NCBI RefSeq assembly: GCF_002239585.1
Contig: NZ_NDFH01000003.1
Location: 124,001-188,000 of the forward strand
Direction of reading: 5' to 3'
Length of the DNA stretch: 64,000 bases
From: Psychromonas sp. CD1
GTDB taxonomy: Bacteria; Pseudomonadota; Gammaproteobacteria; Enterobacterales; Psychromonadaceae
Position 1 is the stretch's first letter. The number at the start of each line of letters is the position of its first letter. Positions 1 through 64,000 of the stretch are shown here, one piece after another. A model generated the notes under the pieces. The model was given only the letters and a program-made list of their open reading frames with translations, had not been told where the DNA came from and searched no databases. A program made the translations under genes and the position numbers.

Positions 1-1
1 T

Positions 2-2263
2 TTAGGTATTAGTAAAAGTGTGGTGGATGCTTACTTTAAAGGCACAGTTACGCGCATTGAAGGCTTAAGTATTGACGATATTGCAACGGAAATATTAGTG
101 CGACATCGTTTTGCTTATCCGCTTCGTGAAATACCGTTGCAACGTTTAGATGTGGGGGGAGTTTATCAGTGGAAGCAACACGGCGAAAAGCATTTATTTA
201 ACCCAGAGACTATTTCTTTACTACAGCAATCAACACGTAATAAAAACTATGCTCAATTTAAGCAATATGCAGCAGCGGTTGATGCTCAAAGCGAAAATGC
301 AACAACCTTACGCAGTCAATTTGAATTTGTTGTTAACAAAAATGGCCCTATAGACATAGATAAAGTGGAATCTGCACAAAAAATTCTACAGCGGTTTGCA
401 ACGGGTGCAATGAGTTTTGGCTCTATTTCTCATGAAGCACATTCGACTCTTGCTATTGCGATGAATCGTATTGGTGCAAAATCTAATTCGGGAGAAGGCG
501 GTGAAGATCCGCAACGTTTTTTTGTAAAAGAAAATGGCGATTGGGAGCGCTCTGCTATTAAGCAAGTGGCATCAGGACGTTTTGGTGTAACCTCTTATTA
601 TTTAACTAATGCTGCTGAAATTCAAATTAAAATGGCCCAAGGTGCTAAACCGGGTGAAGGAGGACAGCTTCCCGGACACAAGGTGGATGATTGGATAGGG
701 CGTACGCGTCATTCGACTCCCGGTGTGGGTTTAATCTCTCCGCCTCCACATCATGATATTTACTCAATAGAAGATCTTGCTCAATTGATATTTGATTTAA
801 AAAATGCCAATAGAAAATGTCGAATAAATGTGAAACTAGTTTCAGAAACGGGTGTTGGCACTATTGCTGCGGGTGTTTGTAAAGCAAAAGCAGATGTTGT
901 GTTGATTGCTGGTTTTGATGGTGGTACGGGTGCATCGCCTTTATCCTCGATTCGGCATGCAGGTCTGCCTTGGGAATTGGGCCTAGCGGAAACACATCAG
1001 ACATTAATGAAAAATGGTTTGCGAAATCGCATTGTGGTACAAGCAGATGGACAGATGAAAACACCTCGGGATTTAACCATTGCCACATTACTCGGTGCGG
1101 AAGAGTGGGGGGTGGCAACCGCAGCTTTGATTGTTGAAGGTTGTATAATGATGCGAAAATGTCATTTAAATACTTGCCCGGTAGGTATTGCGACACAAAA
1201 TAAAACATTACGTGAACGTTTTGATGGACGTGTTGAAGATGTTGTTACTTTATTTCAATATTTAGTGCAGGGTATGCGTGAAAATATGGCAATGTTAGGT
1301 TATGCCACGATCAACGAGATGATTGGACAAACACAAAGTTTAAAAGTCCGTGACAATATTAAACATTGGAAATATAAAAATTTAAATTTAAATACCTTAC
1401 TTTTTAAAGAAAAAGTGCAAGATAATGATGGTTGTTTTAATCAAAAACAACAAGAGCATTATTTAAAAAATGTATTAGATCGGAAATTAATCAAACTCGC
1501 CAAATCAGCACTTGAAAAAGGTGACGCTGTAAGGGGTGAGTTCGTCATTACAAATACAGATCGTAGTTGTGGTTCAATGCTCTCAAATGAAATTTGTAAA
1601 GTGTACCGAGATAAAGGCTTGCCATTAGCCATGCAAGTTAAATTTATTGGCTCTGCAGGGCAATCTTTTGGTTGTTTTCTGACTAAAGGTGTCGAATTTA
1701 CGGTGGAAGGCGATGCTAATGATTATTGGGGTAAAGGTCTTTCTGGTGGGCAACTTGTTGTTTATCCGCATCGTAAAGTGAATATTATTGCTCACGATAA
1801 TATTATTGTAGGCAATGTTTGTTTCTATGGTGCCACCTCTGGTGAATCATATATTAATGGTATGGCTGGAGAACGTTTTTGTGTTCGAAATTCGGGTGCG
1901 GAAGTGGTTGTCGAAGGCATTGGCGACCATGGTTGTGAGTATATGACCGGTGGAATAATGATAAATTTAGGTTGTACAGGACGTAATTTTGCCGCAGGAA
2001 TGAGTGGTGGAATTGCTTATGTTTACGATCTAGACGGTACGTTTGAAGCTAACTGTAATCTCGAATTAGTGGACTTAGAGCCTTTGGAGGAAAGCGATAA
2101 AATATTAATCATCTCTAAAATTCGAAAACATTTTACATTGACTAAGTCGGCTCTTGCCGATCATTTTTTGAGTTCTCCTGATGTGAGCCTTGCTCAAATG
2201 ATTAAGGTTATGCCCCGCGATTATAAAGCCGCATTATTAGCACGTAATAAAGGAGGAGTATAA
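2..2263 (+). CDS. gltB: Glutamate synthase large subunit, 3' half (partial)
   Basis: This is the C-terminal half of the NADPH glutamate synthase large (alpha) subunit, which makes two glutamates from glutamine and 2-oxoglutarate with electrons from GltD. The frame is open from base 2, so the gene starts before the window; the GTG at 20 is internal. About 753 codons are present, against about 1,490 for the family. Visible are the FMN-binding synthase domain (GAKSNSGEGGEDPQRF; KPGEGGQLPG; AGFDGGTGASPLSS), the 3Fe-4S cysteines with codons at 1142, 1160 and 1175 (C-X5-C-X4-C in CIMMRKCHLNTCPVG), and the glycine-rich C-terminal beta-helix domain. The amidotransferase domain lies outside. The stop overlaps the gltD start by one base (TAATG), so the two subunits are translationally coupled. 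Confidence 0.97.
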   Translation, partial: LGISKSVVDAYFKGTVTRIEGLSIDDIATEILVRHRFAYPLREIPLQRLDVGGVYQWKQHGEKHLFNPETISLLQQSTRNKNYAQFKQYAAAVDAQSENATTLRSQFEFVVNKNGPIDIDKVESAQKILQRFATGAMSFGSISHEAHSTLAIAMNRIGAKSNSGEGGEDPQRFFVKENGDWERSAIKQVASGRFGVTSYYLTNAAEIQIKMAQGAKPGEGGQLPGHKVDDWIGRTRHSTPGVGLISPPPHHDIYSIEDLAQLIFDLKNANRKCRINVKLVSETGVGTIAAGVCKAKADVVLIAGFDGGTGASPLSSIRHAGLPWELGLAETHQTLMKNGLRNRIVVQADGQMKTPRDLTIATLLGAEEWGVATAALIVEGCIMMRKCHLNTCPVGIATQNKTLRERFDGRVEDVVTLFQYLVQGMRENMAMLGYATINEMIGQTQSLKVRDNIKHWKYKNLNLNTLLFKEKVQDNDGCFNQKQQEHYLKNVLDRKLIKLAKSALEKGDAVRGEFVITNTDRSCGSMLSNEICKVYRDKGLPLAMQVKFIGSAGQSFGCFLTKGVEFTVEGDANDYWGKGLSGGQLVVYPHRKVNIIAHDNIIVGNVCFYGATSGESYINGMAGERFCVRNSGAEVVVEGIGDHGCEYMTGGIMINLGCTGRNFAAGMSGGIAYVYDLDGTFEANCNLELVDLEPLEESDKILIISKIRKHFTLTKSALADHFLSSPDVSLAQMIKVMPRDYKAALLARNKGGV

Positions 2264-3732
2264 TGGGGAAAGTGACAGGATTTTTAGAATTAGGCCGTGA
2301 GTTGCCCAAAAAAATAAGTGTTGCTGAGCGTCTTAAAAACAATAAAGAATTTGTTAAAATGGATGAATTCAGCGATAAAATTATGGGTCAAGCTTCTCGT
2401 TGTATGGATTGTGGCGTACCTTTTTGTCATAACGGTTGCCCGATTGGTAATGATATTCCAGAATTTAACGATGCGGTTTATCGAGATAGTTGGGAAGAGG
2501 CTTGGCATATATTAAATTCCACCAATAATTTCCCTGAGTTTACTGGTAGAGTTTGCCCTGCACCCTGTGAAACATCCTGTGTTCTTGGTATTAATCAAGA
2601 TCCTATTACAATTTGTAATCTTGAAAAAATGATAGTAAAAACGGCTTATAAAAATGGTTACGTTAAACCAAAAAGTCCAACGGCTCGTACGGGTAAAAAA
2701 ATTGCGATTATTGGCTCTGGGCCTGCAGGTCTGGCTGCTGCCGAGCAATTAAATAGTGCTGGACATTTTGTAACGGTTTATGAACGAGACGAAAAAGTGG
2801 GAGGGTTATTACGTTTTGGCATCCCTGATTTTAAATTAAGCTCAGATATTATTGATCGTAAAGTTGCGCTACTTGAAGCTGGTGGAATAAAAATGGTAGT
2901 TAATGCGCATGTAGGTGTTGCGATTGACGCTTGTGAATTACGCAAGAAATTTGACGTAGTACTTTTGACTGGAGGGGCAACGGTGGCCCGTGATTTACCG
3001 ATTGATGGACGTGAATTACAAGGTGTACATTTTGCGATGGAATACTTAGCGCAAAATAATCGGCGGGTGAATAATATGGATTTAAAAACACCTGAAATAT
3101 ATGCTAAAGGCGATCATGTGATTGTTATCGGTGGTGGTGATACGGGATCCGACTGTGTTGGTACTGCAAACCGTCACGGTGCAGCCTCTGTATTACAAAT
3201 TGAAATAATGCCTATTCCTGCTGAAAAACGCACCGTAAACATGCCTTGGCCATCCTATCCAATGATTTTAAAAACAACGTCATCACATGAAGAAGGAGTA
3301 GATAGGAAATGGTCTATTCTCACTAAATATTTTAAAGGTGATGCCCAAGGGCGAGTCAAAGAACTTATTATTGCTGATATAGAGTGGCAAAGTGCATTAC
3401 CAGGTGAGCGCCCTACGTTTAAGGAAGTGGCAGGCTCGGAGCGTAGCGTACCTTGTACGAAAGCCTTTTTAGCGATGGGATTTTTATATCCTGAGCCAAA
3501 AGGTATTATAACACAATTAAATATTGAGCTTAATGCGCAGGGTAATGTACAAACCTCAAACTTTCAAACAAGTCAAACGGGGATTTTTGCCGCGGGAGAT
3601 ATGCGTACAGGACAATCTTTGATTGTACGGTGTATTAACGAAGGGAGGGAGTGTGCTCGGGCGATAGATTTTTATCTAATGGGTAATTCAAATTTAGAGT
3701 GTATGTCTAGTTCTTTGATTATCTCTGATTAG
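2263..3732 (+). CDS. gltD: Glutamate synthase small subunit
   Basis: This 489-aa small (beta) subunit passes electrons from NADPH through FAD and 4Fe-4S clusters to GltB. N-terminal Fe-S cysteines are visible (RCMDCGVPFCHNGCPIGND and RVCPAPCETSCVLG), followed by an FAD-binding GSGPAGLAAAEQL near residue 150 and a nucleotide-binding IGGGDTGSDCVGTANRHG near residue 290. The start follows the GGAGG-like sequence at the end of gltB. The protein is about 17 residues longer than the E. coli protein as I remember it. The extra tail (ending SSSLIISD) is encoded by the first copy of a 100-bp tandem duplication that also carries the terminator, so the C-terminus may have been altered by that event. Confidence 0.96.
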   Translation: MGKVTGFLELGRELPKKISVAERLKNNKEFVKMDEFSDKIMGQASRCMDCGVPFCHNGCPIGNDIPEFNDAVYRDSWEEAWHILNSTNNFPEFTGRVCPAPCETSCVLGINQDPITICNLEKMIVKTAYKNGYVKPKSPTARTGKKIAIIGSGPAGLAAAEQLNSAGHFVTVYERDEKVGGLLRFGIPDFKLSSDIIDRKVALLEAGGIKMVVNAHVGVAIDACELRKKFDVVLLTGGATVARDLPIDGRELQGVHFAMEYLAQNNRRVNNMDLKTPEIYAKGDHVIVIGGGDTGSDCVGTANRHGAASVLQIEIMPIPAEKRTVNMPWPSYPMILKTTSSHEEGVDRKWSILTKYFKGDAQGRVKELIIADIEWQSALPGERPTFKEVAGSERSVPCTKAFLAMGFLYPEPKGIITQLNIELNAQGNVQTSNFQTSQTGIFAAGDMRTGQSLIVRCINEGRECARAIDFYLMGNSNLECMSSSLIISD

Positions 3733-3736
3733 TGCA

Positions 3737-3786
3737 CTCCATACAATAAGCAAAGGATGGTTATATCTTTTGCTTATTGTATGGAG
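3737..3786. terminator. gltD terminator hairpin, copy 1
   Basis: A perfect 18-bp inverted repeat (CTCCATACAATAAGCAAA, arms 3737-3754 and 3769-3786) with a 14-base loop sits four bases after the gltD stop. There is no strong U-tract, so it may act as a bidirectional terminator or as an mRNA 3' stabiliser. Confidence 0.75.
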
Positions 3787-3836
3787 ATGTCTTAAATATT
3801 GTATGTCTAGTTCTTTGATTATCTCTGATTAGCGCA

Positions 3837-3886
3837 CTCCATACAATAAGCAAAGGATGGTTATATCTTTTGCTTATTGTATGGAG
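3837..3886. terminator. gltD/queC terminator hairpin, copy 2
   Basis: This is the second copy of the 18-bp stem (arms 3837-3854 and 3869-3886), created by the 100-bp tandem duplication. It lies 24 bases from the queC stop and would serve queC on the minus strand as well as read-through from gltD. Confidence 0.75.
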
Positions 3887-3909
3887 ATGTCTTAAATATT
3901 GGGAGATTT

Positions 3910-4572
3910 TTAAATTTCGTAGGCAAGTGGGTCGCTCAGTGCATTTTTTGCAAAGGCATCTAAACGTTCAATACAACTCGCACAAATACCACAGGATTTT
4001 TCTCTGCCATTATAGCAAGTCCAAGTTTTACTATAATCAAGTCCCATACGTAGGCCATCTTTTAAAATACCTATTTTATCGCTATTCAAATAGGGGGAAT
4101 AGATACTGACTTCTTCATAATTGGCAACGGCGGCCACCGCATTCATTTTTTCAACAAAAATAGGTCTGCAATCTGGATAAATTTCATGATCGCCTGAGTG
4201 CGCACCATAATATACTTTTTCCGCGCCAATGGAGACAGCATAACCAATTGCCATGGACAATAATATCATATTGCGATTTGGTACTATCGTATTGATCATA
4301 TTGTCATTTTCATATTCCCCCGTGCTTACTTCAATTTCCGTATTGGTTAAAGATGAACCGCCGATGAGTTCATTAATGGATGAAATATCAATGATTTTGT
4401 GATTAATATTAAGATGCAAGCAAACATCCCGTGCCACATCAATCTCTTTAATATGACGTTGTCCATAATTAAAGGTCAAGGCGAAAGGGATCAAGCCTTC
4501 TTCTATTGCTTTATGTAGCACCGTGTATGAGTCCATTCCTCCGGAGTAAATAACAACAACTTTTTTTTTCAT
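3910..4572 (-). CDS. queC: 7-cyano-7-deazaguanine synthase
   Basis: QueC makes preQ0 from 7-carboxy-7-deazaguanine and ammonia with ATP, a step toward queuosine in tRNA. The PP-loop ATP motif YSGGMDS lies at the N-terminus, and the zinc-site cysteines sit near the C-terminus (C-X8-C-X2-C-X2-C in [15 protein letters not shown]). I start the gene at the ATG giving [15 protein letters not shown] (220 aa), as the family begins a few residues before the PP-loop. An ATG nine codons upstream (4599) is also in frame but adds unconserved residues. The gene is divergent from queE, with which it shares an 80-100 bp promoter region. Confidence 0.94.
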
Positions 4573-4681
4573 TTTTCTTGTATGTCCTCGATGATTCATT
4601 TATAAGAAGATCTGTGTCGCAAAAAAGCGCTGGATAGGCTTCTTTGTGAAGATCTTTACTAATTTTTGAGTATACCGTGTA

Positions 4682-5359
4682 ATGAAAAATAATTATAAAG
4701 TAAATGAAATATTTCAAACGATTCAAGGTGAGGGAGTGCATAGTGGTTACGCTGCTATTTTTATTCGCTTGCAAGGCTGTGACGTAGGTTGTGCTTGGTG
4801 TGATACGAAGCATACTTGGTCGTTAAAGGAAGATGATAGAGCTACTTTAAGCCAAGTGATTGATCAAAGTAATACCTCTTCTCAGTGGGCGGATGCGACA
4901 GCTGAGGAAATTTTAATGGCGATTAAAAGTTTGAACTATACCGCTAAGTTAGTGATAATTACAGGCGGAGAGCCGTGTTTTTATGACTTACGTGCACTGA
5001 CTGCATTATTACATCAAAACAATTTTCAAACGCAAATAGAAACGAGTGGCACTTATCCTATTTTAGTGGATGACAAAAGTTGGGTGACTGTGTCGCCTAA
5101 AGTGAATATGCGCGCTAAAAAAGAGGTGCTTTTATCGGCATTAGAGCGTGCGAATGAAATAAAACACCCTGTGGGTACGCAAAAAGATATCGACCAATTA
5201 GATAGATTATTAGAATCTTTAGATGATAAACATAATAAAACGATTTGTTTACAGCCCATTTCACAAAAACATAATGCAACAGCGCTTTGTATACGTACTT
5301 GTATTACGCGTAATTGGCGTTTATCTGTGCAACTACATAAGTACTTAAAGATTGATTAG
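4682..5359 (+). CDS. queE: 7-carboxy-7-deazaguanine synthase (radical SAM)
   Basis: QueE converts 6-carboxytetrahydropterin to 7-carboxy-7-deazaguanine, the step just before QueC in queuosine synthesis. It is 225 aa, normal for the gammaproteobacterial form. The radical-SAM cluster motif GCDVGCAWCDTKHTW near residue 35 has the CX3CX2C spacing of this subfamily. ITGGEPCFYDL is the SAM-binding GGE motif, and ETSGT follows near residue 120. It is divergent from queC, so the pathway neighbours flank one control region. I looked for a preQ1 riboswitch in the gap and saw no convincing one. Confidence 0.95.
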   Translation: MKNNYKVNEIFQTIQGEGVHSGYAAIFIRLQGCDVGCAWCDTKHTWSLKEDDRATLSQVIDQSNTSSQWADATAEEILMAIKSLNYTAKLVIITGGEPCFYDLRALTALLHQNNFQTQIETSGTYPILVDDKSWVTVSPKVNMRAKKEVLLSALERANEIKHPVGTQKDIDQLDRLLESLDDKHNKTICLQPISQKHNATALCIRTCITRNWRLSVQLHKYLKID

Positions 5360-5461
5360 TTTATTTCTTTTTGTCGATTTTAATTTCTTATGCTACAAGA
5401 CATTGCGCTTTGTTTATCTGCTTGCTAGGATCTCTTTTTGCTCTTTTCTTAGGTAATTATT

Positions 5462-8400
5462 TTGACGCTTTCTGTGCATGCCCTTAAAAAACATCTTACT
5501 AAAGTCTTATCAAAAGATAAGTTTAAATTTTCACGTCGGTTAGCGAATAATAGTCAAATCAAAGATGCAGAAAAAGCGTTATTAGGGCTTGCTAAAATAG
5601 CGTGCGATATTCAAATATCAATGGATAAATGCCAATATCGTCGTGATAATATGCCTAAGATAACTTTTCCTGATCTGCCAGTAAGTCAGATGAAAGATGA
5701 AATTAGTGAGGCGATTAAAAATAATCAAGTGGTTATCATAGCGGGAGCGACAGGATCAGGTAAAACCACACAAATCCCTAAAATATGTATGCAATTAGGA
5801 CGCGGTGTTAGCGCTATGATTGCACATACTCAGCCTCGAAGGTTGGCAGCCCGCACCGTTGCAAATCGTATAGCAGAAGAGTTAGGCTCTGAACTAGGTG
5901 ATGCGGTGGGTTATCGGGTACGTTTTACTGATAAAGTGAGTGATAACTCATATATTAAATTGATGACGGATGGTATTTTATTAGCCGAGATACAAAACGA
6001 TCGTTTTTTAAGCCAATACGATACGATTATTATCGATGAAGCGCATGAGCGTAGCCTCAATATTGATTTTTTATTGGGATATTTAAAACGATTATTACCG
6101 CGCCGACCAGATTTAAAAGTAATTATCACCTCGGCGACTATTGATCCACAATGTTTCTCAAAACATTTTAATGATGCGCCTGTAATAGAGGTATCAGGAA
6201 GAACTTATCCGGTTGAAACACGTTATCGACCACTTGATGAATATGCTGGTGGCGATCAAATCGAAGGTATTTTTAATGCTGTTGATGAACTGCAACGTTG
6301 TGGACCGGGTGATATTCTTATCTTTATGAATGGTGAACGTGAAATTAGAGATACTGCCGAAGCACTAAAAAAACGCAATTTACGTCATACACAAGTATTA
6401 CCACTTTTTGCGCGTTTGAGTAGCGCAGAGCAAAATCTTATTTTTAAAAGTCATCAAGGGCAACGTATTATTTTAGCCACAAATGTTGCCGAGACATCGT
6501 TAACTATTCCTGGTATTAAATATGTCATTGATACCGGAACCGTACGTATTAGCCGCTATAGTTATCGAACTAAAGTGCAACGTTTACCTATTGAAGCGAT
6601 ATCACAAGCCAGTGCGGCACAACGTTTAGGTCGCTGTGGACGTGTTAGTGCTGGGGTTTGTATTCGCCTATATAGCGAAGATGATTTTTTATCTCGTCCC
6701 GAATTTACAGATCCTGAAATATTACGTACTAATTTATCGTCAGTGATATTACAAATGCTAGCATTAGGTTTAGGCGAATTAAGTGAATTTCCTTTTGTAC
6801 AAGCACCCGCAGATAAAAATATTAAAGATGGGTTCAGTTTATTAGAAGAGCTAGGAGCGGTAAATTTAAATACTAAAGATGTGCGTAAAAAATTAACACC
6901 TTTGGGACGTCAACTCGCAAAACTACCGGTTGATCCGCGTCTTGCGCGTATGATTTTAGCCGCTAAAAAATATGGTTGTGTGCATGAAGTGATATTAATT
7001 AGTGCAGCCCTTAGTATTCAAGATCCTCGCGAGCGTCCTATGGATAGGCAACAAGCTGCGGATGAAAAACATAAGCGTTTTTATGATAAAAACTCAGATT
7101 ATATCGCGTATATAAACCTTTGGAATTATATTAAAGAGCAACGTCAACTTTTAAGCAGTAATCAGTTTAGAAAAATGTGTCAAAAAGATTTTTTATCTTA
7201 TATGCGAGTGCGAGAGTGGCAAGATATTTATGCTCAAATAAAGCAAGTAACCGATGAGTTAGATATTAAAGTCAATACGCAAAACGCAGACAATGATGCG
7301 ATTCATCAAGCTTTATTATCAGGCTTACTTTCTCATATTGGTTTTAAAGATAAAGAACAATATTATTTAGGTGCGCGGAATAGTAATTTTTTTATGTTTC
7401 CGGGCTCAAGTTTATTTAAAAAGCAGCCCAAATGGGCTATGTTTGCTGAATTAGTGGAAACATCAAAACTGTTCGGTAGAGTTAGCGCACGTATTCAGCC
7501 TGAGTGGATAGAGCAACAAGCCTCACATCTTATCAAACGTAGTTATAGTGAGCCACATTGGCAAAAAAAATCAGGAACAGTTGGCGCGTTTGAAAATCAA
7601 ACGTTGTTTGGTTTGCCCATTGTAGTGAAACGTAAAATCACGTATACCAATATTGAACCAACACTTTGCCGTGAATTATTTATTCGTTATGCATTAGTGC
7701 AAGGAGAATTCATAACACGTCATCAATTTTTTAAAGATAATCAAGAATTACGTGATGATATAGAAGATTTAGAGCATAAATCTCGACGTCGAGATATTTT
7801 AGTGGATGATGAAACATTATTTTTATTTTACGATAAACGCATCCCATCAAATATCGCAAGTGCACAACAATTTGATAGCTGGTGGAATAAAGAAAAGCAA
7901 CAAACACCTGATTTATTAAATTATCAACGTAATGACTTAATGGCACATGATGCCCAAAAAATAACAGCCATTGCTTATCCGGATTTTTGGCAACAGGGCG
8001 CTTTAAAACTGAAATTAAGTTATGCCTTTGAGCCAGGTACAAGCCAAGATGGCGTTTGTGTCGATATTCCAGTGAGCTTGCTAAATCAAATTAAAAGTGA
8101 TGATTTTCAGTGGCAAATACCTGCATTACGTGAAGAGTTATTGATTGCGTTAATTAAGACTTTACCTAAAGTTGTGCGTCGTAATTTTGTGCCAGCACCT
8201 AATTATGCCAGTGCGGCGCTAGCTACGATGAGCCCTTTTGAAATGCCTTTATTAGCTTCATTTGAAAAACAGTTGTTACGCATGACGGGCGTTAGAATTC
8301 CTGATAAATCATGGGATTTAGATGCGTTACCAAGTCATTTGCGGATTAAATTTAACATTATTGACGACAAGCGTAAAAGCGTTGCTTTAGGCCATGATCT

Positions 8401-9334
8401 CAGCCAATTACAACATCAACTTGCCAGTGTAATTAAACAGAGTTTATCGAGTGTTTCTAAACAAAGCATTGAAAAGACGCAATTGTTGAGTTGGAATTTT
8501 GGTGTGTTACCGAACTCCTTTAAAAAGGATATTGGAGGTTATGAGATCAAAGCGTACCCTGCATTAGTAGATAAGCATAAAAGTGTGGCGATTGAATTAT
8601 TTGATAATAAAGACGATGCTGCGCGTGTAAATAAACAAGGATTACGACGTTTATTACTTTTAAATGTGCAATCACCTATTAAATATTTACAACAAAGCTT
8701 ACCGAATAAAGCAAAATTAGGACTTTATTTTAATCCCTTTGGGCAAGTGAAAGATCTTATTAATGATTGTATTGCTTGTGCAGTTGATAGTATTTTAGAG
8801 GGCGATGACGTGGTCCGTGATGCTGCAAGTTTTTCTTTGCAAAAGGAACGGGTACGTGCAGAGCTGGCGGATAAAACCTTGCATATTACTTTATTAGTCG
8901 AACAAATATTAACGTTGGCGTATGCCATCAATAAAAAATTAAAAGGCAAATTAGATTTAACCATGCTCTTGGCACAAAGTGATATAAAATCACAATTAGA
9001 GCGGTTGATATATCCTGGTTTTGTGTGTCAAAGTGGTGCGAATAAACTAGTGGATATTAAACGTTATTTGCAAGCTTTACAAAAACGCTTGCTGAAATTG
9101 AGTGTAGATCAAAATCAAGACAGGCTACATACACTTGTATTGCATGAACTAGAAGCGCGTTATTATGATTTAAGCAAACAGATGCGCAGTAACGAAAAAG
9201 AAAATCCATTATTAGCTGAAATTTACTGGATGATTGAAGAATTACGAGTGTCTTTATTTGCGCAACAATTAGGCACCGCATATCCTATTTCAGCAAAGCG
9301 GGTGAAACTGAAATTAGTGCAGTTAAATGGCTAA
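5462..9334 (+). CDS. hrpA: ATP-dependent RNA helicase HrpA (DEAH box)
   Basis: HrpA is a 3'-5' DEAH-box RNA helicase; in E. coli it is linked to mRNA processing and rescue of stalled ribosomes. At 1,290 aa it matches the family length (about 1,300). In order: Walker A GATGSGKTTQIP near residue 93, DEAHERS near 192, TSAT near 220, motif VI QRLGRCGRVSAG near 388, the helicase-associated and OB-fold regions, and the long HrpA-specific C-terminal domain. The start is the TTG at 5462, chosen because the frame has no better upstream start. It is convergent with the next gene, with only three bases between the stops and no hairpin there. Confidence 0.95.
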   Translation: MTLSVHALKKHLTKVLSKDKFKFSRRLANNSQIKDAEKALLGLAKIACDIQISMDKCQYRRDNMPKITFPDLPVSQMKDEISEAIKNNQVVIIAGATGSGKTTQIPKICMQLGRGVSAMIAHTQPRRLAARTVANRIAEELGSELGDAVGYRVRFTDKVSDNSYIKLMTDGILLAEIQNDRFLSQYDTIIIDEAHERSLNIDFLLGYLKRLLPRRPDLKVIITSATIDPQCFSKHFNDAPVIEVSGRTYPVETRYRPLDEYAGGDQIEGIFNAVDELQRCGPGDILIFMNGEREIRDTAEALKKRNLRHTQVLPLFARLSSAEQNLIFKSHQGQRIILATNVAETSLTIPGIKYVIDTGTVRISRYSYRTKVQRLPIEAISQASAAQRLGRCGRVSAGVCIRLYSEDDFLSRPEFTDPEILRTNLSSVILQMLALGLGELSEFPFVQAPADKNIKDGFSLLEELGAVNLNTKDVRKKLTPLGRQLAKLPVDPRLARMILAAKKYGCVHEVILISAALSIQDPRERPMDRQQAADEKHKRFYDKNSDYIAYINLWNYIKEQRQLLSSNQFRKMCQKDFLSYMRVREWQDIYAQIKQVTDELDIKVNTQNADNDAIHQALLSGLLSHIGFKDKEQYYLGARNSNFFMFPGSSLFKKQPKWAMFAELVETSKLFGRVSARIQPEWIEQQASHLIKRSYSEPHWQKKSGTVGAFENQTLFGLPIVVKRKITYTNIEPTLCRELFIRYALVQGEFITRHQFFKDNQELRDDIEDLEHKSRRRDILVDDETLFLFYDKRIPSNIASAQQFDSWWNKEKQQTPDLLNYQRNDLMAHDAQKITAIAYPDFWQQGALKLKLSYAFEPGTSQDGVCVDIPVSLLNQIKSDDFQWQIPALREELLIALIKTLPKVVRRNFVPAPNYASAALATMSPFEMPLLASFEKQLLRMTGVRIPDKSWDLDALPSHLRIKFNIIDDKRKSVALGHDLSQLQHQLASVIKQSLSSVSKQSIEKTQLLSWNFGVLPNSFKKDIGGYEIKAYPALVDKHKSVAIELFDNKDDAARVNKQGLRRLLLLNVQSPIKYLQQSLPNKAKLGLYFNPFGQVKDLINDCIACAVDSILEGDDVVRDAASFSLQKERVRAELADKTLHITLLVEQILTLAYAINKKLKGKLDLTMLLAQSDIKSQLERLIYPGFVCQSGANKLVDIKRYLQALQKRLLKLSVDQNQDRLHTLVLHELEARYYDLSKQMRSNEKENPLLAEIYWMIEELRVSLFAQQLGTAYPISAKRVKLKLVQLNG

Positions 9335-9337
9335 AGA

Positions 9338-10975
9338 TTAGAGATTTTTTTCAAGGTTAAATTCTTTTTGTAATTGACTATAACGTTGGCGATGGTCCTG
9401 GGATAAATGCGTATTACGTAATAAGTTAAATTTTTCTTGGCAACTTTTAAGTTGTTCATGGCGGTGAAGTGTTGCTTTATTAAGAAGTTGCTTAAGATAA
9501 ACCTGAATACTATTTAATAGAGCACCTGAATTAAGAGGTTCTAATTGTAGTGCGAGATTGAAAAATTGTATAGATTCTACATAGGCTCTTTTTTTGAATG
9601 CTTGAATACCTTTATTATTATGCGTCTTAAATGCTTTGATACGAGTATCTAAATTACGACCTGTATATTTTTCAATATTTTTTTTTGTAGAAACATCTTG
9701 AATGTTACGCTTTTTGAGCTCATTTAAATAAGGAAATGCATCATCAAATTCACTAATATCAAGTAATGAGAAGACTGTCTCACATAATGTTGTATTATCA
9801 ATGTCTTTTATGGGTGTCTCACTATTATGGATACTTTTTAAAATAAGTCGTTTTGCTTTTAACTGCTCATTTAAAGAAAAAAAACATTTTGCTTGGCAAA
9901 GTAGATTAAACAGATTAAAGTCAAATTTCTTATTTCTACCCTCTTCAAAGCGACTTTGATAAAGTTTAGATTTTACCAATTTCAAAATCAATATTTTATT
10001 GTTGAGTTCTTTTTCAAACTGGGCATGTTCAATAATACTGTGAATATAATTTGCTAAATGACAAGGATCGGGATAAAAAGAATTTCGGCTTAAGACCAAT
10101 ATAGAATGGTAACTATTAATCATTATCTTATATTCATGCATCTCTTTAGCTAAAAGAGCTACTGATTGGTAACGTTCAATACTATGGTTTGTCATATTAG
10201 CCGCGAGAGTTAAAATGGCGAGCGCTTTATCGGTGTCGCCATTTTTTTTATGAGCAAGAGCTAACCAGTGATATGCTTTAATCAGTAAAGGTTTATTTGA
10301 AATAACATCTTGTAGAATGTCGATGGCTTCGCTGAGTTTATTTTGTAAGTAATAGGTTTCGCCTAAACTGATATTGGTTTTCATCAGGGCGCGTTGACTG
10401 ATTAATTGCTTTAAAATTTCTTCTGCTTTAGGGTATTGCTTTGTTGTAATATAAATATCTGCGAGCATATTCTTACAAATCGTACTAAATTTAGACTCTT
10501 TTTGTATTTTTTCATTGCACAGAAAGATTGCTTGCGTATAGTCTTTTTCATTTAATGCTTTTAGAATATTAATTAAAATGTCTTTTTTATACGAGGCTTT
10601 AGCGAGTCTATTGAATAATTGTGTTGGAGAAAAAGGTTTCATTAAATAATCATCAGGGGCTTTTTCTATAGCGCTGAGTACCATTCCTTTAGTGCTATCT
10701 CCAGTAATGATAAAGTATAAAGCATTGAGTGAAATAAGATTATTATTGCGTAAATAGTCGAGTAATTGTATACCATTTTGACCAGCACCTAAATTGTAGT
10801 CAACAAGATAGATGTCAAAAACATTTAAATAAGCACAGCGGATGGCACTGGCTGCATTATTTACACAAGTAATATTTTTAGCACCCTGATTGGTCAGTAT
10901 CGTTTTTAGCATTACATGAAATGCTTGCTGATCATCGACGATGAGTATTTTTTTGTTTTTATAACTAAACATCAT
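9338..10975 (-). CDS. Response regulator with REC domain and TPR-repeat output
   Basis: This 545-aa protein starts with a CheY-like receiver domain (residues 8-125): acidic pair DD at 14-15, phospho-acceptor Asp59 in LVDYNLG, the conserved Thr in IITGDS and Lys in LMKPF. The rest is alpha-helical with tetratricopeptide-like repeats (for example LADIYITTKQYPKAEEIL, YHWLALAHKKNGDTDKALAI and a last one near 465-500). There is no DNA-binding or enzymatic output domain, so signalling probably works by protein contact. REC-TPR proteins of this kind occur in marine gammaproteobacteria; I do not know the partner. No histidine kinase gene is adjacent. Two in-frame ATGs (MMF) give the same protein within one residue. 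Confidence 0.85.
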   Translation of the reverse strand: MMFSYKNKKILIVDDQQAFHVMLKTILTNQGAKNITCVNNAASAIRCAYLNVFDIYLVDYNLGAGQNGIQLLDYLRNNNLISLNALYFIITGDSTKGMVLSAIEKAPDDYLMKPFSPTQLFNRLAKASYKKDILINILKALNEKDYTQAIFLCNEKIQKESKFSTICKNMLADIYITTKQYPKAEEILKQLISQRALMKTNISLGETYYLQNKLSEAIDILQDVISNKPLLIKAYHWLALAHKKNGDTDKALAILTLAANMTNHSIERYQSVALLAKEMHEYKIMINSYHSILVLSRNSFYPDPCHLANYIHSIIEHAQFEKELNNKILILKLVKSKLYQSRFEEGRNKKFDFNLFNLLCQAKCFFSLNEQLKAKRLILKSIHNSETPIKDIDNTTLCETVFSLLDISEFDDAFPYLNELKKRNIQDVSTKKNIEKYTGRNLDTRIKAFKTHNNKGIQAFKKRAYVESIQFFNLALQLEPLNSGALLNSIQVYLKQLLNKATLHRHEQLKSCQEKFNLLRNTHLSQDHRQRYSQLQKEFNLEKNL

Positions 10976-11098
10976 TTACTTGCTCTCTTATTAAGCAGGA
11001 TTTGATATTAACAGTAAATAAGACAGGCTCTACATAAAACAGAAATACAATAAAATACGATGAAGGGCACCATATATTATTACTTTTAAATGTGATAA

Positions 11099-11182
<84 letters not shown>

Positions 11183-11311
11183 TTTCTTACGCAAGGAATA
11201 ATATCAGATTATCCCTAATTGTGAAGCTTAAATGTGAAATAATTTCAAAAAACATTAAATAAAATCAGATTGTTGCCGATATATCTCATGTGTCTCACAA
11301 AGAGTGAATAT

Positions 11312-11854
11312 ATGAATATAGAGAAAAGCACATCGGCTTTGTTAATTAATGAATGGCAACTTGGATCGCAATTAAATATTGCTGTTCAAAATGGAACTCG
11401 TCATAAATTTAATTTATTATTAAGTTTACTCTCTGCAGATGCACGTGATTTCTCACAATTTAATTTGGCACATAATAAAGATGTTCAATTAAAAAAATTA
11501 ACCCTACGTGACGCTTTTCATTTAAAAGAGGTACAACCTTTAATTAATGAAGGGATCTCTTTAACAAATGCTAAAGTATTAAATGAAGATTTACAGGCTC
11601 GGCGTTTTAGTAGCTTACGATTACGTTATTTACTGACTAATGAAGCCTTATTATCAAGGCAGAAGAAAAATGATATAGAAAGTGATGTTGTAGATAATCT
11701 ATCATTGTTAGCCCAGCGCCGTTTAGCGGGAGAGGTCTCTTTATCTGGCGACTTAAGTGAGCAATGTATTACAGGAATAAATTATCAGCTAATGACAGAT
11801 TTACAAGCGATGCAGCTCGAGACAAAACCGATTAAAATGCATAGCCATTATTAA
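11312..11854 (+). CDS. Conserved hypothetical protein (VC2046/SO_2500-like)
   Basis: This 180-aa soluble protein has no signal peptide or membrane segment and is rich in Leu, Asn and Gln. Its look (ALLINEWQLGSQLNIAVQNG near the N-terminus, then a helical LLSLLSADARDFSQF segment) reminds me of the uncharacterised VC2046/SO_2500 family of Vibrio and Shewanella. That is recall only, and no function is known to me. I prefer the ATG at 11312 (MNIEKSTSA) over in-frame starts upstream, because conservation should begin there and an AAGAG stretch precedes it. It is transcribed away from tRNA-Tyr and faces the broken asnB. Confidence 0.7.
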   Translation: MNIEKSTSALLINEWQLGSQLNIAVQNGTRHKFNLLLSLLSADARDFSQFNLAHNKDVQLKKLTLRDAFHLKEVQPLINEGISLTNAKVLNEDLQARRFSSLRLRYLLTNEALLSRQKKNDIESDVVDNLSLLAQRRLAGEVSLSGDLSEQCITGINYQLMTDLQAMQLETKPIKMHSHY

Positions 11855-11968
11855 TACAGGTCATAAAAATAAAGGAAGAGATTGATATTTTCAATAGACA
11901 AGAGTTGATGTTTGGCACTGAGTTTTACCTTCTGCGTTATATAGTGATGTTTAGTATGCATATTCAGG

Positions 11969-13639
11969 TTATTTTACATTATATGCATCATGGTGAATAC
12001 CCGATGCTCGTCCTGAGGAATCTGTGTTTTTCTGGAAACTTGCATCCCAAGATAAGGCTTCAACGGTCGAGCAGGCGACAGATTTACCAAAAGGGACACA
12101 GCGCGCGGCACTTTCAAGCGGGAAATTATTGTTAAATAGATCGCGATAAAAGTAAGCCTCCTTACTGTCAGGGGTGTTAATAGGAAAGTTGAATTTGGCA
12201 TTTTCGAGTTGTAGATCACTCACTTGTGTTTCTACATATGCTTTCAAAGTATCAATCCAATTGTAGCCAACTCCATCAGAAAATTGTTCCTTTTGACGCC
12301 ATAAAATATCTTTAGGTAATTGTCCGGAAAAAGCTTCACGTAAAATATTTTTTTCAATACGCTGACCTTTTATCATTTTAAGTTCTGGATTAGTGCGCAT
12401 GGCTACATCTAAAAACTCTTTGTCTAAAAAAGGTACCCGAGCTTCAATTCCCTATGCAGCCATTGATTTATTAGCACGTAAACAATCAAAAAGATGTAAT
12501 TTATTCAGTTTCCGATTTAATTCGTTATGAAACTCTTTTGCATTAGGTGCTTTATGAAAATATAAATACCCCCAAAATATTTCATCAGCGCCCTCACCAG
12601 AGAGTACCATTTTAATGCCCATCGCTTTTATTTTTCTTGCCATCAAATACATGGGGGTAGCCGCGCGGATAGTCGTGATATCATAGGTTTCTAAATGATA
12701 AATAACTTCTTTTAAAGCATCAATACCATTTTGCACGGTAAAGATAATCGGGTGGTGTATGGTGCCTAAATATTTGGCTACTTTTTCAGCTGCTTTTAGG
12801 TCTGGTGAGCCTTCTAGCCCTACAGAAAAAGAGTGTAATTGAGGCCACCACGCTCCCGAGTTATCATTATCTTCAATGCGTTGTTTAGAATATTTTTGCG
12901 TAATAGCCGAAATAAGAGACGAATCTAATCCACCTGAGAGTAAAACACCGTATGGTACATCACACATCAGTTGACGTTTTACTGCACTTTCAAGGGCGCA
13001 AGCAATGTCTTTCGCACAACCTTGATTATCTTGTACCGCATCATATTGCATCCAATCACGTTGATAGTACTTTGTTGGTACGCCGATTTCACTGTCTAAG
13101 TAATGTCCAGCAGGAAACTCTTGCACTTTCACGCAAACGGGCATAAGCGCTTTCATTTCAGAGGCAATATAAAAGTTACCTTCTTCATCCCACCCCATAT
13201 AAAGGGGAATAATACCCAAATGGTCACGACCAATTAGGTATTTATCCTTTTTCTTATCATAAAGACAAAAGGCAAACATTCCATTGAGATCATCTAAAAA
13301 ATCCACTCCTTTCTCTGCATATAACGCCAGAATAATTTCACAATCAGATTTGGTTTTAAACGGATAATTTATTTTTAATGCAAGTTTCAGCTGTTGATGA
13401 TTATAAATTTCGCCGTTAACAGCAAGGATATGTGTTTTATCGTCATTAAAAAGAGGTTGCGCACCTGTTTCGACATCGACAATAGAGAGACGTTCATGTA
13501 TTAATATTGCTTTATCCGATGCATAGATACCTGACCAGTCTGGGCCTCTGTGGCGTAGCAGTGTTGACATTTCAATCGCTTTTTGACGTAATGTAAGCGC
13601 ATTGCTTTTTATATCTAGTACACAAAAAATAGAACACAT
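11969..13639 (-). pseudogene. asnB: Asparagine synthetase B, interrupted by one amber codon
   Basis: AsnB makes asparagine from aspartate, glutamine and ATP. The N-terminal glutaminase domain (nucleophile Cys2 in MCSIFCVL) and the synthetase PP-loop (LLSGGLDSSLISA near residue 235) are intact for 395 codons. A TAG at 12452-12454 then stops the frame exactly where the family has a Trp before G-V/I-EARVPFLD. The same frame continues without other damage for 160 codons (GIEARVPFLDKEF through the C-terminal AYNVK), so the full span would be 556 aa against 554 in E. coli. One TGG-to-TAG change explains everything: a very young pseudogene, a suppressed stop or a sequencing error. The 395-aa piece alone lacks part of the synthetase domain. 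Confidence 0.92.
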
Positions 13640-13748
13640 AAAGGTTACCTTTCATCTTTTTTATAAGGATTATTTAATACAAATATAATTTGCATTAAAT
13701 AATGCATTTTTAGAATAGCATTTTGCCGAGAAAGATTTTTTCTGCATG

Positions 13749-15395
13749 CTATTTATGTTCAAAATAATCTAAGGGATTTTTATCTGTTTGTAACGCCGAG
13801 TCATCTTTTAATACATCGGCGAGCTCCGCCCAGACATGGCGAGCAAATCCAGCTCCTGCTTCTTCATACATATTAAAAACGGGGGATACGCCTAGTTTTT
13901 CTAATTCTTGTTCATCATCTTTATAATGTGCGAGGGCCGCCACTTTAAAATTATAATGCTCAATTTTAATTAATTGCTCTGCTGCATAACGATTACCATT
14001 ATGGTTGGGCATGGCAAGCAATATTAGTTTTATGTTATCGGTTAACTGTAATTTAGTCCAAAAATCGGAATCAAGTGCATCTCCTGTTATCACTCTACGC
14101 CCTAATTTTTGATGTCTGAGAGTGGTTTGATGATCATAATCGATGCCGATTACTTTTTTACCATAATATACCTTTAGAGCATCATAAGCCCCAACACCGA
14201 TGCGACCCATGCCCATGACTAATATTTGAGCATCGCCTACGCGTACAGGGCGATCATCCTTATGTAAGCGAGTGGCTTGGAAGCGTTTTAAAGAGTGTTT
14301 GTAGCGACTATAAATAGGGTCAGCATATTTGTTGAGTAAAGCTGAAATAATAAAACTCATAGAAACTGCAATGGCGGTAATAGTTAGCCAATCATAGGAT
14401 AGCCAACCTTTATAGGTTGCTAAAGATGCAACAATGAGTCCGAATTCACTGTAATTGGCTAAAGTGAATGCCGCAAATAAAGAGGTGCGAGAGCGTAGCT
14501 TAAATTTTGATAAAGTAAAAAAATAAAGGGATATTTTACCGATTAAAAGACAAGATAGCAAAGTAGCTATCATTAAATGGTCAATATTAGGTAGGCCTTT
14601 AAGACCGATGCTTAAAAAGAAACAAACTAAGAAAATTTCTTTCATATTAAATAAAGCATTGGCCATATCTTTCGCTGTGCGGTGGCTGGCTAATAACATA
14701 CCAGCAATAAGAGCGCCTAAATCGGCATTTAAACCGAGTGGCTCAAATAAGCCAGTCCCAACACCTAGTGCTAAGAAAATACCATATAAAACTAATAATT
14801 CACCATGGCCTGCATTATCGAGTAATTTGAATAAAAGCGGGCGAAAAAGTGGAAGAGTGCAGAGAGATAGAGCCCAAATCGAAGGCAATTCACCGATAGA
14901 TATGGTTAAAAATAGCACCGCAAAGATATCTTGCATGATTAAAATGCCAATGGCAATTCGGCCATAGAGGGAGTTTGTTTCACTTTTAGCTTCAAGAATT
15001 TTAACGGCAAAGACCGTACTTGAAAAGCTAAGTAAAAAGGCGACTAAAATTAAACCTTGAGTATCTAAATGATTAAAAAAGCTTAAACCTAATTGTTTAA
15101 AAATGAATAAAAGAAGACTGTAAAATAGAATGCTACAGAGCATATGAATACTTGCACTGCCCCAAACTTCTATTTTAAAAAGAGTACGGATATTAAGTTT
15201 TAAGCCAATAGAAAAAAGTAATAAAGTCACGCCTAAATGAGCGAGAGTTTGCAGTGCACTTGTTTCTGAAAAACCCAAATAATTAAGTGAAAAGCCAGCT
15301 AATAAAAAACCGACCATAGGGGGGAGGCCGATCAGATTGATCAGCATACCAAAGCTAAAGGCTGTACCAATAAAAAGAAGTAAGCTGTTATCCAT
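13749..15395 (-). CDS. CPA2-type cation:proton antiporter with TrkA-N domain
   Basis: This 548-aa inner-membrane protein of the KefB/KefC/YbaL (CPA2) type exchanges K+ or Na+ for protons. Residues 1-370 hold about 12 hydrophobic helices, including PPMVGFLLAGF and the LGVTLLLFSIGLKLN segment typical of the family. From about residue 388 a Rossmann TrkA-N domain follows (ILVMGMGRIGVGAYDAL, then VIGIDYD and VITGDALDSDFW), which senses nucleotide. It lacks the extra C-terminal TrkA-C domain of some relatives. The upstream region carries a duplicated AT-rich segment. Substrate is not decidable from sequence. Confidence 0.88.
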   Translation of the reverse strand: MDNSLLLFIGTAFSFGMLINLIGLPPMVGFLLAGFSLNYLGFSETSALQTLAHLGVTLLLFSIGLKLNIRTLFKIEVWGSASIHMLCSILFYSLLLFIFKQLGLSFFNHLDTQGLILVAFLLSFSSTVFAVKILEAKSETNSLYGRIAIGILIMQDIFAVLFLTISIGELPSIWALSLCTLPLFRPLLFKLLDNAGHGELLVLYGIFLALGVGTGLFEPLGLNADLGALIAGMLLASHRTAKDMANALFNMKEIFLVCFFLSIGLKGLPNIDHLMIATLLSCLLIGKISLYFFTLSKFKLRSRTSLFAAFTLANYSEFGLIVASLATYKGWLSYDWLTITAIAVSMSFIISALLNKYADPIYSRYKHSLKRFQATRLHKDDRPVRVGDAQILVMGMGRIGVGAYDALKVYYGKKVIGIDYDHQTTLRHQKLGRRVITGDALDSDFWTKLQLTDNIKLILLAMPNHNGNRYAAEQLIKIEHYNFKVAALAHYKDDEQELEKLGVSPVFNMYEEAGAGFARHVWAELADVLKDDSALQTDKNPLDYFEHK

Positions 15396-15434
15396 AAACT
15401 CTCTTAATGGGTTGTTTAATTGATGTATTTTAGA

Positions 15435-15613
15435 GAATAAGTTAGTTAGTCAAAAAATCTTCTTTAATTCTAGTTCTTTTTCTTTTCTTGGTATTGTTTT
15501 TTGTAATAAAGATGTGAATGAAAGAATAAGTTAGTTAGTCAAAAAAATCTTCTTTAATTCTAGTTCTTTTTCTTTTGTTGGTATTGTTTTTTGTAATAAA
15601 GATATAAATGAAG
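15435..15613. repeat. Diverged ~89-bp tandem duplication upstream of the antiporter gene
   Basis: A unit of 89 bp (15435-15523) is followed directly by a 90-bp copy (15524-15613). They differ by one extra A in the A-run, C/G at the CTTGG/GTTGG site, and a GATGTG/GATATA change near the end. The repeat lies in the 448-bp gap between the antiporter (minus strand) and yfaE, so it is probably in the antiporter leader or promoter. The rest of the gap, 15614-15798, is AT-rich; I see no gene or clear site there. Confidence 0.92.
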
Positions 15614-15798
15614 GTAATAGAAAGTTAAATCTTCATTGTAAATATTACATATCAATTGATTTTATACGTTTATGTGATTATAGATGGTTGTTTTAATGTG
15701 ATCCCAATATGATGCGAAATTAGATGTTAATAAATAAATATCCTCTGACGTAGAAGTAATTCGAGAGCTGTATTACTGAAGAGTATAAGGGCATTGTA

Positions 15799-15839
15799 AT
15801 AACAAAGAGCACTGGAAAAATTCCAGTGCTCTTTGTTAT
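15799..15839 (-). terminator. yfaE-nrdB terminator
   Basis: A perfect hairpin of 17 to 19 bp (core arm AACAAAGAGCACTGGAA, 15801-15817, with 15821-15837; loop AAA) lies directly after the yfaE stop on the minus strand. The A/T-rich flanks fit a strong intrinsic terminator. Confidence 0.88.
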
Positions 15840-15843
15840 TTTG

Positions 15844-16095
15844 TTATTTTGTTTGTATTTCAATGGGATGGGTTGCGCGACTGCAACAGGTTAATATTTC
15901 GTTTTTATGTAAATAAACAAGTGGTGGTTGCGTATAGCTAACTTGGCCTTTAAGGAGCAAGCAACGACAAGCCCCACAATAACCATCTCGGCATTGATAT
16001 TCAGGGTTAAGTGCATGTACTTCTAAGTTTTCAAGTAAGCTTTTATGCTTATCAAAGACATAGTTGTGAGCATCTACAGTGCAAGTAAAAGACAT
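15844..16095 (-). CDS. yfaE: 2Fe-2S ferredoxin YfaE
   Basis: YfaE is an 83-aa plant-type [2Fe-2S] ferredoxin that maintains and regenerates the diferric-tyrosyl radical cofactor of NrdB. The cluster cysteines are in CRDGYCGACRC (C-X4-C-X2-C) and LTCCSRA. It is three bases downstream of nrdB in the same operon, as in E. coli, and is followed by a terminator. Its partner NrdB is intact while NrdA is truncated. Confidence 0.93.
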   Translation of the reverse strand: MSFTCTVDAHNYVFDKHKSLLENLEVHALNPEYQCRDGYCGACRCLLLKGQVSYTQPPLVYLHKNEILTCCSRATHPIEIQTK

Positions 16096-16098
16096 CGT

Positions 16099-17244
16099 TT
16101 AAAGTTCAAAATGGCTTAATTTTTCGCTGTCTACTTTACTATCAATTTGCCCTACAAGGTATGAGCTTATTTCAGTTTCTTGCGGAGCAACTTGTACATT
16201 ATCGCTAACTAACCAATGAGTTATCCAAGGGATTGGGTTGTTTTTTATATCAAATGGAGCTTCATATCCAATGGCTTTCATACGTTGGTTACTAATATAT
16301 TCAACGTATTGACATAAAATTTGCTCATTTAAGCCAATCATTGATCCATCTTTAAATAAGTAGGCTGCCCACTCTTTTTCTTGTGAGGCTGCCTTTAAAA
16401 AGATATCACGGCCTTGAGCAAAACACTCAATCGCAATTTCAGCCATTTCAGGATCATCTTTTCCATCTGCCCAAATGTTTAATATTTGCTGTGTTGAATT
16501 TAAATGTAATGCTTCATCACGGGCAATTAATTTAATGATTTTTGCATTGCCTTCAAGTAGATCTCGTTCAGCAAAAGCAAAGGAGCATGCAAAAGAAACA
16601 TAAAATCGGATAGACTCCAATGCGTTAACAGAGCATATGCAAAGGTATAGTTTTTTCTTAATACTGCGCAGCGATAACGGCTCTTCTTCGCCTTTAAGGT
16701 TAATATATTTTACATTAGATTGCTCTAACCCATGTAACTGCATAAATTGTACTGCATGGATCAAAACATCATAATAGTGTGCAATATCAGAGGCACGTTT
16801 CTGGATCTCTTCATTGGTGACAATATCTTCAAAAACTTCACTTGGATCCGTAAATAAATTACGTAAGATATGTGTATAGCTGCGACTGTGAATAGTTTCA
16901 GAAAATGACCATGTTTCTATCCACGTTTCAAGTTCGGGTAATGAGACAATTGGAAGAAATGCTATATTTGGGCTACGACCTTGGATTGAATCAAGTAGCG
17001 TTTGATATTTTAAATTAGAGATAAAAATATGTTGTTCATGACTAGGTAAATTCATAAAGTCAATACGATCTTGGCTCACATCAATTTCTTCAGGGCGCCA
17101 AAAAAAACTAAGTTGTTTTTCAATGAGTTTTTCAAATATCTCAAATTTTTGTTGATCGTAGCGCGCAACATTAACAGAATTACCAAAAAACATGGGCTCT
17201 TTCATTGCATCGTTCGGGATTTTTGAAAAAGTACTATAGGCCAT
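16099..17244 (-). CDS. nrdB: Class Ia ribonucleotide reductase beta subunit
   Basis: NrdB holds the di-iron tyrosyl radical that drives reduction of ribonucleotides by NrdA. The 381-aa length is normal. Ligands and radical site are present: Asp85 (LLDSIQG), Glu116 and His119 and radical Tyr123 (SETIHSRSY), and later EALHLNSTQ. The chosen ATG (17244) follows a GAGGAG ribosome-binding site six bases upstream; an ORF start 11 codons earlier is not supported. The partner gene upstream has lost its 5' half, so this subunit may have no functional alpha subunit unless another nrdA exists. Confidence 0.96.
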
Positions 17245-17277
17245 GGGGTGCTCCTCAAGTATGTAGATTAAGATCAA

Positions 17278-17312
17278 GAGAATAAGCGCTGAATATGTGT
17301 ACGCTTACTCTC
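17278..17312 (-). promoter_or_regulatory. nrdA-nrdB intercistronic hairpin
   Basis: On the minus strand GAGAGUAAGCG (17312-17302) pairs with CGCUUAUUCUC (17288-17278) through 11 pairs including one G-U, with a 13-base loop. Pairing is complete only on the nrdA-nrdB mRNA strand. No U-tract follows, so I read it as an mRNA processing or attenuation element and not a full terminator. Confidence 0.5.
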
Positions 17313-17323
17313 TTCAAAAAGGG

Positions 17324-18394
17324 TTAAATTTTACATGCTCCGCCAGCACAGTCATCACTTTCAGCAATAACATTTTCATCGCTAGCACCATCACGGGTAT
17401 TATGATAATACAGTGTTTTTAGACCCATTTTATAAGCGTGTAATAAGTCAGTGAGCAGGGTGGTCATGGAGACCTTTTCTCCTGTAAAACGTTTAGGATC
17501 ATAGTTGGTATTCGCTGAGATTGCTTGGTCGACAAATTTTTGCATTATGCCCACTAAGTTTATATATCCTTGATTATGGGGTATATCCCACAACAATTCA
17601 TAATTTTGTCGATACTTGTTAAATTCAGGTACCACTTGTTTTAATATCCCATCTTTACTCGCTTTAATACTGATAAACCCTCGTGGGGGTTCAATACCAT
17701 TTGTCGCATTTGATATCTGGCTCGATGTTTCCGATGGCATTAATGCAGATAGCGTTGAATTACGTAACCCGTGTTTGACGATATCTTTGCGTAGTGTTTC
17801 CCAATCTAAATGGTATTTTTCATTGCACACACTGTCTAATGATTTTTTATACGTGTCAATGGGTAAAATGCCTTGTGAATAGCGTGTTTCATTAAACTTA
17901 GGACACGCGCCACGCTCTTTTGCTAATTTATTCGAGGCTTTTAGCAAATAATATTGAATGGCTTCAAAAGTCCGATGCGTAAGGTTGTTTGCGCTACCAT
18001 CTGAATATTTTACACCGTTTTTGGCTAAATAATAAGCATAATTAATGACGCCGATGCCGAGTGTTCTACGCGCCATCGAGCTGTTTTTAGCTGCGATAAG
18101 AGGGTAATCTTGATAATCAAGTAGATTGTCTAATGCGCGCACGGCAAGCTCACTAAGAGGCTCTAATTCATCCAGTGATTCAATAGCGCCTAAGTTTAAA
18201 GCTGAAAGTGTACACAGCGCGATTTCTCCCTCTTCGTCCATAATATGGCGTAGAGGTTTAGTCGGTAAAGCTATCTCTAAACATAGATTACTTTGGCGAA
18301 TGGGGGCAACTTTACTATCAAAAGGACCATGCGTATTACAATGATCTACATTTTGAATATAAATTCGGCCAGTATTTTGATTCGGCGTAATCAA
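17324..18394 (-). pseudogene. nrdA: Ribonucleotide reductase alpha subunit, 5'-truncated
   Basis: This is the C-terminal 350 or so residues of class Ia NrdA (about 760 aa). Recognisable sequence starts abruptly at NTGRIYIQNVDHCNTHGPF, equal to about residue 400 of the E. coli protein. What remains includes the thiyl-radical Cys in SNLCLEIALP, the redox Cys in ALCTLSALN, the YY pair of the radical path in LKTLYYHNTRDG and the C-terminal Cys pair CAGGACKI. The ATP cone, the first redox Cys and half of the barrel are gone. The first codons (from TTG) are not NrdA-like, and no start with a ribosome-binding site is visible. fghA begins only about 50 bp away, where the ubiG-nrdA junction would be expected, so an insertion/deletion removed the 5' half. 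Confidence 0.92.
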
Positions 18395-18443
18395 AAGGCG
18401 AATAACGATAATTAATCTTATCCAAGAGATGTTAATAATGTTT

Positions 18444-19283
18444 TTAGCTTTTTAAATAAACAGCATGAAAGCGTAAATGTTCTTCAATAAATGAGCTAAT
18501 AAAATAATAACTATGATCAAAGCCATGTTGCATATTAAAAGTAAGCGGGTAGTTTTTGTTTTTGGCCGCATTAATAAACGTTTCTGGGTTTAATTGTGTA
18601 CTTAAGAAAGGATCATTATCTCCTTGATCAACAAGTATGGGCAATGTAGATCCACTGTTTTTTATTAATTCACTGGCATTATATTGAGACCAATTGTCGG
18701 TATTCTTACCTAAATAAGCGCGCATTGCTTTTATGCCCCATGGACAGTGAAGAGGATCGCAAATAGGGCTAAAAGCACTAGCTGATCGATAGACATTTGG
18801 ATTGCGCAAAGCAAGTACTAATGCACCATGCCCACCCATTGAGTGGCCACTGATGGCGCGTACGCTATTGACAGGAAAATGTTCCTCAATTAATTTTGGT
18901 AACTCATACAAAACATAATCGTACATTTGATAATGAGTATTCCAAGGTGCTTCTGTCGCATTCACATAAAAACCAGCACCCATACCTAAGTCATAGGCTT
19001 TATCATCCGGAACGTCGTCACCGCGGGGGCTTGTATCAGGTACAACAATTGCGATGCCTAATTCAGCCGCTATTTTAAGTGCGCCTGCTTTTTGCATAAA
19101 ATTCTCATCGTTACAGGTCAGGCCTGAGAGCCAATATAGAACGGGCACTTTATTTTCGGGTGTTGCTTGTGGCGGTAAATAAATGGCAAACCGCATCGTA
19201 CAGTGAAGTAATTTAGAAGGATGTGTATATTGTTTGTGCCAGCCATTAAAAGCTTTATTACTGCTAATGTTTTCAAGAATCAT
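18444..19283 (-). CDS. fghA: S-formylglutathione hydrolase
   Basis: This 279-aa alpha/beta hydrolase of the esterase D family hydrolyses S-formylglutathione to formate and glutathione, the second step of glutathione-dependent formaldehyde detoxification. The nucleophile motif is GHSMGGHGAL near residue 150, with Asp and His expected in DNDPF and QHGFDHSYYF. The N-terminus (SSNKAFNGWHKQYTH) is typical. It lies downstream of frmA on the same strand, so the two form an operon. Its 3' end abuts the broken 5' end of nrdA, which marks one edge of a probable acquired block. Confidence 0.95.
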   Translation of the reverse strand: MILENISSNKAFNGWHKQYTHPSKLLHCTMRFAIYLPPQATPENKVPVLYWLSGLTCNDENFMQKAGALKIAAELGIAIVVPDTSPRGDDVPDDKAYDLGMGAGFYVNATEAPWNTHYQMYDYVLYELPKLIEEHFPVNSVRAISGHSMGGHGALVLALRNPNVYRSASAFSPICDPLHCPWGIKAMRAYLGKNTDNWSQYNASELIKNSGSTLPILVDQGDNDPFLSTQLNPETFINAAKNKNYPLTFNMQHGFDHSYYFISSFIEEHLRFHAVYLKS

Positions 19284-19307
19284 CGCAATTTCTCTCTGTT
19301 AAAGGGG

Positions 19308-19339
19308 CTTTCAGTTTTAAATTACTTTAAAACTGAAAG
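19308..19339 (-). promoter_or_regulatory. frmA-fghA intercistronic hairpin
   Basis: A perfect 14-bp inverted repeat (CTTTCAGTTTTAAA, arms 19308-19321 and 19326-19339, loop TTAC) lies between frmA and fghA. No U-run follows on the minus strand, so partial attenuation or mRNA stabilisation is more likely than full termination. Confidence 0.55.
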
Positions 19340-19362
19340 TGTAGATTATTAAGGATTAAGGA

Positions 19363-20520
<1,158 letters not shown>

Positions 20521-20526
20521 TTATGG

Positions 20527-21351
20527 ATGTGGTTATTGATCTTGTTAATTGATTATAGTCGTTACTTAATAAATTATGTCACCGGGCTCATCTTTGCTCT
20601 TTTTAGTGGGGTATTTTTTGTGAATATTTCTTGGATGATACTTGTTGCAGGACAAAGTGGAACCATGACGGGCGTCGTAATGGCTTTTATGGCACTGCCG
20701 ATGATATTATTTTCTATTGTAGTACCGAAATATTATTGTCAACATTCACCTCGTAAAATTGTATTTATATCGACACTAGTAACAATACCCGGCATATTAT
20801 TTGTCTTGTTTTCATTACAATTAAATGGTTATCAATTGTTTTTAATGTTGATGGGCCTCGTCTTGCTAGGCTCCGGTCTTGGCGGGCTTGTCTCACAGTC
20901 AGCAATGATAGTTTCTTGCACATTGAATTCTCGAGATGCCGCACAGGCTTCGGGTATCCAGTGTTCCGTGCGCAACATATGGCAAGCCACCGCCGTTTCT
21001 ATCGTCGGCAGTGTTTTATTATTTAGCTCCTCCACTTTATTTAAAAGCGCCATGCTACATGCATCTGTAGCCCCTCAAGCTAAAGAATATATACAAGCCC
21101 AGCCTGTTATTGGGTTTATGAGTAATACGGATTTTATTAAAGAGATGCAACAAGCGAATTTTTCGGTTGATGATACGCGAGTATCTCTTTTGCTATATAA
21201 AGAAACACGGATGGAATCTGCTCAGTATGCTTTGGGCATATTAATTATATTGGTTTTTTTACATATTCCCGGTTTTTTTGCTATTCCAACCCAAGGTTGG
21301 GAAGAAAAATTAATAGTAGAATGTGATGAGGAGAAACAGGATGAATTTTAA
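20527..21351 (+). pseudogene. MFS transporter, C-terminal half only
   Basis: About 270 residues resemble the second half of a drug/H+ antiporter-type major facilitator (DHA2-like): some six hydrophobic helices, a long glycine-rich LMGLVLLGSGLGGLVSQSA segment, and the AASGIQCSVRNIWQA-like region before a helix. Normal members have about 500 aa and 12-14 helices, so the N-terminal half is missing. The frame upstream of 20527 is antisense to the frmA start and not transporter-like. The last 11 bases overlap the next gene, so the pair was once an operon. A half-size transporter is unlikely to work alone. Confidence 0.75.
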
Positions 21352-23086
21352 AGATTTATCGTTACGCTTGATTGATTATGATGCAGAGGTGACCGTTTTT
21401 AAAGCTAAAAAAGTGATCACTATGAACAATAAACATCCTCAGGCTGAAGCGGTTGCGGTTCAAAATGGCATTATTGTCGGAGTGGGTGATTTTTCAAATA
21501 TCATTCAACTTTTGTATATTAATAAGATTAAAGTTATCTGCAATCAGCAATTCTCTGAGCACATTATTTATCCTGGATTTTCTGAACATCATATGCATCC
21601 GCAAATATTGGGATCCTATTTAAAACATTCACATTATATTGGTTATTTAGATAGAGTAGATGAAAAAGGAAATATTTTGCCAGGCATCCAATCAAAAGGT
21701 GCTTTATTAGCTCGTTTACAAGTACTTATTAGACAAGATAACGAACGTCTAGAGCAGGGCGATGCACATTGGTTGAACTGTTGGGGACTCGACCCTCTAT
21801 TACTGGGTAATGTAGATTTAAGTTGCAAAATCTTAGATAAAATCAGTGATAAATATCCAATCTGTTTAGCGCATGCATCCGGTCATGTGATCAATATTAA
21901 TAGTTATGCTATCGATTTATGTGCATATCAGGTATTGGCAGACGATCCTAATTTAGAGCGTGATATAAAGGGAGTTGTGACTGGGACAATAGCTGAAATG
22001 CCGATGATACAGCATGCAATTTTAAAAGGTGCTATGCGTATGGATTACACGATTGAAGGCTTGGTGGATGCGAGTCGTATTGCCACTAAAATAGCAAGAA
22101 TTAATGGTTGTACTTCTATTACAGATAAAGGAACTAATTTTCCGTTTATCCCTAAAGATAATGCATCTCAAGGCTGGATAGAGGCGAAAGAGCGTGGTTT
22201 ATTAAGTACACGAGTTAATATGGAGGTATGGTACTCAACGATTGAGCATTGGCGCTACGCAGGAAAAACGGGCTGGCCCGCTATTCACGCTTTAAAAAAC
22301 AAAAAAGATAATTTTTTAAGTGTGGGTAATCTTAAATTTATAATGGATGGCTCTATTCAAGGTTTTACTGCCAATATGTTGCCGGATCAACCGTATGTAA
22401 CTGAGCATAAAAAGAATGGGATTTTATTAATGAGCTGTGCTCAAGCCATTGAACAATTAAAAATAAGTGAAACGCATGGTTTTTCTTGCTCTATTCATAC
22501 CAATGGTAATGGTGCAATAGAGACCGCATTATTAGCGATTGAAAATGTGCGTCAAGCATCGTCTAATATTGGCTTTAGACATTCTTTAGAGCATTGCCAG
22601 CTTGCGACTGAAAATCAGTTTTATCGGATGAAAAAATATGATGTAACTCCTAATTTATTTGCAAATCATATTTATTTTTGGGGTGATGTTCACGTTAAGT
22701 ATACGGTGGGAGAACATATTGCTCGGCGAATGAATGCATGTCGCTCTGCGACGGATCATGGCTTATTACATGGTTTACATTCAGACGATATGGTCACGGA
22801 AGTGGCCCCCTTATTTTCTGCTTGGTGCGCGGTTAATAGGCGCACATTATCTGGGCGTGTCTTAGGTGAAGATCAATGTTTAAGTGTGGCTGAAGCAATG
22901 CGAGTTATCACTTATAATCATGCTTGGCTTGCACATCAGGATGATGTTAGAGGCAGTATTGAAATCGGGAAATGGGCTGATTTTACAATCTTAGAAGAAG
23001 AAGCGACAGAAGATGCCGCTATCTATTTAAAAGATATAAAAATAGTGGCAACGGTAATCAATGGTGATGATATTTTTATTAATTAA
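21341..23086 (+). CDS. Amidohydrolase family protein (YtcJ-like)
   Basis: This 581-aa metal-dependent amidohydrolase (Amidohydro_3/YtcJ type) acts on an unknown substrate, with no signal peptide. Visible are the N-terminal beta segment with AVAVQNGIIVGVG, the metal-binding FSEHHMHP near residue 85 (in place of HxH in many relatives), CSIHTNGNGAIETAL near 385, HSLEHCQL near 415, a late Asp in GLHSDDMVTE near 480, and the C-terminal GSIEIGKWADFTIL that closes this fold. The ATG at 21341 has AGGAG/AGGA just upstream and overlaps the MFS remnant. An uptake-plus-hydrolysis role is plausible for the original pair; the substrate cannot be inferred. Confidence 0.82.
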   Translation: MNFKDLSLRLIDYDAEVTVFKAKKVITMNNKHPQAEAVAVQNGIIVGVGDFSNIIQLLYINKIKVICNQQFSEHIIYPGFSEHHMHPQILGSYLKHSHYIGYLDRVDEKGNILPGIQSKGALLARLQVLIRQDNERLEQGDAHWLNCWGLDPLLLGNVDLSCKILDKISDKYPICLAHASGHVININSYAIDLCAYQVLADDPNLERDIKGVVTGTIAEMPMIQHAILKGAMRMDYTIEGLVDASRIATKIARINGCTSITDKGTNFPFIPKDNASQGWIEAKERGLLSTRVNMEVWYSTIEHWRYAGKTGWPAIHALKNKKDNFLSVGNLKFIMDGSIQGFTANMLPDQPYVTEHKKNGILLMSCAQAIEQLKISETHGFSCSIHTNGNGAIETALLAIENVRQASSNIGFRHSLEHCQLATENQFYRMKKYDVTPNLFANHIYFWGDVHVKYTVGEHIARRMNACRSATDHGLLHGLHSDDMVTEVAPLFSAWCAVNRRTLSGRVLGEDQCLSVAEAMRVITYNHAWLAHQDDVRGSIEIGKWADFTILEEEATEDAAIYLKDIKIVATVINGDDIFIN

Positions 23087-23117
23087 ATACTTGCCAGCTG
23101 TAAAAAATGAGTAGATT

Positions 23118-23157
23118 AAGCAAAATAGGTTAAAGAGATACTTAGCCTATTTTGCTT
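23118..23157. terminator. Bidirectional terminator, amidohydrolase/ubiG
   Basis: A 16-bp stem (AAGCAAAATAGGTTAA at 23118-23133 with 23142-23157, one G-U pair, 8-base loop) lies between the convergent amidohydrolase and ubiG genes. The right arm runs into the last codons of ubiG, and U/A-rich arms serve both strands. Confidence 0.8.
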
Positions 23158-23884
23158 TGATACAGTGCAACATATAATTTACGTCAACATTTTTTGTTAT
23201 GTGGAAATTATTATATAAGGGTCGATATTCAACACCACATAAATCTATACATTGTAGAGATGTGTTATCAATCGCAGCAAGTAATGTGGAAGGGCGAATA
23301 AATTTATTATATTCATGGGTACCTTTGGGCACCCATTGTAATAGATACTCTGCGCCTAAAATCATCATTAGATAAGCTTTTGCTGTTTTATTGATGGTTG
23401 AGAAATAAACACTGCCACCCGGTTTAAGTAAATCACAACAAGCCCGAATGATGGAGGCAGGATCGGGAACATGCTCCAGCATCTCCATGCAGGTGACCAC
23501 ATCAAATTGTTCTTTATATTGAGTGGCAAAGGCTTCGGCTGTTGTTTTTTTGTAGTCTAATGTACTTGCTGTCTCGAGCGCATGTAGACGCGCAATTTGT
23601 AACGATGCATTTGCCATGTCAATGCCAATAACTTGAGCACCTTTTTTTGCCATACTTTCAGCCAAAATTCCGCCACCACAACCGACATCAACAACGCGTT
23701 TTGCAAAGAGTCCATCAACGCCTTTTTCGATATACTCAAGACGCATGGGATTTAGCATATGTAAAGGTTTAAAATCACCCTTAGGATCCCACCATTGTGT
23801 TGCCATCGCTGAAAACTTTTCAATTTCTTTAGGATCTACATTTTCGAGATTGCTATTTTCACTGAGGGGCACATTTTGCGACAT
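23147..23884 (-). CDS. ubiG: Ubiquinone biosynthesis O-methyltransferase
   Basis: UbiG is the SAM-dependent O-methyltransferase that acts twice in ubiquinone (Q8) synthesis. The 245-aa protein has the typical N-terminus (EIEKFSAMATQWWDP), SAM motif I VVDVGCGGGILAESMAKKGA near residue 60, and CMEMLEHVPDP near 125. I use the ATG at 23884 (MSQNVPLSEN), since the longer ORF adds ten unconserved residues. It is divergent from gyrA, as in E. coli and Vibrio, where nrdA lies on the other side; here a formaldehyde/amidohydrolase block separates it from the nrd genes. Confidence 0.95.
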   Translation of the reverse strand: MSQNVPLSENSNLENVDPKEIEKFSAMATQWWDPKGDFKPLHMLNPMRLEYIEKGVDGLFAKRVVDVGCGGGILAESMAKKGAQVIGIDMANASLQIARLHALETASTLDYKKTTAEAFATQYKEQFDVVTCMEMLEHVPDPASIIRACCDLLKPGGSVYFSTINKTAKAYLMMILGAEYLLQWVPKGTHEYNKFIRPSTLLAAIDNTSLQCIDLCGVEYRPLYNNFHITKNVDVNYMLHCIKAK

Positions 23885-24134
23885 GAACGTGTACTCTATT
23901 AATTTAAAGATCAAGATTGTACCTAATATACGTAACTATACAAATGGATTTGTTTAGCGTTGTAAGCTGTTTTGCAAAAAAAATCACAGGTCAAAAATAA
24001 ATCACTACAAAGCAATGTTGACTTATTTACACCATAGCGTGCGTATAGGCAACTCTAAGGCTAAAAGAAAGAATCATTGAGCAAGGCTTTGTGCTAAACT
24101 GATGAACCCTAAAATTTTGAGGATCTTTAGCCAT

Positions 24135-26858
24135 ATGAGCGAATTTGCACCCGATGTCTCTCCAATTAACATTGAAGACGAATTAAAAAACTCTTATCTT
24201 GAATATGCAATGAGCGTAATTGTTGGACGTGCGTTACCTGATGTCCGTGATGGGCTTAAGCCCGTGCATCGCCGAGTATTATTTGCGATGAGTGTATTAC
24301 GCAACGACTGGAATAAACCCTACAAAAAATCGGCGCGTGTTGTTGGCGATGTGATTGGTAAATACCATCCACATGGTGATACGGCTGTTTATGATACGAT
24401 TGTTCGAATGGCACAAGATTTCTCTTTACGTTACATGCTAATTGATGGGCAAGGTAATTTCGGCTCTGTCGATGGAGATAGCGCTGCTGCGATGCGTTAT
24501 ACCGAAATCCGTATGGATAAAATTGCTCATGAATTATTAGCGGATTTAGACAAAGAAACGGTTGATTTTGTTCCTAACTATGATGGTACTGAGCTTATTC
24601 CTGAAGTTATGCCTACAAAAATACCTAACCTGCTTATCAATGGCTCATCAGGTATCGCTGTGGGTATGGCCACCAATATTCCGCCACATAATTTAGGTGA
24701 AGTGATTGATGGTTGTTTAGCTTTAATCGAAAATCCAGAATTAACCATTGATCAATTAATTGAATATATTCCGGGTCCAGACTTTCCAACAGCTGGGATA
24801 ATTAATGGCCGGAAAGGTATTGTCGACGGTTATAAAACGGGGCGTGGAAAATTAAAAATTCGGGCAAAAGCGCGAGTTGAAGTAAATGAAAAAACGGGTC
24901 GTGAAACGATCATTGTTAATGAATTGCCTTATCAAGTTAATAAAGCACGTTTAATTGAAAAAATTGCTGAATTAGTAAAAGACAAAAAAATTGAAGGGAT
25001 AAGCGCGCTACGTGATGAGTCTGATAAAGATGGCATGCGTATGGTAATTGAAATCAAACGCGGTGAAGTGGGTGAAGTTATTTTAAATAATCTTTATGCA
25101 CAAACTCAGATGCAATCTTCATTCGGTATTAATATGGTGGCTTTAGATCACGGCCAACCTAAACTTCTGAACTTAAAAGAGATGTTAAATGCGTTTATTT
25201 TGCATCGTCGAGAAGTGGTGACACGCCGTACTGTTTTTGAACTTAAAAAAGCTCGCTCTCGTGCCCATTTGTTAGAAGGTCTCGCTATTTCATTAGCGAA
25301 TATTGAGCCTATTATTGCGCTTATTCGCCATTCTTCAACACCTGCTGAAGCAAAAAATGGACTACAAGCACAAGGCTGGAAACTTGGTAATGTTGCTTCT
25401 ATGTTAGAAGCTTCAGGCGTTGATGTTGCGCGCCCAGATGGACTTGCCATTGAATTTGGTATGCGTGATGATTTGTATTTCATGACGGATACACAAGCTC
25501 AGGCTATTTTGGATATGCGTTTACATAAGCTAACGGGTCTTGAGCATGAAAAAATATTAAATGAATATAAAGAGTTAATTGATATTATTACGGCTTTATT
25601 ATTTATTTTAGAAAATCCTACGCGTTTAATGGAAGTTATCATCGAAGAGTTAAATACAATTCGAGCTGATTTTGCTGATCCACGACGTACTGAAATTACG
25701 GCATCTGAAACGGATCTTTGTATTGAAGATTTAATAACTGAAGAAGATGTAGTAGTGACCTTGTCACATGAAGGTTATGTTAAGTATCAACCCCTTACCG
25801 ACTATGAAGCGCAACGCCGTGGTGGTAAAGGTAAATCTGCAACAAAAATGAAAGATGAAGATTTTATTGATAAATTATTAGTGGCAAGTACACACGATAC
25901 CATTTTGTGCTTCTCTACTCGTGGACGTTTATATTGGTTGAAAGTATTCCAATTACCGCTGGCTTCTCGTCAGGCTCGTGGTCGCCCTATTATTAATATA
26001 TTACCATTAGAGCAAGGTGAACGGATAACTGCTATTTTACCTGTGCGTAAATACGATGATGATAAATTTGTCTTTATGGCAACGGCAAATGGTACGGTGA
26101 AAAAAACAGCATTAAGCGCTTATAGTCGTCCTCGTGCAAGTGGTTTAATTGCGATAAATTTGAATGATGATAATGAATTAATTGGTGCATTAATAACCAA
26201 TGGTAAAAATGAAATCATGATTTTCTCTGATGCGGGCAAAGTCGTACGCTTTAAAGAAGCCGAAGAAATTTTGGTTGTCGATGAAGAAGGCAATCCAGTA
26301 TTAGATGAGAATGGTGTACAAGAAATCAAGTTTAAAGGGGTGCGTCCAATGGGACGTACGGCGACAGGCGTTCGTGGTATTAAACTTAAAGAGGGTGAAA
26401 AAGCCGTATCTTTAATTGTACCTAATGCAACGGGACACATCTTAACGTGTACGGAAAATGGTTATGGCAAACGTACACCATTGAGCGACTATGCATCGAA
26501 GAGTCGTGCGACGCAAGGCGTGATATCAATTAAAGTCAGTGAGCGTAATGGTAAAGTCGTTGGCGCGGTACAAGTTGATGAAAACGATGAAATTATGTTA
26601 ATTTCAAACCGAGGTACTTTAGTGCGCACGCCGGCACATGGGGTTTCGGTGGTCGGTCGTAACACACAAGGTGTTACACTTATCAAAACGCGTGAGGGTG
26701 AAAAAATTGTAGCCTTACAACGTATAGAAGAGGTACAAGAGGCACCTGTTTTTGAAGATGAAGAAGAGGTGGATTTTAATACTAACGCTAAATCAGAAGA
26801 GGTACCGGATAAAGATACCCAAATAACAGAAGATCAAGATGAGATGCTTTCTGAATAA
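24135..26858 (+). CDS. gyrA: DNA gyrase subunit A
   Basis: GyrA is the DNA breakage-reunion subunit of gyrase (A2B2), which introduces negative supercoils. At 907 aa it is slightly longer than the E. coli 875 because of an acidic C-terminal tail. The active-site Tyr is in [11 protein letters not shown] near residue 122, the quinolone-resistance region reads [11 protein letters not shown] (Thr at the E. coli Ser83 position, Asp87 kept), and the GyrA box QRRGGKGK precedes the C-terminal beta-pinwheel repeats. The start [17 protein letters not shown] (24135) has GAGGA about 11 bases upstream; an in-frame ATG 11 codons earlier is less likely. Confidence 0.97.
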
Positions 26859-26875
26859 GAAAAGCGGATAAAAAC

Positions 26876-26903
26876 AAAATAAGCGACATGAGTCGCTTAT
26901 TTT
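26876..26903 (+). terminator. gyrA terminator
   Basis: A perfect 12-bp stem (AAAATAAGCGAC, 26876-26887, with 26892-26903; loop ATGA) whose 3' arm ends in U-rich sequence lies 17 bases after the gyrA stop. It is an intrinsic terminator separating gyrA from serC. Confidence 0.88.
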
Positions 26904-26971
26904 ATTTTAGGCTTGTACGATGTTAGAGTCTTTGTGACTTTTGTCTCTAATAAATAAGGGAAAAGAATAAA

Positions 26972-28060
26972 ATGAATAATATATTTAACTTTTGTGCCGG
27001 ACCTGCAATGTTACCTCAAGCAGTTATGCTACAAGCGCAAAAGGAGTTTTGTAATTGGCAAGATAATGGAGTATCTGTCATGGAAATGAGCCATCGTAGC
27101 CCTGAATATATGACCATGGCGGCAGAAGCTGAGCAAGATCTTCGCGATTTAATGGATATTCCTGATAATTATAAAGTGCTTTTTTGTCATGGTGGCGGTC
27201 GAGGCCAATTTTCAGCTATTCCTCTTAATTTATTAGGTGATAAATTAGATGCAGATTATTTCTTAACGGGTCAATGGTCTCATTCGGCAACACTCGAAGC
27301 TAAAAAATATGCACGTATTAATGAAACGAATATATTAACGACAACATCTGAAGGTAAAACAAGTGTTTTGCCTTGCGCACAATGGCCGATTAATGCCGGT
27401 GCTGCTTATGTGCATTATTGCCCGAATGAAACCGTTGATGGAATTGAAATTTTTGATGTTCCAGAAACAGGTGTTATACCCTTAGTGGCAGATATCAGTT
27501 CAACTATTTTATCTCGGCCGATTGATGTCACAAAATTTGGTCTTCTTTATGCAGGAGCACAAAAAAATATAGGTCCTGCAGGTTTAGCTATTGTGATTGT
27601 ACGTGAGGATTTAATTGGTCATGCGCGTCGCGCTATCCCATCTATTTTTGATTATGCAATACAAGATAAATTCAATTCTATGTATAACACACCACCGACT
27701 TATTCTTGGTATCTCGCAGGCCTTGTTTTTAAATGGTTAAAAACACAAGGTGGTTTAGTTGAAGTTGAAAAAAGAAATATTATGAAAGCAAATTTACTTT
27801 ATACCTTTATTGATAGTAGTGATTTTTATCAAAACAATATTGATAAATCAGTACGAAGTCGTATGAATATTCCTTTTAGTCTTGTTGATGAAAGTTTCAA
27901 TAATTCTTTTTTGAGCGCATCTAAAGTCGCTGGTCTATTAAATTTAAAAGGTCATAAATCAGTGGGTGGTATGCGTGCGAGTGTCTATAACGCAATGCCT
28001 ATTGCTGGTGTTGAAGCTTTAGTTAAGTTTATGCGTGACTTTGCAAATGAAAATATGTAG
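26972..28060 (+). CDS. serC: Phosphoserine aminotransferase
   Basis: SerC is a PLP enzyme that transaminates 3-phosphohydroxypyruvate to phosphoserine (serine synthesis) and also acts in pyridoxal phosphate synthesis. The 362-aa length is normal. The N-terminus NFCAGPAMLP and MEMSHRSPEY, the phosphate-site CHGGGRGQF near residue 75, and the PLP lysine in YAGAQKNIGPAG near 198 are all present. The gene heads a serC-hisC-aroA run after gyrA, an order seen in many gammaproteobacteria for serine, aromatic and histidine-type aminotransferase genes. Confidence 0.96.
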   Translation: MNNIFNFCAGPAMLPQAVMLQAQKEFCNWQDNGVSVMEMSHRSPEYMTMAAEAEQDLRDLMDIPDNYKVLFCHGGGRGQFSAIPLNLLGDKLDADYFLTGQWSHSATLEAKKYARINETNILTTTSEGKTSVLPCAQWPINAGAAYVHYCPNETVDGIEIFDVPETGVIPLVADISSTILSRPIDVTKFGLLYAGAQKNIGPAGLAIVIVREDLIGHARRAIPSIFDYAIQDKFNSMYNTPPTYSWYLAGLVFKWLKTQGGLVEVEKRNIMKANLLYTFIDSSDFYQNNIDKSVRSRMNIPFSLVDESFNNSFLSASKVAGLLNLKGHKSVGGMRASVYNAMPIAGVEALVKFMRDFANENM

Positions 28061-28103
28061 ATAAATAATTTACCTGCAAGAAGGGGACAATAAGGGATGT
28101 ATC

Positions 28104-29207
28104 ATGAGTACTGATTTTTTAAAACTGGCAAATGTTGGGGTGCAATCATTGCAACCATATCAGCCTGGTAAACCCAGTGATGAGCTTGCACGCGAGCTAG
28201 GTATCACAGATATTGTTAAATTGGCCTCGAATGAAAATCCACTCGGCATTAGCGCCAAAGTAAAGCAGATGTTAGTGCAAAGTATCGATGAGATCACTCG
28301 TTATCCTGATGCTAATGGCTATTATTTAAAACAAGCTTTAGCGGATAAATATGCATTGCAACCTGTTCAGATAACTCTGGGTAATGGCTCTAATGATTTA
28401 TTAGAAATGCTTGCCCATGCTTTTTTAAATAAGACGGATGAAGTGATCTTTGCACAGTATTCATTTGTTGTTTATGCGTTATTAACCCAAGCTATGGGAG
28501 CGCGTGCGGTACTTGTTCCTGCACGCGAATATGGGCATGATTTAGAGACGATGTTGCAGGCTATCACGGCTCGGACAAAAATTATTTTCATTGCAAATCC
28601 AAACAATCCTACAGGTACATTTGTAAATTCTAAAGTATTAAAAGCATTTATAGCGCGCGTGCCAGCACATGTTATTGTTGTTTTAGATGAAGCTTATTTT
28701 GAATATGTTAATGATGCTGAAGATAGTAGTAAATGGATAATTGATTTCCCGCATCTAATTGTATTACGCACTTTTTCTAAAGCTTATGGTTTGGCGGGTT
28801 TACGTATAGGTTATAGCTTATCGCATGTATCGATTGCAGAAATATTAAACCGGATCCGTCAGCCATTTAATTGTAATTCATTGGCACTTAAAGCAGCCTT
28901 AGTCGCATTAAATGATACGGCTTATTTACAGCAAACCGTGACACTAAATAATGCAGGGATGCAAGATTTAAGCGCTTATTTTAATCTGCACAAATTGAGT
29001 TTTATTGAATCAAAAGGTAATTTTATTAGTGTTAATGTTCGGTGCTCTGCAGAAGATGTTTATCAAGAATTATTAAAAGAAGGTGTGATAGTGCGGCCTC
29101 TAAGTCCTTATGGTTTAAAAAACCATTTACGCGTAAGTATTGGGACTTATGCTCAAAATCAGCGTTTTAAACAGGCATTGATTCATGTCTTAAAATTAGA
29201 GAGTTAA
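28104..29207 (+). CDS. hisC: Histidinol-phosphate aminotransferase (HisC2-type)
   Basis: This 367-aa class I/II PLP aminotransferase belongs to the HisC family. Visible are [11 protein letters not shown] near residue 40, NPNNPTGTF near 165, LDEAYFEY near 195 and the PLP lysine in [16 protein letters not shown] near 220. HisC transaminates imidazole acetol phosphate in histidine synthesis. The copy between serC and aroA in pseudomonads (hisC2) is associated with aromatic amino acids, so this enzyme may also serve phenylpyruvate or hydroxyphenylpyruvate. Which role dominates depends on whether a second hisC sits in a his operon elsewhere. Confidence 0.9.
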
Positions 29208-29211
29208 TAAT

Positions 29212-30501
29212 ATGCAACAGCTTCGTTTAGAGCCTATAAGTAAAGTACACGGTACCATCAATCTTCCCGGCTCGAAAAGTCTGTCTAATCGAGCCTTATT
29301 GTTAGCGGCTTTGAGTCAAGGCACTACACGGTTAACCAACCTACTAGATAGTGATGATGTAAGCCATATGCTTAATGCCTTACAAAAGTTGGGCGTTAAT
29401 ATAAGTTTATCTGAGAATAAAACGGTATGTACAATTATTGGACTTGGGCGCGCCTTTAACACCCTAGAACTCGGTGAGTTGACTCTATTTTTAGGTAATG
29501 CCGGTACTGCTATGCGTCCACTTTGTGCCGCTTTATGTTTAGGTAAAGGGGATTATATATTGAGTGGAGAAGCACGTATGTATGAGCGACCTATTGGCTC
29601 TTTAGTCGATGCTTTAAGACAAGCCGGCGCGCAAGTTAGTTATCTAAAAGAGGAAAATTATCCGCCACTACGTATTCATGCTCAAGGTCTTAATGGCGGG
29701 ATGATAAAAATTGATGGGCGAGTGTCGAGTCAATTTTTAACTGCACTTCTTATGTCAGCGCCAATGGCAGGGGCAGATACACAGATTGAAATTATCGGTG
29801 AGCTCGTGTCTAAACCCTATATAAAAATAACGTTACAAATAATGAAAGATTTTGGGATTGATGTAGAGCATAACAATTATCAGACATTTATCATTAAAGG
29901 CCAGCAAGTATATCGCTCACCAGGTGATTATCTGGTAGAAGGGGATGCATCTTCGGCCTCTTATTTTTTAGCTGCTGGGGCGATTTCAGGGGGGGATGTT
30001 ACAGTAACAGGGGTAGGTAGGAAATCGGTTCAAGGTGATATTGCTTTTGCCGATGCATTGCAAGCGATGGGGGCAAAGATTGAATGGGGAGACGATTATA
30101 TTAAAGTAAGCAAAGGTGAACTTAATGCTATCGATATGGATTTTAATCATATTCCTGATGCCGCAATGACTCTGGCAATCGTTGCATTATTTGCGCAAGG
30201 TACAACACATATTAGGAATATTTCTAATTGGCGAGTGAAGGAAACTGATCGCTTATTTGCGATGGCAAAAGAATTGCGTAAAGTCGGTGCAGAGGTGATA
30301 GAAGGTGAAGACTACATTAGTATTACGGCACCAAAAATATTTAAAGATGCGTTGATTGATACTTATAATGATCACCGTATAGCGATGTGTTTCTCCTTAA
30401 TTGCTTTAGCTAAAACGGGTGTGACGATCAATGATCCGCAGTGTACTTCTAAAACCTTTCCGGATTATTTTAAGGCACTCTCTAGTATAAGTTCACATTA
30501 A
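29212..30501 (+). CDS. aroA: 3-phosphoshikimate 1-carboxyvinyltransferase (EPSP synthase)
   Basis: AroA joins PEP and shikimate-3-phosphate to EPSP, the sixth step of the shikimate pathway. The 429-aa length is normal. Motifs are [18 protein letters not shown] at the N-terminus, [17 protein letters not shown] near residue 90 (a class I, glyphosate-sensitive-type signature), and [18 protein letters not shown] near 340. It starts four bases after hisC, so they are co-transcribed, and a tandem repeat followed by a terminator lies downstream. Confidence 0.96.
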
Positions 30502-30553
30502 ACCTTATAAAACAATGGCTCATGTTGTCTCTCTGGTGTGGAGACGCATTAGA

Positions 30554-30619
30554 AACTAAAAAATAAAAATATATTAAATAACAAAGAACTAAAAAATAAA
30601 AATATATTAAACAATAAAG
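30554..30619. repeat. 33-bp tandem duplication before the aroA terminator
   Basis: Two adjacent 33-bp units (30554-30586 and 30587-30619) with the pattern AACTAAAAAATAAAAATAT followed by ATTAAA differ at two bases. The second unit runs into the left arm of the aroA terminator hairpin, so it lengthens the 3' untranslated region. Confidence 0.9.
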
Positions 30620-30643
30620 CGTCTTGCAATTGCAAGGCGCTTT
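30616..30643 (+). terminator. aroA terminator
   Basis: The stem AAAGCG-U-CUUGC (30616-30627) pairs with GCAAG-G-CGCUUU (30632-30643), including one U-G pair, around an AAUU loop, and is followed by GTTGTTT. It ends the serC-hisC-aroA unit before ktrA. Confidence 0.85.
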
Positions 30644-30685
30644 GTTGTTTAATGCATTTGTAATATTAATTGAAGAGAAATAAAA

Positions 30686-31348
30686 ATGAATTTACATAAT
30701 AAACAGTTTGCTGTTATTGGTTTAGGACGCTTTGGTATGGCTCTTTGTGAAGAGCTTGCCTCGCAAGGCGTACAAGTATTAGCGATTGATATTGTTGAAC
30801 GTTGTGTGAAGAAAGCTGCTGAATTTGTGAGTCATGCGGTGGTTGCCGACTGTAGTGACGAAGAAGCGGTCGCAGAATTAAAACTTGAAGATTATGATAT
30901 TGTGATGGTGGCAATTGGTGCTGATCTTAATACTAGTATATTAACGACATTAATACTTAAAGAATGTGGCACTAAAGCTGTATGGGTTAAGGCTAAAAAC
31001 AAATATCACGCTAAAATTTTAAGAAAAATTGGGGCGGATAAAATTATTAGCCCTGAACGAGACATGGGGATCCGTGTCGCACGTAATATGTTGAATAAAC
31101 ACATTTTTGATTATCTTTCTTTAGGTAGTGGACTCGCTATTACTGAAGTTGTGGTAAATAGCAAACATTTAGGTAGGCCAATGTATCAACACCCTTGTGG
31201 ACTTTGTGATGAAATGTCGATTTTAGCGTATAAACGTGGGCCCACTATCTATAGTCATCCAGATTTAAATACACTGCTGCAAATGGGAGATATATTAATA
31301 ATAGCAGGACAAGAAAATAAAATTAAAGAGCAGTTAAGTAAACTATGA
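30686..31348 (+). CDS. ktrA: Ktr K+ uptake system regulatory subunit
   Basis: KtrA is the cytoplasmic RCK ring subunit that gates the KtrB channel in response to ATP/ADP. The 220-aa protein starts with a Rossmann TrkA-N domain (FAVIGLGRFGMALCEEL; acidic residue in LAIDIVE; VVADCSDEEAV) and ends with a TrkA-C domain. Its sequence closely recalls Vibrio alginolyticus KtrA (GADKIISPERDMGIRVAR). It overlaps ktrB by four bases, as expected for coupled translation of the complex. In marine bacteria KtrAB serves Na+-dependent K+ uptake in osmotic adaptation. Confidence 0.95.
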   Translation: MNLHNKQFAVIGLGRFGMALCEELASQGVQVLAIDIVERCVKKAAEFVSHAVVADCSDEEAVAELKLEDYDIVMVAIGADLNTSILTTLILKECGTKAVWVKAKNKYHAKILRKIGADKIISPERDMGIRVARNMLNKHIFDYLSLGSGLAITEVVVNSKHLGRPMYQHPCGLCDEMSILAYKRGPTIYSHPDLNTLLQMGDILIIAGQENKIKEQLSKL

Positions 31349-32694
31349 CTATTTTATTTAACTTAAAAAATATAAAGGATAAAAAACGTTGGTCAGAGCC
31401 AAGAGTTATTTTATTTAGTTTTTTAGCCATTTTATTTCCATTGGCTGTGCTTTTAACATTTCCTGTTTTTTCTGTTTCGGGGCTCAGTCTAGTTGACGCG
31501 TTATTCACTGCAACCTCTGCGATAAGTGTGACCGGATTGGGCGTTGTTGATGCAGGAACTCATTTTACGCTTGCGGGTAAAGTGTTGTTAATGATCTTGA
31601 TGCAAATTGGTGGACTTGGACAAATGACGTTGTCTGCTATTTTATTGTACATGTTTGGATTACGTATGAGCTTACGTCAGCAGTCCATCACCAGAGAAGC
31701 TTTAGGGCAAAGTAAAAGGGTGAATTTACCACGTTTAATTAAGCATATTATTATTTTCGCATTCCTAACCGAAATACTCGGAGGACTTTTTTTGTCTTTT
31801 CGGTTTGTCCCTATTCTTGGGTGGAAAGAAGGAATATTTAGTGCTGTTTTTCATGCTGTTTCAGCTTTTAATAATGCTGGATTTTCATTGTTTAGTAATA
31901 ATTTAATGGATTTTTCAGGGGATGTAACGGTTAATTTTACTATTGCGGGATTATTTATTTTAGGGGGAATAGGCTTTACTGTTATCTCTGATATATATGT
32001 CAATATTTTTCGTGGTTTTCAGCATTTACAATTGCATAGTAAAATAATGATAATAGCGACACCTAGCTTACTTCTAGTGGGTACTGTTCTCATCTGGTTT
32101 TTAGAAAAGGATAATGTGCATACATTAGCTTTTTTAAGCTTTGGCGATCAATGGTTAGCTGCCTTCTTTCAATCAGCAACGGCGCGTACAGCGGGCTTTA
32201 ATACGATACAAATAGATGATTTTACTAATCCAGCATTATTAGTCTTGATGGTGTTAATGCTAATTGGTGCAGGATCGACCTCCACAGGGGGGGGTATAAA
32301 AGTATCTACCTTTGTAGTAGCTATGTTATCGACGTTGTCTTTTTTAAGACAAAATGAAAAAGTGGTTATTTTAAAACGCTCTGTGCCTTGGTCTACCGTA
32401 ACAAAATGTTTAGCAATTATAGTGGTTAGTTTTGTCGTGCTTATCGGCGCAATGTTTGCATTAATGCTCACAGAAGATGCCCCTATTTCTATGGTTATGT
32501 TTGAAATAATTTCAGCTTTTGCAACAGTTGGATTGAGTTCGGGATTAAGCGCTGAACTCTCTGAGCCGGGTAAACTTATTATTGTTATTGTGATGATTAT
32601 TGGCAGGATAGGGCCTTTAACACTTGCATATATGTTGGCCAGACCTAAACCGACCTTATTAAGATATCCAACGGAAGATGTGTTTGCAGGTTGA
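31345..32694 (+). CDS. ktrB: Ktr K+ uptake system membrane subunit
   Basis: KtrB is the inner-membrane K+ translocating subunit (449 aa). The four pore-loop repeats of the TrkH/KtrB superfamily are visible: SAISVTGLGVVD near residue 58, SAFNNAGFSLF near 175, TARTAGFNTI near 280 and ISAFATVGLSSGLS near 395, each with the conserved selectivity-filter Gly. A flexible intramembrane glycine-serine loop (IGAGSTSTGGGIKVSTF) follows the third repeat. The start overlaps ktrA. The 266-bp gap after it, before mreB, must carry the mreB promoter; I could not define one with confidence. Confidence 0.95.
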   Translation: MTILFNLKNIKDKKRWSEPRVILFSFLAILFPLAVLLTFPVFSVSGLSLVDALFTATSAISVTGLGVVDAGTHFTLAGKVLLMILMQIGGLGQMTLSAILLYMFGLRMSLRQQSITREALGQSKRVNLPRLIKHIIIFAFLTEILGGLFLSFRFVPILGWKEGIFSAVFHAVSAFNNAGFSLFSNNLMDFSGDVTVNFTIAGLFILGGIGFTVISDIYVNIFRGFQHLQLHSKIMIIATPSLLLVGTVLIWFLEKDNVHTLAFLSFGDQWLAAFFQSATARTAGFNTIQIDDFTNPALLVLMVLMLIGAGSTSTGGGIKVSTFVVAMLSTLSFLRQNEKVVILKRSVPWSTVTKCLAIIVVSFVVLIGAMFALMLTEDAPISMVMFEIISAFATVGLSSGLSAELSEPGKLIIVIVMIIGRIGPLTLAYMLARPKPTLLRYPTEDVFAG

Positions 32695-32936
32695 GAATAA
32701 TCAAAGCTCTTTTGTAAGAGGCAGATTCTGCGTTAAAGTCTGTCGTTTGGCTTTATTTTTATGTGAACACAATAATAAAGCGAAGTGTTTTTGATTTTCA
32801 GCTAAAATGTGTTAAAAGTATACTATTATTTTTGATGCGCATCGTTGTCGATACTAGATAAAAATAACGATATTTTCTGCTATTCACTTTCTTTTCTTGC
32901 TGAAGTATGAGGGGATTGGTACAGTGTAGCTCTTAA

Positions 32937-34004
<1,068 letters not shown>

Positions 34005-34005
34005 T

Positions 34006-34056
34006 AAAAATGGCAATAGGTAAACTATTGCTATTGCTATTGCTATTGCCATTTTT
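34006..34056 (+). terminator. mreB-mreC attenuator hairpin
   Basis: AAAAATGGCAATAG (34006-34019) pairs perfectly with CTATTGCCATTTTT (34043-34056), followed by more U and A. This is a terminator-like stem two bases after the mreB stop. The loop contains extra copies of the CTATTG hexamer. In other gammaproteobacteria mreB is made in excess over mreCD, which such partial termination would explain. Confidence 0.75.
34025..34048. repeat. CTATTG hexanucleotide repeat, four units
   Basis: Four exact tandem copies of CTATTG (34025, 34031, 34037, 34043) lie within and beside the 3' arm of the mreB-mreC hairpin. Any copy can pair with the 5' arm CAATAG, so copy number changes only the loop size. This is a typical slippage-prone microsatellite. 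Confidence 0.93.
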
Positions 34057-34083
34057 TTATTTATTAATATTTGATCGGTAACC

Positions 34084-34959
34084 ATGAAACCAATATTTTC
34101 TCGCGGACCTTCTTTTTTATTAAGACTATCTGTTATTGTCCTTATTTCTCTTTTTTTATTGCTCGCGGAAAGTAAATTTAATTTGTTTACATCCTATCGA
34201 TTGTATTTAAACTCGTTAGTGAGCCCAATTCAATACATTGCAGATATCCCCCAATCTTTAGTCACCTCTTTTTCACGTATGATAGTAACTAGAGAAGAAT
34301 TAAAAATACGTAATTTGCGTCTTGAAAAAGAAAATATGTTTTTAAACGCGGATCGTTTACTGCTAACACAACTTCAGTTAGAAAATAAAAAAATACGGAC
34401 ATTGGTTAATTCAACCCGTAATTTCACTAATCAACGCATGCTTGCTGAAGTAATGAGTTTACGCTCAGACCCTTTTCGTTATCAGTTGTTGATTAATAAA
34501 GGAACGCTTGATGGTGTCTATCTAGGGCAACCTGTGATCGATGAAGTTGGTGTCGTTGGACAAATTTCAGAAGTGGGCACTTTAACTAGTCGCGTTCTTT
34601 TATTAGTAGATGCAAGCCATGGTATCCCTGTGCGAGTGCAACGTAATGATATGATTGCCATTGTACATGGTGGGGGAGCATGGAATAAATTAGACATGCC
34701 TTTTATACAAAACAACGCTGATTTAAAAGAGGGTGATTTACTTGTCACATCAGGACTTGGTGGGAATTTTCCGGCTGGATATCCAGTTGCAACGATAAGC
34801 CATATTAGTTATAAAAAGGGTGCATCATATGCCGATGTGGAGGCAACACCGGTTACTAAATTAGGCGAAAGTCATTATTTATTATTGCTTTGCGATAAGA
34901 AGAAAGATGTATCGGATGTATTAGAAAAAGAGGCGAAGATTAAAAATGCGCCACTATAG
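34084..34959 (+). CDS. mreC: Rod-shape-determining protein MreC
   Basis: MreC is a bitopic inner-membrane protein that links MreB to PBP2/RodA in the elongasome. The 291-aa protein has a short cytoplasmic N-terminus, one membrane helix (LSVIVLISLFLLLAES, about residues 15-30), a periplasmic coiled coil (EELKIRNLRLEKENMFL to about residue 110) and the two-lobed beta-barrel MreC domain with YQLLINKGTLDGVYLGQPV and SGLGGNFPAGYPVA. It overlaps mreD by 14 bases. Confidence 0.95.
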   Translation: MKPIFSRGPSFLLRLSVIVLISLFLLLAESKFNLFTSYRLYLNSLVSPIQYIADIPQSLVTSFSRMIVTREELKIRNLRLEKENMFLNADRLLLTQLQLENKKIRTLVNSTRNFTNQRMLAEVMSLRSDPFRYQLLINKGTLDGVYLGQPVIDEVGVVGQISEVGTLTSRVLLLVDASHGIPVRVQRNDMIAIVHGGGAWNKLDMPFIQNNADLKEGDLLVTSGLGGNFPAGYPVATISHISYKKGASYADVEATPVTKLGESHYLLLLCDKKKDVSDVLEKEAKIKNAPL

Positions 34960-35419
34960 TATAGTATATTTTACATTTTTTGTGGGCTTGTTGTGTGCTA
35001 TTTTTCCCTTACCAATGTTTTTTAATGGGTTTCGTCCTGAGTGGATGATTCTGCTCATTGCTTATTGGGTGCTCGCATTACCGCTCCGTATTGGGATTGT
35101 GCATGCATTTTTCCTTGGCTTAATTTTGGATATATTATTAGGCTCAATGCTAGGTATGCATGCTTTACTGTTTGCTTTGTTTGCCTATTTTATTTGTATG
35201 CATTATCAAAGGATTCGTTATTTCTCACTCGTGCAAACGACGCTGTTAGTCGGGCTGTCTGTTTTATGTATTAAATTGGGTTTGTTTTGGATTGCCTCGA
35301 CTCAGCAAGATATCATATTACATAAAAATTATTTTTGGTCTATTTTTTCGTCGATGCTTATTTGGCCTTGGTTTTTTCTTTTTTTACGTATGATCCGTAT
35401 TCGTTTTAAGGTGCTGTAA
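34946..35419 (+). CDS. mreD: Rod-shape-determining protein MreD
   Basis: MreD is a small, very hydrophobic inner-membrane protein (157 aa, five or six helices) of the elongasome. The conserved region FNGFRPEWMILLIAYWVLALP and FFLGLILDILLGSMLGMHALLFAL is clear. The start overlaps the mreC end by 14 bases and maf begins two bases after its stop, so mreCD-maf-rng-yhdP form one transcription unit. Confidence 0.93.
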   Translation: MRHYSIVYFTFFVGLLCAIFPLPMFFNGFRPEWMILLIAYWVLALPLRIGIVHAFFLGLILDILLGSMLGMHALLFALFAYFICMHYQRIRYFSLVQTTLLVGLSVLCIKLGLFWIASTQQDIILHKNYFWSIFSSMLIWPWFFLFLRMIRIRFKVL

Positions 35420-35421
35420 TA

Positions 35422-35997
35422 ATGATTTATCTAGCCTCTCGTTCACCTCGTCGAGCTGAACTCTTACAACAAATTAAAGTGCCTTTTTGCTGGGTAAATG
35501 CCAAGATAGAAGAGTGCCAAAAAAGCAATGAATTGGCAAAAGATTATGTTTTACGTTTGGCCATTGAAAAAGCCCAAGCGGGTTTCCTTAATAGTGATAA
35601 ACGCTACCCTGTTTTAGGTGCTGATACCATTGTGGTAATAGATGGTGAAGTGTTAGGTAAGCCTAAAAACGAGTTACATGCGCGTCATATGATGGAAAAA
35701 TTATCCGCACAAACACATCAAGTGTTCACAGCGGTGGCTTTGTTCGATGGGCAAAAAACCAGCTCGGTTATAGTGGCAACGTCGGTTACGTTTAAAGCAT
35801 TATGTGCCGATGAAATTGCAGATTATTGGCAAAGTGGAGAGCCTAAAGATAAAGCGGGTGGATATGCAATCCAAGGTTTTGCGAGTAAATTTATAACACA
35901 CATTAATGGTAGTTATAGTGCGGTAGTAGGTTTACCTTTGTATGAAAGTGATCAATTAATTAAAAAGTTTTTAAGAGGAACGCATCATGTCAGTTGA
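35422..35997 (+). CDS. maf: Maf-family nucleotide pyrophosphatase (YhdE type)
   Basis: This 191-aa protein hydrolyses dTTP/UTP and modified nucleotides to monophosphates (house-cleaning; linked to septum inhibition in overexpression studies). The N-terminal LASRSPRRAELL, the catalytic GADTIVVIDGEVLGKP near residue 70 and DKAGGYAIQGFASKFI near 150 are family signatures, and the mreBCD-maf-rng order identifies it as the YhdE orthologue. It overlaps rng by 11 bases. Confidence 0.95.
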   Translation: MIYLASRSPRRAELLQQIKVPFCWVNAKIEECQKSNELAKDYVLRLAIEKAQAGFLNSDKRYPVLGADTIVVIDGEVLGKPKNELHARHMMEKLSAQTHQVFTAVALFDGQKTSSVIVATSVTFKALCADEIADYWQSGEPKDKAGGYAIQGFASKFITHINGSYSAVVGLPLYESDQLIKKFLRGTHHVS

Positions 35998-37459
35998 ATT
36001 ATTAATGAATATTACGCCAACTGAAACTCGCGTGGCAGTGATAGAAGGTGGCGTATTACAAGAGCTACATATTGAGCGACAAGGCACCAAAGGTATCGTT
36101 GGGAATGTATATAAAGGTAAAGTTTGTCGAGTTTTGCCTGGAATGCAAGCCGCTTTTGTGGATATTGGATTAGAAAAAGCTGCCTTTTTGCATGCGTCCG
36201 ATATTGTGCCACATACCGAATGTGTTGCGCAGACCGAAAAAGTGCAATTTAAAGTGGCGGATATTTCGGAATTAGTACGTCAAGGCCAAGATATTATGGT
36301 GCAAGTTGTTAAAGATCCTATGGGAACTAAAGGCGCGCGTCTTACAACAGATATCACGGTACCGTCTCGATATTTAGTTTTTATGCCAGGCAGTTCACAT
36401 GTTGGGGTTTCGCAGCGTATAGACAGCGCCTCTGAACGAGATAGATTAAAAGATATAACACAAAAATGTGTGAATGAATTAGGTGGGTTTATTATTCGCA
36501 CTGCAGCTGAGGGGGTCTCTGCTGATGAGTTAGTGCACGATGCTGCTTTTTTACAGCGGGTTTGGGCAAAAGTTCTTAAGCGGAAAGCGCGTTTTAAATC
36601 TAAAAATAAACTATTGTATCAAGATATAGATTTGGCCTTGCGTATTTTACGTGATTTTGTGGGCTCGAAAATTGATAGAATACGTGTAGATTCAAAGTTG
36701 AAATTTACAGATTTACAAAAATTCACACATGAATTTATACCTGAAATCAACGATAAGATTGAATATTATCCTGGTGAGAGTCCTATTTTTGATTTGTTTG
36801 ATGCTGAAAATGAAGTGCAAAGAGCATTAGAGCGGAAAGTAGAGCTAAAATCGGGTGGATATTTGATTATTGATCAAACCGAGGCAATGACTACCGTGGA
36901 TATTAATACCGGTGGCTTTGTAGGGCACCGTAATTTAGAAGAGACAATTTTTAATACGAATATTGAGGCAACACAAGCGATTGCACGGCAATTACGCTTA
37001 CGTAATTTAGGTGGGATCATTATTCTTGATTTTATTGATATGAAGTCTAACGACCATAAACGTCGTGTTTTTACAAGTTTAGAGCAAGCTTTAAGCAAAG
37101 ATCGAGTTAAAACCCATATTAATGATTTTTCACCGCTTGGCTTAATTGAAATGACACGTAAACGTACTCAAGAAAGCTTAGAGCATATATTTTGTAGTCC
37201 ATGTGAGCAGTGTAATGGCAGGGGTTATGTGAAAACGGTAGAAACCGTTTGTTATGAAGTATTACGTGAAATATTACGTGTAAATCGTGCTTTTGATGCA
37301 GAAACTTTTTCTGTTTATACTTCTCCTGCGGTTGCAGATGCATTACGAGGTGAAGAATCGTATAGTTTAGGTGAATTGATTTTATTTATGTCTAAAGAGG
37401 TTACTATTTATACAGAACCTCTGTATGGGCAAGAGCAATTTGATGTGGTCATGATGTAA
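35987..37459 (+). CDS. rng: Ribonuclease G
   Basis: RNase G (CafA) is a single-strand endoribonuclease that trims the 16S rRNA 5' end and degrades some mRNAs. At 490 aa it is the short RNase E paralogue without the degradosome scaffold. The N-terminal S1 domain (VYKGKVCRVLPGMQAAFVDI) is followed by the RNase H/DNase I-like core, with catalytic Asp in TTVDINTGGF near residue 303 and in ILDFIDM near 346. The zinc-link cysteines are in CSPCEQCNGRGYVKT near 404. It begins inside the end of maf. Confidence 0.96.
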   Translation: MSVELLMNITPTETRVAVIEGGVLQELHIERQGTKGIVGNVYKGKVCRVLPGMQAAFVDIGLEKAAFLHASDIVPHTECVAQTEKVQFKVADISELVRQGQDIMVQVVKDPMGTKGARLTTDITVPSRYLVFMPGSSHVGVSQRIDSASERDRLKDITQKCVNELGGFIIRTAAEGVSADELVHDAAFLQRVWAKVLKRKARFKSKNKLLYQDIDLALRILRDFVGSKIDRIRVDSKLKFTDLQKFTHEFIPEINDKIEYYPGESPIFDLFDAENEVQRALERKVELKSGGYLIIDQTEAMTTVDINTGGFVGHRNLEETIFNTNIEATQAIARQLRLRNLGGIIILDFIDMKSNDHKRRVFTSLEQALSKDRVKTHINDFSPLGLIEMTRKRTQESLEHIFCSPCEQCNGRGYVKTVETVCYEVLREILRVNRAFDAETFSVYTSPAVADALRGEESYSLGELILFMSKEVTIYTEPLYGQEQFDVVMM

Positions 37460-37461
37460 TT

Positions 37462-40400
37462 TTGAAGCATTTCACCATTAAGTGGTTTAAGCGATTTTCA
37501 GCTTTAGTCGCGGTGAAATTGTTTCTTTTTGCTGTGTTATTAACTGCTGCTCGCATTTTTTTTGTGAGCGTTGAAGATTATAAAGGGCAAATTACGGGTT
37601 GGTTAGCCGAAGAATATAATATCAATTTTTCCGTAGAGGATGTTTCTGCTAGTATCGATTTTTCAGGATTGGTTGTTACGCTTAATCATTTACAATTACC
37701 AGATTCCAAAGGCCTTCCGTTTACGCTTAAAGTAGATTATCTTTTCTTACATTTAAATTTCTGGGATTCTGTTTTTTCACAACGTCTTAATTTTAATCGA
37801 ATATCTTTAAAAGGAGCCGATTTAACGTTAAAAAAACAGAATGCAAAGAAAAAGACGAAAATGTCACCTTCCTTATCTGCGTTACGATCGTTAGAAAATA
37901 TTTTTTTAACGCAGCTAAAACGCTTTTCTGTCAATGATAGTCGGTTGCATTTTGAAGATCATTTTGGTGTTAAAAAAACCATTTATATTGATAATTTAAA
38001 CTGGATAAATTCAGGAGAAAAGCATCAAGGTGTTGGCTTTGCCAAAATGTCCAACTCGCGTAATGATGACTCTTTACGTTTTGTTCTTAATTTAAGTAAT
38101 AAAGTGAGTAGTAATGCTAACGCATTACAGGGTGAGTTATATGTTGCAGCCAACAACTTAAATATAAGTAATTATTTGGAAGGGAAAGTTAATGGCAATG
38201 CAAAGATACTTGATGCGCGTATTGGGTTCCAAGCCTGGCTTAAATTTTCTAATAGTAAAGTTGATAGAGTACAGGTGCGTTTATTGCCTAGTAGGCTAAG
38301 TTGGCAACAGTATGATCATACACAAAGTTGGCAATTAAAAGGTGGCTATTTACAGTTAACCAATTCAAAGAAGGGTTGGCGTTTTGATAGTTATGGTATA
38401 AAAACAAAGCAAAATAACAATAAATATTCAACCTTACGCTTTAGTGGTGTCGGAGATGATGACAACTTGGCGCTACGCTTTAGTGGTGTAACACTTTCTA
38501 AAATTCTTCCCTTTTATTTTCTCTCGCGCTCAGTCTCAACAGAGCAAGCATCAATGCTACGAAATATTGCATTGGATGCAAGTGTAGACATGTTAACACT
38601 GCAGAAAAAACCATTACAAAATCGCCAGTTTTCATTGCAATTAAGTGCGTTTAAAACGAAAGCTAAAGGGACTATACCAGGTATAACAAATGCACGGATA
38701 GCATTATCTGGCGACCTTAACAAAGGCGTGTTAAGTATCAAACTTACACCGCAAAAAGTTTATTTTGATGGTTTATTTAGCCGACCTATGCCGATTAAAT
38801 TAGGGGAAATTAACATCCATTGGCAAAGAATGCCCACTGGCTTAAAGCTATTCAGTAAAAAAAGTATATTAAATACCGTTGATATCAAGAGTGAAAGTGA
38901 ATTTTCTTTATTTATTCCTAATCAAGAGGCGCATAATCAGCAAATATTTTTAAGTTTGTATAGTTACGTATCACTAAATGATACCAGTAAAGCCCAATAT
39001 TATTATCCTATTAAAGCGATGGGAGAAGGTGTTTTTAAATATTTAGCACCGACACTAAAAAAAGGTCATGTTACAGGAGCAAAAATACTTTGGTATGGAG
39101 CTTTATCCGATTATCCGTATAAAAAGAAAGAAGGGATTTTTCAAGCGTGGGTTCCGGTGCGGGATGCGCAATATGACTTTTACAGGAAATGGCCTGGCTT
39201 GCATAATTTAGATCTTGATTTGTTATTTGAAAATGAAACATTAACTATGCAGGCAAAACAGGCCTCATTGGGGGAACTTTCGCTTAAAAAACTAACCGGG
39301 AGAGTGGATAGTTTATCTCCTAAAGGTACATTAACTATTTGGGCTGAAATTAGAGATGATGCGAAAAAGGTGCAAAACTATTTAAATATATCGCCTTTAA
39401 AGTCGAGTGTAGGTAAGGCCCTAGACATTATAAATGTGCAAAAAGAGATATCGGGTAAATTAAAAATTACGGTCCCATTTAATACTGAAAATCGTCAAAC
39501 GAAAACAGAGGGGGTTGTACAATTAAAGAACAATGATATCACCTTAAAATTAGGTGCGAATATCAGTATTCCTTTGCATAATGTTAATGGTGAGTTTCGT
39601 TTTATCAATGCACAATTAGTCGCAGAGAATATTAGTGCATCGTTATATAACGAAAAGTTAAACATAGACTTTTCAACACAACAAAGCGCAACACATTATG
39701 CGGTAAAAGCCACTCTAGATGGACGTTGGCAACTCGATGCCTTATCGAAAAAGATACCTTGGTTATCAGCACTTAAAGTGAAGGGGAATTTTGAATGGCA
39801 AGGTGATGTAGATTTCTCTTATGCGTACAATGCAGGTTACCAGTACCAGATAAATTTAAATTCCGAGGTACAAGGCGTATATATTTTGTTACCCGCACCT
39901 TATCATAAAAACGCATTGCAATCTTGGCCTTCGACATTGACCCTTTCTGGAGATCAAAAAACGGCCAATGTCGTGTTTAATGTCAAAAATAAGCTGGCTT
40001 TTTTTGGTGGCCTAAATTATGCAGATGGAACACCAAAAATAACTTATCTTCAGTTAAATCTAGGTGAAGATAATATGCCTCTATTAGAAAAAAACCGACA
40101 AGCTATCCACGTACAATTTGATGAACTTAATGCGACACCTTGGTTGCATTATTGGCGTAAATTAAAAGAAGAAAACCCACAATTTTTTGTTAAAAACAAT
40201 GATGTATCTTTTTTTAATATCAGAAAAATCAGTGCGGAGATAAAGCGCTTTAGTTTTCTTGAGCAGCCCTTATTTTCATTAAAAATAGATGCAAACAAAA
40301 AGATGCAAGAGCAACAAAGCATTTGGTCTGCTAAGATATTTTCTGATAATTTACAAGGTAAAGTGGAATATCGAGATGGGTCTCCTATACGTATTAAGGC

Positions 40401-41349
40401 CGATATAGATAAATTAAATTTACAGTTATTAGATTTGTCGGAGTTTAAGTCGACCCCATCGAGCAAAAATTTAATCTTGGATTATCCTGAAATATTTGTA
40501 GAATGTCGTGAGTGTCGTTATAAACAGATGGATCTTTCACCATTATCAATACATATATATCCCAGCGAGAAACTTTTATATATTAATAAAATCAATGTTG
40601 GTGAAGGTCAAGAATTAACAAAAATCACAGGTTTTTGGGATCAACATCTTACTGTATTGAGCATAAAAAGTACGGCTAATAGAGGACATAATCTAGTGAA
40701 GCGACTTGGATTTAGTAGTCCTATTGTTGCTCATGACGCTTTCTTAGAAGGCTATTTTAATTGGGTCGGTGCACCTTGGCAATTTAATCTTGATTCTTTA
40801 AATGGAAAATTTTCGGCGGATTTAAATGATGGCTCTATTACCCAAGTGAGTGATAAAGGGGCGCGATTATTAAGTATTTTAAGTTTAGATGGCATTAGGC
40901 GCTCTTTAAATATGGAATTTGGTGATGTGTTTGCGAAAGGCTTTAGTTTCGATGATTTGACATTAACGGCCAAAATAACTAAAGGCATTATAAAAACAGA
41001 TGACTTTAATTTAAATGGCTCTGCAGGGAAACTCTCTGGCGGAGGGTTTATCGACTTGCCGAATATGGATATCAATTATCATTTAAGTTATAGCCCTGCA
41101 ATTACTTCAAGTTTACCTTTATTAACTGCATTTGCAATTAATCCTTTAACGGGAGCCGCTGTGTTATTACTGACTAAAATATTAGAGCCTGTTGTGGATG
41201 CTATTGTGCGTATTGATTTTGTAGTAAAGGGTGCACTTAATAATCCAGAAGTTCGTATAGTAACGCGGCAAGAAGGGTTGGTTGAATTACAAAATAGTGA
41301 CGCGTTAGAAGCGATTAACCAGCGACAAGTTAATGATAAACAAAAATAA
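37462..41349 (+). CDS. yhdP: AsmA-like envelope lipid-transport protein YhdP
   Basis: YhdP (1,295 aa) is one of the long AsmA-family bridges anchored in the inner membrane that move phospholipids to the outer membrane. There is one N-terminal membrane helix (about residues 12-32, VAVKLFLFAVLLTAARIFF), a very long periplasmic beta-rich region and the conserved C-terminal domain near residues 1120-1230 (LDGIRRSLNMEFGDVFAKGF). The start is a TTG two bases after the rng stop; no ATG precedes the membrane helix in frame. In Vibrio-type genomes tldD usually follows; here it does not. Confidence 0.93.
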   Translation: MKHFTIKWFKRFSALVAVKLFLFAVLLTAARIFFVSVEDYKGQITGWLAEEYNINFSVEDVSASIDFSGLVVTLNHLQLPDSKGLPFTLKVDYLFLHLNFWDSVFSQRLNFNRISLKGADLTLKKQNAKKKTKMSPSLSALRSLENIFLTQLKRFSVNDSRLHFEDHFGVKKTIYIDNLNWINSGEKHQGVGFAKMSNSRNDDSLRFVLNLSNKVSSNANALQGELYVAANNLNISNYLEGKVNGNAKILDARIGFQAWLKFSNSKVDRVQVRLLPSRLSWQQYDHTQSWQLKGGYLQLTNSKKGWRFDSYGIKTKQNNNKYSTLRFSGVGDDDNLALRFSGVTLSKILPFYFLSRSVSTEQASMLRNIALDASVDMLTLQKKPLQNRQFSLQLSAFKTKAKGTIPGITNARIALSGDLNKGVLSIKLTPQKVYFDGLFSRPMPIKLGEINIHWQRMPTGLKLFSKKSILNTVDIKSESEFSLFIPNQEAHNQQIFLSLYSYVSLNDTSKAQYYYPIKAMGEGVFKYLAPTLKKGHVTGAKILWYGALSDYPYKKKEGIFQAWVPVRDAQYDFYRKWPGLHNLDLDLLFENETLTMQAKQASLGELSLKKLTGRVDSLSPKGTLTIWAEIRDDAKKVQNYLNISPLKSSVGKALDIINVQKEISGKLKITVPFNTENRQTKTEGVVQLKNNDITLKLGANISIPLHNVNGEFRFINAQLVAENISASLYNEKLNIDFSTQQSATHYAVKATLDGRWQLDALSKKIPWLSALKVKGNFEWQGDVDFSYAYNAGYQYQINLNSEVQGVYILLPAPYHKNALQSWPSTLTLSGDQKTANVVFNVKNKLAFFGGLNYADGTPKITYLQLNLGEDNMPLLEKNRQAIHVQFDELNATPWLHYWRKLKEENPQFFVKNNDVSFFNIRKISAEIKRFSFLEQPLFSLKIDANKKMQEQQSIWSAKIFSDNLQGKVEYRDGSPIRIKADIDKLNLQLLDLSEFKSTPSSKNLILDYPEIFVECRECRYKQMDLSPLSIHIYPSEKLLYINKINVGEGQELTKITGFWDQHLTVLSIKSTANRGHNLVKRLGFSSPIVAHDAFLEGYFNWVGAPWQFNLDSLNGKFSADLNDGSITQVSDKGARLLSILSLDGIRRSLNMEFGDVFAKGFSFDDLTLTAKITKGIIKTDDFNLNGSAGKLSGGGFIDLPNMDINYHLSYSPAITSSLPLLTAFAINPLTGAAVLLLTKILEPVVDAIVRIDFVVKGALNNPEVRIVTRQEGLVELQNSDALEAINQRQVNDKQK

Positions 41350-41444
41350 TTCGTAGTTTATTAGTTTAAAGTGCACCTGTAAAATGGTAATTACACAGAA
41401 TTCTTTACAGGGTCAAAAAAACAGACATAAACCACTCTTTATTT

Positions 41445-42347
41445 TTACACTAACCATTGCTGATGTAGTTGTTCAGTATCACCTAAATAGTCCAATAACC
41501 ATTTTACTGCGGGTGTTAAACAATCATTTTTCCAAGCCAGACAACAAGGGCTTTCTTTTGGTGGATCAACAAGATCTTTTTTAATTAATTTACCCGATGC
41601 TATCAATACTCTTGCTCGATGCGTCGGCATAATTCCCACGCCTAAACCCGCCATAAAACATTGTTCAGCACTATGCCAATTAGGCACCACTAAACGTCTT
41701 TGATTATCTAATAACCAAGTTGTACGCTTAGGCAATGTTCGCGAACTATCATCAAGACAGATACAAGGATATTTTATCAAATCTTTTTCTTTTAGCTTGC
41801 CCTCTTTCGAGGCAAGAGGATGCCCTGGTGCGATAACAAAGTCCCATAATAAGGCACCCATTGCACGAAATGATATATTACCACCTATTGGCACCACAGC
41901 CGTTGCACCAATAGCAATATCGGCTCGTCCATCCGCCAAAGCATCCCACACGCCATTAAAAACCTCCATAGTAAGTAGTAATTCCACATCTGGAAACTGC
42001 TCATAAAAATCTTCAACTAATTTATTAACACTGTCCTCATGTACCACATTATCTAAAGCAATAGAAACACTACTCTGCCAACCATTAGCAACACGCTGAG
42101 TTTGAAATTTAATTTCATCCATTTGTTTTAATAATAAACGTGCTTTCTCCACAAAATAAATGCCAGCAGGCGTTAACTCAACTTTCCGATGCGTTCGTTT
42201 AAATAAACGCACTGATAATTTATGTTCAACCCATTTAACACGATAACTGATTGCACTCGGAACTTTATGTAGCTCTACAGCGGCCTTTGCAAAGCTACCT
42301 CGACGCGCGACCGCGTCAATAACCAACAGATCTTGATAAGAAAACAT
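41445..42347 (-). CDS. punR: LysR-type regulator PunR
   Basis: This 300-aa LysR-family regulator has an N-terminal winged helix (VIDAVARRGSFAKAAVELHKVPSA broken by the recognition helix, residues 1-60) and a C-terminal co-inducer domain. It closely resembles E. coli PunR (YdhB), for example EVFNGVWDALADGR, SRTLPKRTTWLLDNQ and LLDYLGDTEQLHQQWL. PunR activates the purine nucleoside importer gene punC in response to nucleosides, and here punC is divergent and adjacent, which supports the call. I take the ATG at 42347 (MFSYQDLLV) over the TTG three codons upstream. Confidence 0.9.
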   Translation of the reverse strand: MFSYQDLLVIDAVARRGSFAKAAVELHKVPSAISYRVKWVEHKLSVRLFKRTHRKVELTPAGIYFVEKARLLLKQMDEIKFQTQRVANGWQSSVSIALDNVVHEDSVNKLVEDFYEQFPDVELLLTMEVFNGVWDALADGRADIAIGATAVVPIGGNISFRAMGALLWDFVIAPGHPLASKEGKLKEKDLIKYPCICLDDSSRTLPKRTTWLLDNQRRLVVPNWHSAEQCFMAGLGVGIMPTHRARVLIASGKLIKKDLVDPPKESPCCLAWKNDCLTPAVKWLLDYLGDTEQLHQQWLV

Positions 42348-42453
42348 ACAAGTCAAATTTTTTGATGAATGGGGTGAAAATATACCGTTTCACAACACTA
42401 AATAGCAAGCTTAAACTATAAAAATATCCTAAAAGAATCAATAAGAGAATAAA

Positions 42454-43677
42454 ATGCACAAAAAAAATAAAACCATTCCATATATATGGCTAGCTGGCTT
42501 AAGTATGCTTGGATTTTTAGCCACAGATATGTACCTTCCCGCATTCGATGTCATTCGTCAAGATTTAGGCACAAGCCAACAAATGATCGGTTGGTCCCTA
42601 ACCATTTTCCTATTTGGAATGGCAGGTGGACAACTTGTTTATGGACCTCTTAGTCAACGTTTTGGGAAAAAACTAATCTTATCCAGTAGTTTACTTGTTT
42701 TTAGTTTAGGTAGCATCATTTGTGCCCTTTCAACTCACATTGAATGGTTACTTTTAGGCCGTTTAATACAAGCACTTGGTGCTTGTGGTTCCACCATTAT
42801 TTGGCAATCTTATGTCATGGAAAAATATGATGCAAAGACATCACAACGTATTTTTGCAACGATTATGCCCTTAGTGGCCCTTTCTCCCGCTTTAGCACCT
42901 CTTTTAGGGGCGGTACTTGAAACGCATCTAGGGTGGCAAACCATTTTCTATACATTAATATTAATTGGTTCAATGTTAATGTTGCGCGCAAATTTAATTG
43001 ATTTTAGTATTCCACAAAAAACAAATGTCGCTAATACAGAAAATAAAAAAGAAAAAAGCGTAATTGAACAATACGTATATATTTTAAAATCAAAAAAATT
43101 CACCGGAAACATGCTCATTTATGCGACCTGTTCGGCAGCTTTTTTTGCATGGCTTACAGGCTCTCCTTTTGCGATGACCGCAATGGGATACTCCGGCACA
43201 GATATTGGGTTTAGTTACCTACCGCAAACTATCGCATTTATCATTGGTGGTTACACATGTCGTTCGTTCTTAAATAAATATGCATCTCAACAAATTTTAC
43301 CTTGGCTATTAAAACTCTTTATTGCTAGCGTGATCGTGATGTTTATTGTGGCGACTAAATTTACCAGCAATAGTATTATACCTTTGCTTATTCCAATGTG
43401 TTTTATGGCTATGGCCAATGGCGCCATTTATCCCATTGTAGCTAATAGAGCTCTTTCTGATTTTAGCGATAATAGTGCATCGGCTGCAGGTTTAATGAAT
43501 TTCTTACAAATGATGTTCTGTGTTGTTGCCAGTGGTATTGTTTCTGCATTAAGTGAATACGGTGTTGTAGCGATGACATCGGTGATGCTTGCACAAGCAA
43601 TACTTGTGATGATAGGTTACAGACTCATTGCAAAAACTAATAAAGCAGAAGTGCTTGAAATGAGTAAAGCGGTATAA
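42454..43677 (+). CDS. punC: Purine nucleoside transporter PunC (Bcr/CflA MFS)
   Basis: This 407-aa major facilitator has 12 predicted helices of the Bcr/CflA subgroup. The segment FLATDMYLPAFDVIRQDLGT at the N-terminus and GGQLVYGPLSQRFGKK (motif A, near residue 60) are characteristic. In E. coli PunC (YdhC) imports adenosine and other purine nucleosides under PunR control. Divergence from punR across a 106-bp shared promoter region makes that role likely, although Bcr/CflA drug exporters look similar. A perfect terminator follows. Confidence 0.88.
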   Translation: MHKKNKTIPYIWLAGLSMLGFLATDMYLPAFDVIRQDLGTSQQMIGWSLTIFLFGMAGGQLVYGPLSQRFGKKLILSSSLLVFSLGSIICALSTHIEWLLLGRLIQALGACGSTIIWQSYVMEKYDAKTSQRIFATIMPLVALSPALAPLLGAVLETHLGWQTIFYTLILIGSMLMLRANLIDFSIPQKTNVANTENKKEKSVIEQYVYILKSKKFTGNMLIYATCSAAFFAWLTGSPFAMTAMGYSGTDIGFSYLPQTIAFIIGGYTCRSFLNKYASQQILPWLLKLFIASVIVMFIVATKFTSNSIIPLLIPMCFMAMANGAIYPIVANRALSDFSDNSASAAGLMNFLQMMFCVVASGIVSALSEYGVVAMTSVMLAQAILVMIGYRLIAKTNKAEVLEMSKAV

Positions 43678-43686
43678 ATTTAATCG

Positions 43687-43724
43687 AATAAAAAAGGCGA
43701 AGTGAATACTTCGCCTTTTTTATT
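43687..43724. terminator. Bidirectional terminator, punC/darP
   Basis: A perfect 17-bp stem (43687-43703 with 43708-43724, loop GAAT) has a GGCGAAGT core and A-run/T-run flanks of six bases on both sides. It is a symmetrical intrinsic terminator between the convergent punC and darP genes. Confidence 0.93.
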
Positions 43725-43741
43725 TTAACGTTTGCAAATTA

Positions 43742-44248
43742 TTATAAGCATATTGGTTTTAAATAAAGAAATAAATCTTTGGCCGCCTTAGCTGGTTTTT
43801 CTGCTTTCTTCTCTTTGTTAGCTTGACGTACTAATTGACGTAATTTTTGGCGTTCAAGCTCTGGATATTTACTTATCAATTCATTAATTTTAGGATCTCC
43901 TTGTTCAATCAACTCATCGCGTAAAGATTCTAAATGTAGTACCGCATGCGTCAATTGTTGATGCTTATTGCTAAGCTTATCTAACATGAGATTAATAGCA
44001 TCACAATCTTCATTACGTAACACCTTTCCAATAAATTGGATTTGGCGACGTAAAGCCTCATGTTTGGTGCTAATTTTATGTGCAACTGAAATGGCATGAA
44101 ACAATAACTCACTTGCTGGAATTTGAGCCAGTTGTTTTTTATTGAGTGCAATCAGAGCATGTCCAATAAGCTTTAGTGATTCCGCTTCGCGTTTTATTTG
44201 TGTTTTGCTAATTTCATCATCACTTATGCTTTCAATTTTTTTATTCAT
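43742..44248 (-). CDS. darP: Ribosome biogenesis factor DarP (YjgA)
   Basis: This 168-aa, helical, highly charged protein (ISDDEISKTQIKREAESLKLIGHALIAL; LDKLSNKHQQLTHAVLHLESLRDELI; ELERQKLRQLVRQANKEKK) belongs to the YjgA/DarP family that helps late 50S assembly at the peptidyl-transferase centre. Its C-terminal basic helix is typical. It is divergent from pmbA, the arrangement found in E. coli and Vibrio. Confidence 0.92.
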   Translation of the reverse strand: MNKKIESISDDEISKTQIKREAESLKLIGHALIALNKKQLAQIPASELLFHAISVAHKISTKHEALRRQIQFIGKVLRNEDCDAINLMLDKLSNKHQQLTHAVLHLESLRDELIEQGDPKINELISKYPELERQKLRQLVRQANKEKKAEKPAKAAKDLFLYLKPICL

Positions 44249-44345
44249 AATAGTTTTGCCGTTACGTATTAATAGTGGGAATTATCTACATTATACGTGT
44301 ATTCTTTATCTTTCTAAATTTAAATTTTTCATTGGCAGATAAAAT

Positions 44346-45674
44346 ATGATTGAACAGAAAAAGCAACTTGAAAATGCGGTGCAAGATGCATTAATGATGG
44401 CTAAAAAATTAGGTGCAGATCAAGCGGAAGTAGCTCTTGGTAAAAGCTCTGGAATATCGGTAAATACTCGTTTAGGAGAAGTTGAAAACATAGAGTTTAA
44501 TCTTGATGGCGCAATGGGGATCAGTGTTTATGTGGGGCATTGTAAAGGTAGTGCCTCAACGGCAGATTTAAGTCCTGATGCGATTTTGTCGACGGTAAAA
44601 GCGGCCATTAATATTGCTAAATACACGAGTAAAGATACTTTTTCTGGATTGTTAGATCCAGACTTGTTAGAGCGCTCCGTTGAGGACTTAGACTTATATT
44701 ATCCAAGTCAACTCAATACTGAAGAATTACTTTCCATGGCAAAAGAATGTGAAGAGTTAGCATTAGATAGTGATCCTTTAATTGTCAATTCAGACGGTGC
44801 TTCTGTAAATAGCCACTCGAGTTTACGTGTTTATGGGAATAGTAATGATTTTTTAGAAAGTTATGCGAGTAGTCGGCATAGTTTAAGTTGTGTGTTAATC
44901 GCACAAAAAGGTGAAGAAATGCAACGCGATCATAGCTATACAAGCGATCGTGATATAAAAGATCTTTATTCTGCACAGTGGGTGGCAGAGGATGCCGTGA
45001 AACGTACGGTTGAGCGTTTAGGCGCTGTAAAATTGGCAACCCAAGAAACCCCTGTTATATTTTCACCCGAAGTAGCAAGTAGTTTGTTTGGTCATTTTGT
45101 GAGCGCCATTAGTGGCATGAATTTATATCGTAAATCCACATTTTTAGTGGATACTTTAGGTAAACAAATTTTCCCTAGTTGGATGAAAATAGAAGAAAAA
45201 CCGCATATTAAAAAAGGCATCGCGAGTTCTCCTTTTGATCAAGAAGGGGGGAAAACACAAGATGCTTTAATTGTAGAGCAAGGTGTTTTACAAACATATT
45301 TATTAACGGGATATGCGGCGCGAAAATTAAAAATGAAAAGTACCGGGCACTGTGGTGGTATTCATAATTGGTTTATTGCATCGAATTGTCATTTAGATTT
45401 GGCGGGGCTTTTTAAGGAAATGGGTACGGGACTGTTTGTTACTGAACTTATGGGGCAAGGAGTGAATATTGTGACGGGCGATTATTCTCGTGGTGCATCT
45501 GGTTTTTGGATAGAGAACGGTGTAATTGCTTATCCCGTTCATGAAATTACAATAGCGGGAAATTTACAACATATGTTCAAGAATATTGAAGCGATAGGTT
45601 GTGATGTAGATCCACGCAGTAGTTTAAAAACAGGCTCTATTTTAATGGGGAAAATGAAAGTGGCAGGGCTTTAA
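44346..45674 (+). CDS. pmbA: Metalloprotease subunit PmbA (TldE)
   Basis: PmbA/TldE pairs with TldD in a zinc protease that degrades unfolded peptides and matures microcin B17 and CcdA in E. coli. PmbA itself lacks the metal-binding HExxxH of TldD, and that motif is not present here, as expected. The 442-aa length is normal, with FNLDGAMGISVYVGHCKGSAS near residue 55 and the C-terminal ELMGQGVNIVTGDYSRGASGFW near 375. Its usual partner tldD is not in the window. A terminator hairpin follows about 100 bases downstream. Confidence 0.94.
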   Translation: MIEQKKQLENAVQDALMMAKKLGADQAEVALGKSSGISVNTRLGEVENIEFNLDGAMGISVYVGHCKGSASTADLSPDAILSTVKAAINIAKYTSKDTFSGLLDPDLLERSVEDLDLYYPSQLNTEELLSMAKECEELALDSDPLIVNSDGASVNSHSSLRVYGNSNDFLESYASSRHSLSCVLIAQKGEEMQRDHSYTSDRDIKDLYSAQWVAEDAVKRTVERLGAVKLATQETPVIFSPEVASSLFGHFVSAISGMNLYRKSTFLVDTLGKQIFPSWMKIEEKPHIKKGIASSPFDQEGGKTQDALIVEQGVLQTYLLTGYAARKLKMKSTGHCGGIHNWFIASNCHLDLAGLFKEMGTGLFVTELMGQGVNIVTGDYSRGASGFWIENGVIAYPVHEITIAGNLQHMFKNIEAIGCDVDPRSSLKTGSILMGKMKVAGL

Positions 45675-45777
45675 AAAAAGTTTTTAATGTTGTTTTCTCA
45701 AAGAGCGAGCACTGCTGCCAGCTATATTTTTAAGGTATCGCCTAAATTGTTAATTGTTATTCGCCAATGAATAGTTT

Positions 45778-45818
45778 AAATGAACGAGAAGTTAATTTTT
45801 CTATCCGTTCATTTTTTT
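45778..45818 (+). terminator. pmbA terminator
   Basis: AAATGAACG (45778-45786) pairs with CGTTCATTT (45806-45814), extended by an inner AGAA/TTCT pairing with a three-base bulge, and a run of seven T (45812-45818) completes an intrinsic terminator. It lies 15 bases before the inverted repeat that precedes rlpA, so rlpA needs its own promoter. Confidence 0.78.
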
Positions 45819-45833
45819 GGCTGGAAAAGTAAG

Positions 45834-45905
45834 ACTCGCACTAGATAATGAAATTTTAGTAGAATTATTGCTTTTTTGTCACAATAAACGCGTGGGGATA
45901 TTGAT
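45834..45905 (+). repeat. 72-bp perfect inverted repeat flanking rlpA, left copy
   Basis: Bases 45834-45905 are the exact reverse complement of 46648-46719, all 72 positions. This copy ends at the base before the rlpA ATG and supplies its ribosome-binding site (GTGGGGATATTGAT). It is a reverse copy of the rlpA 3' end (last 13 codons with stop) plus 31 bases of downstream DNA. The segment between the copies is 742 bp. Confidence 0.98.
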
Positions 45906-46688
45906 ATGAGATTTTTAAATATTTTAATCCTTTGTATTAGCATACTACTACTGAGTGCATGTAGTAGTGGTCGCTATGCTATCAGCGATGATCATGCACC
46001 AAGTAATGCATCTATCCCTCCCTTAACGCATATGTCTAATGTATCTCCCCGCTATGAACCCTACTCGCGAGGAGGTAATAGTGATTATACGGTGCGTGGT
46101 ATTGATTATAAAGTATTAAGGGATATTACTAGCTTTACTGAAAAGGGAAATGCATCTTGGTACGGAAAAAAGTTTCACGGTCACCTCACCTCTAATGGTG
46201 AACGTTATGATATGTTTGCTATGAGTGGCGCACATAAAAATCTTCCGATCCCTAGTTATGTCGAAGTTACTAATTTAAAAAACAAGAAAACGATCATTGT
46301 CCGTATTAATGATCGTGGGCCTTTTCATCCTGATCGCATCATTGATCTTTCTTATGTGGCAGCGAAAAAACTCGATATGCTTACATCTGGCACAACGCCA
46401 GTTGAAATAAAATTATTACATTTCACAAAAAAAAATGACGTTATTAAAACACCAGCATCAAGTACAAAATTCTATATACAGTATCTTGTTACCTCGCAGT
46501 ATTCTAAAGCAAAAAATATCGATAGTGTATTAAGTGAAAAATATAATGTTGCTTCCTACTTTGATAAAAAAGGAAATAACTACCGATTGCGTTTAGGTCC
46601 TCTACAAAATAAAGATAAAACAGAGCAGCTACTGAGTAAAATACAACATCAATATCCCCACGCGTTTATTGTGACAAAAAAGCAATAA
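45906..46688 (+). CDS. rlpA: Septal-ring lytic transglycosylase-like lipoprotein RlpA
   Basis: RlpA is an outer-membrane lipoprotein that binds denuded glycan strands at the septum and in some species cleaves them. The 260-aa protein has a lipoprotein signal with lipobox LSAC (Cys19) followed by SSG, a double-psi beta-barrel (GNASWYGKKFHGHLTSNGE near residue 75; NDRGPFHPDRIIDLS near 135) and a C-terminal SPOR domain (about 185-260) ending PHAFIVTKKQ. In E. coli it follows mrdA-mrdB in the same direction; here it points toward mrdA and lies inside a 72-bp perfect inverted repeat. Its last 13 codons are part of the right copy, so both orientations of the segment would encode the same protein. 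Confidence 0.94.
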   Translation: MRFLNILILCISILLLSACSSGRYAISDDHAPSNASIPPLTHMSNVSPRYEPYSRGGNSDYTVRGIDYKVLRDITSFTEKGNASWYGKKFHGHLTSNGERYDMFAMSGAHKNLPIPSYVEVTNLKNKKTIIVRINDRGPFHPDRIIDLSYVAAKKLDMLTSGTTPVEIKLLHFTKKNDVIKTPASSTKFYIQYLVTSQYSKAKNIDSVLSEKYNVASYFDKKGNNYRLRLGPLQNKDKTEQLLSKIQHQYPHAFIVTKKQ

Positions 46689-46719
46689 TTCTACTAAAAT
46701 TTCATTATCTAGTGCGAGT
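46648..46719 (-). repeat. 72-bp perfect inverted repeat flanking rlpA, right copy
   Basis: This is the partner of the left copy. It covers the last 41 bases of rlpA, including the TAA stop, and the first 31 bases after it. It is probably the ancestral copy, since the coding end PHAFIVTKKQ fits a natural SPOR-domain C-terminus. Between it and mrdA (46720-46787) I see only a weak GTAAAAA/TTTTTAC palindrome. Confidence 0.98.
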
Positions 46720-46787
46720 GATCAATATGACAACGGGTAAAAATGTTTTTACTTGAAGGTATATTAAGCATATTAAAATTTAAACCC

Positions 46788-48659
46788 TTACAAAGAGATT
46801 ACTGGAGGTGGATGAGAAAAATATTCATCAAATAATTTACGGATAACAGGTGCCGCTTGGCTACTACCACCTCCCGCATTTTCCAAAACTACGATAGCAA
46901 CTATTTCTGGTGATTCAAAGGGAGCAAAAGCGATAAAGATAGCATTATCTCTATGTCGCTCTGCTATCTTACTGGCATCATAGCGTTCTTTTTCTTTTAT
47001 ACTTACAATTTGTGCTGTCCCTGATTTTCCTGCAACAGTATACGAAACGCCAGTAAACGCTCGATGTGCGGTACCTATGCGTTTACTGGTAACAGATTGC
47101 ATTGCATTGAGCACGATATCCCAATATTTTTCATTTTTTAATACAAGAGGCTCTTGTATGTTTTGTATAGTTTTAAACGTACCTGAATCGGATAAAATAG
47201 AGCGTAATATCGTTGGTTCAATGACGTTACCGCGACGCGCCAAAATAGCAGTGGCTTTAGCAAGCTGAATTGGTGTTGATGTCCAGTAACCTTGTCCGAT
47301 ACCAATTGAAATAGTATCACCATCATACCAAGGTGCTTTATAGCGTTCTTTTTTCCACTCTCTTGAGGGCATAATAGCTTTGGTTTCTTCACCAATATCT
47401 AGGCCACTGTAATCACCGAAGCCAAATTTACGCATAAAGGGAGAAATTCTATCAATACCTAATTTATACGCTGCCTTATAAAAAAATGTATCGCAACTTT
47501 GTTCAATGGCTAAATTAACATTGACCATTCCGTGTCCCCATCGATTCCAATCACGAAAACGACGTTTTGAACCCGGTACTATCCACCAACCAGGATCGTA
47601 AATTTGACTATGTTCAGTGATCACATTTTCGTTTAAGGCTAATAATGCCATTTCTGGTTTAATAGTAGATGCAGGGGAATAACGTCCTTGGGTTGCCCTG
47701 TTAATTAAAGGGCGATCTTTTGACTCCAATAAGGCTTTATATTTTTTATAACTGATACCTTGCACAAAAAGATTGGGATCATAAGTGGGACTTGAGATTA
47801 AGCTTAAAACACCACCCGTTTTAGCGTTAAGAATAACGATGCTGCCTCGGTATCCTGTTAATAACTCTTGTGCTTTTAGTTGTAATTTTACGTCTAAATT
47901 TAATTTTATATCTTTCCCAGATATAGGGGGGATATAGTTTAATGTGCGGATAACTTTCCCCCAACTATCCACCTCTACTTGACGGCGACCAGGCTTACCA
48001 TGTAATAAGTCTTCATAATATTTTTCAATGCCTAGTTTGCCAATATAATGTGTACCTCGATAAAGTGAACGTTTACCTTGATTTTTAATACGTTGTATAT
48101 CTTTACTGTTTATTTTTGCAATGTAACCGAGTACATGTGTAAAAGTATCACCAAAAGGATAGTAGCGTTTAAGGGTTGCGTTAATAGAGAAACCTTGATA
48201 TTTAAATTGGTTAACGGTGAATAACGCGACTTGTTTTTGGCTGAGCTGATCTTTTATTTCAATACTTTTAAAGGAACGAGAGTAATAATTTTTACTTTTA
48301 AATGTTTGTAATTCTTCATCGGTAATGGAAAGTAACTTTTGTAAGTCTTTTAAGTTTTCTTTTAGATTTATGGTGTTTCGGACAATCACCCTGAGGCTAT
48401 AAATAGGACGATTTTCAGCTAAAATAATACCGTTTCTATCGTAAATGAGTCCTCGAGTTGGGGGGACTATTTGTACACTGATACGATTATCATTCGAGCG
48501 AGTCTTATATTTTTTAAAAGAAGTAATTTGTAGATAATAAAGATTGCTAACTAATATGGCGAGTAAAATAACAATACAGATAAAGACTAATATAGAGCGT
48601 CGCATAAAAAGAGATGATTCAGCCGAATGGTTTCTGATATTTGCGTGTTTTTTGGGCAC
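46788..48659 (-). CDS. mrdA: Penicillin-binding protein 2 (elongasome transpeptidase)
   Basis: PBP2 is the class B transpeptidase of lateral wall growth, working with RodA, MreBCD and RodZ. At 623 aa it has a membrane anchor (about residues 20-42, SILVFICIVILLAILVSNLY), a pedestal domain with RGLIYDRNGIILAENRP, and the transpeptidase domain: active-site SPASTIKP (STIK) near residue 330, SCDTFFY near 382 and KSGTAQ near 545. It is the last gene of rsfS-rlmH-mrdA with gaps of two bases or overlaps. The expected next gene, rodA (mrdB), is absent, and convergent rlpA follows instead. Confidence 0.96.
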   Translation of the reverse strand: MPKKHANIRNHSAESSLFMRRSILVFICIVILLAILVSNLYYLQITSFKKYKTRSNDNRISVQIVPPTRGLIYDRNGIILAENRPIYSLRVIVRNTINLKENLKDLQKLLSITDEELQTFKSKNYYSRSFKSIEIKDQLSQKQVALFTVNQFKYQGFSINATLKRYYPFGDTFTHVLGYIAKINSKDIQRIKNQGKRSLYRGTHYIGKLGIEKYYEDLLHGKPGRRQVEVDSWGKVIRTLNYIPPISGKDIKLNLDVKLQLKAQELLTGYRGSIVILNAKTGGVLSLISSPTYDPNLFVQGISYKKYKALLESKDRPLINRATQGRYSPASTIKPEMALLALNENVITEHSQIYDPGWWIVPGSKRRFRDWNRWGHGMVNVNLAIEQSCDTFFYKAAYKLGIDRISPFMRKFGFGDYSGLDIGEETKAIMPSREWKKERYKAPWYDGDTISIGIGQGYWTSTPIQLAKATAILARRGNVIEPTILRSILSDSGTFKTIQNIQEPLVLKNEKYWDIVLNAMQSVTSKRIGTAHRAFTGVSYTVAGKSGTAQIVSIKEKERYDASKIAERHRDNAIFIAFAPFESPEIVAIVVLENAGGGSSQAAPVIRKLFDEYFSHPPPVISL

Positions 48660-48661
48660 GG

Positions 48662-49132
48662 TTACTCTCGGTGGTAGGGGTGATTAATTGTCAGAGTATA
48701 AGCTCGATATAAACTTTCAGCTGTAATAACTCTTACCAGAGGATGAGGCAGAGTCAGAGTTGAAAGTGACCAACGTTGTTCTGCTTTAGCAATACATTCA
48801 GGTGCAAGGCCTTCGGGGCCTCCAATCAGTAAACTAATATTACGCCCGTCTAGTTTCCATTTTCGCATTTCAGTTGCCAGTTGCTCTGTTGTCCACGAGT
48901 TACCTGTAACCTCTAAGGTAATTATTTTATTCCCTTTAGGGATTGCCGCGAGAGTAAGCTGACCTTCTTTTTTCAAGATGCGCTTTATATCTGCATTTTT
49001 ACCACGTTTCCCCGGCTGGATCTCAACTAATTCTAGTTGCATCTCCTTAGGGAAACGTCGTGCATATTCTTGATATCCTTTTTCAATCCAGTCTGGCATT
49101 TTTGTGCCCACAGCGATCAACTGAATTCTCAT
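48662..49132 (-). CDS. rlmH: 23S rRNA pseudouridine-1915 N3-methyltransferase
   Basis: RlmH (YbeA) methylates N3 of pseudouridine 1915 in 23S rRNA on assembled ribosomes. The 156-aa SPOUT protein shows the SAM-binding knot region [14 protein letters not shown] near residue 100 and a conserved C-terminus ([20 protein letters not shown] broken by the family motif, ending NHPYHRE). Its ATG overlaps the rsfS stop by one base. Confidence 0.97.
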
Positions 49133-49458
49133 TAAGCAGAGTATCCCCAGAGTGTTTCTAAATCATAAAACTGACGCGTTTCATCTTGCATAACATGAAT
49201 AACAACATTAAATAAGTCTACTAATACCCATTTACTGTCTTCTAAGCCTTCAACACCTAAAGGAGCTTCGCCTTTACGTTTTGCTGCGAGTGCTGTTTGC
49301 TCTGCAATAGAACGAACATGACGTTTTGAATTGCCCGTACAAATAATCATTGTATCAGTAACATCAGATGTACCGGATACATCTATTACGATGATATCTT
49401 TAGCTTTCATATCTTCAAGTTGTTCAAGTACGAATTCTTTTAATTGTTGGTCTTGCAA
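49132..49458 (-). CDS. rsfS: Ribosomal silencing factor RsfS
   Basis: RsfS (YbeB/Iojap) binds L14 on the 50S subunit and blocks joining of subunits in starvation. The 108-aa length is normal, with [18 protein letters not shown] at residues 18-35, [20 protein letters not shown] near 68 and the C-terminal FYDLETLWG. It is the first gene of the operon, and the promoter should lie in the 311-bp gap shared with mraZ. Confidence 0.97.
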
Positions 49459-49769
49459 AGGATATTCCTTTAAAAATTAGAGTTAAAAATCATATAGCGA
49501 ATAAGTATAACATGCACAAGGATGAGTAACACGCTAGTTGATAATAAATTCACCTTTTTCATGAGAAATCAAGTGCTATATAGCATAAAAATTAAGTGTA
49601 AAATGCCATTTTTACTGGAAGCGTGATGAAAGTCATTAAAATAACAGATACATTACTTGCAAAATAAGCATTATTTATTAAAATTGTCTAAAAAGTGGGG
49701 GGAAGTGGTGTAAAGTGGATCTTTTCTCAATGAATGTGTACTTTAACTCATTAGATTGGATTTTAAACG
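49459..49769. other. Divergent control region rsfS / mraZ (311 bp)
   Basis: This non-coding, AT-rich stretch lies between the divergent rsfS operon and the mraZ-led dcw cluster. It must hold both promoters. The only site I can define is the MraZ operator near its right end; I see no small gene or stable hairpin. Confidence 0.7.
49694..49718 (+). promoter_or_regulatory. MraZ operator: three AGTGG repeats at 10-bp spacing
   Basis: AGTGG occurs at 49694, 49704 and 49714, exactly one helical turn apart, about 50 bp before the mraZ start. MraZ binds TGGGN-type direct repeats with this 10-bp period upstream of its own gene to regulate the dcw operon. The first site has the full GTGGG form; the other two are GTGGT and GTGGA. 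Confidence 0.85.
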
Positions 49770-50228
49770 ATGTTACGTGGTGCAAGTGCAATTAATATAG
49801 ATAATAAAGGTCGACTTGCGATCCCTATTCGGTATCGGGATGAATTGATGCAAATGTGCCAAGGTCAATTTGTATGTACCATTGATTTACAATCACCTTG
49901 TTTATTATTATACCCCTTAAATGAATGGTTATTAATAGAAAAAAAGCTGAGTGGATTATCAAGTACAGATCCTCAACAGCGACGATTACAGCGTTTGATA
50001 TTAGGTTATGCAAGTGAAAGTGAATTAGATAAAGGTGGGCGTACATTAATAGCGCCCATTTTACGAGCGCATGCAAAATTAGAAAAAAAAGTAATGTTGG
50101 TAGGACAACTTAATAAATTTGAATTGTGGGACGAAGCTTTATGGCAAGAGCAGGTGCAGCAAGATTTATTGTTGGGTCTTCCCACAGGTGATCAATTAAC
50201 AGAAAGTTTACAAGGGTTTACATTGTAA
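49770..50228 (+). CDS. mraZ: Transcriptional regulator MraZ
   Basis: MraZ is a ring-forming AbrB-fold DNA-binding protein that regulates the dcw cluster and, by binding RsmH, ties division-gene expression to wall synthesis. The 152-aa protein has two SpoVT/AbrB-like halves, with [19 protein letters not shown] at residues 8-26 and [20 protein letters not shown] near 88. Three operator repeats lie upstream. Its stop overlaps the rsmH start (TAATG). Confidence 0.97.
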
Positions 50229-51169
50229 TGGTTGAACATATAACAGTATTGCTAGATGAAGCAGTAAATGGCTTAGCAATAAAAAAAGATGGTATTTATA
50301 TCGATGCGACCTTTGGTCGAGGCGGACATTCACGCCACATTTTACAACAATTAGGCCCACAAGGCCGTTTGATTGCGATCGATAGAGATCCTCGAGCGAT
50401 GGCGACTGCTGAGTTGTTAATGCAAGAAGACGCTCGATTCTCGATTATTCGTGGCCCCTTTTCATGTATTGCAGAATACGTTAAAGAATTAGATTTAAAC
50501 GGGAAAATTGATGGTGTTTTACTCGATTTAGGTGTTTCTTCGCCTCAACTCGATGATGCTGCTCGCGGTTTTAGTTTTATGCGAGATGGTCCTTTGGACA
50601 TGCGTATGGATCCAACGACAGGCATTAGTGCTGCGCAATGGTTAGCGAAAGCAGATGTCGATGATATCGGTTGGGTGTTGAAAACCTTTGGAGAAGAAAA
50701 GTTTGCTTATCGTATTGCACGCGCCATTGTCGCTGATAGAGAAGCAACACCTTTTTTGCGCACGTTAGATCTCGCAAATTTAATTTCACGTTTATGTCCA
50801 AAAAGAGAGAAAAAGAAACATCCTGCTACGCGTAGTTTTCAAGCTATTCGTATTTATATAAATAGTGAACTTGAAGAGATCCATAAAGTCTTAGAGGGTG
50901 CGTTAGATATTTTAGCTTTGGATGGAAGACTATCAGTGATTAGTTTTCATTCATTAGAAGATCGAATCGTAAAACGCTTTATACGTAAGCAGGAAAAAGG
51001 TCGTGAATATCCTGCAGGCTTACCATTAACAGATGCACAGATGCAATCAGGAAAAACAATGAAATCTCAAGGTAAAGCAATAAAACCAAGTGCGGATGAA
51101 ATAGAAAAAAATAAACGTTCACGTAGTTCTGTATTACGTGTTGCAAAAAAAATAGCCCAACCAGAGTGA
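50228..51169 (+). CDS. rsmH: 16S rRNA m4C1402 N4-methyltransferase
   Basis: RsmH (MraW) methylates N4 of C1402 in the P site of 16S rRNA with SAM. The 313-aa length is normal. Motifs are [16 protein letters not shown] near residue 25, [16 protein letters not shown] near 97, [17 protein letters not shown] near 115 and [16 protein letters not shown] near 237. The stop overlaps the GTG of the ftsL remnant (GTGA). Confidence 0.97.
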
Positions 51170-51270
51170 ATTTACCTGTGGATAAACCACAAACAAGTTT
51201 GTTGATGTTGATCCTGGCCGATATGCACCGCTATTTTTTTGTTATTGTGCTAGCGCTGCTAGGCGATTAA
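51166..51270 (+). pseudogene. ftsL: ftsL remnant, 34 codons
   Basis: A GTG overlapping the rsmH stop opens 34 codons ([20 protein letters not shown], then HRYFFVIVLALLGD). This fits the cytoplasmic tail and the start of the membrane helix of FtsL, and sits in its fixed place between rsmH and ftsI. FtsL is normally about 100 aa with a periplasmic coiled coil that binds FtsB and activates FtsWI. Here it stops inside the membrane helix at TAA 51268-51270, and there is no room for the missing 65 or so residues before ftsI. A deletion is the simplest explanation. Confidence 0.8.
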
Positions 51271-51347
51271 AAAACAAAAAACAAGCTCAAAAGAAAAAAG
51301 TTTATAATACTTTTTCACCTTGGCGTTATTATTTTGTAGCTACGATA

Positions 51348-53072
51348 GTGGCGTTAGTTGCCTTGGCTTTAATCTGTCGTCTTGCTTATATTCAAGTGAT
51401 AGAGAAAGATTACTTAAGTAATGAAGCGGATAAACGTAGTTTACGCATTATTCAATCGATTTCACATCGAGGTAATATTTCAGATCGCAACGGAGAAGAG
51501 TTAGCCATTAGTGTGCCCGCTTATGCTATTTGGGTAGACCCTAAAAGAGTAATGAAAACTTATGCTTTTACAGAAAAACAATGGCAGGAAAGTAAAGAAG
51601 TAAGTCATCGGAGTGGTAAAGTTACATATAATAAAAAGAAATTTTATAGCTCAAAAAGATGGTCCGCGCTGGCAGAAGTTTTAAATTATGACTTAAAAAA
51701 ACTTGCGAAAATAGTTAGTAAACCACACGCACGTTTTGTCTACCTTAAACGGCAAGTAAACGATCCTATTGTAAAATACATCAAGAAATTAAAAATCAGT
51801 GGCATTGCAAGCCAACTAGAATCTCATCGGTTTTATCCCACCGGTGAAATAAATGCCAATATATTAGGTTTTACTGATCTCGATGCACAAGGAATAGAAG
51901 GTCTGGAAAAAACGTATAACAGTTATTTACAAGGGGTAAATGGTAAAAAGCGTGTGCGTAAGGATCGCGATGGTAATGTTATTGCAAATCTTCAAATTAT
52001 TAGCAAAAAAAAGGAAGCGGGAAATTTACAGTTAAGTATCGATCAACGCATACAAGCATTGGCATATAGTGAGATCAAACGGGCGGTAAAAATGAATGAC
52101 GCGATGTCAGGCTCTTTGGTTCTTTTAGATGTCAATACAGGAGAAGTCTATGCCATGGTTAATTACCCCTCTTTTAATCCTAATGATCGCAGTCAGTACC
52201 AAGCTTATAAATCGAGAAATAGAGCCATAGCAGATACTTTTGAACCGGGTTCATCGGTCAAACCTTTTGTGATAGCGAGCGCACTTATCTATGGAAAAAC
52301 GACAGTAGATGAAATAATAGATACTTCACCAGGTTGGATGCATATCGGCGGACGTATTGTTCGAGATGGCCATAATATGGGGAAGCTTAATTTAGCGTCA
52401 ATTTTAAAAAAATCGAGTAATGTTGGTATTAGTAAGTTGGCGTTACGTTTAGGATCAGATAAGTTAGAGCGAACTCTTGCAAAATTTGGTTTTGGTAATG
52501 ACACCGGTATTTATTTAATTGGTGAAAGTATGGGTAATTTACCCATACGGCACAATTGGTCCGATTTTGAAGTCGCCACGATGTCTTTCGGGTATGGGTT
52601 TTCGGCAACGACATTACAACTTGCTAAAGCTTATGCCATTTTAGGCAGTGGAGGAATAAAATATCCCGTTTCTATTTTAAAAAATTCAAATCCAGTGACA
52701 GGTGAACGAGTGATCTCGAAGAAACTTGCATACAAACTGGTTGAAATGTTAGAAGGGGTGACTCAAAAGGGAGGCACAGCAACGAAAGCTCACATTGATG
52801 GATATCGTGTTGCAGGTAAAACGGGTACATCTCGTAAAGCCGACAGTGGAGGCTATGGAGATGATTATGTTGCTATTTTTGCGGGACTCGCTCCGGTTAG
52901 TAACCCTCGATTTGCAATGGTGGTCATGATTAATGATCCTGCTGGCGATCATTATTATGCCGGAGATGTTGCAGCCCCTGTTTTCTCTACAGTGATGAAA
53001 AGTGCATTACTGTTGAGCCATATAAGTCCCGATGCCGTAGATTTAAATTATACATTATTGGAGTCTTTATAA
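51348..53072 (+). CDS. ftsI: Penicillin-binding protein 3 (FtsI), start region damaged
   Basis: FtsI (PBP3) is the septal transpeptidase. The class B PBP body is intact: RGNISDRNGEELAISVP near residue 45, active-site SSVKP in EPGSSVKPFVIASAL near 305, SSNVG near 360 and KTGTS near 490. The first available start is GTG 51348, which falls in the middle of the membrane anchor (YYFVATIVALVALALICRLA) and has no ribosome-binding site. The same frame is open upstream to about 51086 and encodes a typical basic cytoplasmic tail (KNKKQAQKKKVYNTFSPWR) directly after the ftsL break, but holds no ATG, GTG or TTG. The true start appears lost in the ftsL-ftsI deletion. Confidence 0.88.
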   Translation: MALVALALICRLAYIQVIEKDYLSNEADKRSLRIIQSISHRGNISDRNGEELAISVPAYAIWVDPKRVMKTYAFTEKQWQESKEVSHRSGKVTYNKKKFYSSKRWSALAEVLNYDLKKLAKIVSKPHARFVYLKRQVNDPIVKYIKKLKISGIASQLESHRFYPTGEINANILGFTDLDAQGIEGLEKTYNSYLQGVNGKKRVRKDRDGNVIANLQIISKKKEAGNLQLSIDQRIQALAYSEIKRAVKMNDAMSGSLVLLDVNTGEVYAMVNYPSFNPNDRSQYQAYKSRNRAIADTFEPGSSVKPFVIASALIYGKTTVDEIIDTSPGWMHIGGRIVRDGHNMGKLNLASILKKSSNVGISKLALRLGSDKLERTLAKFGFGNDTGIYLIGESMGNLPIRHNWSDFEVATMSFGYGFSATTLQLAKAYAILGSGGIKYPVSILKNSNPVTGERVISKKLAYKLVEMLEGVTQKGGTATKAHIDGYRVAGKTGTSRKADSGGYGDDYVAIFAGLAPVSNPRFAMVVMINDPAGDHYYAGDVAAPVFSTVMKSALLLSHISPDAVDLNYTLLESL

Positions 53073-54547
53073 TGCATTTAGAATTGATAATGCCTTTTCC
53101 AATGCCAGCATATTTGGCTCAGTTAAATGTAGCAGGGATGAGTCTAGATAGTCGTAAAATTGAAAAAGATTGGTTGTTCGTTGCGTTACAAGGTGCACAA
53201 TTAGATGGGCGTTATTTTATTAAAAAAGCAATACAAAATGGCGCCTGTATTATTCTTTCTGAAACTAAAAATAGTGATGAACATGGACAGATTAAAATGC
53301 ATCAGCAGGTTGCTGAAATTTTAGTGTTTAAATTGTCTTATTTAATTAGTCAAATAGCTTATCAATTTTATTTCCCCCAAAAAAATTTACACAAAGTTAT
53401 TGGCATAACGGGCACTAATGGGAAAACGACGATTGCCAGCTTGTTAGCAAATGCATTACAGCTTTTAGGGGTGAAGAATGCGCAGATGGGCACGATTGGT
53501 AATGGATTATTTGGTCAATTAAAAACTAGTATTAACACTACATTAGATGCCATATCCATATTTACAGAGCTTGCCAAATATCAGCAACAAGGTGTGCAGT
53601 ATACATTAATGGAAGTATCATCTCATGCTCTTGATTTGGGGCGAGTACAAGCCTTACCTTTTCATAGCGCCATTTTTACGAATTTAACCCATGATCATTT
53701 AGATTATCACGGCACAATGCAAAATTATGCTTCGGTCAAAAAGCGTTTATTTACAGAATATAAATTACAGCAACGGATAATAAATGCAGATGATGTTAAG
53801 GGACAACAGTGGTTAACAGAGCTCCCCGATGCCATTTCGTATGGGAAAGTAGCAACTCAGAAGAATTATTTATGTGTTAAAAATGTCTTTTATAAAAAAC
53901 AAGGGATCTGTTTTGATTTTCAATCCTCTTGGGGCAATGGACAAATATCAGCGCCTTTTTTTGGACATTTTAATGTTCAAAATTTAAGCGCTGTTTTATG
54001 TCAATTATTAGCAGAAGGTTTTTCTATTGAACGGCTTAAAAAGGTGTTTTTAACATTAAATACTGTTCCAGGTAGAATGGAAAAATATTATTTTGTACAA
54101 AAAAAAATAACCTTTGTTGTTGATTATGCACATACTCCCGATGCCTTAGAAAAAGCGTTAGAGGCATTACATCAACATAAGGAAACGGGGGAATTAATCT
54201 GTATTTTTGGTTGTGGTGGTGATCGTGATCCCGAAAAACGGCCAAAAATGGGTAAAGTAGCAGAAACATTGGCGAGTCGGGTTATTCTTGTCGATGATAA
54301 CCCACGTACTGAACTGGCGTCTGTCATTATGCAAGATATTCTTGCTGGCTTTGTAAATAAAGAAAAGGTGCGTTGTATTCATTCTCGAGAAGATGCAATT
54401 AAATACGCATTAAAACATGCAAATGCAGGTGATATTATTTTAATTGCAGGTAAAGGGCATGAAGACTATCAAATTATAGGTAAGCAACGTATTCACTATA
54501 GCGATCGTGAATTACTGTCGGCATTAAGTCAAAAGGAGCAAGCATGA
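53072..54547 (+). CDS. murE: UDP-MurNAc-L-Ala-D-Glu:meso-DAP ligase
   Basis: MurE adds meso-diaminopimelate to UDP-MurNAc-dipeptide. The 491-aa protein has the Mur-ligase N-terminal domain (SLDSRKIEKDWLFVALQG), P-loop GITGTNGKTTI near residue 112, and the C-terminal DDNPRTELA near 410. The DNPR motif marks meso-DAP rather than lysine as substrate. Its ATG overlaps the ftsI stop by one base, and the stop overlaps the murF start by four. Confidence 0.96.
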   Translation: MHLELIMPFPMPAYLAQLNVAGMSLDSRKIEKDWLFVALQGAQLDGRYFIKKAIQNGACIILSETKNSDEHGQIKMHQQVAEILVFKLSYLISQIAYQFYFPQKNLHKVIGITGTNGKTTIASLLANALQLLGVKNAQMGTIGNGLFGQLKTSINTTLDAISIFTELAKYQQQGVQYTLMEVSSHALDLGRVQALPFHSAIFTNLTHDHLDYHGTMQNYASVKKRLFTEYKLQQRIINADDVKGQQWLTELPDAISYGKVATQKNYLCVKNVFYKKQGICFDFQSSWGNGQISAPFFGHFNVQNLSAVLCQLLAEGFSIERLKKVFLTLNTVPGRMEKYYFVQKKITFVVDYAHTPDALEKALEALHQHKETGELICIFGCGGDRDPEKRPKMGKVAETLASRVILVDDNPRTELASVIMQDILAGFVNKEKVRCIHSREDAIKYALKHANAGDIILIAGKGHEDYQIIGKQRIHYSDRELLSALSQKEQA

Positions 54548-55968
54548 TCTGTCTGACGCTTGATGAAATAGCACAAGCAACTCAAGGTTATTTAGTACGT
54601 AAAGAGGATGGTTTATTGCGTATTGATGCGGTGGTGACAGATACTCGGCATATGGTAGAGAAATCTTTATTTATTGCATTAAAAGGTAAACAATTTGACG
54701 CGCATTATTTTTTAGATAATGCCATTGCTAGTGGCGCTAAAGCACTGTTAGTTGAAAAGGAAAGTGCACATGATATTCCCATGGTTGTTGTTACTGATAC
54801 GCGCTTGGCGTTAGGTGCGTTAAGTGCTTATGTTCGACATAAAATGCAGAAGCTTGTATGCATTGCTATCACAGGAAGTAATGGGAAAACCACTTGTAAA
54901 GAGTTATTAAGCTCAGTATTACGCATACATTGTAAAAATGAAAATGCATTATTAGCGACAAAAGGTAATTTTAATAATGATATTGGTGTGCCATTGACCT
55001 TACTAAGGTTAACGGAAAAAACGCGTTTTGCGGTACTTGAATTAGGGGCGAACCACCCTGGTGAAATAGCGTATACTGCGCAGTTAGTGCAAGCAAAAGT
55101 TGCGTTGATTAATAATGTAATGGCTGCGCACTTACAAGGCTTCGGATCGTTAGGTGGGGTTGCTAAGAGTAAAGGTGAAATATGGCGTTATCTGTTGCCT
55201 AAAGGTACCGGAGTGGTTAATTTAGATGCTGAATTTTCCGAATGTTATCTTGCTCAATTAAAAGAACAAGGACAATTAATATTAACCTTTTCACAAGTAC
55301 ATTCGCAAGCGAGTTTATATGCGGATGAAATTTGCTTTGATGAGCAAGGTAATGCAAGTTTTATTTTGCATGTTAAGACGCCATCATGCACTGCAAAGCA
55401 AGCAATACACTTAAAGGCACCCGGGCATCACAATGTAAGTAATGCTTTAGCGGTGGCAAGTATGGCTATCGCATTAGGTTGTACTTTAGCGGATATAGCG
55501 AAGGGATTAGAGACGTTCCAATCTGTTTCAGGACGTGTGGCGCGTATTGCAGTTGATAGATTGATCACGGTGATTGATGACACTTATAACGCGAATTCAG
55601 CGTCTGTCATTGCTGCGGTCAATGTTCTTTGTGCAAACGCTTCGGAACATGTTTTGATTTTATCGGATATGGGGGAGTTAGGAAAACATACGGAGTTAGA
55701 GCATAAAAAAGTTGGTGAATATGCGGCGAGTCAAAGCGTTAAATTGTTATTGGCAGTGGGCCCGCATAGTATACATACGGTGCAGGCTTTTAATGTGCAT
55801 TGTTCGAGACAACAAAAAGCACAACATTTTGCTAATAAAGCACAGTTACAAAATTTTATAAAAAAATATTTAGATGAAAACAAACAAATTATTACACTCT
55901 TAGTGAAAGGGTCGCGTAGCGCAAAGATGGAAGATATCGTTACTTTCATACAAAAATTTAAAACATAA
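54544..55968 (+). CDS. murF: UDP-MurNAc-tripeptide D-Ala-D-Ala ligase
   Basis: MurF joins D-Ala-D-Ala to the UDP-MurNAc tripeptide, the last cytoplasmic step for the stem peptide. The 474-aa protein shows DTRHMVEKSLFIALKG, P-loop ITGSNGKTTCKELL near residue 110, ELGANHPGEI near 158, and DDTYNANSAS near 345, which is specific to MurF. Confidence 0.96.
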   Translation: MICLTLDEIAQATQGYLVRKEDGLLRIDAVVTDTRHMVEKSLFIALKGKQFDAHYFLDNAIASGAKALLVEKESAHDIPMVVVTDTRLALGALSAYVRHKMQKLVCIAITGSNGKTTCKELLSSVLRIHCKNENALLATKGNFNNDIGVPLTLLRLTEKTRFAVLELGANHPGEIAYTAQLVQAKVALINNVMAAHLQGFGSLGGVAKSKGEIWRYLLPKGTGVVNLDAEFSECYLAQLKEQGQLILTFSQVHSQASLYADEICFDEQGNASFILHVKTPSCTAKQAIHLKAPGHHNVSNALAVASMAIALGCTLADIAKGLETFQSVSGRVARIAVDRLITVIDDTYNANSASVIAAVNVLCANASEHVLILSDMGELGKHTELEHKKVGEYAASQSVKLLLAVGPHSIHTVQAFNVHCSRQQKAQHFANKAQLQNFIKKYLDENKQIITLLVKGSRSAKMEDIVTFIQKFKT

Positions 55969-55987
55969 TAATAGATAGGGATCTCCA

Positions 55988-57070
55988 ATGATAGTTTGGC
56001 TCGCTGAGTTACTTGCACATCATTTTACTTTTTTAAATGTATTAACGTATTTGTCGGTACGTATGGTTATGGCATTATTAACGGCATTGGCATTTTCATT
56101 ATGGTTTGGCCCTAAATTGATCTGCTTTTTACAAAGAAAACAAATAGGACAAATCGTGCGGGAGGATGGCCCCGAATCACACTTTAGTAAATCAGGTACG
56201 CCAACAATGGGGGGGATTATGATTTTGTTAGCTATCACTCTCTCAACGTTATTATGGGCGCGTTTAGATAATCATTATGTGTGGATTGTTCTCTTTACTA
56301 TGTTGTCTTTTGGATGCATAGGTTTCGTGGATGATTATTTAAAAGTGGTACGTAAACACCCTGATGGATTAATTGCTCGTCGGAAATATTTTTGGCAATC
56401 TGTTTTAGCTCTGCTGGTGGGTGGCGTTATTATGTGGACGTCAACGAGCCAAGCTGAAATGACTTTTGTTATGCCTTTTTTCAAAAACTATATGCCATAT
56501 TTAGGTTTTTTGTTTATTCCTCTGGTTTATTTTACGATTGTAGGGAGTAGTAATGCGGTTAATTTAACCGATGGCCTAGATGGTTTAGCTATTATGCCGA
56601 CGGTGATGGTAGGGGGTGCTTTTGCTTTAATTGCCTATTTAACCAGTCATGTTAATTTTGCGCATTATTTATATATTCCGTATATTCCTAAAGCAAGTGA
56701 ATTGGTGATTATTTGTGGTGCGTTAGTAGGCGCAGGGTTAGGATTTCTTTGGTTTAACACTTACCCAGCACAAATTTTCATGGGTGATGTCGGCTCATTA
56801 GCACTTGGTGCATTATTAGCCGTTATTGCTATTTTAGTACGACAAGAAATATTGTTATTTATCATGGGCGGGGTTTTTGTGGTAGAAACACTCTCGGTCA
56901 TTTTACAAGTGGGCTCTTATAAATTACGTAAACAACGTATTTTCAGAATGGCACCAATTCATCATCATTATGAGAAAAAAGGTTGGCCAGAGCCACGAGT
57001 GATTGTGCGTTTTTGGATTATTACAATTGTTTTAGTGTTAATTGGTCTGGTGACTCTAAAGGTGCGTTAA
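55988..57070 (+). CDS. mraY: Phospho-MurNAc-pentapeptide transferase
   Basis: MraY transfers phospho-MurNAc-pentapeptide to undecaprenyl phosphate, giving lipid I in the inner membrane. The 360-aa protein has ten hydrophobic helices. Catalytic loops are visible: [11 protein letters not shown] near residue 77, [15 protein letters not shown] near 115, [15 protein letters not shown] near 190, and the HHHYEKKGW loop near 325. Confidence 0.97.
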
Positions 57071-57071
57071 T

Positions 57072-58415
57072 ATGTTAAAAAAGCAAGTTGCAGTAATTGG
57101 CGCTGGGAAAAGTGGCATATCAAGTGTGAATTTTCTTTTACATGCGGGTTATCAGGTAACTCTTTTTGATTCGCGTGAACATCCTCCCGGTATTGATATG
57201 TTAGATACGCGTGTCGAGGTGTTTTTAGGGCCTCTTAATGCGTCTTTCTTAGTTAACTTTAAATTATTGGTGGTTAGTCCTGGCGTTGCTTTATCGAACT
57301 CTGCATTGCGTCAAGCAAAAGATGCTGGGTGTGAAATTATTGGTGACATTGAACTCTTTGCTCGAGCACTTAAAGAGCCTCGTTATGCACATGCAAAATT
57401 AGTGACTATTACGGGATCAAATGGTAAAACAACAGTAACGAGTTTATTAGGTGAAATGGCCAATGCAACGTCATTAAAAGTGGCGATTGGTGGAAATATA
57501 GGTACACCAGCTTTAGATTTATTAGCGCCAGAGATTGACCTCTACATTCTAGAGCTGTCTAGTTTTCAATTAGAAACGACGACATCATTAAATGCAGATA
57601 TTGCAACTATCCTAAATATCAGTGCTGATCACTTAGATAGATATCGTTCTTATGCACATTATATTAAAACTAAGCATATTATTTATCAGCAATGTAAAAA
57701 AGCATTATTTAATGCTGATGATATGCAAACAAAGCCTTTACTGCCAAGGTTAAATAGCCTTAGTTTTGGTAGTGAAAATGCGGATTTTCAGCTTTTACAA
57801 AAAAATAATGAAATCTTTCTTAGTATTGATGGTCAAACACGATTCAATGTGAAACATTTAAAAATTAGTGGTCGCCATAATTGGATGAATGCATTAGCCG
57901 CGTTAGGACTAGGCACTGCTGTAGGTTTAACTCAAGAGGCTATGTTAAGCGTTTTAAGACGCTATTCGGGATTAGCGCATCGTTGTGAATTTGTGAAAGA
58001 AGTAAAGGGAGTACGTTGGATAAATGATTCTAAGGGAACCAATATTGGCGCAACACAGGCCGCATTATCTGGGCTCTCGCAGAGTATTTTAGGAAAGGTT
58101 CACGTGATTTTAGGTGGGCAGGGCAAAGGCGCAGACTTCAATGAATTACGCGAAGTTTTTGATGAAATTTCTGGCAGTATTTTTTGTTTCGGTGAAGACG
58201 CCTCGTTAATCGCCGCCGTTGATGATCGTATACAGTGTGTTAATGACTTAGCCTGTGCAGTACGTTTAGCTGCACAGGTGTCAAATTCGGGAGATATAGT
58301 GATATTTAGTCCAGCTTGTGCAAGCTTAGATATGTATAAAAACTTTATGGTACGTGGCGATCATTTTAAAGAATTAGTGAAAGCTTTGGGTAACGTTCAT
58401 CATGTTGAATTTTGA
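57072..58415 (+). CDS. murD: UDP-MurNAc-L-Ala:D-Glu ligase
   Basis: MurD adds D-glutamate to UDP-MurNAc-L-Ala. The 447-aa protein begins with a Rossmann-like domain (QVAVIGAGKSGISSVNFLL), then P-loop TITGSNGKTTVTSLLGEM near residue 112, LELSSFQLET near 158, NISADHLDRY near 180 and NDSKGTNIGAT near 315. It overlaps ftsW by 14 bases. Confidence 0.96.
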   Translation: MLKKQVAVIGAGKSGISSVNFLLHAGYQVTLFDSREHPPGIDMLDTRVEVFLGPLNASFLVNFKLLVVSPGVALSNSALRQAKDAGCEIIGDIELFARALKEPRYAHAKLVTITGSNGKTTVTSLLGEMANATSLKVAIGGNIGTPALDLLAPEIDLYILELSSFQLETTTSLNADIATILNISADHLDRYRSYAHYIKTKHIIYQQCKKALFNADDMQTKPLLPRLNSLSFGSENADFQLLQKNNEIFLSIDGQTRFNVKHLKISGRHNWMNALAALGLGTAVGLTQEAMLSVLRRYSGLAHRCEFVKEVKGVRWINDSKGTNIGATQAALSGLSQSILGKVHVILGGQGKGADFNELREVFDEISGSIFCFGEDASLIAAVDDRIQCVNDLACAVRLAAQVSNSGDIVIFSPACASLDMYKNFMVRGDHFKELVKALGNVHHVEF

Positions 58416-59628
58416 AACCCTAAAAGCATGTTTTAAAACAAAGAGAGTCGATACTCGGCCTTATGACCAAGCATTACTCGTGGTTACTTTGTGTCTAATG
58501 GCGATTGGGATGGTAATTGTTGCCTCTGCTTCAATTCAAGAAGGTATCAATATCTCCAATGACCCTTTTTATTTTTTAAAGCGTCATCTGTCGTACGTAG
58601 TACTTTGTTTCATGACGATAGGCCTTATTGTTAGCATACCCGTGCGGCATTGGTATGAGAAACAAATGCTATTATTAGGGCTCGCTTTTTTAGGTTTATT
58701 CGCTGTTTTTTTATTTGGCACGGAAGTCAACGGTGCACATCGCTGGCTGCGCCTAGGCGCTATTAATGTGCAACCTTCAGAGTTTGCTAAATTGGCGATT
58801 ATTATATTTTTAGCAAGCTATTTAGTACGTCGCCAAGAAGAAGTTATTGATACTATTAAAGGTTTTATTAAACCCTTAATTATTTTATCTGTTTTTTCAT
58901 TACTATTATTATTACAACCTGATCTAGGCTCGACCGTTGTTATTGTGGTGATAATGATGGGGATGCTCTTTATTGCAGATGCTAAATTAATTTCTTTTAT
59001 TGGGATAATGATTTCATTATTAGCGGTTATTGTGAGTTTGATTTTGGTATCACCGTACCGGATGGCGCGTGTTTTCGGTTTTATGGATCCGTGGGCTGAT
59101 CCGTTTGGACGTAGTTATCAACTGACTCAATCATTAATGGCGTTTGGTCGAGGCGGAATATTTGGTGAAGGTTTAGGGAATTCAGTACAAAAATTAGAAT
59201 ATTTACCCGAAGCACATACCGATTTTATTATGGCTATTTTGGCTGAAGAATTAGGCTTTATTGGTGTAACAATTGTCATCGCGTTAGAGTTTTATCTGGT
59301 TTATAAGGCTTTTTCTATTGGAAAAAAGGCATTACAGCATAATTTGATTTTTTCTGGTTATGTCGCCATAGGAATTGCAATTTGGTTCTTTTTCCAAATT
59401 GCCGTTAATGTGGGGGCCGCATCAGGCATGGTACCAACAAAAGGATTAACATTACCCTTAGTCAGTTATGGTGGCTCCAGTTTATTAACAATTGCGCTTG
59501 CAATAGGGTTACTGTTACGGATTGATTTTGAAAGACGTAACAGTGAAAAAAAGGATGTTGAGGTACAAAAAAAAGCGGTGCGCAAAAAAAATGATGCGAA
59601 AAAAAAGGAAATTAACTTAGATGTGTAA
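58402..59628 (+). CDS. ftsW: Septal peptidoglycan polymerase FtsW (SEDS)
   Basis: FtsW is the SEDS glycosyltransferase that works with FtsI at the septum. The 408-aa protein has ten membrane helices. Conserved are EVNGAHRWLRLGAINVQPSE near residue 110, LLQPDLGSTVVI near 170, the periplasmic loop EAHTDFIMAILAEELGF near 270 and VSYGGSSLL near 355. Position between murD and murG identifies it as FtsW and not RodA. A very basic C-terminal tail (residues 375-408, many Lys) is longer than usual. It overlaps murG by eight bases. Confidence 0.95.
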   Translation: MLNFETLKACFKTKRVDTRPYDQALLVVTLCLMAIGMVIVASASIQEGINISNDPFYFLKRHLSYVVLCFMTIGLIVSIPVRHWYEKQMLLLGLAFLGLFAVFLFGTEVNGAHRWLRLGAINVQPSEFAKLAIIIFLASYLVRRQEEVIDTIKGFIKPLIILSVFSLLLLLQPDLGSTVVIVVIMMGMLFIADAKLISFIGIMISLLAVIVSLILVSPYRMARVFGFMDPWADPFGRSYQLTQSLMAFGRGGIFGEGLGNSVQKLEYLPEAHTDFIMAILAEELGFIGVTIVIALEFYLVYKAFSIGKKALQHNLIFSGYVAIGIAIWFFFQIAVNVGAASGMVPTKGLTLPLVSYGGSSLLTIALAIGLLLRIDFERRNSEKKDVEVQKKAVRKKNDAKKKEINLDV

Positions 59629-60712
59629 AAAAACCTTACTCGTGATGGCCGGTGGTACTGGTGGACATGTTTTTCCGGGACTTGCAGTTGCACAGAGAAT
59701 GCGAGAAAAGGGCTGGAAAGTAAGTTGGCTTGGGACTAAAAACCGAATGGAGGCGCAACTTGTACCCGAATATGGATACGACATCGATTTTATCGATGTT
59801 GTCGGAGTGAGAGGCAATGGACTTAAAACATTATTAATGGCGCCAATGCATATATTAAAGTCTTTTTTTAGCGCGCGAAAAATTTTAAAAATGCGTTCTG
59901 TTAACTTGGTCATAGGTATGGGAGGGTTTGCTAGTGGCCCAGGAGGGATTGCAGCTTGGAGTTTAGGCATTCCTGTGATATTACATGAACAAAATGCAGT
60001 GGCGGGCTTCACCAATCGTATATTGGCTCGATTTTCAAAAAAAATATTAATGGGGTTTTCAGGTACATTTGATTCGAAGAAGGCGGTATTAGTCGGTAAC
60101 CCTGTTCGCAAAGAGCTTTTACAATTACCCATAAAAAAAATATCGAATTCAAAAGACACATTAAAAATATTGGTGCTTGGTGGTAGTTTGGGCGCGAAAG
60201 TTTTAAACGAATTATTACCGGAAGTCGTCGCGGGTTTTAGTGCCGAGCAATTGTCGATTTTACATCAAAGTGGTAAGGGACATTTTGATGCACTACAGCT
60301 TGCTTATAAAGAAAAAGGTATTAAGGCGGATGTACGTGAATTTATTAATGATATGGCCAGTGCTTATGATTGGGCTGATGTCATTATTTGCCGAGCGGGA
60401 GCGCTAACGGTTGCAGAAGTCGCGGTGGTTGGATTACCTGCTATTTTTGTGCCATTGCCATATGCGGTTGATGATCATCAAACAAAAAATGCACAATCGT
60501 TAGTGACGAAAGAAGGTGCTATATTATTAGCGCAAAAGGATCTTAACAAAGATAAATTAAGTAATTATTTATCGGAATTCATTCAAAATAGAGAACTACT
60601 GAGTGTTATGTCTAAAAAGAGTAAAGAAAATGCGATTATAGATGCAACCGAGAGGGTTGCCATCATCTGTGAAGAAACCCTTCTAACGAATAAAAAGAAT
60701 AACTCATTATGA
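59621..60712 (+). CDS. murG: Lipid II synthase MurG
   Basis: MurG is the membrane-associated GT28 glycosyltransferase that adds GlcNAc to lipid I, forming lipid II. The 363-aa length is normal. The N-terminal [28 protein letters not shown] near residue 107, [12 protein letters not shown] near 125, [12 protein letters not shown] near 188 and the donor-site [20 protein letters not shown] near 260 are all typical. It overlaps murC by four bases. Confidence 0.97.
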
Positions 60713-62169
60713 AAAATATAGATCTTGCACAAATCCGTTCTACGATCCCTAGTATGCGTCGCGTTAAACAAATTCATTTTGTTGGTATCGGTGGGGCTGG
60801 CATGGGAGGCATTGCTGAAGTATTAGCTTATGAAGGCTATAAAATAACGGGTTCAGATATTGCAGAAAATGCTGTCGTTCGTCGATTACGAGCATTAGGA
60901 GTGCAAATATTTATTGGTCATGAGCAAAAAAATATTTATGGGGCTTCAGTGGTGGTGGTTTCGACCGCCATAGATGCGAAAAATCCTGAATTGTTAGGTG
61001 CAGAACAAGCGCGAATTCCTGTGGTGCGTCGTGCTGAAATGCTAGCAGAATTAATGCGTTACAGACATGGCATTGCAATATCAGGGACGCATGGGAAAAC
61101 CACGACCACAAGCTTAATTGCAAGTATTTTTGGTCAGGCAAAACTTGATCCTACCTTTGTTATCGGTGGTTTATTGAACAGTGCAGGGACCAATGCAAAA
61201 TTAGGTCAAAGTCGTTATTTAATTGCAGAGGCCGATGAGAGTGATGCTTCTTTTTTACATTTGCAGCCGATGATATCTGTAGTCACTAATATAGAAGCCG
61301 ATCATATGGATACTTATAAAGGGGATTTTGAAGTTTTAAAAGAAACTTTTGTGCGCTTTATTCAAAACTTGCCTTTTTATGGTACTGCCGTTGTGTGTTT
61401 AGATGACAGTGTCGTCGAAGAGTTGATCCCTCGTTTTTCTCGTCAGTGTGTGACTTATGGGTTTCATGAGCGTGCGGACATACGGATTTCTAATTTTTCC
61501 CAATTGCGTGGACATTGTAAATTTGACTTGCATCGAGTGAATAAAGATGTGCTTAAAGTTAAGCTTAATTTGCCGGGTAAACATAATGCGTTAAATGCAG
61601 CTGCGGCTATTGCCGTTGCAATGGAAGAAAGTATTGATGATACATTTATTCTTGAAGCATTAGAAAATTTTGAAGGTATTGGGCGTCGTTTTGAGCAATA
61701 TGGTGAATTTTCGACGGGTAGAGGTAATGTTTTATTGGTAGATGATTATGGTCATCATCCAACGGAAGTGCAGGCAACGATTAATGCTGTGCGTGCAGGC
61801 TGGCCTGAAAAACGGTTGGTCATGGCTTATCAGCCGCATCGTTATACTCGTACTCGTGACCTTTATGACGATTTTGCACATGTTTTAGCTCAGGTTGATC
61901 AATTATTATTACTCGATGTTTACAGTGCGGGTGAAATGCCTATTGCAGGTGCTGATAGTCGTTCATTATGTCGTACTATTCGTGTACACAGTAATAAGGA
62001 GCCTATTTTCGTGCCATCTCCAGAGGCATTACCCGCGGCGCTTGCGGAGATTATCACTGAGGGAGATATTGTGTTAACCCAAGGTGCTGGCAATATAGGA
62101 TCTATAGTAAAGACATTAGTGGCATTGAAATTAAACATTGAAAAAATGAAACAAGAGAGTACACAATAA
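60709..62169 (+). CDS. murC: UDP-MurNAc:L-Ala ligase
   Basis: MurC adds L-alanine to UDP-MurNAc, the first stem-peptide residue. The 486-aa length is normal. It has the N-terminal [17 protein letters not shown]-loop [15 protein letters not shown] near residue 122, [13 protein letters not shown] near 172, [10 protein letters not shown] near 190 and [11 protein letters not shown] near 345. The stop overlaps the ddl start by one base. Confidence 0.97.
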
Positions 62170-63092
62170 TGAGCTTAAATTTTGGTAAGGTTGCGGTGTT
62201 ATTTGGTGGGACAAGCGCTGAACGAGAAGTTTCTTTACGATCAGGGCAAGCGGTACTCGATGCGTTAGTTAATCAGGGTATCGATGCAAAAGGTATTGAT
62301 CCCAAAGTATATGATGTAGCACAATTAAAAGCACAAGGCTTTGATCGCGCATTTATAGTGTTACATGGACGTGGCGGTGAAGATGGTACGATTCAAGGTT
62401 TGTTAACTTATTTGAAAATTCCTTTTACGGGTAGTAACGTTTTAAGCTCTGCTATCACAATGGATAAATCAATGAGTAAACAAATTTGGAAAAGTGCAGG
62501 GTTACCGACCGCTAAATATAAAATAGTTACCAAAAACGACTATAATGCAAAGCAAGCAAAAAACATATTGATGGACTTATCGCATACTGTCATGGTTAAA
62601 CCTGTAAATGAAGGTTCAAGTATTGGAATGGCGAAAGTCGATAATGCGGACGATTTAAATAAAGCATTATTAGATGCATTTAAATTTGATAGTAAGGTAT
62701 TACTTGAAACGTGGATTGAGGGTGAAGAATATACCGTTTCGATGCTCGATGGGCATGCATTACCCGCGATAAAAATGTCCACAGATAATGATTTTTATGA
62801 TTATAACGCAAAATACCAATCAACCAATACGCGTTATTTTTGTCCTTGCGGCTTAGATAAGCAAGAAATGAAAACGCTTAATGCATTAGCAGAAGATGCT
62901 TTTGTCTCGATTGGTTGTCAAGGGTGGGGACGTGTTGATTTTATGCGGGATATGAATAAACAGTGGTTTTTATTAGAAATTAATACGGTACCTGGAATGA
63001 CAGAGACAAGCTTAGTGCCTAAAGCTGCTAAACAAGCAGGATACAGTTTTGAGCAATTAGTGTTAAAAATATTAATGCAAACGTTGGCTTAA
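62169..63092 (+). CDS. ddl: D-alanine:D-alanine ligase (DdlB type)
   Basis: Ddl makes D-Ala-D-Ala for MurF and is the target of D-cycloserine. The 307-aa ATP-grasp enzyme shows VLFGGTSAEREVSLRSG at the N-terminus, LHGRGGEDGTIQGLL near residue 63, KPVNEGSSIGMAKV near 145 and LEINTVPGMTETSLVPKAA near 268. The dcw position between murC and ftsQ identifies it as the DdlB copy. Confidence 0.96.
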   Translation: MSLNFGKVAVLFGGTSAEREVSLRSGQAVLDALVNQGIDAKGIDPKVYDVAQLKAQGFDRAFIVLHGRGGEDGTIQGLLTYLKIPFTGSNVLSSAITMDKSMSKQIWKSAGLPTAKYKIVTKNDYNAKQAKNILMDLSHTVMVKPVNEGSSIGMAKVDNADDLNKALLDAFKFDSKVLLETWIEGEEYTVSMLDGHALPAIKMSTDNDFYDYNAKYQSTNTRYFCPCGLDKQEMKTLNALAEDAFVSIGCQGWGRVDFMRDMNKQWFLLEINTVPGMTETSLVPKAAKQAGYSFEQLVLKILMQTLA

Positions 63093-63095
63093 TAA

Positions 63096-63857
63096 TTGTC
63101 TATGTTATTAATGTCGTTTATTGCGCAGAAGATAAAAAAAGTAAATGTTCCTAAGGTGCTTAGTTTAGTTTTTTTTATAGGCCTTATTTATCTAATAGGA
63201 AGCAGTTATTTCAAACTTAAAACATGGTTAACGGATGAGCGATCGTTACCCATGACTGAGTTGATTTTAACCGGAGAACAAAAGCACATTTCATTACAAG
63301 ATGTGCGCAATATATTGATTAGTCAGAAAAGCCGGTTAAATTTTTTTACGCTTGAAATATCAAAAATACAGAGTGAGGTTGAAGCATTACCCTGGGTCTA
63401 TTCTGCATCAATTCGTAAGAGTTGGCCGACAACGATAAAAATTCATATAGTAGAGCAATCCATTGTCGCTATTTGGAATGATCACGATTTACTTAATCGG
63501 TTTGGTGAAATAGTGTATGCATCACCGGAGAACTTAGGCGGTGAATATGTTTCTCTTTATGGGGAAGATAAATATTCGAATGATGTGTTGATAACATATA
63601 GAAAAGTAAATAAATTATTAAAAACAGATCATTTTGAAATAGCATCACTAACTAGTGATGTACGTCAAGCGACGCAGGTCGTACTTAAAAATGGTTTTAA
63701 ATTAAATTTAGGACAAGAGCAAAAGTTAGATCGTATTCAGAGTTTTTTAAACGTTTTTCCATTATTAGGGAAAAAGTATGATACAGATAAAATTGATTAT
63801 ATCGATTTTCGTTACGATACTGGTTTTGCTATTGGCTGGAAACAGAATGAAAAGTGA
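63096..63857 (+). CDS. ftsQ: Cell division protein FtsQ
   Basis: FtsQ is a bitopic inner-membrane protein that recruits FtsB and FtsL to the divisome. The 251-253 aa protein has one membrane helix (LSLVFFIGLIYLIGSSYF, about residues 24-41), a POTRA domain (LTGEQKHISLQDVRNIL; LEALPWV-like EALPWVYSASIRKSWP) and a beta domain with NRFGEIVYA. It starts four bases after ddl at TTG 63096 or, equally possible, ATG 63102. Its partner FtsL is truncated in this window. Confidence 0.93.
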   Translation: MSMLLMSFIAQKIKKVNVPKVLSLVFFIGLIYLIGSSYFKLKTWLTDERSLPMTELILTGEQKHISLQDVRNILISQKSRLNFFTLEISKIQSEVEALPWVYSASIRKSWPTTIKIHIVEQSIVAIWNDHDLLNRFGEIVYASPENLGGEYVSLYGEDKYSNDVLITYRKVNKLLKTDHFEIASLTSDVRQATQVVLKNGFKLNLGQEQKLDRIQSFLNVFPLLGKKYDTDKIDYIDFRYDTGFAIGWKQNEK

Positions 63858-63866
63858 GCGTTAGAT

Positions 63867-64000
63867 ATGGAAAGTAGTTATACCGTCGGCCTTGATATTG
63901 GTAGCAATAAAATAGTGTTGATCATTGGAGAGCGTCTTGATAACGGTAACATTAATATTGTTGGCGTTGGTGAATCCCCTGTAAAGGGAGTGGATAAAGG
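63867..64000 (+). CDS. ftsA: Cell division actin FtsA, 5' end (partial)
   Basis: The first 44 codons of FtsA, cut off by the window end. FtsA is the actin-like protein that tethers FtsZ to the membrane. YTVGLDIGSNKIVLIIGE is the first phosphate-binding motif and NIVGVGESPVKGVDK the conserved follow-up. The ATG at 63867 comes nine bases after the ftsQ stop. Confidence 0.93.
   Translation, partial: MESSYTVGLDIGSNKIVLIIGERLDNGNINIVGVGESPVKGVDK

Follow-up and report, generated by a model that had tools for sequence, protein, structure and literature searches.

A perfect inverted repeat around a reversed rlpA gene in Psychromonas, the probable scar of one replication template switch that also removed mrdB

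We found that the rlpA gene in this Psychromonas genome lies between the two arms of a perfect 72-bp inverted repeat, and we conclude that the repeat is probably the scar of one local replication template-switch event, combining an inversion, a deletion and an inverted duplication, in a lineage undergoing gene loss. The DNA analysed (the window) is a 64-kb stretch, G000:C3:124001–188000, of an assembly of 1,688,234 bp in three contigs, and coordinates are given as positions in the window unless a contig is named. The setting of the rearrangement is a shrinking, symbiont-like genome, and the case is an unusually clear one at the scale of a whole gene, in which one template switch would have inverted a gene, deleted its neighbor and made a leader for the gene by reversing its own 3′ end. 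The locus also illustrates that an intact gene enclosed by a perfect inverted repeat can mimic a designed switch. Its features are as follows.

44346–45674, plus strand: pmbA, collinear with the nearest relative as far as the pmbA 3′ end.
45778–45818, no strand assigned: hairpin and T-run in the interval that separates pmbA from the left arm (−10.8 kcal/mol, z −2.9).
45822–45849, plus strand: promoter-like TGGAAA-16-GATAAT upstream of rlpA, with its second hexamer inside the left arm; weak consensus match.
45834–45905, no strand assigned: left arm, the reverse complement of the rlpA 3′ end, matching in both site and strand the end of rlpA in relatives and now serving as the rlpA leader.
45906–46688, plus strand: rlpA, 260 aa, intact, carrying a lipobox and the DPBB and SPOR domains; its orientation is opposite to that in all genus relatives examined.
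46648–46719, no strand assigned: right arm, comprising the last 13 rlpA codons (the conserved SPOR C-terminus), the stop and about 30 bp of ancestral 3′ flank.
46733–46704, minus strand: mirror promoter-like TTGTCA-18-GATAAT on the other side of the cassette; weak consensus match.
46720–46771, minus strand: mrdB (rodA) remnant, the first 17 codons (MLNIPSSKNIFTRCHID); the remainder is deleted.
46788–48659, minus strand: mrdA (PBP2), with its catalytic domain intact and a C-terminus a few residues shorter than that of the nearest relative.

The two arms are exact reverse complements with zero differences in the assembly sequence, and our sequence comparison confirms the initial annotation on this point. 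That annotation had also assigned the last 13 rlpA codons to the right copy and the leader with its ribosome-binding site to the left copy, and the coordinates agree: the left arm stops one base 5′ of the rlpA ATG (45906), and a GGGGA ribosome-binding-like motif lies 7 nt upstream of the ATG. The encoded protein is a clear member of the RlpA family (PF03330, E 5e-27; PF05036, E 4e-8; NF007953 above its cut-off) and carries an LSAC lipobox. Because the codons in the right arm match the RlpA C-terminus conserved among relatives (Y-P-x-A-F-I-V or close), the right arm is the original rlpA coding sequence. No other inverted repeat in the window exceeds 20 bp, and each arm is single-copy in the whole assembly except for its partner, with no third copy. 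A 400-kb sample of the nearest relative contained no dispersed inverted repeat of at least 30 bp within 5 kb, and a 400-kb sample of this genome contained a single one, which is debris of a cloning vector. Hence the 72-bp match cannot be chance. Rfam gave no match within the repeat, and a known RNA element was dropped as an explanation. The ends of a mobile element were dropped as well, the arms being rlpA coding sequence and its 3′ flank with no further copies. An inverted repeat with 36-bp arms, considered as a second scar in the genome, was likewise set aside, as it is a cloning-vector polylinker.

The ancestral arrangement of the locus was read from 21 loci of the genus in which both rlpA and mrdA are in view, pmbA being in view in 11 of them. 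In all 21, mrdA, mrdB and rlpA lie on one strand with an intact mrdB in between, and pmbA is convergent in each of the 11. The ancestral order according to the relatives is thus pmbA> <rlpA <mrdB <mrdA. A comparison of orientation with related strains had been set beforehand as a check on the locus, and it gave a uniform answer: rlpA is co-directional with mrdA in 21/21 genus loci, whereas in the window the two genes are on different strands and rlpA forms a reversed segment. None of the 21 relative loci has an inverted repeat of at least 16 bp with a spacer of 300–2500 bp, and the window has the 72-bp one. The locus shares its genes and neighborhood (rsfS–rlmH–mrdA and pmbA) with the gammaproteobacterial mrdA–mrdB–rlpA operon, but here mrdB is lost and rlpA is reversed.

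The missing mrdB is the key to what happened at the locus. The initial annotation described the repeat and the gene positions correctly, but it overlooked that mrdB is absent between mrdA and rlpA. We found that mrdB is absent from all three contigs save its first 17 codons (46771–46720). Furthermore, the genome has one SEDS gene, at the ftsW place of the division cluster, where relatives have two. Compared with 22 relatives, the mrdB stub carries S9N, Y12T and L14C, all at residues that are conserved or nearly so, and these changes fit a genuine loss of mrdB.

The ends of the repeat coincide with the breakpoints of the rearrangement. In an alignment with the nearest relative, homology to rlpA begins at 45906, the first base past the left arm. 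A local alignment with the same relative places the onset of homology to the mrdB start and the mrdA end precisely at 46720, immediately beyond the right arm, with collinearity from there on. Both repeat ends (45905 and 46719) are therefore also the two rearrangement junctions, in a comparison with a relative that has diverged to about 0.6 differences at 4-fold sites. The position of the arm ends at both junctions points to one reverse-copying excursion between two switches, as unrelated events are not expected to coincide in this way.

The event can be described with four points. A nascent strand copying from the pmbA side would first cross the 72 bp made up of the rlpA 3′ end and its flank (point 1, 45905) and would jump to the other strand at the start codon of rlpA (point 2, now 45906). 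It would then copy rlpA in reverse, down to the 3′ end and across that 72-bp stretch once more (point 3, 46719), and return to the original template inside mrdB, past codon 17 (point 4, now 46720). A single event of this kind would invert rlpA and duplicate its 3′ end as an inverted repeat, and the same event would delete most of mrdB together with the former rlpA leader, leaving rlpA with its own reversed 3′ end as a new leader. The ancestral order of the points in this history is 3-1-2-4. An equivalent route, which would leave an indistinguishable sequence, has the order 3-2-1-4, where a 72-bp inverted templated insertion would replace the mrdB region and the 742-bp spacer would flip later.

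Template switches of this type have precedents. In the four-point model of Loytynoja and Goldman, reverse-complement copying between switch points often leaves perfect inverted repeats, as seen here, and 3-2-1-4 is among the majority patterns in that study (PMC7954356). Those mutations mostly span tens to hundreds of bases, whereas here about 814 nt was reversed, about 1 kb was deleted and a whole gene was moved. Paired inverted template switches have been documented in starving E. coli, also a gammaproteobacterium, with two inverted junctions as in our case (PMC3161906). The E. coli cases differ in being selected amplifications with inverted duplications of 5–43 kb, and microhomology was seen in them. 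The dimension of the fork was given as 1.5 kb in that work (PMC3161906), and the roughly 0.8 kb of reverse-copied and 1 kb of deleted DNA at the rlpA locus are of that order.

The initial annotation had proposed that rlpA may exist in two orientations, and the first alternative follows this idea: the segment would be a reversible cassette in which rlpA flips via the 72-bp arms, by homologous recombination or template switching, and so alters its expression. We give this alternative a low probability. The geometry is as that annotation described: perfect arms enclose a complete gene, inversion keeps rlpA intact with the same leader and end, and the inverted product has the orientation seen in all relatives; 72-bp arms around a 742-bp spacer are also suitable dimensions for an inverton. 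Each arm contains a −10-like sequence, and the upstream hexamers outside the arms differ between the two directions; all of these are weak matches. Against a switch, the cassette is found in 0/21 relatives, the arm ends are the junctions of a one-off deletion and inversion, and no dedicated recombinase adjoins it. Among the genes neighboring the repeat (pmbA, mrdA, rlmH, darP and punC) there is no recombinase gene, and tyrosine recombinases, of which the genome encodes three, are all located elsewhere, so a site-specific inversion system was dropped. Invertons and other phase-variable elements likewise have inverted repeats flanking a segment near a cell-envelope gene (PMC11892184 and others), but the rlpA repeat extends into coding sequence and copies the end of the very gene it flanks, and the cassette comes without an adjoining recombinase, conservation or an observed second state. 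Our survey of the literature on RlpA and inverted repeats, judged from titles and abstracts, gave no evident report of an rlpA switch. What stands of the two-orientation idea is that, provided the assembly is right, the lineage did undergo a single reorientation of rlpA. A regulated or working on/off switch at rlpA is unlikely on present evidence, and back-inversion between the arms at low frequency is possible.

Only one observation leans toward continuing activity, and it does not by itself show inversion: the arms are still identical though the adjoining mrdB stub has drifted, a pattern that exchange between the arms would produce. One reading is that the event is recent and the decay of mrdB preceded it; the other is that later exchange has preserved the identity of the arms, and this would favor some continuing activity. 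Exchange that keeps the arms of an inverted repeat identical has been described, and template switching was reported to homogenize arms and invert spacers in yeast, at very short spacers (PMC8604942); the 742-bp spacer here far exceeds the spacers of those cases. It is quite unlikely that the arms are active in this genome, with rlpA flipping between the convergent and the ancestral orientation in the population and its leader pairing perfectly with its own 3′ end in both states. If true, one copying accident would have made a self-antisense, orientation-variable rlpA. RecA was not found in the assembly, which might seem to count against recombination between the arms, but the recA–mutS block of the nearest relative is absent at a vector-contaminated join (C3 about 1179200–1180500) that stands in its place. 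The apparent absence is therefore not usable as evidence, and the loss of RecA was withdrawn as an argument against inversion.

The second alternative is an artefact of assembly or PCR, in which the true locus is ancestral, or the repeat is real and its 742-bp center was misoriented in the reassembly or in manual gap closing. The assembly is very probably that of Psychromonas sp. CDP1, a gut bacterium of the hadal amphipod Hirondellea gigas (three contigs with 1,688,241 bp in total and a GC of 36.9%; PMC5893861). The CDP1 assembly was built by pooling the Illumina short reads of six metagenomes (2 x 125 or 150 bp), using SPAdes reassembly with trusted contigs, manual linking of cloned PCR products and Sanger gap closing, and such a procedure could produce an error of this kind. 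At least two sites of the assembly retain polylinker and enterobacterial rmuC sequence, and the 72-bp repeat is longer than the smaller k-mers used. However, both novel junctions are native Psychromonas sequence and the window is free of vector. The loss of mrdB from all three contigs and the relaxed appearance of the stub also speak for a real deletion. Furthermore, both the reads and the largest k-mers reported for the first assembly exceed 72 bp, and the locus is deep inside a 1.38-Mb contig. Hence an artefact at the rlpA locus is unlikely. The foreign DNA lies outside the window, at C3:214458–215696 (L156:4458–5696) and C3:1179436–1180499 (L202:13437–14500). Both tracts are high in GC and contain cloning-vector polylinker, lacZ-like vector sequence and enterobacterial rmuC, with 609 bp identical between them; they are leftovers of clone-based gap closing in the public assembly.

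Staggered double-strand breaks followed by end joining would give the same product geometry, an inverted segment with one end duplicated and a deletion at the other, but this would need at least two breaks plus joining, and the absence of a Ku gene in this genome and in three relatives argues against it, so that this highly improbable origin was dropped.

The template-switch event would also have given rlpA new surroundings. The gene is now outside the mrdA operon and behind the hairpin and T-run at 45778–45818, which is probably the pmbA terminator and would now isolate rlpA from pmbA transcription; genome G010 also has a hairpin at the corresponding position. In this position rlpA is presumably still expressed. 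In the rlpA mRNA, the leader and the 3′ end are predicted to form a perfect pairing of 50 bp (45856–46725; −241 kcal/mol, vs −179 kcal/mol for shuffles), assuming a transcription start near 45856. As a prediction, such pairing could lower translation or invite RNase III.

Several further observations were made in the window. PBP2 (mrdA), MreB and MreC are kept without RodA (46788–48659, 58474–59538), the remaining SEDS gene being the division one, and the retention of these three proteins without any RodA is a cell-wall observation useful by itself. The early stop of mrdA (46771–46788) is a TAA where the nearest relative has CAA, just before the mrdB start. Finally, the window contains two-copy tandem repeats at 3700–3901 (period 100 bp, 99% matches) and 15434–15612 (period 90 bp, 95% matches).
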